Assembly (NCBI GenBank): GCA_937937185.1
Contig: CALDCO010000171.1
Coordinates: forward strand, 1-33,882
DNA length: 33,882 nucleotides
Source: an uncultured Flavobacteriaceae bacterium
GTDB taxonomy: Bacteria > Bacteroidota > Bacteroidia > Flavobacteriales > Flavobacteriaceae
Direction of reading: 5' to 3'
Every line of letters starts with the position of its first letter. The first letter of the stretch is position 1. Of this stretch, positions 1 through 33,882 are shown in pieces. Under the pieces are notes generated by a model. The model was not told the origin of the DNA. It did not search any database and saw nothing but the letters and a program-made list of their open reading frames with translations. Position numbers and translations under genes: made by a program.

Positions 1-33
1 AGATAATTGTCTTATTTTACATGACTTTAATAG

Positions 34-63
34 TTGAGAATTTGTTCGCTTTTAATACATTTG
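34..63 (+). promoter_or_regulatory. Bacteroidota-type promoter for the symporter operon
   Basis: TTG at 34-36 and TACATTTG at 56-63 are separated by 19 bases, matching the Bacteroidota pattern TTG, 17-23 bases, TAnnTTTG. Transcription would start near base 70, giving a very short leader before the ATG at 79. The match is by eye only. Confidence 0.5.
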
Positions 64-78
64 AGCTCACATTAACTA

Positions 79-1458
79 ATGGGAAAAATAGATCAATTAA
101 TTGAAGACTTTGCTTCGTTTGTTTGGGGAGTACCGCTATTAATTATATTAATAGGCGGCGGCCTGTTTCTCATTACATATTCTCGCCTTTTACCTTTTCG
201 ATACATTGGTCATGCCATACAAGTATTAAGAGGAAAATATAATAACCCAGACGATCCTGGAGAAATTTCACATTTTCAAGCCTTAACAACGGCCTTATCA
301 ACAACCATTGGTATGGGAAATGTTTCGGGAGTGGCTGTAGCTATAGCAGTAGGAGGACCAGGTGCTGTTTTTTGGTTATGGATTAGCGCTATAATTGGAA
401 TGAACACTAAGTTTTTTACATCGGCATTGGCAGTTATGTTTAGAGGAAAAGATAGTCATGGAGACCTCCAAGGTGGCCCCATGTATTTCATAGTGGAAGG
501 CCTAGGGAAACAATGGAAACCGTTAGCTGTTTTCTTTTGTCTTTGTGGTCTTATTGGCGTTTTGCCTGTTTTTAATGTGAATCAACTTACCCAAGCCATT
601 AATGATATTGTATTACAACCCAATGGCTTTAAAGTTAGTTTTTATAGCAACTTAACGATTGGCATAATACTAGTTATTATGACAGCAATAGTTATTTTGG
701 GTGGTTTACATAGAATAAGTAAAGTCGCCTCTAAATTAGTACCAAGTATGGTTTTACTCTATTTTGTATTGGTACTTATTATTTTGGGAGTTCATATAAC
801 TGAAGTTCCAAAATACTTTAGTTTAATATTCGCCGATGCATTTTCGGCCTCATTTTATAAAGGCGAAGCCTTTTTTGGAGGTGCTCTAGGAGGATTAATT
901 CTTTTAGGGATTCGACGTGGGGCCTTTTCTAATGAAGCAGGCATTGGAACTGCGCCTATGGCTCATGGTGCAGCAAAAACGACGGAGCCTATTCGTGAAG
1001 GGTTAGTCGCTATGTTAGGGCCAGCAATAGATACATTAATTGTCTGTACACTTACAGCATTAGCCATTTTAGTTACAGGCGTATGGCAAACTAGTGGTGC
1101 TAATGGAGTAAGTTTAACCGCTTCAGCCTTTGCAAAAGCAATTCCTTATGGCGGCAGTTATTTATTAATGTTATGTGTAGCTGTTTTTAGTATTTCCTCT
1201 TTATTTAGTTATTCTTACTATGGAATGAAATGTGCGGCCTTTCTTTTTGGAGCGCACCGTAAACATTATTTTAATTATTTTTACATTGCTAGCATTGTTT
1301 TAGGTGCGACCACTTCGTTAAGTTTAATGCTAAATTTAATTGATGGTGTTTTTGCTTTAATGGCTATTCCTACAATGACAGCCACTTTATTATTGTCACC
1401 AAAGGTTTTGAAAGCAGCAAAACACTATTTTAATTCATTAAAAAATCATGAAAAATAA
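79..1458 (+). CDS. Sodium:alanine symporter family (AGCS) amino-acid carrier
   Basis: Predicted inner-membrane carrier of 459 residues that takes up alanine or glycine with Na+. The whole protein is hydrophobic with about 10-11 membrane segments. It carries AGCS hallmarks: an N-terminal FVWGVPLLI segment, TTIGMGNVSGVA, a GGPMYFIVEGLG loop, and FSNEAGIGTAPMAHGAA in the second half. The length is normal for the family (about 450-480). The ATG at 79 sits just after a TAnnTTTG promoter. The stop overlaps the start of the next gene by 11 bases, so this is the first gene of a three-gene operon with an acetate-type symporter. Family assignment is firm; the exact amino acid is inferred. Confidence 0.93.
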   Translation: MGKIDQLIEDFASFVWGVPLLIILIGGGLFLITYSRLLPFRYIGHAIQVLRGKYNNPDDPGEISHFQALTTALSTTIGMGNVSGVAVAIAVGGPGAVFWLWISAIIGMNTKFFTSALAVMFRGKDSHGDLQGGPMYFIVEGLGKQWKPLAVFFCLCGLIGVLPVFNVNQLTQAINDIVLQPNGFKVSFYSNLTIGIILVIMTAIVILGGLHRISKVASKLVPSMVLLYFVLVLIILGVHITEVPKYFSLIFADAFSASFYKGEAFFGGALGGLILLGIRRGAFSNEAGIGTAPMAHGAAKTTEPIREGLVAMLGPAIDTLIVCTLTALAILVTGVWQTSGANGVSLTASAFAKAIPYGGSYLLMLCVAVFSISSLFSYSYYGMKCAAFLFGAHRKHYFNYFYIASIVLGATTSLSLMLNLIDGVFALMAIPTMTATLLLSPKVLKAAKHYFNSLKNHEK

Positions 1459-1705
1459 AGAAAAGGCGATGGCCTATTGGAAAGAGAACATCAAATATGT
1501 AAGCATTTTACTCATTATATGGTTTTTAGTGTCTTTTGGGGCAGGAATTATCTTCAAAGACGCACTAGATAAAATAAAAATAGGTGGCTTTAAATTAGGA
1601 TTTTGGTTTGCACAACAAGGCGCTATGTATGTGTTTGTAATTCTTATTTTTGTTTACCTAAAATTAATGAATAAGCTAGATAAAAAATATGGTTATAATG
1701 AGTAG
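1448..1705 (+). CDS. DUF4212 small subunit of sodium/solute symporter
   Basis: An 85-residue protein with two membrane segments (about 17-37 and 50-72) separated by a short loop ending in GFWFAQQGAMYVFVI, the conserved signature of DUF4212. Proteins of this family are encoded directly before a large SSS permease of the VC_2705 type and are thought to form its small subunit. Here the next gene starts inside this one (overlap 8-17 bases depending on the start), which supports translational coupling. The ATG at 1448 overlaps the end of the upstream AGCS gene (ATGAAAAATAA). Confidence 0.9.
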   Translation: MKNKEKAMAYWKENIKYVSILLIIWFLVSFGAGIIFKDALDKIKIGGFKLGFWFAQQGAMYVFVILIFVYLKLMNKLDKKYGYNE

Positions 1706-3416
1706 TTTATTAATTGAAGGCATTGGTGTTCAAAACTGGACGTATATCATCGTTGGGATTACATTTGCACTCTACATAGGCATTGCCATTTGGTCTAGAG
1801 CGAGTTCAACCAAAGAGTTTTATGTGGCTAGTGGTGGTGTATCCCCTTTAGCAAATGGAATGGCCACAGCTGCCGACTGGATGAGTGCGGCATCTTTTAT
1901 TTCAATGGCGGGAATCATTTCTTTTGCTGGTTACGATGGCGCCGTATACCTCATGGGGTGGACTGGAGGCTATGTCTTATTAGCCTTACTTTTAGCACCT
2001 TATTTGCGTAAATTTGGAAAGTTTACGGTGCCCGATTTTGTTGGTGATCGCTATTATTCTAAAACGGCAAGAATTGTTGCTGTTTTTTGTGCCCTTATTG
2101 TTTCTTTTACCTATGTAGCTGGTCAAATGCGAGGTGTGGGGATTGTTTTTTCTCGTTTTTTAGAGGTTGAAATTAATACAGGGGTTGTTATAGGAATGAT
2201 TATCGTCTTGTTTTATGCCGTTCTTGGCGGAATGAAAGGCATTACTTATACGCAAGTTGCTCAATATTGTGTTTTAATTTTTGCTTTCATGGTACCTGCT
2301 ATTTTTATCTCTATCCAAATGACGGGGAATCCCATTCCTCAATTAGGGTTTGGCAGTCAATTAGCAGATGGGTCAGGAACTTATTTATTAGATAAATTAG
2401 ATGGTTTAAGTACCGATTTGGGGTTTGCCGAATATACAAAAGGCACTAAGTCGTTAGTAGATGTATTTGCCATTACCTTAGCATTAATGGTCGGTACTGC
2501 AGGTTTACCGCATGTTATTGTGCGGTTTTTTACAGTAAAAAGGGTTAAGGATGCTAGAAAATCGGCAGGAATTGCGTTATTACTTATTGTTATTTTATAT
2601 TCTACAGCCCCTGCTGTAGCGGCATTTGCGAGAACAAATATGATAGAAACTGTGTCTAAGCAACCCTATGCAAGTGTACCAGAATGGTTTAAGAAATGGG
2701 AAACAACGGGGCTTATTACGTTTAGAGATAAAAATAATGATGGTATTATTCAATACCTTGCCAATAAAAACGATAATGAATTAATTATAGATCGTGATAT
2801 TATGGTATTGGCAAATCCTGAAATTGCTAGGCTTCCCAACTGGGTCATTGCGCTTGTAGCCGCTGGAGGTTTGGCAGCTGCATTGTCTACTGCTGCGGGG
2901 TTACTGCTGGTCATTTCTGCTTCTGTATCTCATGATTTAATAAAGAAAATAATAAACCCTAAAATTTCTGATAAGGGCGAACTAATAGCAGCGCGTTTAT
3001 CTGCTGTGGGAGCCGTTTGTGTAGCGGGTTATTTTGGTATTAACCCTCCAGGTTTTGTTGCAGCCGTTGTGGCTTTAGCTTTTGGTTTAGCAGCAGCTTC
3101 TTTTTTTCCGGCCATAGTGTTGGGTATTTTTTATAAACGAATGAATAAAGAAGGTGCTGTTTCTGGGATGATTGCAGGGATAATATTGATGCTATTTTAT
3201 ATGACAAAATTTAAGTTTAATTGGTTTGGTGGTGGCACTAAAGCCAATTGGTGGTTTGGAATTTCTCCGGAAGGTTTTGGAACAATAGCAATGTTGTTTA
3301 ATTTTATAGTCGCTTTTGTGGTGATGAAATTCACAAAAGCCCCTCCAGAAGAAGTACAAGAAATAGTAGAAAATATAAGGATACCAAGTGGAGCAGGAGA
3401 AGCTGTGAACCATTAA
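1689..3416 (+). CDS. Sodium:solute symporter, VC_2705/ActP-like, probable acetate uptake
   Basis: A 575-residue SSS-family permease with about 13 membrane segments. Motifs include TAADWMSAASFISMAG in the second segment, GQMRGVGIVFSRFL, and GLAAALSTAAGLLLVISASVSHD near residue 400. A periplasmic or cytoplasmic loop has an EF-hand-like DKNNDGIIQ at 347-355, seen in VC_2705-type members. It pairs with the DUF4212 subunit just upstream, and acs lies downstream on the same strand, so uptake of acetate or another short carboxylate is likely. Two starts are possible: 1689, or 1698 (MSSLLIEG), which would overlap the previous stop by 8 bases as ATGAGTAG. Family is sure; substrate is inferred. Confidence 0.92.
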   Translation: MVIMSSLLIEGIGVQNWTYIIVGITFALYIGIAIWSRASSTKEFYVASGGVSPLANGMATAADWMSAASFISMAGIISFAGYDGAVYLMGWTGGYVLLALLLAPYLRKFGKFTVPDFVGDRYYSKTARIVAVFCALIVSFTYVAGQMRGVGIVFSRFLEVEINTGVVIGMIIVLFYAVLGGMKGITYTQVAQYCVLIFAFMVPAIFISIQMTGNPIPQLGFGSQLADGSGTYLLDKLDGLSTDLGFAEYTKGTKSLVDVFAITLALMVGTAGLPHVIVRFFTVKRVKDARKSAGIALLLIVILYSTAPAVAAFARTNMIETVSKQPYASVPEWFKKWETTGLITFRDKNNDGIIQYLANKNDNELIIDRDIMVLANPEIARLPNWVIALVAAGGLAAALSTAAGLLLVISASVSHDLIKKIINPKISDKGELIAARLSAVGAVCVAGYFGINPPGFVAAVVALAFGLAAASFFPAIVLGIFYKRMNKEGAVSGMIAGIILMLFYMTKFKFNWFGGGTKANWWFGISPEGFGTIAMLFNFIVAFVVMKFTKAPPEEVQEIVENIRIPSGAGEAVNH

Positions 3417-3444
3417 AAAAGAATGACGTTTAATTGGAATCTAT

Positions 3445-3588
3445 GGTATCCAATTTTTATGGTTTAGTTCCTTTCCTAGAGGTGAAATTTACTAAAGCTC
3501 CCCTAAAGCTGTTCAAGATATTGCAGGAGATGTTACAATACCAAGTGGAGCAGGAGAGCAGTCATTGACAAAAAACGAAAACAAATAA
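3445..3588 (+). pseudogene. Remnant 3' end of a second SSS symporter gene
   Basis: Directly after the intact symporter, 3445-3588 encodes a diverged copy of its C-terminal tail. SNFYGLVPFLEVKFTKAP is read in one frame; after a C run at 3500-3503, KAVQDIAGDVTIPSGAGE continues in another frame to a TAA at 3586-3588. The intact gene ends FNFIVAFVVMKFTKAP, PEEVQEIVENIRIPSGAGEAVNH. Adding one C to the run would restore the family reading KAPPKAVQDI. The rest of the second copy is missing and a stop lies upstream in frame (3431-3433). This is a decayed tandem paralogue with a one-base deletion. Confidence 0.85.
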
Positions 3589-3718
3589 ACGCACTTTATA
3601 ATAGGCACAGAATAATATTATCCAGGGGCAATAAGCCAAATGATGACACTAAGTTAGGCTAAATGACAGTATCCAAAATTTTGGGTAAACTCGCTATACT
3701 TTATTTATTTCAACAAGT

Positions 3719-5923
3719 TTAATCCTTTGTAGCAACCTTTTGATCTATAGATTTGCCTTTCTTTAATAATATTTTTTCATTTGTAAATTGATTTGCTGCA
3801 TCTAAAAAATCAAGTATAAGATTCCAATTAGAATTAGACTCGTAGTTATTCTTATACGCTTTATAGGTGTTAATAATGAGAGTGTTATCTTTAATTTTAG
3901 CAGTGCTTATAAAAGCCCCCGTAGGATTATCTACAGATTTATTTAATTTATCTAATCCTGTAACAGTATATCCTGATGGAATTTCAAACTTTATTTCATT
4001 TCTATAACATCTAGGGTTATTAAAGTAAATATTTTCTTTTCGATGACGTTCTTTATCTGTTATATTAACTTGATCTCCAATAAGTTTTCCAATTTCGAGT
4101 ATGTAATTTGGCCCCGCTTTTTTTATTAGCGCATCGTTAATTTCAAATTGATCACTAAAAACAAAACTAGGATGATTACTATACCTTCCTGTATTTATAA
4201 TTTCAAAAGAATGATTTTTAATATCTAGCTCATATTCATCTTTTACATGAGCATTAAATTGCTCTATTTGTCTCTTTTTTAATTTTTCAACCAAAGCATT
4301 ATACTCCTTTTGGGTCTTTTCCTTTTCCTTTTTCTTTTTTACTCTTTCAAAATAATTTTTTGTTTTGTGCATGATATTGTCTTCACCTATAATATCAAAA
4401 AAGTATAATAAGTTTTTTTGTATGGAAGTTTTATTATGCCCTTTATAACTTGAAGTTCTATCTATTTTAATACCAGACATATCATCATTTAAAGAAACAT
4501 TTAATTTTTCAAAACTCTCATTATCTTTATATGATGAGGTTGGAATTATAAATTCATTTACGGCATTTAATCTTCTATCATCATAAGAATAACTTAATGC
4601 GTAGGCTTTACTGTTTTCAATTAAAGGATTTATATCAGAAATTAATGAATGTGTGTCGAATAAAGAAATATAAATGGGAGTCTCTAAATTTATTCTTATT
4701 AGTGTATTTACTTCAGAAGAGAAAAGTAAATCCTCTATATTTCCACCTGTTCTATTTTTAGAGACTATAATATCGAATGGAATTTCATATTCTATTAAAA
4801 GCGAAGTAAAACTTGCATTAAAATATTTATCTGAATTCATAAAAACTGATGAGTTCTTATAATAAGAAAAAGCATCATAATTGATTTTTGACTCTCTAAT
4901 GATTGAAGGTTGTATAAATTTATTTCTAGAATTGTGTCTCATATAGTAATAAGCTTTTTCAAGCAATTCCTCATTAGAATTAGTTGTTTCTCCAAAGGAT
5001 TTGGTTGTTTTTGTAGGTTTGGAAGAGAATTTGCCATATTCATTATCAAATAACTCTAAAACATCTTCCTTACTAACTTTTTCTTTAATTGTTTTTTCAT
5101 CATCAGATAGAAAGTTAAAGATTTGATTTTCATAAGAGCCTTTGCGGGCGAAAGTAACTTGAAATTTGAAAAATGGTAGCTCTTGATAAGGGTTAAACCA
5201 AATAGGATAGTCACTTTTCTTAAGATTAGATGCTCTTAATTCATAACGCCTATCATTTCTTTTTTCAGTCTGTATTTGTTTTAATTTTGGCGCGCCATTA
5301 TAGGTGTTAAAATTAATAAAGAAATCATTTTCGGTGTTAAAACGTAATACAAATTCTTTAGTGGGGTAAATATCAATTAAAGGCCTTTCTATACTTTTAA
5401 AAGTATACCCATATTTTTGTTTAAAAGGTTCGATTGTATGAATATAGTAGTCAATAATATCGCCAACTTCAAGTCCAGAAATTGCCAATTTGTATTCATT
5501 ATTAGTATCTGTTTCTACTGCTTCTTTATCAATTTCAATTTCTTTTTCGTCGCCATTTGGTTTGATGATTTTTATGCCAAGGAATTTTTTTCCATTTTTA
5601 CCATAGCCTTTATTAACTCTAAATTTTTTAATAAATGAAAATTCAGAATACTCTTTAATGGCTGCATTGTCTAATAATTTGACACGTTTTCTAATAGCAT
5701 GAGTGTATTTTACGTTTTTTGCATATTTATGATAGTCATAAAAATATTCTTGATATAAGATTACTGCAGATTCGTTTTCCCAATTTGAAGGGACATCTGC
5801 ATTATTTTTTTGTGAATCATTGTCTCCCCAATACAAGTTTTTTATTTCTATTTCTTGTTTAGATTGTGAAAAGCCTAATGCTGCAAAGAGTAATAATAAA
5901 GTGAGTAATTTATTTGTATTCAT
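3719..5923 (-). CDS. Secreted DUF3857 protein with degenerate transglutaminase-like domain
   Basis: A 734-residue exported protein: signal peptide at 1-19 (LLTLLLLFAALGFSQ), a beta-rich DUF3857 region at about 50-260, a transglutaminase-like region at about 285-430, a charged helical stretch at about 540-575 (KKKEKEKTQKE), and a C-terminal DUF3858-like region. Compared with its neighbour, the nucleophile region is SVFMNSDKYFNASFTSLLIEY (359-379) where GDCKGMANLTKQMLIEA would stand. The catalytic Cys is absent and the His position reads Asn, while an Asp (423) remains. It is therefore probably not an active transglutaminase or peptidase. The gene starts 8 bases after the stop of the upstream paralogue, forming one operon. 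Its role is unknown; cell-envelope binding or assembly is possible. Confidence 0.85.
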   Translation of the reverse strand: MNTNKLLTLLLLFAALGFSQSKQEIEIKNLYWGDNDSQKNNADVPSNWENESAVILYQEYFYDYHKYAKNVKYTHAIRKRVKLLDNAAIKEYSEFSFIKKFRVNKGYGKNGKKFLGIKIIKPNGDEKEIEIDKEAVETDTNNEYKLAISGLEVGDIIDYYIHTIEPFKQKYGYTFKSIERPLIDIYPTKEFVLRFNTENDFFINFNTYNGAPKLKQIQTEKRNDRRYELRASNLKKSDYPIWFNPYQELPFFKFQVTFARKGSYENQIFNFLSDDEKTIKEKVSKEDVLELFDNEYGKFSSKPTKTTKSFGETTNSNEELLEKAYYYMRHNSRNKFIQPSIIRESKINYDAFSYYKNSSVFMNSDKYFNASFTSLLIEYEIPFDIIVSKNRTGGNIEDLLFSSEVNTLIRINLETPIYISLFDTHSLISDINPLIENSKAYALSYSYDDRRLNAVNEFIIPTSSYKDNESFEKLNVSLNDDMSGIKIDRTSSYKGHNKTSIQKNLLYFFDIIGEDNIMHKTKNYFERVKKKKEKEKTQKEYNALVEKLKKRQIEQFNAHVKDEYELDIKNHSFEIINTGRYSNHPSFVFSDQFEINDALIKKAGPNYILEIGKLIGDQVNITDKERHRKENIYFNNPRCYRNEIKFEIPSGYTVTGLDKLNKSVDNPTGAFISTAKIKDNTLIINTYKAYKNNYESNSNWNLILDFLDAANQFTNEKILLKKGKSIDQKVATKD

Positions 5924-5931
5924 GATAAATT

Positions 5932-7854
5932 TTAGTTTTTTGTTAGTGTAATTTGTTCCTTATAAATGGCACTTAATTTTTTAATAAAAGCATTCCATTC
6001 ATCAAAATCTTTAGTTTCAATTTCTGCATTTTTTATTTTAAAAGCTTTGTTATATACTATCGCGTTACCCTCCTTAGAGAAGTTAATGGACATCTTATAA
6101 TTTTCACTTGAAATTTCAGCGTTTTTAGGTAAGCTAGAGACTACGTAGCCATCAGGGATCCTTAATTTAGTGGTAGACTCTATATCTTTTTTAGAACTAA
6201 AAATGTAGTTTGTCTTTCTGTTATCTAAAGTAAAGTTCTCAAACTCTTTATCTAAATCAATGTCGATATAAATAGTATCATCGAAATTTGAAACAACGTT
6301 TTTAACAGCAATATCGTGAGACATTTCGATATTTAAATCTCTATTAGATAAATCTGAAGTATTAATATTTGATACTTTAATGTTTGTATTGCCTCGATTT
6401 AGATAATTTTCTAAAAAACTATCTTTTTTATCGTTTTTTAATGTATGAAAATAGTAAAGCAAATTAGACCTGCTTTCACCATTAAACGATTTGTTTACAG
6501 AGCCTTCTATTACGTCTCCATTAAGAACAAGTGAATAATTTACTTTTTGTTTATTAAAAGTTGGCGTATTATTGGGAACATGTTTTAAAATAAAATTATC
6601 ACCATCTTCTATAAGTACCTGTTTCCCTTGAATTCGATTTGCATACTCCCCAAGCGCATTAAATTTTTCTGTACCGTCTAAGAAAATTGTTTTTCCATCT
6701 TTAAGTAATGTACAAATCATGTGATTATCTACAGACAAACTAGGTATAGAATAGTTATAAGCAATTCGCTTTGTGCCAATCCAAGTTAATCTTGCATCAA
6801 AACCAGCTTCAATAAGCATTTGTTTTGTAAGATTAGCCATGCCTTTACAATCGCCATACTTCTTATTAAATACATTTGAAGCCTCATCTGGTTTAAAACC
6901 AGCAATACCATCTTCAAAAGCGATGTAACGAATATTATCTTGAACCCAGTAATAAATGTTTTTTATTTTCTCTTCGTCATTTTTTGCGTTTTTGATTAAT
7001 TCTTCAACTTTACTTTTTAAAGCAGTATTATCATTTTTTAAACTTTCGGTTAATGAATGATACCATTTATAAAGATCTTTAGTAGAACTAAATAAGTTTT
7101 TTGTGTCATTTTTAAAAGTATAAGATTTTGCTAAAATGAGAATATGAGGATATATATAGGTTGGACCAGGAGAATTTTTCTCTTTGTACATTGCAGAAAT
7201 ATTTTCAATAGAGAAAGTATAAATTATTGAATTATCTTTTTCATTTTTCTTTGTTTCTCTTTGAATATCATAACCTTCAAAATTCATTTCTTTTAATTCA
7301 AGATTTAACCAATTAGGTACTTTTATAATGATTATTTTTTTTAAAGTTGGATATTCTGAATTGAAATATAATTTCGTAAAGTATTTAACATCATTATATT
7401 TTTTATCTATAGAAGTCAAATAGCGATAGCCCTGTTGCGGAAAATCTAAGTTTACATATTTAACCCTGCTGTCATTGTGAAAAAGATCATTACTGGTATA
7501 AGCTTCATCTTTAGGATAAAATTTTGTTAAGCGTTTGTTTTTATAGTAAACAGAGAAGTTAGTTATTGTAGAACTGCCATCATAAAATGAGTATTTTTGA
7601 ATATCTGACCTTGAATTTAAATTAATCATACTCTCCCTTAAATTATGATTAACAGTCACTTTATCATCACTTTTATTAAATGCAAATGAAACAAAGTCCA
7701 AACTTTTGTCTAGAGCAATATCATCGTCAGGAAATTGTTCCTTTAAATTTTTTGCAATTGTAATGTCTTCTGGAGTTGGATCTATTTTTTTCTGAGAAAA
7801 AACAGTAGATGTGAAAATTGCTATAAAGCAAATGAATAGTAGGTTTTTAGTCAT
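5932..7854 (-). CDS. Secreted DUF3857 / transglutaminase-like protein
   Basis: A 640-residue protein with a signal peptide (1-20, ending VFSQ), an N-terminal DUF3857 domain at about 50-250, a transglutaminase core at about 290-400, and a C-terminal DUF3858-like domain. The core has the full papain-like triad: Cys336 in KYGDCKGMANL, His378 in SVDNHMI, and Asp393 in IFLDGTEKF. The preceding helix YYWVQDNIRYIAFEDG is also typical. Such proteins occur in pairs in Bacteroidota with unknown substrates; they are presumed periplasmic or surface proteases or crosslinkers. It is first in a two-gene leftward operon with the degenerate paralogue. Both genes look more AT-rich than the flanking symporter and acs genes. 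Confidence 0.88.
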   Translation of the reverse strand: MTKNLLFICFIAIFTSTVFSQKKIDPTPEDITIAKNLKEQFPDDDIALDKSLDFVSFAFNKSDDKVTVNHNLRESMINLNSRSDIQKYSFYDGSSTITNFSVYYKNKRLTKFYPKDEAYTSNDLFHNDSRVKYVNLDFPQQGYRYLTSIDKKYNDVKYFTKLYFNSEYPTLKKIIIIKVPNWLNLELKEMNFEGYDIQRETKKNEKDNSIIYTFSIENISAMYKEKNSPGPTYIYPHILILAKSYTFKNDTKNLFSSTKDLYKWYHSLTESLKNDNTALKSKVEELIKNAKNDEEKIKNIYYWVQDNIRYIAFEDGIAGFKPDEASNVFNKKYGDCKGMANLTKQMLIEAGFDARLTWIGTKRIAYNYSIPSLSVDNHMICTLLKDGKTIFLDGTEKFNALGEYANRIQGKQVLIEDGDNFILKHVPNNTPTFNKQKVNYSLVLNGDVIEGSVNKSFNGESRSNLLYYFHTLKNDKKDSFLENYLNRGNTNIKVSNINTSDLSNRDLNIEMSHDIAVKNVVSNFDDTIYIDIDLDKEFENFTLDNRKTNYIFSSKKDIESTTKLRIPDGYVVSSLPKNAEISSENYKMSINFSKEGNAIVYNKAFKIKNAEIETKDFDEWNAFIKKLSAIYKEQITLTKN

Positions 7855-8085
7855 AAGTAGGTTTATTTAGGGCTAACAATATAAGCCTTAACATTTAAAA
7901 ATAAAAAATATTAATCTTTTTTTTATTCAAGCATCATTATTTAATGTAATAATACATAACTATAAGTAGTGATATAACATACTTTTTTATTTTTTTATAA
8001 ACGGATTTACTTTTATCAATTTAGAGCTTATTATATTGTTATAATTTAATAGTTTTATTGAAATTTTATTGATATTAAAAAGACT

Positions 8086-10002
8086 ATGAGTAATTATCAC
8101 ATAAAACATTTAGAAGAGTATTATCAAATCTATAGAAAATCGGTTAACGATCCAGAATTGTTTTGGGAAGAAATTGCAGAAGAGCATTTTTTATGGCGAA
8201 AAAAGTGGGATAAGGTATTAAACTGGGATTTTAGAAAACCAGAAATTAAGTGGTTTGAAGGCGCTAAATTAAATATTACCGAGAATTGTTTAGATAGGCA
8301 TCTCATTACGAGAGGAAATAAAACCGCCATTTTGTTTGAACCCAATAACCCAGAAGAAGGCGCATTACACATTACTTATAATGAGTTGTATGAGCGGGTT
8401 TGTAAAATGGCCAACGTACTAAAAAATAAAGGTCTTAAAAAAGGAGATCGTGTGTGTTTGTATTTACCAATGATTCCAGAATTAGTGGTTTCTATGTTAG
8501 CCTGCGCACGTATTGGTGTGGTGCATTCTGTTGTGTTTGCAGGATTTTCATCTTCTGCATTAGCGACCAGAATTAACGATAGTGATTGTAAATTAGTAGT
8601 TACTACTGACGGCTCCTTTAGAGGAAATAAAACCATAGATTTAAAAGGAATTGTAGATGTGGCACTTAAAGAATGCCCTAGTGTAGAAAATGTGCTTGTT
8701 GTAAAGCGAATCGCTTCAAAAATAAAAATGCATTCGGGTCGCGATCATTGGTTGCAACCCTTATTAGATAAGGCTTCTGCAGTATGCGAGGCTGAAATAA
8801 TGGATGCCGAATCGCCCTTGTTTATTTTATATACTTCTGGATCTACGGGGCAACCTAAAGGCATGTTGCATACCACCGCTGGTTATATGATCTATGCAGC
8901 ATATACATTTAAAAATGTATTTCAATATAAAGAAAATGATATTTATTGGTGCTCTGCCGATATTGGATGGATTACAGGGCATAGTTATATCGCCTACGGC
9001 CCCTTAGCAAATGGTGCAACCTCGGTTCTTTTTGAAGGCGTGCCTAGCTATCCAGATTACGGGCGTTTTTGGGAAGTGGTACAAAAACATAAAGTAACTC
9101 AATTTTATACGGCACCTACTGCAATTAGGGCATTAGCTAAAGAAGATTTAAGTTATGTGGAAAAGTACGATTTGTCCTCTCTTAAGGTATTAGGAACAGT
9201 TGGCGAGCCTATTAATGAAGAAGCCTGGCACTGGTACGATGATAATGTAGGGAAAAACAAAGCCCCCATAGTCGATACCTTTTTTCAAACTGAAAACGGC
9301 GGTATCATGTTAACGCCTATTCCTTATGTAACGCCAACAAAGCCCACTTATGCAACTTTGCCTTTTATTGGGATTCAACCTGCTCTAATGGATGAAAATG
9401 GAAATGAACTAAAGGGCAATCAAGTAGAAGGGCGTTTGTGTATTAAATTTCCTTGGCCAAGCATTGCAAGAAGTATTTGGGGCAATCATGAGCGTTATAA
9501 AAACACCTATTTTTCGGCTTTCGATAACAAATATTTTACAGGAGATGGTGCGTTAAGAGATGAAGTGGGTTATTATAGAATCACTGGGCGAGTAGACGAT
9601 GTTATTATTGTTGCTGGTCATAATTTAGGAACCGCTCCCATTGAAGACGCTATAAATGAACATCCTGCTGTGGCAGAAAGTGCTATTGTTGGGTATCCTC
9701 ATGAGATAAAGGGAAATGCCTTGTATGGGTATATTACCTTAAAAAGTGCTGGGGAAGATAGGAATCACGGAAATTTGAGAAAAGAGATTAATCAGCTTAT
9801 CGCAGAACGCATTGGACCAATTGCCAAACTCGAAAAAATACAATTTACCGAAGGCTTGCCAAAAACCAGAAGTGGAAAAATAATGCGACGCATTTTACGA
9901 AAAATAGCACATAATGAAAGTGATAACTTGGGCGATATAAGTACGTTATTAAACCCAGAAGTAGTCGCGCGTATTATTGATAATGCTTTAATAGCTGTTT
10001 GA
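8086..10002 (+). CDS. acs: Acetyl-CoA synthetase (acetate--CoA ligase)
   Basis: A 638-residue cytoplasmic enzyme converting acetate, ATP and CoA to acetyl-CoA through acetyl-AMP. Visible motifs: the P-loop YTSGSTGQPKGM at 249-260, ADIGWITGHSYI, TVGEPINEEAWHWY, ITGRVDDVIIV, and PKTRSGKIMRR at the C-terminus with the lysine (598) that is acetylated in regulated homologues. Length is normal. Two motifs depart from the enterobacterial enzyme: DTFFQTENGG (397-406) stands where DTWWQTETGG is usual, and GHNLGT (511-516) where GHRLGT is usual; this may be lineage-typical. It lies on the strand of the acetate-type symporter operon but is separated from it by the DUF3857 pair. No clear promoter was seen in the 231 bases upstream. 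Confidence 0.95.
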   Translation: MSNYHIKHLEEYYQIYRKSVNDPELFWEEIAEEHFLWRKKWDKVLNWDFRKPEIKWFEGAKLNITENCLDRHLITRGNKTAILFEPNNPEEGALHITYNELYERVCKMANVLKNKGLKKGDRVCLYLPMIPELVVSMLACARIGVVHSVVFAGFSSSALATRINDSDCKLVVTTDGSFRGNKTIDLKGIVDVALKECPSVENVLVVKRIASKIKMHSGRDHWLQPLLDKASAVCEAEIMDAESPLFILYTSGSTGQPKGMLHTTAGYMIYAAYTFKNVFQYKENDIYWCSADIGWITGHSYIAYGPLANGATSVLFEGVPSYPDYGRFWEVVQKHKVTQFYTAPTAIRALAKEDLSYVEKYDLSSLKVLGTVGEPINEEAWHWYDDNVGKNKAPIVDTFFQTENGGIMLTPIPYVTPTKPTYATLPFIGIQPALMDENGNELKGNQVEGRLCIKFPWPSIARSIWGNHERYKNTYFSAFDNKYFTGDGALRDEVGYYRITGRVDDVIIVAGHNLGTAPIEDAINEHPAVAESAIVGYPHEIKGNALYGYITLKSAGEDRNHGNLRKEINQLIAERIGPIAKLEKIQFTEGLPKTRSGKIMRRILRKIAHNESDNLGDISTLLNPEVVARIIDNALIAV

Positions 10003-10058
10003 ATAACGATCTTAACTTTTTATATTTTACCGAAAATGAGTTAACATTAATTACGACA

Positions 10059-10077
10059 ATGTATTTTTGAAATACAT
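10059..10077. terminator. Small hairpin between convergent acs and kynurenine cluster
   Basis: ATGTATTT (10059-10066) and AAATACAT (10070-10077) form a perfect 8-bp stem with a 3-base loop in the 98-base gap between two converging genes. It is AT-rich and lacks a clear T run, so a terminator role is only suggested by position. Confidence 0.3.
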
Positions 10078-10100
10078 AGCGAGAGGCCTACTGAATGCGA

Positions 10101-11186
10101 TTACGATACTATCCTGTCTATTAATTTTTGTTTTGCAATTTCGTCATTACCACACAACCATTGTAAAACATTATCCTGCCAAATGGCATCTTTTTCGGCA
10201 TCATTAATAATTTGGCGTTCTAGCGCTAGATCTAATATTTTTCCAGGATAAGAAGACTGTTTGGTGCTTTCCATTTCTCCTAGTGGGTACGGATCGTCTA
10301 AACCCATAATCACTTGTTTAGAGCCCTGATTCTCTACTAATAGTTTAAGTGACCCTGTATCGTGAACGAGGGTATCGAAAAAAATGTTTCTATGACCCAC
10401 TGCTTTTCTAGGATGGCTTTTGCCTTCAAATAAATCGGGTCTGCCATCAAAACCTTGAATACGCCTTCCTAAATTTATTTGTGCTAATTGCCCGCCATGG
10501 GCAAAACAAGTTCTCATGTTTGGGTATTTGTCTTGATAACCATTTAGGGTCAAAAAATGATAAGCATCTGCGCATTGGGCAAGCATCCATATGAGATGAA
10601 AACGCCAGCTCGTATTTTCTAGTTTGATAAATTTTTCACCATCGTAAGGATGAACCTCTACAGCTAAATTAAATTTATTAGCCAATTCAAAAATGGGCTC
10701 ATTTTCTTCATCAAAAATGCAGCGCCAAGTGCCTATGGTATCCATATAGTGCGTTGGTAAACAAAGCAGTTGCATGCCTAATTCTTCAACGCAACGCTCA
10801 ATTTCCCAGCAAGCCCCGCGAACAAAGCCTGGATGAACTACAAAACCACAGGTAAACTTACTGGGGTGCTCATTTTGTATTCTGGCATTAAAATCGTTTT
10901 GAAAGCGAAGTGCTTTTTTCATTTCTTCAACTCGCAATCCATTGCCGTATAATTGAGAGAGGTTGAGTACCACCGCATGATCGAGCTTGTAGCGTTCCAT
11001 CCATTCTAATTTTTCATCTAAAAAGAAACTAGAATCGGTTACAGGACGGCTCCAATCTTTTTGTAGCATGAATTTTCGGTCTTTATCTACCCAGAAAATG
11101 CCTTTATCTTTCATGAATTTAGGGATTTCTTCAGGGTAGGGAAGTAAATGTGAGTGACCGTTAATTCTAAGCTTGCGTTTTTTCAT
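10101..11186 (-). CDS. 2-amino-3-carboxymuconate-6-semialdehyde decarboxylase (ACMSD), amidohydrolase family
   Basis: A 361-residue TIM-barrel amidohydrolase. ACMSD removes CO2 from 2-amino-3-carboxymuconate semialdehyde to give 2-aminomuconate semialdehyde, diverting tryptophan carbon away from quinolinate and NAD. The zinc ligands are visible: HSH at 11-13, His179 in VEVHPYD, the catalytic-region His230 in CFAHGG, and Asp297 in GLDDPYPLGE. The ACMSD-specific neighbourhood is strong: the gene for 3-hydroxyanthranilate dioxygenase, which makes the substrate, lies just upstream, and a gene for the dehydrogenase that uses the product is in the same run. It is the last gene of the leftward cluster. 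The pathway role is well supported by motifs plus context. Confidence 0.9.
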   Translation of the reverse strand: MKKRKLRINGHSHLLPYPEEIPKFMKDKGIFWVDKDRKFMLQKDWSRPVTDSSFFLDEKLEWMERYKLDHAVVLNLSQLYGNGLRVEEMKKALRFQNDFNARIQNEHPSKFTCGFVVHPGFVRGACWEIERCVEELGMQLLCLPTHYMDTIGTWRCIFDEENEPIFELANKFNLAVEVHPYDGEKFIKLENTSWRFHLIWMLAQCADAYHFLTLNGYQDKYPNMRTCFAHGGQLAQINLGRRIQGFDGRPDLFEGKSHPRKAVGHRNIFFDTLVHDTGSLKLLVENQGSKQVIMGLDDPYPLGEMESTKQSSYPGKILDLALERQIINDAEKDAIWQDNVLQWLCGNDEIAKQKLIDRIVS

Positions 11187-11295
11187 GGTAATCCCTCTAT
11201 AATCTCTCCCAAAAGGAAAGGGTTGTTAATCTACTATTAAGTAATGTCTTTTATCCTTTTCGTTGCGATTAGGAATGCTATACATTAATATAAGT

Positions 11296-11829
11296 TTATT
11301 CAATCTTCATTTTTTTAGGCGGTTGCATGACCTTGCTGCAATTAGGACAGGTGCGTTTATGCTCATCATTATAATAGTTATCAAAAATTTTAGGCATGTC
11401 CGTTTCTATATTTTTTATTGTAAAATCTTCTTCATAGAGTTTGGTGACGCAATGTTCGCAAAACCATAATAGTGCGTCTCTCATATCTTTAGGACGTTTA
11501 TACTCTATAACTAAGCCAATAGTATTGGCGCCACGTTGAGGAGAATGCGGCACTTTTGGCGGTAATAAATAAATATCACCTTCTTTTATATGCACCTCTT
11601 TTGGAGTGCCTTTATCTATAATTTTTAATACAATATCACCTTCAATTTGATAGAAAAATTCTGGAGTTTCATTATAATGGTAATCTTTTCTACTATTGGG
11701 TCCGCCAACAACCATAACAATAAAATCACCATCTTTCCATACACATTTATTACCCACAGGCGGTTTTAATAAATGACGGTTTTCTTCAATCCAAGCTTTA
11801 AAATTAAGGGGAGACACTAAGTTACTCAT
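11296..11829 (-). CDS. nbaC: 3-hydroxyanthranilate 3,4-dioxygenase
   Basis: A 177-residue cupin enzyme that opens the ring of 3-hydroxyanthranilate with O2 to give 2-amino-3-carboxymuconate semialdehyde. Catalytic Fe(II) ligands are His51 and Glu57 (DYHYNETPEFFYQ) and His95 (KVPHSPQRG). Substrate-contacting Arg47, Arg99 and Glu110 are in place. The C-terminus carries a rubredoxin-like second iron site, CEHC at 124-127 and CPNC at 161-164, as in the characterised Cupriavidus enzyme. Length matches the bacterial family (about 175). It sits between the SDR gene and the ACMSD gene on the same strand, directly feeding the latter. Confidence 0.96.
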   Translation of the reverse strand: MSNLVSPLNFKAWIEENRHLLKPPVGNKCVWKDGDFIVMVVGGPNSRKDYHYNETPEFFYQIEGDIVLKIIDKGTPKEVHIKEGDIYLLPPKVPHSPQRGANTIGLVIEYKRPKDMRDALLWFCEHCVTKLYEEDFTIKNIETDMPKIFDNYYNDEHKRTCPNCSKVMQPPKKMKIE

Positions 11830-11916
11830 TGTGTTTTATTTTATTGATATAAATATACGAAGACCAGACCCGTTTTAAAAACGCATTTTATCCACACAGA
11901 GGTTTTTGGCAAGAAC

Positions 11917-12699
11917 TTAAAGCGATTTTGTTCTTCCGCCATCCACAGGAAGGTTAATCCCATTAATATAGCTAGCAGCATCGCTTGCCAAAAAAGTAAT
12001 TGCTTTTGCGGTTTCTTCTGGTCTAGCAAAACGTTTGGCGGGGACATAGTTTTTCATAAGTTGTGTCATGTCTTCAATAGAAGTATTTTGGCGGTCGGCT
12101 TTTATCTTAATAATTTGATCTAGTCTGGCCGTATCAGTAAAACCAGGCAATACATTGTTTACAGTAATTCCAAATTCCCCTAATTCACCGGCTAATGTTT
12201 TACTCCAGTTTGCAACAGCATTTCTAATCGTGTTACTTACTCCTAAACCAGGTATGGGTTCTTTAACTGAAGTTGAGATGACGTTTATTATACGCCCATA
12301 GCGTTCACTCTTCATAAACGAAAGGGTTTCTTTAACTAAAATCTGGTTGCAAACCACATGCATACTAAAAGCAGTCGTTAACTCTTCAACAGAAGCATTG
12401 TGCAGCAAACTACTTTTAGGACCACCAGTATTATTTATTAAAATGTGAAACCCATTTTGTGTTTTAATATGTTCTGAAACTTTGATTTTTAAAACTTCTG
12501 GGTTAGAAAAATCAGCAACAATGTAATTGTGATTTCTAGTTGAAGGCAATTCACTAACGACTTGTTTTAGCTTGTCTTCATTTCTAGCGATTAAAGTAAC
12601 GTTTGCCCCTTCTTGCGCTAGTGCTATAGCAGTTGCTTTTCCTATACCTTGTGTGCTTCCACAAACTAAAGCATTTTTATTGTTTAAGTTTAAATCCAT
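11917..12699 (-). CDS. SDR-family protein of the kynurenine cluster with altered active site
   Basis: A 260-residue Rossmann protein of the short-chain dehydrogenase/reductase superfamily. The cofactor-binding GSTQGIGK lies at 14-21, the NNTGG core motif at 89-93, and the C-terminal LASDAASYINGINLPVDGG is typical. The catalytic Tyr-x3-Lys is not present: the region reads ISTSVKEPIPGLGVSNTIRNAV (141-162), so Ser155 and Arg159 occupy those positions. This matches the BKR-like SDR subgroup that lacks the classical tetrad. It is embedded between the aminomuconate-semialdehyde dehydrogenase and 3-hydroxyanthranilate dioxygenase genes, so a role in the lower kynurenine pathway is likely, but the reaction is unknown. 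Simple alcohol/ketone oxidoreduction is doubtful. Confidence 0.88.
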   Translation of the reverse strand: MDLNLNNKNALVCGSTQGIGKATAIALAQEGANVTLIARNEDKLKQVVSELPSTRNHNYIVADFSNPEVLKIKVSEHIKTQNGFHILINNTGGPKSSLLHNASVEELTTAFSMHVVCNQILVKETLSFMKSERYGRIINVISTSVKEPIPGLGVSNTIRNAVANWSKTLAGELGEFGITVNNVLPGFTDTARLDQIIKIKADRQNTSIEDMTQLMKNYVPAKRFARPEETAKAITFLASDAASYINGINLPVDGGRTKSL

Positions 12700-12704
12700 A
12701 CTAT

Positions 12705-12730
12705 TTCTCGCAAAGGCGAGAATCTTTTTT
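12705..12730 (+). repeat. Hairpin TTCTCGC-AAAG-GCGAGAA with T run
   Basis: A perfect 7-bp stem (12705-12711 with 12716-12722) with a 4-base loop is followed by TCTTTTTT on the plus strand. That is terminator geometry for rightward transcription, yet both flanking genes read leftward. On their transcript it would be a hairpin 5 bases before the SDR start codon. The sequence also resembles short REP-like units common between genes. Confidence 0.45.
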
Positions 12731-12787
12731 AAGTTAGTGTTTTACTCTAATTGCGTTACTGAAAATAAATTCAGCATCACCCCTTTC

Positions 12788-14227
12788 TTAATATTTAATG
12801 CATACATTTTTGGCTTCAGTAAAAAACCGTAAAGCTTCAAAACCACCTTCTCGACCAACTCCTGAAGCTTTCATACCTCCAAAAGGGGTTCTTAAATCGC
12901 GAAGCATCCATGTATTTACCCAAACAATGCCAGCTTGTAATTGGTGACTTAAGCGTAGGGTGCGTTTAAGATTGTTAGTCCAAAGTGTTGCCGATAAACC
13001 ATAATTTACAGTGTTAGCCATTTCTAAAACGTCTTTTTCAGTTGTAAAAGGCATAATCGTAACAACTGGACCAAAAATTTCTTCTTGATTTATACGGCAA
13101 TCGTTACTCTTTACTTCTATTATTGTAGGCTCTAAATAATAACCGTTTTCATAGCCCTCAACGCTAACGGTTTTACCACCGCAAATAATTTTTCCGTTTT
13201 CTTGTTTAGCAAGATTTATGTAATGGGTTACTTTTTCTAAATGTGATTTCGAAACTAAAGCACCAATATTAGTTTTTGCATCAGAAGGATGCCCCACTTT
13301 TAATTTTTCTACTTTGTTTACAAAATCGATTTTAAATTTCTCATAGATCGTTTTTTCTATAAAAATGCGGCTCCCGCAAAGGCAAATTTGCCCTTGATTG
13401 GCAAAAGAAGAGCGCACCGTAGTTTCTAGCATGTTTTCATAATCGCAATCGGCAAAGATGAGGTTTGGGTTTTTCCCGCCTAATTCTAAAGACAATTTTT
13501 TAAATAACGGTGCGGCTACTCTTGCAATATGGGCACCTGTAGCACTACCGCCAGTAAATGAAATGGCTTTTATTTCTGGGTGTTCTACAATGGCCTGCCC
13601 AGTAGTTGCTCCTAGACCATGAACAATATTTAATACGCCTTTAGGAAGACCAGCTTCAGTTAAGATCTCACCTAAAAGGTAGGCCGTCATTGGGGTTACT
13701 TCGCTTGGTTTTGCTATTATGCAATTCCCTGCAGCAATGGCAGGAGCAATTTTCCAAGTAAAGAGATAGAGTGGGAGGTTCCAAGGTGAAATACAACCCA
13801 CCACCCCAATGGGTTGTCGCAGGGTGTAATTTATTGCCTTTTGCCCAACACTTTCATGGCTTTCACTTGCAAATTGTGTAATGGCGTAACCAAAAAACCG
13901 AAAGTTACTTGCCGCTCTAGGGATGTCTACTGCTTTAGCTAAACTAATAGGTTTACCATTGTCTTTACTTTCTGCTTCAGCAAAACGCTTTAGATTTTGT
14001 TCTAATAATTCTGAAATTTTTATAAGTATGCGACTGCGTTCTTCCAAACTGGTTTGCGACCACTTCGTAAATGCCGCTTTGGCTGCATTGTAAGCATTTT
14101 CTACATCTGCCTTTCCAGAGTTTGGAATTTGTCCATAAATTTCTCCATTAGCAGGATTATAGTTGTCTATCCAATTATTTTCTATTGGGTTATGGAATTT
14201 GCCGTTTATGTAGTTTTGGATATTCAT
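12788..14227 (-). CDS. 2-aminomuconate-6-semialdehyde dehydrogenase (ALDH family)
   Basis: A 479-residue NAD-dependent aldehyde dehydrogenase. Visible motifs: PWNLP (Asn150), KPSEVTP (172-178), FTGGSATG (224-231), general base Glu248 in LELGGKNP, and the catalytic region NQGQICLCGSRIFI (277-290, nucleophile probably Cys282). The CLC pattern NQG-ICLC-SRIF matches bacterial 2-aminomuconate-semialdehyde dehydrogenase and human ALDH8A1 rather than general ALDHs. In the pathway it oxidises 2-aminomuconate semialdehyde, the ACMSD product, to 2-aminomuconate. It begins 3 bases after the stop of a small lipoprotein gene and precedes the SDR gene by 88 bases, all leftward. Confidence 0.92.
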   Translation of the reverse strand: MNIQNYINGKFHNPIENNWIDNYNPANGEIYGQIPNSGKADVENAYNAAKAAFTKWSQTSLEERSRILIKISELLEQNLKRFAEAESKDNGKPISLAKAVDIPRAASNFRFFGYAITQFASESHESVGQKAINYTLRQPIGVVGCISPWNLPLYLFTWKIAPAIAAGNCIIAKPSEVTPMTAYLLGEILTEAGLPKGVLNIVHGLGATTGQAIVEHPEIKAISFTGGSATGAHIARVAAPLFKKLSLELGGKNPNLIFADCDYENMLETTVRSSFANQGQICLCGSRIFIEKTIYEKFKIDFVNKVEKLKVGHPSDAKTNIGALVSKSHLEKVTHYINLAKQENGKIICGGKTVSVEGYENGYYLEPTIIEVKSNDCRINQEEIFGPVVTIMPFTTEKDVLEMANTVNYGLSATLWTNNLKRTLRLSHQLQAGIVWVNTWMLRDLRTPFGGMKASGVGREGGFEALRFFTEAKNVCIKY

Positions 14228-14230
14228 TGT

Positions 14231-14470
14231 TTAAACTCTCCCTGTGTATTCAAAATTTTTATACCGTATATATGGATTAACATAATCGTAAGCATATATA
14301 TGCTTATTGGATTTGTCTTTTAAAATTTCATTCAAGAAATTAAGTTTAAACTCATCAGTAATAATTGGTGTTTCAATTTCTTTTACTATTAATTCTTTTT
14401 CTTTTAGTTTTTTACATGAAAAAACTAAAAGAAAAATTAATATAGAAATGTATATTAAAGTCGTTTTCAT
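14231..14470 (-). CDS. Small lipoprotein, possibly truncated
   Basis: A 79-residue protein beginning MKTTLIYISILIFLLVFSCKK: a hydrophobic signal with a lipobox ending at Cys19, followed by a Lys/Glu-rich linker and about 40 residues rich in Tyr, Asn and Asp. I do not recognise a family. The C-terminus stops abruptly at YTGRV, 3 bases before the dehydrogenase start, so it may be the N-terminal part of a longer lipoprotein whose end was lost when this junction formed. The codons for residues 11-26 lie inside a near-perfect long inverted repeat (14396-14436). A REP-like palindrome ends just upstream of the ATG. It may be real, or a leftover reading frame. Confidence 0.55.
   Translation of the reverse strand: MKTTLIYISILIFLLVFSCKKLKEKELIVKEIETPIITDEFKLNFLNEILKDKSNKHIYAYDYVNPYIRYKNFEYTGRV
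14396..14436. repeat. 18-bp perfect inverted repeat inside the small lipoprotein gene
   Basis: Arms at 14396-14413 and 14419-14436 are perfectly complementary over 18 bp, with the 5-base loop ACATG. Pairing continues outward (TTAAT on both sides) with a 2-base bulge. Low-complexity A/T accounts for part of it, but the shared CTTTTAG core makes full chance pairing unlikely. In mRNA it would form a strong hairpin early in the leftward kynurenine transcript. Confidence 0.75.
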
Positions 14471-14477
14471 AAGATAC

Positions 14478-14556
14478 CTCTCGACTGCGCTCGAGGAGAC
14501 ATTTAGTTTTAGTTTATATTATTTAGTTCTCTGTCTGGTCGAGCGGAGTCGAGGCC
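14478..14556. repeat. Pair of inverted REP-like palindromic units
   Basis: Unit 1 (14478-14497) and unit 2 (14537-14556, opposite orientation) share the core CTCGACTnCGCTCGA. Each can fold on itself through CTCGA/TCGAG-type stems, and together they could pair into a larger hairpin. GC-rich palindromes of this kind stand out in this AT-rich genome and are typical of REP-like intergenic repeats. Confidence 0.7.
14490..14517 (+). repeat. 28-bp direct repeat, copy 1
   Basis: Begins GCTCGAGGAGACATTTAG and is identical over 28 bases to 14639-14666. It starts in the right half of REP-like unit 1, so the palindrome tail plus about 18 bases of flank were copied together. Confidence 0.85.
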
Positions 14557-14638
14557 TCATTGTTTCTGTCATAGTTAATCATATACATTTTTACAAAAAA
14601 CCTCTTTACTCACGATTGTCTTGGTAGACAGCCGAAAG

Positions 14639-14666
14639 GCTCGAGGAGACATTTAGTTTTAGTTTA
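14639..14666 (+). repeat. 28-bp direct repeat, copy 2
   Basis: Identical to 14490-14517, 149 bases away. Here the left flank differs: AGCC-GAAA-GGCT (14631-14642) forms a 4-bp stem with a GAAA loop directly before the shared sequence. The two copies bound a 120-base segment holding unit 2 of the REP-like pair. Confidence 0.85.
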
Positions 14667-14924
14667 AAAGTAAGTAGTCGTCCCTTAAAAAACGGTTATC
14701 GTTTTTAGATAGAGAATACATTTAATATTAAAACATAAATATACGTGATTCTAAGCACTTGATTGTCCATATTAGTAATCTAAAATAGACCTTTTAGCCC
14801 TAAGGTCTATCTGAAAAAGTGAGAGTTTACACTGCAATAAATGACCATATTGGAGAGAGAATAAAAAAATTAAACCTAATATTGTGTTTTTATAGGGCTA
14901 TTATTTAAAAGTGAATTAAGAAAC

Positions 14925-15956
14925 ATGAAATACTGTAAATCGATAACATTACTTTATATTTTGTTTGCCTTTTTAACTTGTAATAGTTTTGGTGAAAAAC
15001 AACAAAATAAAAGTGCAGATGCCCCATATAACATGGCTTGGGTAGAAGGCGCTCAATTCGAAATGGGAGTAAATGAAAATGAAGGACACCCCGGAGAATT
15101 CCCAAAACATAAAGTTGAGGTTAGTGGTTTTTATATTGACAAATATGAAGTGACTAATAAGCAATTTTCAGAATTTGTTGAAGCGACAGGTTACATAACA
15201 ACAGCAGAGAGAAAACCAACGTGGGACGAATTAAAGTCTCAACTGCCTCCTGGAACAGAACGATTTCCAGATTCTATTATGAAGGCTGGCTCTATTGTCT
15301 TTAATAGCACAAAAGTAGACAGCTATAATGATTATACGCAATGGTGGAAATGGGAGTTGGGTGCTAATTGGAAACACCCCAAAGGCGTTAATAGTGGTAT
15401 TGAGTCTTTAATGGATCATCCTGTAGTACATGTTTCTTGGTTTGATGCAATGAGTTATGCTAAATGGGCAGGAAAAGATTTACCAACTGAGGCTGAATGG
15501 GTATTAGCTGCTATGGATAAAAATTTTAAAGCAATATACCCTTGGGGAAATACTCGCCCTAATGATAAGAAACCTCAGGCAAATTATTTTCAAGGAAAAT
15601 TCCCCGAAACTAACTTGAATTCTGATGGATATGCTAATACAGCACCAGTGGGGAGCTTCAAACCTAATTCATATGGCGTTTACGATTTAGGCGGAAATGT
15701 ATGGGAGTGGTGCAAAGATTATTACCACATCGATTATTTTAAGGAATGTAAAGAAAAAGGTCTTGTGAGAGACCCTCAAGGATCAGAAACTTCATACGAT
15801 CCAATGACGCCATATATGAAAAAAAGAATAACAAAAGGGGGCTCATTTCTTTGTAATGATTCTTATTGCGGCGGGTATAAAATAAATATGAGAATGAATA
15901 GCGACCCTTATTCAAGTCAAGATCACACTGGTTTTCGATGTGTAATTAGGAAGTAG
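14925..15956 (+). CDS. Exported formylglycine-generating enzyme family protein
   Basis: A 343-residue protein with a hydrophobic N-terminal export signal (about 5-22; a Cys at 19 could make it a lipoprotein, but the lipobox FLTC is not canonical). The FGE/SUMF1 fold follows: MAWVEGAQFEMG (37-48), FYIDKYEVTNKQF, HPVVHVSWFDAMSYAKWAGKDLPTEAEW, GGNVWEW, and KGGSFLCNDSYCGGYK ending with TGFRC. Cys310 and Cys315 match the two copper-binding active-site cysteines of true formylglycine-generating enzymes, which many family members lack. It could activate exported sulfatases by converting Cys to formylglycine, but no sulfatase gene is in the window, so this is inferred. It stands alone. Confidence 0.88.
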   Translation: MKYCKSITLLYILFAFLTCNSFGEKQQNKSADAPYNMAWVEGAQFEMGVNENEGHPGEFPKHKVEVSGFYIDKYEVTNKQFSEFVEATGYITTAERKPTWDELKSQLPPGTERFPDSIMKAGSIVFNSTKVDSYNDYTQWWKWELGANWKHPKGVNSGIESLMDHPVVHVSWFDAMSYAKWAGKDLPTEAEWVLAAMDKNFKAIYPWGNTRPNDKKPQANYFQGKFPETNLNSDGYANTAPVGSFKPNSYGVYDLGGNVWEWCKDYYHIDYFKECKEKGLVRDPQGSETSYDPMTPYMKKRITKGGSFLCNDSYCGGYKINMRMNSDPYSSQDHTGFRCVIRK

Positions 15957-16095
15957 TAATGCCATTTTGTGCTTTCTAGCTGTGAGATACTCTTGGTTTG
16001 TGATGGCGGCGGTGGCATATTCGTGATTTTATATCCTTAAAAAATACGCTATTTAAAATGTTACTAACCCCTAAAGTGTATAAATAAAAACTAAT

Positions 16096-16256
16096 TTAAT
16101 GTGAGTTCGGTATAAGAAAATTTACCTTAGTATCGAAGACCAATAAATTTTCAATCAAAAGCCTAATTTCGATACAGTTTTTCTTCGTTTCACTCTGAAA
16201 AACCACTCAATTTGGCGGCTTTTTCATTCTAAATCCTTAGATCGAAATCACGTTAA
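16096..16256. mobile_element. MITE-like element, copy 1 (161 bp)
   Basis: Bounded by near-identical terminal inverted repeats: TTAATGTGAGTTCGG on the left and TCGAAATCACGTTAA on the right (reverse complement TTAACGTGATTTCGA). Inside, GTATCGAA (16130-16137) and TTCGATAC form a further inverted pair. A second copy lies at 33421-33607 in opposite orientation and is clearly homologous over nearly all its length. No reading frame of note. It lies in the 422-base gap between convergent genes (15957-16378); I see nothing else clear in that gap. Confidence 0.75.
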
Positions 16257-16378
16257 TTTAAAATAATACCCCATTATGAATAAGTATCGACCACTTTTGG
16301 TAGCTTCTCTGAGTACCAAAAAAATAAATTTTCTAACTTAATTTAAAAGCCTTTGGTTGTAGCGGTTTAAAAAATAAA

Positions 16379-16645
16379 CTACTTTCTATACAAAAAATAG
16401 TTGTTAACTAGTTCGATATAAATGGTTTTGGCTTCGTCTTGAGTAATGTTTTGGATTTGGAATAATGCATTAGTTTTAAAAGCATTTATTAACGCATCCT
16501 TGCCACTTGGCCTGCTGTAGTTATTAGTTGCTTTTTTATAGTACGCATAAAGTTTAAGAAGGGTATCTGCCGGAAATGGTTCGGTATGCATATTAATGCG
16601 ATTAACGGCATCTTTAAAGGCAATATCTAATTCTTCAGGAGTCAT
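16379..16645 (-). CDS. Acyl-CoA-binding protein (ACBP)
   Basis: An 88-residue four-helix protein. LDIAFKDAVNRIN, then the family signature LLKLYAYYKKATNN (residues about 29-42) and a C-terminal AKTIYIELVNNYF helix match ACBP, which binds long-chain acyl-CoA esters in the cytoplasm and buffers or delivers them. The length equals the eukaryotic ACBP (about 86-90). The Trp common in the GKDAW motif is replaced: GKDALINAF. Its start codon overlaps the psd stop by one base (ATGTAATG), so it is translated with the phospholipid genes and may supply acyl-CoA or carry their products. Last gene of the leftward block. Confidence 0.88.
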   Translation of the reverse strand: MTPEELDIAFKDAVNRINMHTEPFPADTLLKLYAYYKKATNNYSRPSGKDALINAFKTNALFQIQNITQDEAKTIYIELVNNYFLYRK

Positions 16646-17295
16646 TACATTTCAGAAATAATACTTTCACCGCCCCTAACTTTTTGATTAAGTTGGACTT
16701 TAATGGTACTATTTAATGGTAAATAGAGATCAACTCTTGAACCAAATTTTATAAAGCCAGAGTCACTGCCTTGAGTGGCCGTATCGTCCAGTTTGGCATA
16801 ATTTATAATACGCTTAGCAAGAGCACCAGCAATTTGCCTGTATAACACTTTTATATTGTTTTTGTTTTCTACAACAACAGTAGTGCGCTCATTTTCTTCA
16901 CTCGCTTTGGGATGCCATGCGACTAGGTATTTTCCGGGGTGGTATTTGCTAAAAACGACTTTTCCACTTAATGGATAGCGTGTAACATGCACATTAATAG
17001 GCGACATAAACACACTTACTTGTATGCGTTTGTCTTTAAAGTATTCTGGTTCATAAACCTCTTCAATGACTACTACTTTTCCATCTACAGGAGAAACAAC
17101 AGCCGCTTCATTTGTTATTGTATTTCTTTTTGGATTTCTAAAAAACTGAAGAATTAAAAAAAGAAAGACTGTTAATAGTGAAAACAGCATAATTTTCAAC
17201 CAAGAATTAATAATAAAATGGTCTACTAATAATACACTAGCAATGACAATAATTAATGTGATTAAAATAATTTTATGTCCTTCTTTATGAAACAT
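16645..17295 (-). CDS. psd: Phosphatidylserine decarboxylase proenzyme
   Basis: A 216-residue inner-membrane enzyme, short form, making phosphatidylethanolamine from phosphatidylserine. Two N-terminal membrane helices lie at about 8-28 and 32-52. PVDGKVVVIEE carries Asp71, FMSPINVHVTRYPLSG carries His103, and GSDSGFIKFGSRVDLYLP carries the self-cleavage site Gly185-Ser186, where Ser becomes the pyruvoyl group. These three residues match the D-H-S autoprocessing triad of the family. The start overlaps the end of cdsA by 11 bases and its stop overlaps the ACBP start, so the genes are co-translated. Confidence 0.95.
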   Translation of the reverse strand: MFHKEGHKIILITLIIVIASVLLVDHFIINSWLKIMLFSLLTVFLFLILQFFRNPKRNTITNEAAVVSPVDGKVVVIEEVYEPEYFKDKRIQVSVFMSPINVHVTRYPLSGKVVFSKYHPGKYLVAWHPKASEENERTTVVVENKNNIKVLYRQIAGALAKRIINYAKLDDTATQGSDSGFIKFGSRVDLYLPLNSTIKVQLNQKVRGGESIISEM

Positions 17296-18106
17296 ATTGA
17301 GATACTCTTAAGAATAAATAAATAAACGGTGCAGCAAAAATTATACTATCGAAGCGATCAAAAAGACCGCCATGTCCAGGCATAATAATGCCACTGTCTT
17401 TAACGTTGGCTTGGCGTTTAAATTTAGACTCTATTAAGTCTCCTAACGTCCCTATTATGCTAATAATTATGCTTAATATAAGCCATTTGTTAAAGCTTAA
17501 TGTTTGTGTAAAGATAGCAATAAAATAGCTTGAAATACAGGCAAAAAATAATCCACCAAGAAAACCTTCAACCGTTTTTTTGGGTGAAACACTTGAGAAT
17601 AATTTTTGTCTTCCAAAGTTTTTTCCAACTAAATAAGCAAAGCTATCACTCACCCAGATTAGTATAAAAGAACCTAAAACTAATTTAGGGGAAAACACAT
17701 TTTTATAATTAGCAATAAGTATTAAAAACACAAAACTACTCGATAAATAAAGCGTTGTGATGATGTAGCGTTTCGTATTGTACAGGGGAATGTTTTTTTT
17801 TGAAAACAGATCCTTAATTAGGAATAACTGTACAAATATGGTTAGTACTTGTAAAATTTGTGTGGCCTCTTCTAATCCATATGTAGAGTTCATTACAAGT
17901 TGCCAATAACCAAAGATAAAATACATTACTGTGAATATAATATAGGGAAAAAAACTATTTAGGTTAATGAGTTTTTTTAATTCTGAAAGACATACAATGC
18001 CAAAGAAATAGAACACAATAGTTAACACATGCTCATTAAGTAATGAGGTAATTAATACTGTTATATATAATAAACCTGATAACGATCTGGTTAATATTTC
18101 CTTCAT
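17285..18106 (-). CDS. cdsA: Phosphatidate cytidylyltransferase
   Basis: A 273-residue polytopic inner-membrane enzyme that makes CDP-diacylglycerol from phosphatidate and CTP, the precursor of the phosphatidylserine used by Psd. About eight hydrophobic segments. The C-terminal signature is complete: SKFKRQANVKDSGIIMPGHGG followed by LFDRFDS (about 229-255), and DSFAYLVGKNFGR precedes it. It lies 3 bases after the LUD gene and overlaps psd by 11 bases, within one leftward operon. Assignment is firm. Confidence 0.96.
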   Translation of the reverse strand: MKEILTRSLSGLLYITVLITSLLNEHVLTIVFYFFGIVCLSELKKLINLNSFFPYIIFTVMYFIFGYWQLVMNSTYGLEEATQILQVLTIFVQLFLIKDLFSKKNIPLYNTKRYIITTLYLSSSFVFLILIANYKNVFSPKLVLGSFILIWVSDSFAYLVGKNFGRQKLFSSVSPKKTVEGFLGGLFFACISSYFIAIFTQTLSFNKWLILSIIISIIGTLGDLIESKFKRQANVKDSGIIMPGHGGLFDRFDSIIFAAPFIYLFLRVSQYVS

Positions 18107-18109
18107 GTA

Positions 18110-18718
18110 TTACAAGTCTTCTAGCAGAAGCAAATATAAGTTTTTTGAACTACTCCCATAGCTTAAGAAGTCTTTTTCAGCTAGGTCTTTAAAATGTTTT
18201 ATGGTGGTAATATTAGTAGGAATGTTAGAAGTGTTTTTAGTTTTTATTTCTCTAAGGCCTTCTCCAATGTTTGTAACTATTTGACTTGTTGTTGCAAAGA
18301 CAATAAAGTTGTTGGGAAATTCATGAAGTTTTTTTTCGGCTATTTGGTTAGAGCTTATTAAAAGCGATCCATCGTCGGCAATTAGATTTTCACAAGTGGT
18401 AACAAAATAAGTAGCATTATTTAAATAATGATCGGTTTTTAAATGTGCGTTTTTAAATCGGTCTTCTAAATTCTTATCATAGAAATAAGCATATTCATTT
18501 TTCCAATCATTTTCAATTAAAATGTTGTTCAATGTTTCGTCTATTTCTCTTTGATTTTCGCAATACAAGAATTTGCCGCCATTAGCTTTAAAGTTTATAG
18601 TAAAACTTTCATCTATTGGCAGGTTTTGTCTAGGCATATACTTACCTCTATCTGTAAATTTTATTTTTTCTTTTTCGTTTTGCGATTTAGAACGAAAAAA
18701 ATTTCTAAAAAGACTCAT
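18110..18718 (-). CDS. LUD domain protein (LutC/YkgG-like)
   Basis: A 202-residue soluble protein of the LUD superfamily. ATYFVTTCENLIADDGSLLISSNQ (about 101-124) followed by PNNFIVFATTSQIVTNIGEGL is the typical LUD core, in which LutC-type proteins help iron-sulfur lactate oxidation. Here no lutA or lutB partner is near. The gene lies between ftsH and cdsA, an order I believe recurs in Bacteroidota, suggesting a lineage-specific job unrelated to lactate. The N-terminal 45 residues are basic and poorly conserved (FRNFFRSKSQNEKEKIK). Family is likely; function is not known. Confidence 0.82.
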   Translation of the reverse strand: MSLFRNFFRSKSQNEKEKIKFTDRGKYMPRQNLPIDESFTINFKANGGKFLYCENQREIDETLNNILIENDWKNEYAYFYDKNLEDRFKNAHLKTDHYLNNATYFVTTCENLIADDGSLLISSNQIAEKKLHEFPNNFIVFATTSQIVTNIGEGLREIKTKNTSNIPTNITTIKHFKDLAEKDFLSYGSSSKNLYLLLLEDL

Positions 18719-18760
18719 TCACACTGCTATAATCTAAATTTTCTTAGGGATTTAATCTAC

Positions 18761-18768
18761 CAAATATA
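18761..18768 (-). promoter_or_regulatory. TAnnTTTG promoter element before the LUD-cdsA-psd-ACBP genes
   Basis: CAAATATA on the plus strand reads TATATTTG leftward, a perfect Bacteroidota minus-7 box 43 bases before the LUD start, in the 118-base gap after ftsH. A clear minus-33 TTG is missing. It may give the lipid genes their own transcript besides read-through from ftsH. Confidence 0.4.
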
Positions 18769-18836
18769 GAAAATCTGAAATTAACTAAGGCGATAATTAT
18801 AGATTTTTAATAATCATTTATGATTAGATTAAAAAT

Positions 18837-20780
18837 TTAGCTTTCTTCCTCTAACGAAGAATTAACTTTATCAAACGATCTTTCTCCGAATATTTTTTCT
18901 AGATTGTCTTTGAAAATGACTTCTTTATCAAGCAATACTTCTGCTAATTGGGATAATTTATCTTTGTTTTTTTCAAGTAAAGTAATTGCCCTATTGTACT
19001 GTTTTTCAATAATTTCAGAAATCTCTTTGTCTATTATTTCAGCAGTTTGTTCACTATAAGGTTTCGTAAAGCCATGTTCTTGGCCGCTAGAATCGTAATA
19101 AGTTAAATTACCAACTTTATCACTAAGCCCATATATAGTTACCATAGCTCTGGCTTGCTTGGTCACTTTTTCTAAATCACTTAATGCCCCAGTAGAGATT
19201 TTATTAAAGATCACTTTTTCCGCAGCTCGACCTCCAAGTGCAGCACACATTTCATCCAGCATTTGTTCTGGTCTTACAATTAAGCGTTCCTCTGGGAGAT
19301 ACCAAGCAGCTCCCAGCGATTGGCCTCTGGGTACAATGGTAACTTTTACTAGAGGAGCCGCATGTTCTAACATCCAACTTACGGTGGCATGTCCCGCTTC
19401 ATGAAAAGCAATGGCCCGCTTTTCTTCTGGAGTAATAATTTTATTTTTCTTTTCTAATCCTCCAATAATTCGATCTACTGCATCTAGGAAATCTTGTTTA
19501 TCAACTGCTTTTTTATTGTTTCTTGCAGCGATTAAAGCAGCTTCATTACAAACGTTAGCGATATCGGCACCAGAGAAGCCAGGAGTTTGTTTTGAAAGGA
19601 AATCTAAGTCTAAACCTTCAGCTTTTTTTAAGGGTCTTAAATGTACTTCAAAAATCTCTTTACGTTCACGAACATCGGGAAGATCTACATAGATTTGTCT
19701 ATCGAATCGTCCGGCTCTCATCAAGGCTTTATCTAGTATGTCTGCTCGGTTAGTTGCGGCAATAACAATAACATTGGTATTGGTGCCAAAACCGTCCATT
19801 TCAGTTAATAATTGGTTTAGTGTGTTTTCTCGCTCGTCATTGCTTCCAGACATGGCATTTTTTCCTCGAGCTCTACCAATGGCATCAATTTCATCAATAA
19901 AAATAATGGAAGGCGATTTTTCTTTAGCTTGTTTAAATAAGTCTCTTACACGAGAGGCACCAACACCAACAAACATTTCTACAAAATCTGATCCTGATAA
20001 TGAAAAGAAAGGCACTTTAGCCTCACCGGCTACGGCTTTAGCTAATAGCGTTTTTCCTGTTCCAGGCGATCCTACTAGTAAGGCACCTTTGGGTATTTTT
20101 CCACCTAGTGAGGTGTATTTTTCTGGGTTTTTTAGAAAGTCGACAATTTCTTGAACTTCTTCTTTAGCACCTTCTAGTCCTGCAACATCCTTAAATGAGG
20201 TTTTAACATCTGTTTTCTCATCAAAAAGCTTGGCTTTAGATTTGCCGATATTAAAAATTTGACCACCAGCACCGCCGCCACCGCCGCCAGACATTCGACG
20301 CATAATAAATATCCAAACACCAATTAATAAAATAAAAGGCAGAAGGCTAAATATGAGTTCTCCAAAGGCATTATTCTCTTTGTCGTAATCTAGAGAAAAA
20401 TTAACCTTATAGTCTTTCTGGATGTTTTCAATGTTATTCTCGAAATTCTGTAAGTCGCCATAATCAAAAGTATAATTGGGCGTAGGAGAGGTTGCGAATG
20501 GGAAAGATTTCGCCTTTGCTTTTTTGTGAATTTCTTTTTCTAAGGCTTCTTTAGTTAAATATATTTTAGCCTTTCTAGCATTAGTTATAATTTTTACTTT
20601 CTTAACATCGCCATTTTTTAAATATTCAAAAAAATCGGATACCGATGTTTTATTTGCCTCACTTATTCCATTGCTACTAAATAAGTTTAATGCAATGATT
20701 CCAATAATGATTGCACCATAAATCCACCACGCATTAAATTTAGGTTTCTTTGGAGTTGTATTTTTTTTATTATCTGCCAT
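18837..20780 (-). CDS. ftsH: ATP-dependent zinc metalloprotease FtsH
   Basis: A 647-residue membrane AAA+ protease that degrades misassembled membrane proteins and unstable regulators. Membrane helices at about 17-34 and 141-160 flank a periplasmic domain. After a glycine run ([10 protein letters not shown], 164-173) comes the AAA module with Walker A GSPGTGKT (237-244), Walker B IIFIDE (292-297) and the second region of homology [20 protein letters not shown] (342-361). The zinc site is HEAGH (460-464). The length is typical for Bacteroidota. It starts 9 bases after the rsfS stop, so the two are cotranscribed. In many bacteria FtsH controls lipid synthesis; the phospholipid genes downstream make that link plausible here, by inference. 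Confidence 0.98.
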
Positions 20781-20789
20781 AGATATGTT

Positions 20790-21161
20790 TTAATAATTTG
20801 ATTTAATAATTGTGGTTTTAGCATCTCCCCAAAGGCTTTCAATGTCGTAATATTCTCGTATATGTTTTTGAAACACGTGCACTACTACATTAACATAGTC
20901 CATCAAAACCCACTCGGCATTATCTTCTCCTTCAATATTAAATGGTTTATCCTTAATTGTCTTACTCACTTTTTTTTGTATTGAACTAACAATGGCATTT
21001 ACTTGCGTATTAGAAGTCCCTTCACATATAATGAAATAATCACAAACTGTATTTTCTAATTCTCGCAGGTCTAAAATAGTTGTTTCTTTCCCTTTTACAT
21101 CTTCAATCCCGCTAATTATCGTAGTAATGAGATTATCTGCATTAGTTTGTTTTTTCACCAT
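20790..21161 (-). CDS. rsfS: Ribosomal silencing factor RsfS
   Basis: A 123-residue protein of the RsfS/Iojap family, which binds ribosomal protein uL14 and blocks subunit joining when nutrients are low. Typical sequence: VCDYFIICEGTSNTQVNAIV (about 48-67), EGEDNAEWVLMDYVNVVVHVF (about 80-100), then REYYDIESLWGDA at the C-terminus. First gene of the leftward block, 9 bases before ftsH, and divergent from birA; a TAnnTTTG box lies just upstream. Confidence 0.96.
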   Translation of the reverse strand: MVKKQTNADNLITTIISGIEDVKGKETTILDLRELENTVCDYFIICEGTSNTQVNAIVSSIQKKVSKTIKDKPFNIEGEDNAEWVLMDYVNVVVHVFQKHIREYYDIESLWGDAKTTIIKSNY

Positions 21162-21180
21162 TAAGCTAATTTAATTTGTG

Positions 21181-21216
21181 CAAAGTTATTATTTTTAGGT
21201 TCTTTATAGTCTAAAG
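21181..21216 (-). promoter_or_regulatory. Promoter of rsfS-ftsH
   Basis: CAAAGTTA at 21181-21188 reads TAACTTTG leftward, a perfect minus-7 box. CTTTAG (plus-strand CTAAAG, 21211-21216) 22 bases further could be a weak minus-33 element. Distance to the rsfS ATG at 21161 is about 19 bases, a short leader. Confidence 0.45.
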
Positions 21217-21255
21217 AAATCATAAGTTTTTAGCTAACGAAGATAACCAATTTTT

Positions 21256-21987
21256 ATGCGTATAATCAAACTTGATGCCATCGATTCCACAAATTCTTAC
21301 TTACGTAATTTGAGTGCCGAAGAATTACTTGAAGATTATACAATTGTTATTGCTAAAAATCAAACACAGGGAAGAGGGCAAATGGGAACAATATGGCGCT
21401 CTAATGCTTCAAAAAACCTTACCATTAGTGTGTTTAAAGATGTGCGGTTTTTAGATTTTAACAGTCAGTATTATTTAAATGTCGTTGTTGCGTTATCCAT
21501 AGCAAAACTATTAAATGGTCTAAACATTCCAAAAATAAGTATAAAATGGCCTAACGACATTTTGTCAGAGAATAAAAAAATATGTGGGATCTTAATTGAG
21601 AATGTCATTAAACAAAATGTTTTGTCATCTTCTGTTATTGGTGTTGGGCTTAATGTAAATCAAACCACCTTTATAGACTTACCCCAGGCTTCTTCTTTAA
21701 AATCTATTATGGGTAAATCCTTTAATTTAGAAGAACTACTGTTGGTTTTTATTTCTAATTTAAAAGCTTATTTTTCTATATTGGAAGAACAGCAGTATTC
21801 TATTTTAAAAACAGAATATGAATCGCTGTTATTTAAAAAAAATAAACCTTCAACCTTCAAAAATGCACAAGGGGAATTGTTTTCAGGATTTATATCTGGT
21901 ATTTCTCATGAAGGTTGTATACAAATCCTACTTGAAGATAATGATCTAAAATCTTTTAATTTAAAAGAAATTGAGTTGCTTTATTAG
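21256..21987 (+). CDS. birA: Biotin--[acetyl-CoA-carboxylase] ligase
   Basis: A 243-residue group I biotin protein ligase that attaches biotin to carboxylase carrier domains. Motifs: DAIDSTNSYLRNL (8-20), the biotinyl-AMP loop QGRGQMGTIWRS (about 39-50; the usual GRGRRGR is GRGQMGT here), ISIKWPNDIL (about 95-104), KICGILIENV and VIGVGLNVNQT. There is no N-terminal DNA-binding domain, so it does not act as a repressor. It reads away from rsfS with a 94-base gap. No downstream partner. Confidence 0.95.
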   Translation: MRIIKLDAIDSTNSYLRNLSAEELLEDYTIVIAKNQTQGRGQMGTIWRSNASKNLTISVFKDVRFLDFNSQYYLNVVVALSIAKLLNGLNIPKISIKWPNDILSENKKICGILIENVIKQNVLSSSVIGVGLNVNQTTFIDLPQASSLKSIMGKSFNLEELLLVFISNLKAYFSILEEQQYSILKTEYESLLFKKNKPSTFKNAQGELFSGFISGISHEGCIQILLEDNDLKSFNLKEIELLY

Positions 21988-22054
21988 AACTCATTTTAAT
22001 TTTTTTCAGGAATAAAGAAATCGAGAGCTGTTTTGTTGTATTTAAAAACGAAAG

Positions 22055-22450
22055 TTAGATAATAGTCTCCATGTTTGTGACTAAGGTTTCAATAAATTTT
22101 CCAATAGGGCCTTTTATCATCATGGCCATCATTGGGTTAAAATCGCCTTCAAAATTTAATTGCACTTCACTAGAATTTGAGTCTATTTCAGTAATATTTG
22201 CGATAAGTCCAAAATCTATTTTACCGCCAGCGGCACCAAGCGTAATTTTATTAGGCGCAATTACTTCTTTCTTTTTCAGGACTATTTCGGGCATCCCTTT
22301 TAATGCAAAAAGAAACTTATCATCGTCCAGAACTTCAAATTTACTAATGTTTTCAGGCATTAATTTTTCGAAATTTTGGATGTCAACTAAGAAGTCAAAG
22401 GTGTCTTGAGTCGATTTGCGTACGGTTACTTTTGGAGATTCTAAATTCAT
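22055..22450 (-). CDS. SRPBCC (START-like) family protein
   Basis: A 131-residue small protein with the helix-grip pattern of SRPBCC proteins: N-terminal strand SPKVTVRKSTQDTFDFLVDIQNFEKLMP, repeated beta strands, and a long C-terminal helix (GPIGKFIETLVTNMETII). Such proteins bind hydrophobic ligands or lipids; the ligand is unknown. It starts 27 bases after the pyrE stop on the same strand, so probably one transcript with pyrE. It converges with birA over a 67-base gap. Confidence 0.82.
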   Translation of the reverse strand: MNLESPKVTVRKSTQDTFDFLVDIQNFEKLMPENISKFEVLDDDKFLFALKGMPEIVLKKKEVIAPNKITLGAAGGKIDFGLIANITEIDSNSSEVQLNFEGDFNPMMAMMIKGPIGKFIETLVTNMETII

Positions 22451-22477
22451 GTGTATGATGTTGTTTTAATAGTCCTA

Positions 22478-23122
22478 TCAAATAGCGTTCCATTGACCTG
22501 GATTTTCATTCCAGATGGATAAAGTGTCTTGCTGTTTCTCTGTAATATAATTAGTTTCTAAAGCTTCTTCCAGAATTGATTCGTAGCTACTTAATGTATG
22601 CAAGTTAACTTGTTCTTTTTCAAAATTAGAATTAGCGATATCAAATCCGTAAGAGAAAATGGCAATCATTCCTTTCACATTTGTATTGGCTTCTCTTAAC
22701 GCTTTAACCGCATTTAAACTGCTTTTTCCAGTGCTTATTAAATCTTCAACGACCACTACATTTTGTCCCGCTTCAATAAAGCCTTCTATTTGGTTTTGAC
22801 GCCCATGTTTTTTGGCCTCTGGCCTTACATAAATAAAAGGAAGCCCTAAATATTCTGCCACTAGAATTCCAATCCCTATGGCGCCTGTTGCAACCCCTGC
22901 GATAACATCTGGTTTGCCATAATGCTGTTCTATAAATTTACCCATTTCTTCTCTAATATAGTTTCTAATAGCTGGGAACGATAAAACAATTCTATTGTCA
23001 CAATATATTGGAGATTTCCAACCAGATGCCCAGGTAAAAGGCGTTTCAGGTTCTAATTTAATGGCATTAATTTGTAGTAAAACTTTTGCGGTTTGTTTAG
23101 CGGTATATTTGTCAAAAATCAT
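22478..23122 (-). CDS. pyrE: Orotate phosphoribosyltransferase
   Basis: A 214-residue enzyme of pyrimidine synthesis joining orotate and PRPP to orotidine monophosphate. The N-terminal LQINAIKLEPETPFTWASGWKSPIYCDNR is a PyrE signature, and the PRPP-binding loop is VVVVEDLISTGKSS (about 121-134). Length is normal. A CAAAATTA motif (leftward TAATTTTG) lies only 4 bases from the start, which would make the transcript almost leaderless if it is the promoter, so I do not call it. Confidence 0.96.
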   Translation of the reverse strand: MIFDKYTAKQTAKVLLQINAIKLEPETPFTWASGWKSPIYCDNRIVLSFPAIRNYIREEMGKFIEQHYGKPDVIAGVATGAIGIGILVAEYLGLPFIYVRPEAKKHGRQNQIEGFIEAGQNVVVVEDLISTGKSSLNAVKALREANTNVKGMIAIFSYGFDIANSNFEKEQVNLHTLSSYESILEEALETNYITEKQQDTLSIWNENPGQWNAI

Positions 23123-23536
23123 AAGACAAAATTAAACAATAAATTAGTTTCTACTAGAGAAATAAATAGATATTGTTAAATTAAACTTTGCGGAGAATAA
23201 ATAAAGATTATTTTAAATGTAAAGCGCCTAAATTTTTTATGATTAGGACTAAATTTTAATTTTTATACAAGGGGTAATTTAAAATTTCTTGGTTTAAGTG
23301 AAAAATAGTGTTTTTGTGACCAGGTATAGCAATTTTTTAGTTGCATAGCAGCGCTACGGAAGTCAAAAATTGTGAAATATGCACGCAAAAAAGCATTTTT
23401 TTAGCAAATTGAAAAAAGTTTAAACAGCTTCATAAAAAGGGGTTACAATATTGCAAATAATAGTACATAGAATTTTTTTTATTACGATATTACACTCCTG
23501 TAATTTATGTGACCGCCAAACCAATCAACATTATAG
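23123..23536. other. 414-base divergent intergenic region with a nested inverted repeat
   Basis: Between pyrE (leftward) and the Nudix gene (rightward). CAATTTTT (23330-23337) and AAAAATTG (23365-23372) enclose TAGC-AGC-GCTA (23346-23356), forming a two-level stem. The GC-rich centre stands out in this AT-rich stretch and resembles a dispersed intergenic repeat; only one copy is in the window. No gene and no clear promoter seen. Confidence 0.5.
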
Positions 23537-24118
23537 ATGTATCGTATATTTGTTAATGATAAACCTATTATTCTTACTTCTAAAGTAGAAAAAGAAACTA
23601 ATTTTAAAAACTTTTTGCTTAAAGATGCTAGCATAGATTCTATTTTGGAAACATTATCCAAAAAGAAAATAAAAGCCATTCATTTAATTCATCACAATGA
23701 AGATAAACTATTAAAAAAGTTTTTAAAAAAATTGCCTAATGTTATTGCTGGAGGAGGAAAAGTCTATAATACTAATGGCGACATACTTTTTATTTATAGA
23801 AATGACAAATGGGATTTGCCTAAAGGAAAAGTAGAAGGCAAAGAATCTATAGAAGCCACAGCTATAAGAGAGGTTCAAGAGGAAACAGGGGTTAAAGATT
23901 TAAAGATAACAAAACCACTACCAACGACTTACCATATTTTTAAGCGCAATGGGAAATTTAAAATAAAAATCACTTATTGGTTTGAAATGAAAACTACTTT
24001 TTCAGGAAAATTATATCCGCAAGAAGCTGAGGGGATTACTAAAGTTGTTTGGTTAGATCTTAAAGCGGCGAATGAAGCGCTTAAAAATTCGTATGCCAAT
24101 ATAAAGTTACTAATTTAG
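23537..24118 (+). CDS. Nudix hydrolase
   Basis: A 193-residue protein. The Nudix box is perfect, GKVEGKESIEATAIREVQEETGV, matching G-x5-E-x7-REUxEExGU (about residues 96-118), so it hydrolyses a nucleoside diphosphate linked to another group using Mg2+. The first 65 residues form an extra N-terminal domain (YRIFVNDKPIILTSK) that occurs in flavobacterial members. The substrate cannot be told from sequence. Divergent from pyrE. Confidence 0.93.
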   Translation: MYRIFVNDKPIILTSKVEKETNFKNFLLKDASIDSILETLSKKKIKAIHLIHHNEDKLLKKFLKKLPNVIAGGGKVYNTNGDILFIYRNDKWDLPKGKVEGKESIEATAIREVQEETGVKDLKITKPLPTTYHIFKRNGKFKIKITYWFEMKTTFSGKLYPQEAEGITKVVWLDLKAANEALKNSYANIKLLI

Positions 24119-24535
24119 TTTACTTATTAGTTTGTCTATGTTACTCTGCTAGTCTGTTTTTATAACAATACCAGTTTCCATTTAATTTTAAATGTTATTA
24201 CATTTTTTTGAATTCTTGAAAATTAATCCCGAAAAATTTGCGATTAAACAACAAAATAAAAGATATTCAACATTGCATTTAATCGTTTAAATATGTTTTT
24301 TATAGATTTTATGAAAATTAATAGCTATATTTCCTCTTGTGTTAATGTTGTAATTAAGGTTAGGTCTTTAATTACAATTCCTGAATTTGTTTGTTTTAAT
24401 TATACCATTTAAACTTTGAAATCGGTATAAAATAAAATGATGATTTTTTTCCTTTATATGAAGAAAAAAATGTTTTATTATGTTGATTTCACAGTCTGTA
24501 TGGTATGGAATGTTTAATAATAAAAACGAATACAG
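24119..24535. other. 417-base intergenic region with operator-like palindromes
   Basis: Upstream of the large exported repeat protein. TTGTAATTAA (24348-24357) and TTAATTACAA (24368-24377) are a perfect 10-bp inverted repeat around a 10-base loop, about 160 bases before the start. CGATTAAA (24241-24248) and TTTAATCG (24278-24285) form a second pair. These could be regulator-binding sites. No gene or TAnnTTTG box recognised. Confidence 0.5.
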
Positions 24536-27415
24536 ATGAAACCAAAATTAACCTACAAGAAAATTAATTTCCAGAAAGCATTTTTATTTTTATTAACCCT
24601 ATTTTTTTCATTTTTTGGATACGCCAATAAAGGTTGTGGAAAAATTAAAACCTTAGAATTTATTAATGGCACTAAGCCAATTAGCATTGAAAATGGTCAT
24701 ATTTATGAGCTGTCAGACTTTACAGATAATTTTAGTATAAGAGCAAAAGTAAAAGGGAATTCTCGAAGTCTTATATTTTTAATTGAAAATTTAGAGACTG
24801 GAGAAGTCTGGGATTATAAAGACAATAAACGCCCGTACCAATTCCCTGAAGAAGGGAAAGAATGGCCTCTAATCCCAGGGACTTTTAAAGTAAAGGGCCG
24901 TTTGTTTTCCAAAAAGGATGTATTATGTGATGAATTTAACTTAACATTTAGCATCAAAGATACTGCTGAAGCATGCGGAAAAATAAAAAAACTAGTATTT
25001 GCCGGCGATGGGGATTCTATAGCGATTGAAGATGGCGGTAATTATGAACTGTCTAATCTTCCTAAAAATGTGCGAGTAAAGGCAAAAGTGAAAGGTGACT
25101 CAGGAAGTGTTGTGTTTTTAGTTGAAAACACAAACACTGGTGAGATTAAGAGTTACACAGATAAAGAGCGTCCTTATAAGTTTCCTACTAGTGCCAGAGC
25201 GTCTTTAGGAACTGGTACTTTTAAAGTAGATGTAAATCTATTTTCTAAAAATGATGCTTTATGTGACCAATATTGGGTGATGTTTACCATAGTAGATACT
25301 CCCAAATGTGGTAAAATAGAAGGCTTAACGTTTACCAATGGAACAGACTCTATAGCAATTGTAAATGGAGAAACCTATGAATGGAATGATTTACCAACTG
25401 GGTTTTATCTTGAAATGGCTGTAAATGGTGCCTCGCAGAGTGCTAGGTATTATGTTAAGAATGCAGATACAGATGAGGTGCTAACAAATACAGAAAACAG
25501 TTTGCCTTATAATTTTCCTAGTACTGGTAACCCCTGGAATTTAGGTATAGGCAGCTTTAAGGTTGATACTGCTTTGTATGCCAATGATGATGCCCATTAT
25601 CCAAGATGCGATAAATATTGGGTAATGTTTAGCATTATTAATACACCAGTTGCATGTGGGAATATAGAAGGTGTCGCTATCACAAATGGTACAGAATCTA
25701 TAGCGATAACGGAAGGGATGACGTATAATATAGGTGATTTGCCGGCAGACTTTTATTTGGAAACACTTGTAAATGGAGCTTCCGAAAGTGTTTTATACAC
25801 TATCGAAAATCTAGATATTGAAACAGTCGTTATTTTTGGAGTTAACGACATACCTTATCGTTATCCAGGTGGCGATACGGCTTGGGATTTAGGTTTAGGA
25901 AATTTTAGAGTTAGTACCGAATTGTTTTCAGAGAATGATTGCCCAGCCCCAGCATGTGATCGATATTCAGTCACATTTACTATAGCAGATAACCCAATAG
26001 AATGTGGCGCAATAACAAATTTGTTATTTACTAATGGAAGGACTTTCTTCCCAATTGAAAATAATGAAACCTATTTACAAGGCGAGTTACCTCTTAACTT
26101 TTATATAAACGCTGAAGTAAATGGCGTTTTTGAAAGTATAGAATATGCCGTAACGAATAATAATACTGGGAGATCTCAAACTGTTATACAAAATGATGAT
26201 CCTTATACTTTTCCAGGAGGGACTGCACCATGGAATTTAGGATTAGGAACATTTAGTATTACTGCAAAATTGTTTTTAGAAGATAATGCCGAAGGAAACA
26301 ATTGTAACGCGCTCACAATTACATTTACTATTGAAGAAGAAGAGCAATGTACAGCAAATGCAGGAACATTAACGGCTAATCAAAGCGAAATTTGTATTGT
26401 AGATGAAGGAAGGAAATTATTGAGAGTATTGTTTGATCCTATTGAAATATCTGCTGAACCTAACAACGATATGCAGGTGCCAGCTGGATTTTTAGTCATT
26501 TATTTGTTAACTGAAGGAGAAAGTTTAGAGGTTATGGATACAAGCACTTCTCCTGTTTTTGAAGTAACAGAAAAAGGGAACTATAGAATACATACCTTAG
26601 TTTATGACCCAAATACATTAGATGTAGAAACAATAGAAATGGGAGATATTACTGGTGCTGAAATTAATGCTTTATTAGTTCAAGGCGGTGGGGATATTTG
26701 CGGTGCTTTTGATAATGTAGGGGCTTCTATAGTAATAATTAATCCCAATGCAGGAACCCTATTGGCCGACGCTTCTCCAGTTGAATTAGAGCGTAATGGT
26801 CAGGCTACAATTTCTGCAACTCCGCAAGGCGATATTAATATTCCAGACGGTTTTCAAAGTCTTTACATATTAGCATTAGGTACAGATCTAACTATCGTAC
26901 TTACAGCATTAAGTCCAGAGTTTCTTGTTGAGGAAGCAGGCAATTATTCCATTCATACTTTAGTATACGATGTAAATACTTTAAATGTAGAAGAGATCGA
27001 ACTTGGAATAACTACATTAAGCGACCTCTCTACTTTAATCGCCGAATCTGAAGGAGAACTGTGTGCGTCTTTAGATTTCGATGGCACAGCAATTAGTGTG
27101 ATCGCTGGCGAAGATGCACTTCTGTTTTTATCTAAACAATTATTATCGGTAAACGAATCGGTAACTAATAGTATTAAACTGTATGCTAACCCTTTAGAGG
27201 CCACAATAAATATTAGCACCCAATTTAATGATCATGAAACTCTTAATTATGCTATTTTAGATTTGAGTGGCAGGCATGTCTCTAATGGTACGGTGACACC
27301 CATTGGTAATGATAGGGCTAGTATTAATATAGAATCTCTAGATAATGGATTGTATTTAATCGCTTTTACGTCCAGCTATAGAGCAGTGACAAAGAAAGTT
27401 CAAGTGCACAAATAA
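24536..27415 (+). CDS. Large exported repeat protein with type IX secretion sorting domain
   Basis: A 959-residue exported protein. The signal peptide (about 14-30, FLFLLTLFFSFFGYA) is followed by five tandem repeats of about 111-116 residues at 34-146, 147-257, 258-373, 374-489 and 490-604. Each starts CG-I, contains NG..SI.I..G.tY.l..LP, VNG.s.S..y..N, PY.FP, W.LG.GtFkV and a second Cys (CD.y.v.F.I), suggesting one disulfide per repeat. Two further repeats of about 130 residues follow (about 605-865), sharing NAGTL, IHTLVYD.NTL and a Cys near the end. The last 80 residues (IKLYANPLEATINIS to GLYLIAFTSSYRAVTKKVQVHK) are a type A sorting domain for the type IX system. It is probably surface-attached; ligand or function unknown. 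Confidence 0.85.
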   Translation: MKPKLTYKKINFQKAFLFLLTLFFSFFGYANKGCGKIKTLEFINGTKPISIENGHIYELSDFTDNFSIRAKVKGNSRSLIFLIENLETGEVWDYKDNKRPYQFPEEGKEWPLIPGTFKVKGRLFSKKDVLCDEFNLTFSIKDTAEACGKIKKLVFAGDGDSIAIEDGGNYELSNLPKNVRVKAKVKGDSGSVVFLVENTNTGEIKSYTDKERPYKFPTSARASLGTGTFKVDVNLFSKNDALCDQYWVMFTIVDTPKCGKIEGLTFTNGTDSIAIVNGETYEWNDLPTGFYLEMAVNGASQSARYYVKNADTDEVLTNTENSLPYNFPSTGNPWNLGIGSFKVDTALYANDDAHYPRCDKYWVMFSIINTPVACGNIEGVAITNGTESIAITEGMTYNIGDLPADFYLETLVNGASESVLYTIENLDIETVVIFGVNDIPYRYPGGDTAWDLGLGNFRVSTELFSENDCPAPACDRYSVTFTIADNPIECGAITNLLFTNGRTFFPIENNETYLQGELPLNFYINAEVNGVFESIEYAVTNNNTGRSQTVIQNDDPYTFPGGTAPWNLGLGTFSITAKLFLEDNAEGNNCNALTITFTIEEEEQCTANAGTLTANQSEICIVDEGRKLLRVLFDPIEISAEPNNDMQVPAGFLVIYLLTEGESLEVMDTSTSPVFEVTEKGNYRIHTLVYDPNTLDVETIEMGDITGAEINALLVQGGGDICGAFDNVGASIVIINPNAGTLLADASPVELERNGQATISATPQGDINIPDGFQSLYILALGTDLTIVLTALSPEFLVEEAGNYSIHTLVYDVNTLNVEEIELGITTLSDLSTLIAESEGELCASLDFDGTAISVIAGEDALLFLSKQLLSVNESVTNSIKLYANPLEATINISTQFNDHETLNYAILDLSGRHVSNGTVTPIGNDRASINIESLDNGLYLIAFTSSYRAVTKKVQVHK

Positions 27416-27427
27416 TAATAGAAATTA

Positions 27428-27469
27428 AAAAAGATAAAGAGTTACTCTTTTGTAATTCTTTATCTTTTT
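27428..27469. terminator. Bidirectional terminator between convergent genes
   Basis: Arms 27428-27445 and 27452-27469 pair over 18 positions with one G-T wobble and a 6-base loop. A runs on the left and T runs on the right let it end transcripts in both directions. The right arm overlaps the last codons and stop of the peptidase gene. Confidence 0.85.
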
Positions 27470-29217
27470 ATTCTATAAACTGGATATTGTAAATGCGCTT
27501 TTTCATAATGATCGCTGTTTTTGTGCAACCAATCTAATTGCGCATACCAGTTTTTAGAAAATGGTTTATCAGTAGCTTTTTTGTCTTCAAAAGCCGCTTT
27601 TAAAACGGCATCAGAATTTAATAAGTTTAAAGCGTTATCTTCCCATACATAAGGCGAAAAACCTTCTTTTTGCTGAAGAATTGTATCAAAAAAATTCCAA
27701 TTAAAAAAGGAATCTGGTGCTTCAGGTTCAAGAGTTTCTATAATGTACCTAAAACCAAATTGGTTGGTATTTACTATGACATCTCCTTTTCTAAAATGAA
27801 TGTCTTTAACCGAGGAAGAGACCGTTGTATTATAGTGCAGATAATGCCCTTCGTAAGGTGTTTTTCGGCTGTCGTAGTTCTTAATTTTATAGGCTTCAAC
27901 TGTCATTATAGAATCATTAAGTAAAGGCTCTAGTTTAATATTATTTAGTTTTAATAAATCAATAATTGGATGTAATCCTTGAGGGATAATATACGATTTA
28001 GGAATAATAACTTCCTTTTTAGGTTTAAAATAATTAAAGTAATTCACTTTTTTGGTAAAGGGTTTTGTGTGATCATACTTTAAGCGTTTAGCTCCGGTAA
28101 TTTCGCTGGTTAGGCGATGGCCTTCAAAACCTTTAAAATTTATTATCCTTGTTTTAGAGCTGTCTATTTCCCAGTCTATAGAGAGGGTTTTTTTTAAAGC
28201 AAAATCTGTGAGCGTTTTATTTTTAAGGGCTCTAATTTCTTCCCCATCTTGTTCTGTAATGCTTATCATTTTTTTCATTAACTCATAGGTGCCTTTTACA
28301 CGCTGTTTGTAGGGCTTAAGCATATGTGTTTCTACCATCATCCCTAGGGTATTAAATAGCGTAGTATAACCAGTAGAATATCTAGGCGAATCCATAAACT
28401 GAGAAAAGCCTTTTTCTGGGGTGGTATTAAAAACGTTAACATATGGCGTAATATCCCAATTGGCTTCAGACAATTGTTGTTCTAATTTAGGAACCATTTT
28501 AGTGTGTAAATAATTTCCTAGTTTCCCTCCTAACTTATTGTGTTGCGTAAATAAATGTGTTAATGTATATTGATAATCTGCACCGTTACTAACGTGATTG
28601 TCTATAAATACATCAGGTTTTATTTTGTGAAAAATTAGAGCAAAGGTTTTTGCATTTTTGGTATCGTTTTTAACAAAATCTCTATTTAAATCGAAATTTC
28701 TCGCATTCCCTCTAAAACCATAAGCTTTAGGACCATTTTGATTGGTTCTTGAAGTGGAATTTCTATTTAAACTTCCTCCAATATTATAGATTGGTATCGT
28801 TACAAGAACGGTGTTTTTGGGAGCCTCTATTTTCCCTTGCGCGAGGTCTCGAAATAATAACATTGTTGCATCAATACCGTCACTTTCTCCAGGATGAATA
28901 CCATTATTAATAAGAATAACACGCTTTTTTTTTCTGATGGCTTCAAAATTGAAATTTGCATTGCTATTAAAAGTTACTATATGTAAAGGTTTTCCAGAAT
29001 CTGTCTCTCCTACGGCTTCAATATTTATTTCAGGATATGCCGAGGCTAAATTTTTGTAATAATTAATGGCTTCTTCATAAGTCGCGGTTTCGGTGCCATT
29101 AGAACTTTCAAAAACAGTAGTGAAATTATAATTAATGTCCTCATTAACTTTCTTTTTTTCTGTATTGCAGCTTGTAGCAAGTAATAGCAATAATAGCAGT
29201 AAATAATTCTTACTCAT
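27460..29217 (-). CDS. Exported M14-family zinc carboxypeptidase (lipoprotein)
   Basis: I choose the ATG at 29217 because it gives a clean lipoprotein signal, MSKNYLLLLLLLLATSC with Cys17; an upstream ATG at 29265 would add 16 basic residues before it. The 585-residue protein has the M14 zinc site: His108 and Glu111 in NNGIHPGESDG, His208 in IDNHVSNGADY, and a probable general base Glu296 in MMVETHMLKPY. NARNFDLNRDF (171-181) is the substrate-binding stretch of the family. The C-terminal 250 residues are a less conserved beta-rich extension. It probably trims peptides outside the inner membrane. It converges on the repeat-protein gene. Confidence 0.9.
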   Translation of the reverse strand: MSKNYLLLLLLLLATSCNTEKKKVNEDINYNFTTVFESSNGTETATYEEAINYYKNLASAYPEINIEAVGETDSGKPLHIVTFNSNANFNFEAIRKKKRVILINNGIHPGESDGIDATMLLFRDLAQGKIEAPKNTVLVTIPIYNIGGSLNRNSTSRTNQNGPKAYGFRGNARNFDLNRDFVKNDTKNAKTFALIFHKIKPDVFIDNHVSNGADYQYTLTHLFTQHNKLGGKLGNYLHTKMVPKLEQQLSEANWDITPYVNVFNTTPEKGFSQFMDSPRYSTGYTTLFNTLGMMVETHMLKPYKQRVKGTYELMKKMISITEQDGEEIRALKNKTLTDFALKKTLSIDWEIDSSKTRIINFKGFEGHRLTSEITGAKRLKYDHTKPFTKKVNYFNYFKPKKEVIIPKSYIIPQGLHPIIDLLKLNNIKLEPLLNDSIMTVEAYKIKNYDSRKTPYEGHYLHYNTTVSSSVKDIHFRKGDVIVNTNQFGFRYIIETLEPEAPDSFFNWNFFDTILQQKEGFSPYVWEDNALNLLNSDAVLKAAFEDKKATDKPFSKNWYAQLDWLHKNSDHYEKAHLQYPVYRIKR

Positions 29218-29407
29218 TTTTAATTGTTTTAAATAAAATGGTTTTAGTTTTTTACATTTCAGCAAAAAAACAGGGTTTATAGGTCATAATCGTTCTATGA
29301 AAAAATAAAAGACTAAAATAAGACATTAAAAGACCATTTTTAGTCGAAATAAAAAAGTTTAAACAAGTTCTCTAATAAATCTGCCTAGCTATTTCTTAAA
29401 TTAACCC

Positions 29408-29415
29408 TATTTTTG
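29408..29415 (+). promoter_or_regulatory. TAnnTTTG element before the SulP gene
   Basis: TATTTTTG is a perfect minus-7 box 19 bases before the ATG at 29435. No good TTG lies at the expected minus-33 distance. Transcription would start about 10-14 bases before the start codon. Confidence 0.4.
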
Positions 29416-29434
29416 CAGCCTCAAAACACATGAC

Positions 29435-31057
29435 ATGACAGAGTTTATTAGAAAGCGAACTGCAAATGCTAAAAATGATATTTTAAGTGGTATTACGGTA
29501 GCACTCGCTTTGGTTCCAGAAGCAGTAGCTTTTGCTTTTGTTGCTGGAGTCGACCCTCTAGTTGGGCTTTATGCCGCATTTATGATTGGTTTAATTACGT
29601 CCATTTTTGGAGGTCGCCCAGGAATGATAAGTGGCGCGACAGGTGCTTTAGCAGTGGTTATGGTTGCCCTAGTTGCTAAAGGCAATGCCATGGGAGCGCC
29701 TAGTGAAAATCTAGGGTTATATTATTTATTTGCTACTGTTATTTTAATGGGAATTATTCAAATGTTGGCAGGAGTTTTTAAATTAGGAAAATTTGTAAGA
29801 CTCATACCACACCCTGTAATGATGGGGTTTGTTAATGGTTTGGCCATTGTTATATTTCTTTCTCAGTTGGGCATGTTTAAAGAAGTTATTAATGGAGAAA
29901 AAGTATGGCTACATGGTGAGGCATTGTATATAATGATAGGCTTAGTTGCTTTAACAATGACGATCATGTTTGGACTGCCTAAATTAACCAATAAACTCCC
30001 TGAAGCTTTAATTGCGATTTTAGTGGTTTCGGCAATTGCAATTCTTGGAAATATAGATGTTGCCACTGTAGGGAGTTTTATTAGAGATGGTGGCGGTGAT
30101 GGTTTAAAAGGTGGATTGCCTGCTTTTCAATGGGAAATTTTTAGTAAAATCCCTTTCAATTGGAAAACAATCACATTCATTGGCCCCTATGCATTAATTC
30201 TCGCTGCAATTGGTTTAATAGAGTCGTTAATGACCCTAAATTTAGTGGACGAATTAACAGAAACAAGAGGGAATTCTAATAGAGAGTGTTTGGCTCAAGG
30301 TGGCGCAAATATAATTACAGGCTTATTTGGCGGTATGGGTGGCTGTGCCATGATTGGGCAATCTTTAATAAATATTAAAGGCGGAGGAAGAGGTCGATTG
30401 TCTGGTATTGTTGCGGCTTTAGCGTTATTAGCATTTATATTATTTGCTTCCGGTCTAATAGAGCAAGTGCCAATTGCCGCTTTAGTAGGGGTGATGTTTA
30501 TGGTAGTAATAGGAACCTTTGCTTGGAGTAGTTTTAGGATTTTAAATAAAATTCCTTTAAGCGATGTTATTGTACTAATAGCAGTATCAACTTTAACGGT
30601 TATTTTTGATTTGGCCATTGCCGTAATAGCTGGTGTTATTATAAGCGCTTTGGTTTTTTCATGGGAAAATGCAAAACGAATTCGCGCCAGAAAACGCGTA
30701 AAAGACGATGGTACCAAGGTGTATGAAATATGGGGGCCTTTGTTTTTTGGAAGCATTATTGCTTTTAATGATAAGTTTGATATTAAAAATGATCCCAATC
30801 ACATAGAAGTCGACTTTATTGAATCTCGAATATGTGATCATTCTGCTTTAGAGGCTATTTTTAATTTAGTAAATAAATATGAGGTCGAAGGGAAATCTAT
30901 AACACTTAAACATTTAAGTGGAGATTGTAAAGAACTCTTATATAAATCTAGTGCTAAATTTAGGGAGGTTATAGAAGAAGATATCGATGATCCTAGATAC
31001 CATTTGGCTGAAGACCCTGAACGGTTTAACAAACCACTTTCAGAATATAAACTATAA
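29435..31057 (+). CDS. SulP-family anion transporter with STAS domain
   Basis: A 540-residue inner-membrane transporter. About 12-14 membrane segments include the SulP signature ALALVPEAVAFAFVAGVDPLVGLYAAF (about 22-48) and GGRPGMISGATGALAVV, followed by a C-terminal STAS domain from about residue 430 (VYEIWGPLFFGSIIAFNDKF). The first segments resemble BicA-type Na+/bicarbonate SulP members as much as sulfate carriers, so the anion may be bicarbonate, sulfate or another oxyanion. No cysteine-synthesis, sulfate-reduction or carbonic anhydrase gene is nearby to decide. Divergent from the carboxypeptidase gene; the histidine kinase gene follows 115 bases later on the same strand. Confidence 0.93.
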   Translation: MTEFIRKRTANAKNDILSGITVALALVPEAVAFAFVAGVDPLVGLYAAFMIGLITSIFGGRPGMISGATGALAVVMVALVAKGNAMGAPSENLGLYYLFATVILMGIIQMLAGVFKLGKFVRLIPHPVMMGFVNGLAIVIFLSQLGMFKEVINGEKVWLHGEALYIMIGLVALTMTIMFGLPKLTNKLPEALIAILVVSAIAILGNIDVATVGSFIRDGGGDGLKGGLPAFQWEIFSKIPFNWKTITFIGPYALILAAIGLIESLMTLNLVDELTETRGNSNRECLAQGGANIITGLFGGMGGCAMIGQSLINIKGGGRGRLSGIVAALALLAFILFASGLIEQVPIAALVGVMFMVVIGTFAWSSFRILNKIPLSDVIVLIAVSTLTVIFDLAIAVIAGVIISALVFSWENAKRIRARKRVKDDGTKVYEIWGPLFFGSIIAFNDKFDIKNDPNHIEVDFIESRICDHSALEAIFNLVNKYEVEGKSITLKHLSGDCKELLYKSSAKFREVIEEDIDDPRYHLAEDPERFNKPLSEYKL

Positions 31058-31172
31058 AGTAAAAAATAATTTAATCTATTATTGAAAGATAGATAGTGAT
31101 TTTTTTGAGGTTAATTGGTTGATTACAAAAGTTTTTATTACTTTATAAACTCAAACTATTATAGTTAACCTA

Positions 31173-33329
31173 ATGAGAGTAATACTATTTATTCTAATTC
31201 TGTTTTATTTTGGAAATATTCATGCACAGCATGAAAATAAACAAACTACTGATTCCATTTACTTCAATTTATTACAAAAAGCCTTTAAATATTCTCAGAC
31301 AGGTAAGAATAATGAAGCCATGCGATTAGGGAATGAAGCCTTAGAATATGCTAAAAGAGTAGGGACAGATAGTATAGAAGCTAGAGCTTATAATATCATT
31401 GCAATGGCTTTTATGAATTTGAAAGACAATAAAGCTGCTTTCGACCATTTAACTAAATCTAAGAAAATATACCTCAAAATTAATGACAGCTCAAAATTAA
31501 TATCAATATTTAATAATATTGGCGTGTTTTATGGCGACAATAAACAAGTTGATAGTTCTAATGTCTACTATAAAAAAGCTATGAAAATAGCAGAGGCACT
31601 CAATACCAAAAAAAGAATACTTTTATTATCATACAATATAGGTTATAATTACGGGATTTATAAAGCCAATTATAAAAAATCAATGTCGTATTTAAATCAA
31701 TCATTGTCTTTAATAGAGTATTCAACTAACCCAAGAATAAATGGAAAATTATATAGAGCTATTGGTTATGTAAAAAAGGAGCTTAAAGACTACGAATCTG
31801 CTCACGCTAATTTTGATAGAAGTATAGAAATATACAAGGCAAATGGCTATATAAATGATTTAGTAGAAGTCTATAACTATAAAATAGAAGCCTATAAAGC
31901 ACAAAATGATTTAGAATCGACCAACAATTATTTGTTTGAACTTATTAAAATAAAAGATTCTGTAAATCTTATAGAGCGAGAAGATCTTGCTAAAGAAATA
32001 GAAGTAAAATATAAACTCAAGGATAATAATGATAAAATAAAGTTTATAGAAAAAGAAAAAATAGTACAACAAAAACTGTTAGATAAATCCAAACGGTTTA
32101 ATTGGTTACTCACTTTTTTAATGATTTTATTATTATTTACTGCTTATTGGATATTCATAAAAAATAAAGAATTAAAAAAAGCAAGAGATAAAGCAGAACA
32201 ACTTACTAAAGTTAAAAGTAATTTTTATTCAGAGATAAGTCACGAATTAAGAACGCCGCTGTATGCAGTTATAGAATTGTCAGGCTTATTACTCAAAGAA
32301 AATGTAAATGTTAAACATAAAGAATATTTAGAATCCTTAAAATTCTCTGGCAATCATTTATTATCATTAATTAACAATGTGCTTCAATTAAACAAAGTAG
32401 AATCTGGAGAATTAAAAATCGAGAATTCTAACTTCGATTTAAAAGCATTGATATCAAATATTATAGATTCACTAGAATATGCACTCAGGGATAGTGGCAA
32501 TTCTATTGTTCTAAAATACGATGATACCATCCCCTCTAAAATGGTTGGCGATTCGTTGAAGTTATCTCAGGTTTTAATCAATTTAATATCTAATGCCATA
32601 AAATTTACAAATAATGGAACTATAGAGGTGATAATGAGTAGAATTAAAGCCAATGAAAACGAAGGAGAGGTCAATGTTTTTTTTAAGATAAAAGATAATG
32701 GTATTGGGATTTCAAAAGAAAAACAAGAACGGGTTTTTGAAGATTATTACCAAGAACATGCTAAAAATGACAATTCTTATAAAGGAACAGGCTTAGGCTT
32801 GTCTATAGTAAAACGAACCTTAGAGGCAATGAATAGTAAGATAAGAGTAGAAAGTGAAGCGGGGAAAGGTGCAGCTTTTTTCTTTGATGCTGTTTTTGAA
32901 AATGAAAAAGACCTAGAGGTTAAAGACGAAGCTTACCTAAAGCAATTAGAAACTATAAAAGCGTATAAGTTACTTATTGTAGATGATAATAAAATAAATC
33001 AATTAGTAACTAAAAAAATTCTGGATCAGCTAGATGTAAAAAGTGATGTTACAGATTCAGGTGCAAAAGCGTTAGAACTTGTAAGAGAAAACGATTACGA
33101 TTGTATTTTAATGGATTTGCATATGCCTAAAATGGACGGTTATGAAGCTTCAAGACGCATTAGAGCAATTAATAAAAAAGTAGCTATTGTTGCTCTTACA
33201 GCAGCGTCATCTGAAGAAATTGAAAAGAAAATAAACGCAGTAAGCATGTACGGCTACATCTTAAAACCATTTTTAACAAATGATTTTGTAGCGACAATAG
33301 TTAGAGCCGTAAAGAAAAATAATATGTAA
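31173..33329 (+). CDS. Hybrid histidine kinase with periplasmic TPR sensor
   Basis: A 718-residue sensor: signal peptide (1-18, ending NIHAQ), about five or six TPR helix pairs (about 28-265) in the periplasm, a coiled coil (about 268-305), one membrane helix (309-328), then HisKA with His357 in SEISHELRTP, HATPase with Asn474, DNGIGIS (508-514) and GTGLGL (538-543), and a C-terminal receiver with Asp604/Asp605, phospho-acceptor Asp648 (ILMDLHMP) and Lys698 (LKPF). All key residues are present. The receiver lacks a DNA-binding output, so an Hpt protein or separate regulator elsewhere is expected. The signal is unknown; the neighbouring SulP gene may or may not be related. Confidence 0.95.
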   Translation: MRVILFILILFYFGNIHAQHENKQTTDSIYFNLLQKAFKYSQTGKNNEAMRLGNEALEYAKRVGTDSIEARAYNIIAMAFMNLKDNKAAFDHLTKSKKIYLKINDSSKLISIFNNIGVFYGDNKQVDSSNVYYKKAMKIAEALNTKKRILLLSYNIGYNYGIYKANYKKSMSYLNQSLSLIEYSTNPRINGKLYRAIGYVKKELKDYESAHANFDRSIEIYKANGYINDLVEVYNYKIEAYKAQNDLESTNNYLFELIKIKDSVNLIEREDLAKEIEVKYKLKDNNDKIKFIEKEKIVQQKLLDKSKRFNWLLTFLMILLLFTAYWIFIKNKELKKARDKAEQLTKVKSNFYSEISHELRTPLYAVIELSGLLLKENVNVKHKEYLESLKFSGNHLLSLINNVLQLNKVESGELKIENSNFDLKALISNIIDSLEYALRDSGNSIVLKYDDTIPSKMVGDSLKLSQVLINLISNAIKFTNNGTIEVIMSRIKANENEGEVNVFFKIKDNGIGISKEKQERVFEDYYQEHAKNDNSYKGTGLGLSIVKRTLEAMNSKIRVESEAGKGAAFFFDAVFENEKDLEVKDEAYLKQLETIKAYKLLIVDDNKINQLVTKKILDQLDVKSDVTDSGAKALELVRENDYDCILMDLHMPKMDGYEASRRIRAINKKVAIVALTAASSEEIEKKINAVSMYGYILKPFLTNDFVATIVRAVKKNNM

Positions 33330-33420
33330 TGAGAACTCGTTTAAATGTTTTAAGGTGAGGCAAAAATGAACCCGTTTTAAGTTTACTTATCTCCATGAAG
33401 AAAACACACATGCTTTTAAC

Positions 33421-33607
33421 TTAATGTGAGTTCGACCTAAGGATTTAGAATGAAAAAGCCGTCAAATTGAGTGATTTTCCAAAGTGAAACGAAGAAAAAT
33501 GGTATCGAAATTAGGCTTTTGATTGAAAATTTATTGGTCTTCGATACAATTTTCTATCGAAAATCATTCTGACTGACGTAAATTTTCTTGTGTCGAAATC
33601 ACGTTAA
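33421..33607. mobile_element. MITE-like element, copy 2 (187 bp, inverted)
   Basis: The same element as 16096-16256 in reverse orientation, with ends TTAATGTGAGTTCGA and TCGAAATCACGTTAA. It holds 26 more bases than copy 1, inserted after TTCGATAC (about 33546-33575). It lies between the histidine kinase and the E2 gene, again a convergent pair. The rest of the 351-base gap 33330-33680 contains only the E2 terminator. Confidence 0.75.
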
Positions 33608-33610
33608 ATA

Positions 33611-33634
33611 ATAAAAAAAGCCCAAAAAGGGCTT
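33611..33634 (-). terminator. Rho-independent terminator of the E2 gene
   Basis: AAGCCC (33618-33623), loop AAAAA and GGGCTT (33629-33634) form a 6-bp GC-containing stem. Reading leftward it is followed by a run of seven T, so it ends the transcript of the E2 gene, 47 bases after its stop. Confidence 0.85.
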
Positions 33635-33680
33635 CTCTTTATTAAATAGCACTTAATGAGCTCATCTTGACTTCAACGCA

Positions 33681-33882
33681 TTATAGCTCTAAAGCACGCT
33701 TAACATCATTATCCATTAATAATTCTATTGGATTTTCTAGCGCTTCTTTTACTGCAACTAAAAACCCTACACTTTCTTTTCCATCTATTATTCTATGGTC
33801 GTAAGATAAGGCAACATACATAATTGGCCTAATTACAACTTGCCCATCTACTGCCATTGGACGTTCTACAATATTATGCATT
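33681..33882 (-). CDS. sucB: 2-oxoglutarate dehydrogenase E2 (dihydrolipoyl succinyltransferase), C-terminal part
   Basis: Only the last 66 or so residues are in the window; the gene runs off the right edge (family length about 400-430). The catalytic-domain end is clear: [24 protein letters not shown] contains the active-site motif HxxxDG (HRIIDG), and the tail [11 protein letters not shown] is typical. The E2 core transfers succinyl from lipoamide to CoA in the TCA cycle. The [12 protein letters not shown] wording favours the oxoglutarate over the pyruvate complex. The first Met visible here is internal, not the start. Confidence 0.88.

Follow-up and report, generated by a model that had tools for sequence, protein, structure and literature searches.

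The window, a stretch of 33,882 nucleotides from an uncultured Flavobacteriaceae bacterium analysed as a whole, contains a gene for a divergent SDR located among three genes of the lower kynurenine pathway, those for 3-HAO, ACMSD and AMSDH (Table 1). The assignment of the AMSDH follows from its seven top solved matches, all of which are AMS dehydrogenases; its top NCBIfam model is TIGR03216, at a score not over the cut-off of that model. The 13 top of 19 solved matches of the ACMSD are likewise ACMSDs. An ORF search of the window found no RidA, in agreement with the earlier note on this DNA. The cluster is adjoined by a plus-strand gene (14925-15956) for a 343 aa FGE-sulfatase (formylglycine-generating-enzyme) domain protein with an apparent signal peptide.

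Table 1. Genes and features of the kynurenine cluster in the window
Feature	Position	Strand	Basis
Divergent SDR, 260 aa; candidate 2-aminomuconate / 4-oxalocrotonate double-bond reductase	11917-12699	minus	function inferred from context
AMSDH (2-aminomuconate 6-semialdehyde dehydrogenase), ALDH family, 479 aa	12788-14227	minus	solved matches
3-HAO (3-hydroxyanthranilate 3,4-dioxygenase), 177 aa	11296-11829	minus	TIGR03037 and PRK13264 over cut-off
ACMSD (ACMS decarboxylase), amidohydrolase family, 361 aa	10101-11186	minus	solved matches
Repeated DNA upstream of AMSDH, probable cluster break point	14465-14666		blastn

Active site and fold of the SDR

The SDR combines a conserved dinucleotide-binding motif with an altered active site. 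Its ORF is intact and matches Pfam adh_short_C2 with 140 bits, and the predicted structure (mean pLDDT 92.3) superimposes on many SDRs in Foldseek with TM values of about 0.9. G14, G18 and G20 of the TGxxxGxG-type dinucleotide motif are identical in 61/61 orthologues. The YxxxK site reads S155-N-T-I-R159, bearing out the earlier description of a non-canonical SDR in which Ser155 and Arg159 replace Tyr and Lys. His114 occupies the Asn position and Ser142 is retained, so that H114, S142, S155 and R159 stand where the catalytic Asn-Ser-Tyr-Lys tetrad would be; the protein is called divergent because Ser alone of the classical tetrad remains. Ser142, Ser155 and Arg159 are invariant in all 192 distinct SDR sequences, a set that counts in the window and excludes one match with a stop codon (L107), and the residues H114, S142, T143, S155, N156, T157 and R159 are jointly present in 174 of the 192. 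The invariance of Ser142, Ser155 and Arg159 argues that the altered site is under selection rather than subject to decay or drift. The top NCBIfam model, PRK08339, scores 180.6 bits, below its curated cut-off of 339 bits. A 540 aa open frame at the SDR of one genome (G539) was considered as a gene fusion and judged spurious by eye; its extra N-terminal part overlaps the divergent upstream region.

Two structural relatives share the loss of the catalytic Tyr and Lys. AerF from Microcystis aeruginosa (PDB 6jh7/6jha/6jhb; Z 36.2, rmsd 1.5 over 259 residues, 33% identity) likewise has Ser in place of the Tyr and lacks the Lys, but possesses S..N instead of S..R and Gly instead of Ser142, and belongs to aeruginosin biosynthesis. 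The title of the paper on AerF describes it as reducing an alkenal double bond. BacG/YwfH from Bacillus subtilis (PDB 3u49/3u4c/3u4d; Z 36.4, rmsd 1.3 over 251 residues, 30% identity) lacks both Tyr and Lys but shows N..N at the site and functions in bacilysin biosynthesis; its PDB entry title describes an NADPH-dependent reductase, and the enzyme acts on a substrate of the dihydro-hydroxyphenylpyruvate type. The fold Z-scores of BacG (36.4), AerF (36.2) and L-sorbose reductase (35.9) are tied, with plain sugar and acyl reductases level with them, and double-bond and carbonyl reductases cannot be told apart by fold. Three further solved proteins, 5va8 (Burkholderia phymatum), 1o5i (TM1169) and 2z1n (APE0912), share the S-N-x-x-R of the SDR at 32-34% identity by structure alignment, indicating that the altered site represents an existing SDR variant. 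The entries listed give them general names only, 1o5i being a 3-oxoacyl-ACP reductase according to its depositors. We know of no link between these three proteins and any pathway.

Gene neighbourhood, co-occurrence and the deaminase

The SDR is a conserved member of kynurenine clusters in Bacteroidota. In the full cluster of L062, with the order TDO-SDR-AMSDH-RidA-3-HAO-ACMSD-KFase-KYNU-KMO, the SDR is the sole pathway-type gene without a step. Seven SDR loci of the window's family (L034-L040) share the order KMO-RidA-AMSDH-SDR-3-HAO-ACMSD, with kynureninase in view in six. A set of 80 named SDR loci, made up of the best SDR-profile matches and so weighted towards near relatives, shows AMSDH in 57, ACMSD in 55, KMO in 52, KYNU in 50, 3-HAO in 49 and RidA in 47. 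Within 4 kb of the SDR in 156 loci longer than 5 kb we find AMSDH (97), ACMSD (96), 3-HAO (95), RidA (75), KMO (52) and KYNU (40). A protein of about 213 aa that by eye resembles an O-methyltransferase is encoded near the SDR in 41 of the 156 loci, for example downstream of ACMSD in L205 (12639-13277). Of the earlier interpretation, one part is supported: the SDR is a non-canonical, conserved pathway member without an assigned step.

3-HAO is present in 120/196 genomes of the order, and 80 loci fetched from these genomes plus the window gave 81 3-HAO loci. SDR, AMSDH and RidA occur together in 32 of them, SDR and AMSDH in 8 (window included) and SDR alone in 2; all three genes are absent from 37. 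AMSDH without SDR is seen in only two loci (L058, L113), both cut by contig ends. For genome-wide tests we used 73 genomes: the 40 top-scoring ones for the SDR, plus 33 that have 3-HAO and were taken regardless of SDR. The 3-HAO locus was fetched for all of the latter but G121, G130 and G145; it shows no SDR in 29 genomes and an SDR in G082. AMSDH is present in 20 of the 33, all from family f7, and absent from 13, all from the window's family. An SDR orthologue and RidA are each found in 19/20 AMSDH-positive genomes (G145 being the exception for both) and in 0/13 AMSDH-negative ones, four of which encode merely an SDR paralogue of 43-44% identity. Since this contrast lies between two families, the co-occurrence of SDR and AMSDH counts for little more than one evolutionary event. 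The pairing in genomes with scattered genes is telling, however: in family f7, the SDR lies less than 600 bp from AMSDH on one strand in 16/19 genomes, although the other cluster genes are dispersed. Absence of the SDR from relatives that have other members of the cluster, which the earlier note had named as a refuting observation, is rare, amounting to 1/52 AMSDH-positive genomes, 32 of the 52 having been picked for the SDR.

At the level of the phylum, an SDR match at E 1e-45 is present in 106/395 genomes. Among these matches is a clade of its own at 42-47% identity, set apart in the tree with support of 96/91. SDRs with S155 and R159 also occur in a separate clade outside the pathway. No close SDR orthologue was found on plasmids, the best identity among the matches listed, from a total of 86 records, being 39.7%; a 3-HAO is carried by 77 plasmid records.

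A deaminase gene is present in the window's genome outside the window. The earlier note had started from a cluster without a deaminase and considered the SDR as a possible substitute. The genome contains three RidA-family genes, all on other contigs. One of them, on contig C21 (6986-7387, minus strand; PF01042, 93.9 bits), has 2-aminomuconate deaminase (6izh) as its best solved match at 169 bits, with the next match at 62 bits, and shares about 85% identity with its counterpart in relative L034, where RidA and the SDR stand in one joined cluster. It is located directly behind KMO and kynureninase, forming a kynureninase-KMO-RidA block. The dedicated deaminase gene elsewhere in the genome that the earlier note had named as counting against its proposal is therefore this RidA. 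The anticorrelation of SDR and RidA that it had proposed as a check is not observed either: the two genes are found together, in 32/42 SDR-bearing 3-HAO loci, and do not replace each other. On these two grounds, the SDR was rejected as a deaminase stand-in.

The separation of the two parts of the cluster coincides with repeated DNA. Window positions 14465-14666 give six blastn matches of 67-93% identity to positions 5944-6875 of contig C21 (L144), on the far side of RidA, and because both sides share repeated DNA, the split is ascribed to a rearrangement at repeats or to a wrong assembly join. The repeats on C21 surround a GIY-YIG ORF of 106 aa. In six relatives (L039, L040, L199, L209, L213, L221), similar ORFs interrupt the cluster at varied gene junctions, as if a GIY-YIG element inserted between operon genes. 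The kynureninase gene of the C21 block (8820-10088, minus strand) contains a single in-frame TAA near codon 146 and is either a pseudogene or affected by a sequence error.

The downstream branch and SDRs outside the full pathway

SDR genomes lack the decarboxylase of the known downstream branch. In Pseudomonadota, the lower branch goes under nba/amn-type names and comprises a decarboxylase, hydratase, aldolase and acetaldehyde dehydrogenase. The enzymes up to RidA are shared with the Bacteroidota set, as in a Caballeronia plasmid (p1), where RidA-3-HAO-ACMSD precede genes for a hydratase, a decarboxylase-like protein and an acetaldehyde dehydrogenase. Whereas the Pseudomonadota branch is decarboxylative, 2-oxo-3-hexenedioate decarboxylase (TIGR03218) exceeds the cut-off in 0/40 Bacteroidota SDR genomes, with one weak match of 56 bits, and gave no match at E 1e-3 in the window's genome. 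As a control, the Caballeronia decarboxylase scores 223 bits, under the cut-off of 350.55 and far above any of the 40 SDR genomes. The Caballeronia cluster has an SDR of its own, which is unrelated (23% identity) and carries Leu at the Tyr position with Lys kept. A Mycetohabitans cluster (AMSDH-RidA-3-HAO-ACMSD) has neither SDR nor decarboxylase within the 16.5 kb seen. Among seven plasmid loci opened, four from Alphaproteobacteria (L316, L318, L320, L321) have an annotated 3-HAO beside dihydrodipicolinate-synthase-family and aspartate dehydrogenase genes and no kynurenine cluster; three of the four also carry transporters, and the annotated 3-HAO is perhaps a different dioxygenase. On an unannotated Cupriavidus plasmid, KYNU lies beside 3-HAO.

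A glutaryl-CoA-dehydrogenase-like gene is present in 73/73 genomes with or without the SDR. An onward route from glutaryl-CoA therefore exists, but the gene fails as a discriminator of SDR genomes. In the window's genome, the gene is represented by a fragment of 133 residues at a terminus of contig C237; its top matches are glutaryl-CoA dehydrogenases. Three class-level relatives, out of 20 loci, have the glutaryl-CoA dehydrogenase gene about 2-8 kb from the SDR (L163 at 6655, L171 at 15803, L164 at 15414). This proximity is weak evidence because housekeeping genes and a gene that resembles one for orotidine-phosphate decarboxylase lie between or beside the two.

The SDR is also retained in genomes without its pathway partners. 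Neither AMSDH nor RidA is present in eight of the 40 SDR genomes, and 3-HAO is missing as well from six of these (G304, G308, G365, G415, G419, G460); two other SDR genomes, G224 and G329, are likewise without 3-HAO. Kynureninase is present in all eight 3-HAO-less genomes. Mariniflexile gromovii and two Algibacter (L185, L192, L201) possess an intact KYNU-KMO-SDR-3-HAO-ACMSD cluster, with AMSDH and RidA absent from the genome at the thresholds used, which brings the genomes that keep the SDR without AMSDH and RidA to 11. In the tree, the SDRs from 3-HAO-less genomes do not form one group. G365 and G415 pair together (100/99), while four members of family f18 (G224, G308, G419, G460; 98/85) are placed beside the full-pathway genomes G211 and G298 (99/92) and apart from G365/G415; G202, G304 and G329 are placed by weaker forks or few rows. 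The active site is intact in the 3-HAO-less genomes, and this scattered distribution combined with an intact site is hard to square with a narrow enzyme for the product of AMSDH or RidA. The SDR is thus sometimes kept without an evident source of the proposed substrate, pointing either to another source or to a second or broader role. KYNU directly adjoins the SDR in four loci (L163, L164, L165, L167), and a 108 aa cupin does so in two Chitinophagaceae-type loci (L168, 10028-10351; L249, 8957-9280). The latter arrangement resembles the pairs of cupin isomerase and SDR in bacilysin and aeruginosin synthesis.

Proposed function and alternatives

The SDR is a strong candidate for an unassigned reductive step. 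3-HAO, ACMSD and AMSDH would together convert 3-hydroxyanthranilate to 2-aminomuconate, and RidA-type enzymes in general hydrolyse enamines and imines. RidA could act first, yielding 4-oxalocrotonate (2-oxo-3-hexenedioate), an enone that the SDR would then reduce, or the SDR could reduce 2-aminomuconate itself, with RidA then hydrolysing the resulting enamine or imine. Either order would give 2-oxoadipate by the same net reaction, and 2-oxoadipate would be burned via a 2-oxoacid dehydrogenase, glutaryl-CoA and glutaryl-CoA dehydrogenase. If 4-oxalocrotonate is made where the known next enzyme is absent, the gap is most simply filled by the only cluster gene without an assigned step, the candidate reductase. 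Our leading reading, held at a little under an even chance, is accordingly that the SDR may be an NAD(P)H-dependent C=C reductase of the Bacteroidota lower kynurenine pathway that forms 2-oxoadipate from 2-aminomuconate or 4-oxalocrotonate. Of the roles suggested in the earlier note, the reduction of a later product is the one that the evidence favours.

This reading builds on gene content, conservation, co-occurrence, neighbourhood, the altered site, the fold and the lack of a decarboxylase branch; from these we infer which substrate and cofactor the SDR uses, its chemistry, its order relative to RidA and the flow to glutaryl-CoA. Against it stand the facts that AerF and BacG do not have the S..R pair and that the solved proteins which do have it carry general names. 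Reductase activity of this kind occurs in liver; to our knowledge, no gene has been assigned to the animal oxalocrotonate reductase, and pathway databases hold none. Among the titles and abstract openings of the open-access literature searched, none names such a gene. For fungi, the reduction of 2-oxo-3-hexenedioate to 2-oxoadipate is mentioned as a fate that may occur (PMC7842363), and the legend of a figure showing the human pathway lists 'oxalocrotonate reductase' (PMC12899273); neither passage gives a gene. The animal glutarate route given there (oxalocrotonate reductase, 2-oxoadipate dehydrogenase, glutaryl-CoA dehydrogenase) has, compared by scheme alone, the same net reaction as proposed for the SDR.

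The retention of the SDR without an evident source of the proposed substrate is what holds the 2-oxoadipate-forming reductase below an even chance and gives some weight to a rather unlikely alternative, a reductase with a wider range of reactive substrates (unsaturated 2-oxo acids or enals) that serves damage control or a second pathway and for which the kynurenine cluster is one substrate source. Such an enzyme would explain the 11 SDR genomes that have no AMSDH and RidA, including the six with no 3-HAO either, as well as the differing SDR neighbours there (the cupin in L168 and L249, KYNU in L163, L164, L165 and L167) and the S155/R159 SDRs of the separate clade outside the pathway. It leaves unexplained, however, why the SDR is absent from 13/13 3-HAO genomes of the window's family without AMSDH and why it stays beside AMSDH in scattered clusters. 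The same 13 genomes, which possess KYNU and 3-HAO and no SDR orthologue, indicate that neither kynurenine nor ACMS alone calls for the SDR. They weigh against an action on AMS, ACMS or Kyn-CKA, including Kyn-CKA reduction as the main role, as does the fact that the closest gene link of the SDR is to AMSDH and not to KYNU. We consider this rival improbable, although Mariniflexile and Algibacter keep the SDR with 3-HAO and ACMSD and without AMSDH, the eight SDR genomes without 3-HAO all encode KYNU, and KYNU directly adjoins the SDR in four loci.

Readings without redox chemistry fare worse. That the classical catalytic Tyr and Lys are gone would suit a catalytically dead SDR serving as a scaffold or in substrate channelling between AMSDH and RidA, but this is very unlikely given that the replacing residues and the dinucleotide motif are invariant and that the SDR persists in genomes without AMSDH and RidA. 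More improbable still is a non-redox deaminase or isomerase replacing RidA, for which the exchange of the tetrad Tyr, Lys and Asn for invariant Ser, Arg and His could be cited: the window's genome encodes a RidA of the 2-aminomuconate deaminase type, RidA occurs with the SDR, and the G14-G18-G20 dinucleotide-binding motif is invariant.

For the clade as a whole, defined by H114, S142-T143 and S155-N-T-x-R159, we tentatively propose, again with slightly less than even confidence, that it may supply the missing 2-aminomuconate/4-oxalocrotonate reductase gene of an animal-type reductive route via 2-oxoadipate and glutaryl-CoA and that, where the pathway has been lost, it may clear related reactive enones. 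In many Bacteroidota, the tryptophan-breakdown set carries an unusual candidate reductase, which may make 2-oxoadipate, where other bacteria have different late enzymes. If the proposal is true, Bacteroidota with a complete kynurenine set would finish the pathway without the decarboxylase branch, and double-bond reduction by a Tyr-less SDR would join the kynurenine and lysine routes. An SDR site that keeps only one of its four classical residues would also gain a catalytic role. A gene would be available for the 'oxalocrotonate reductase' that the human pathway legend names (PMC12899273) and for the reduction left unassigned in the fungal work (PMC7842363). Clusters with a nameless SDR would become annotatable, and the SDR would provide a query sequence for the animal enzyme.
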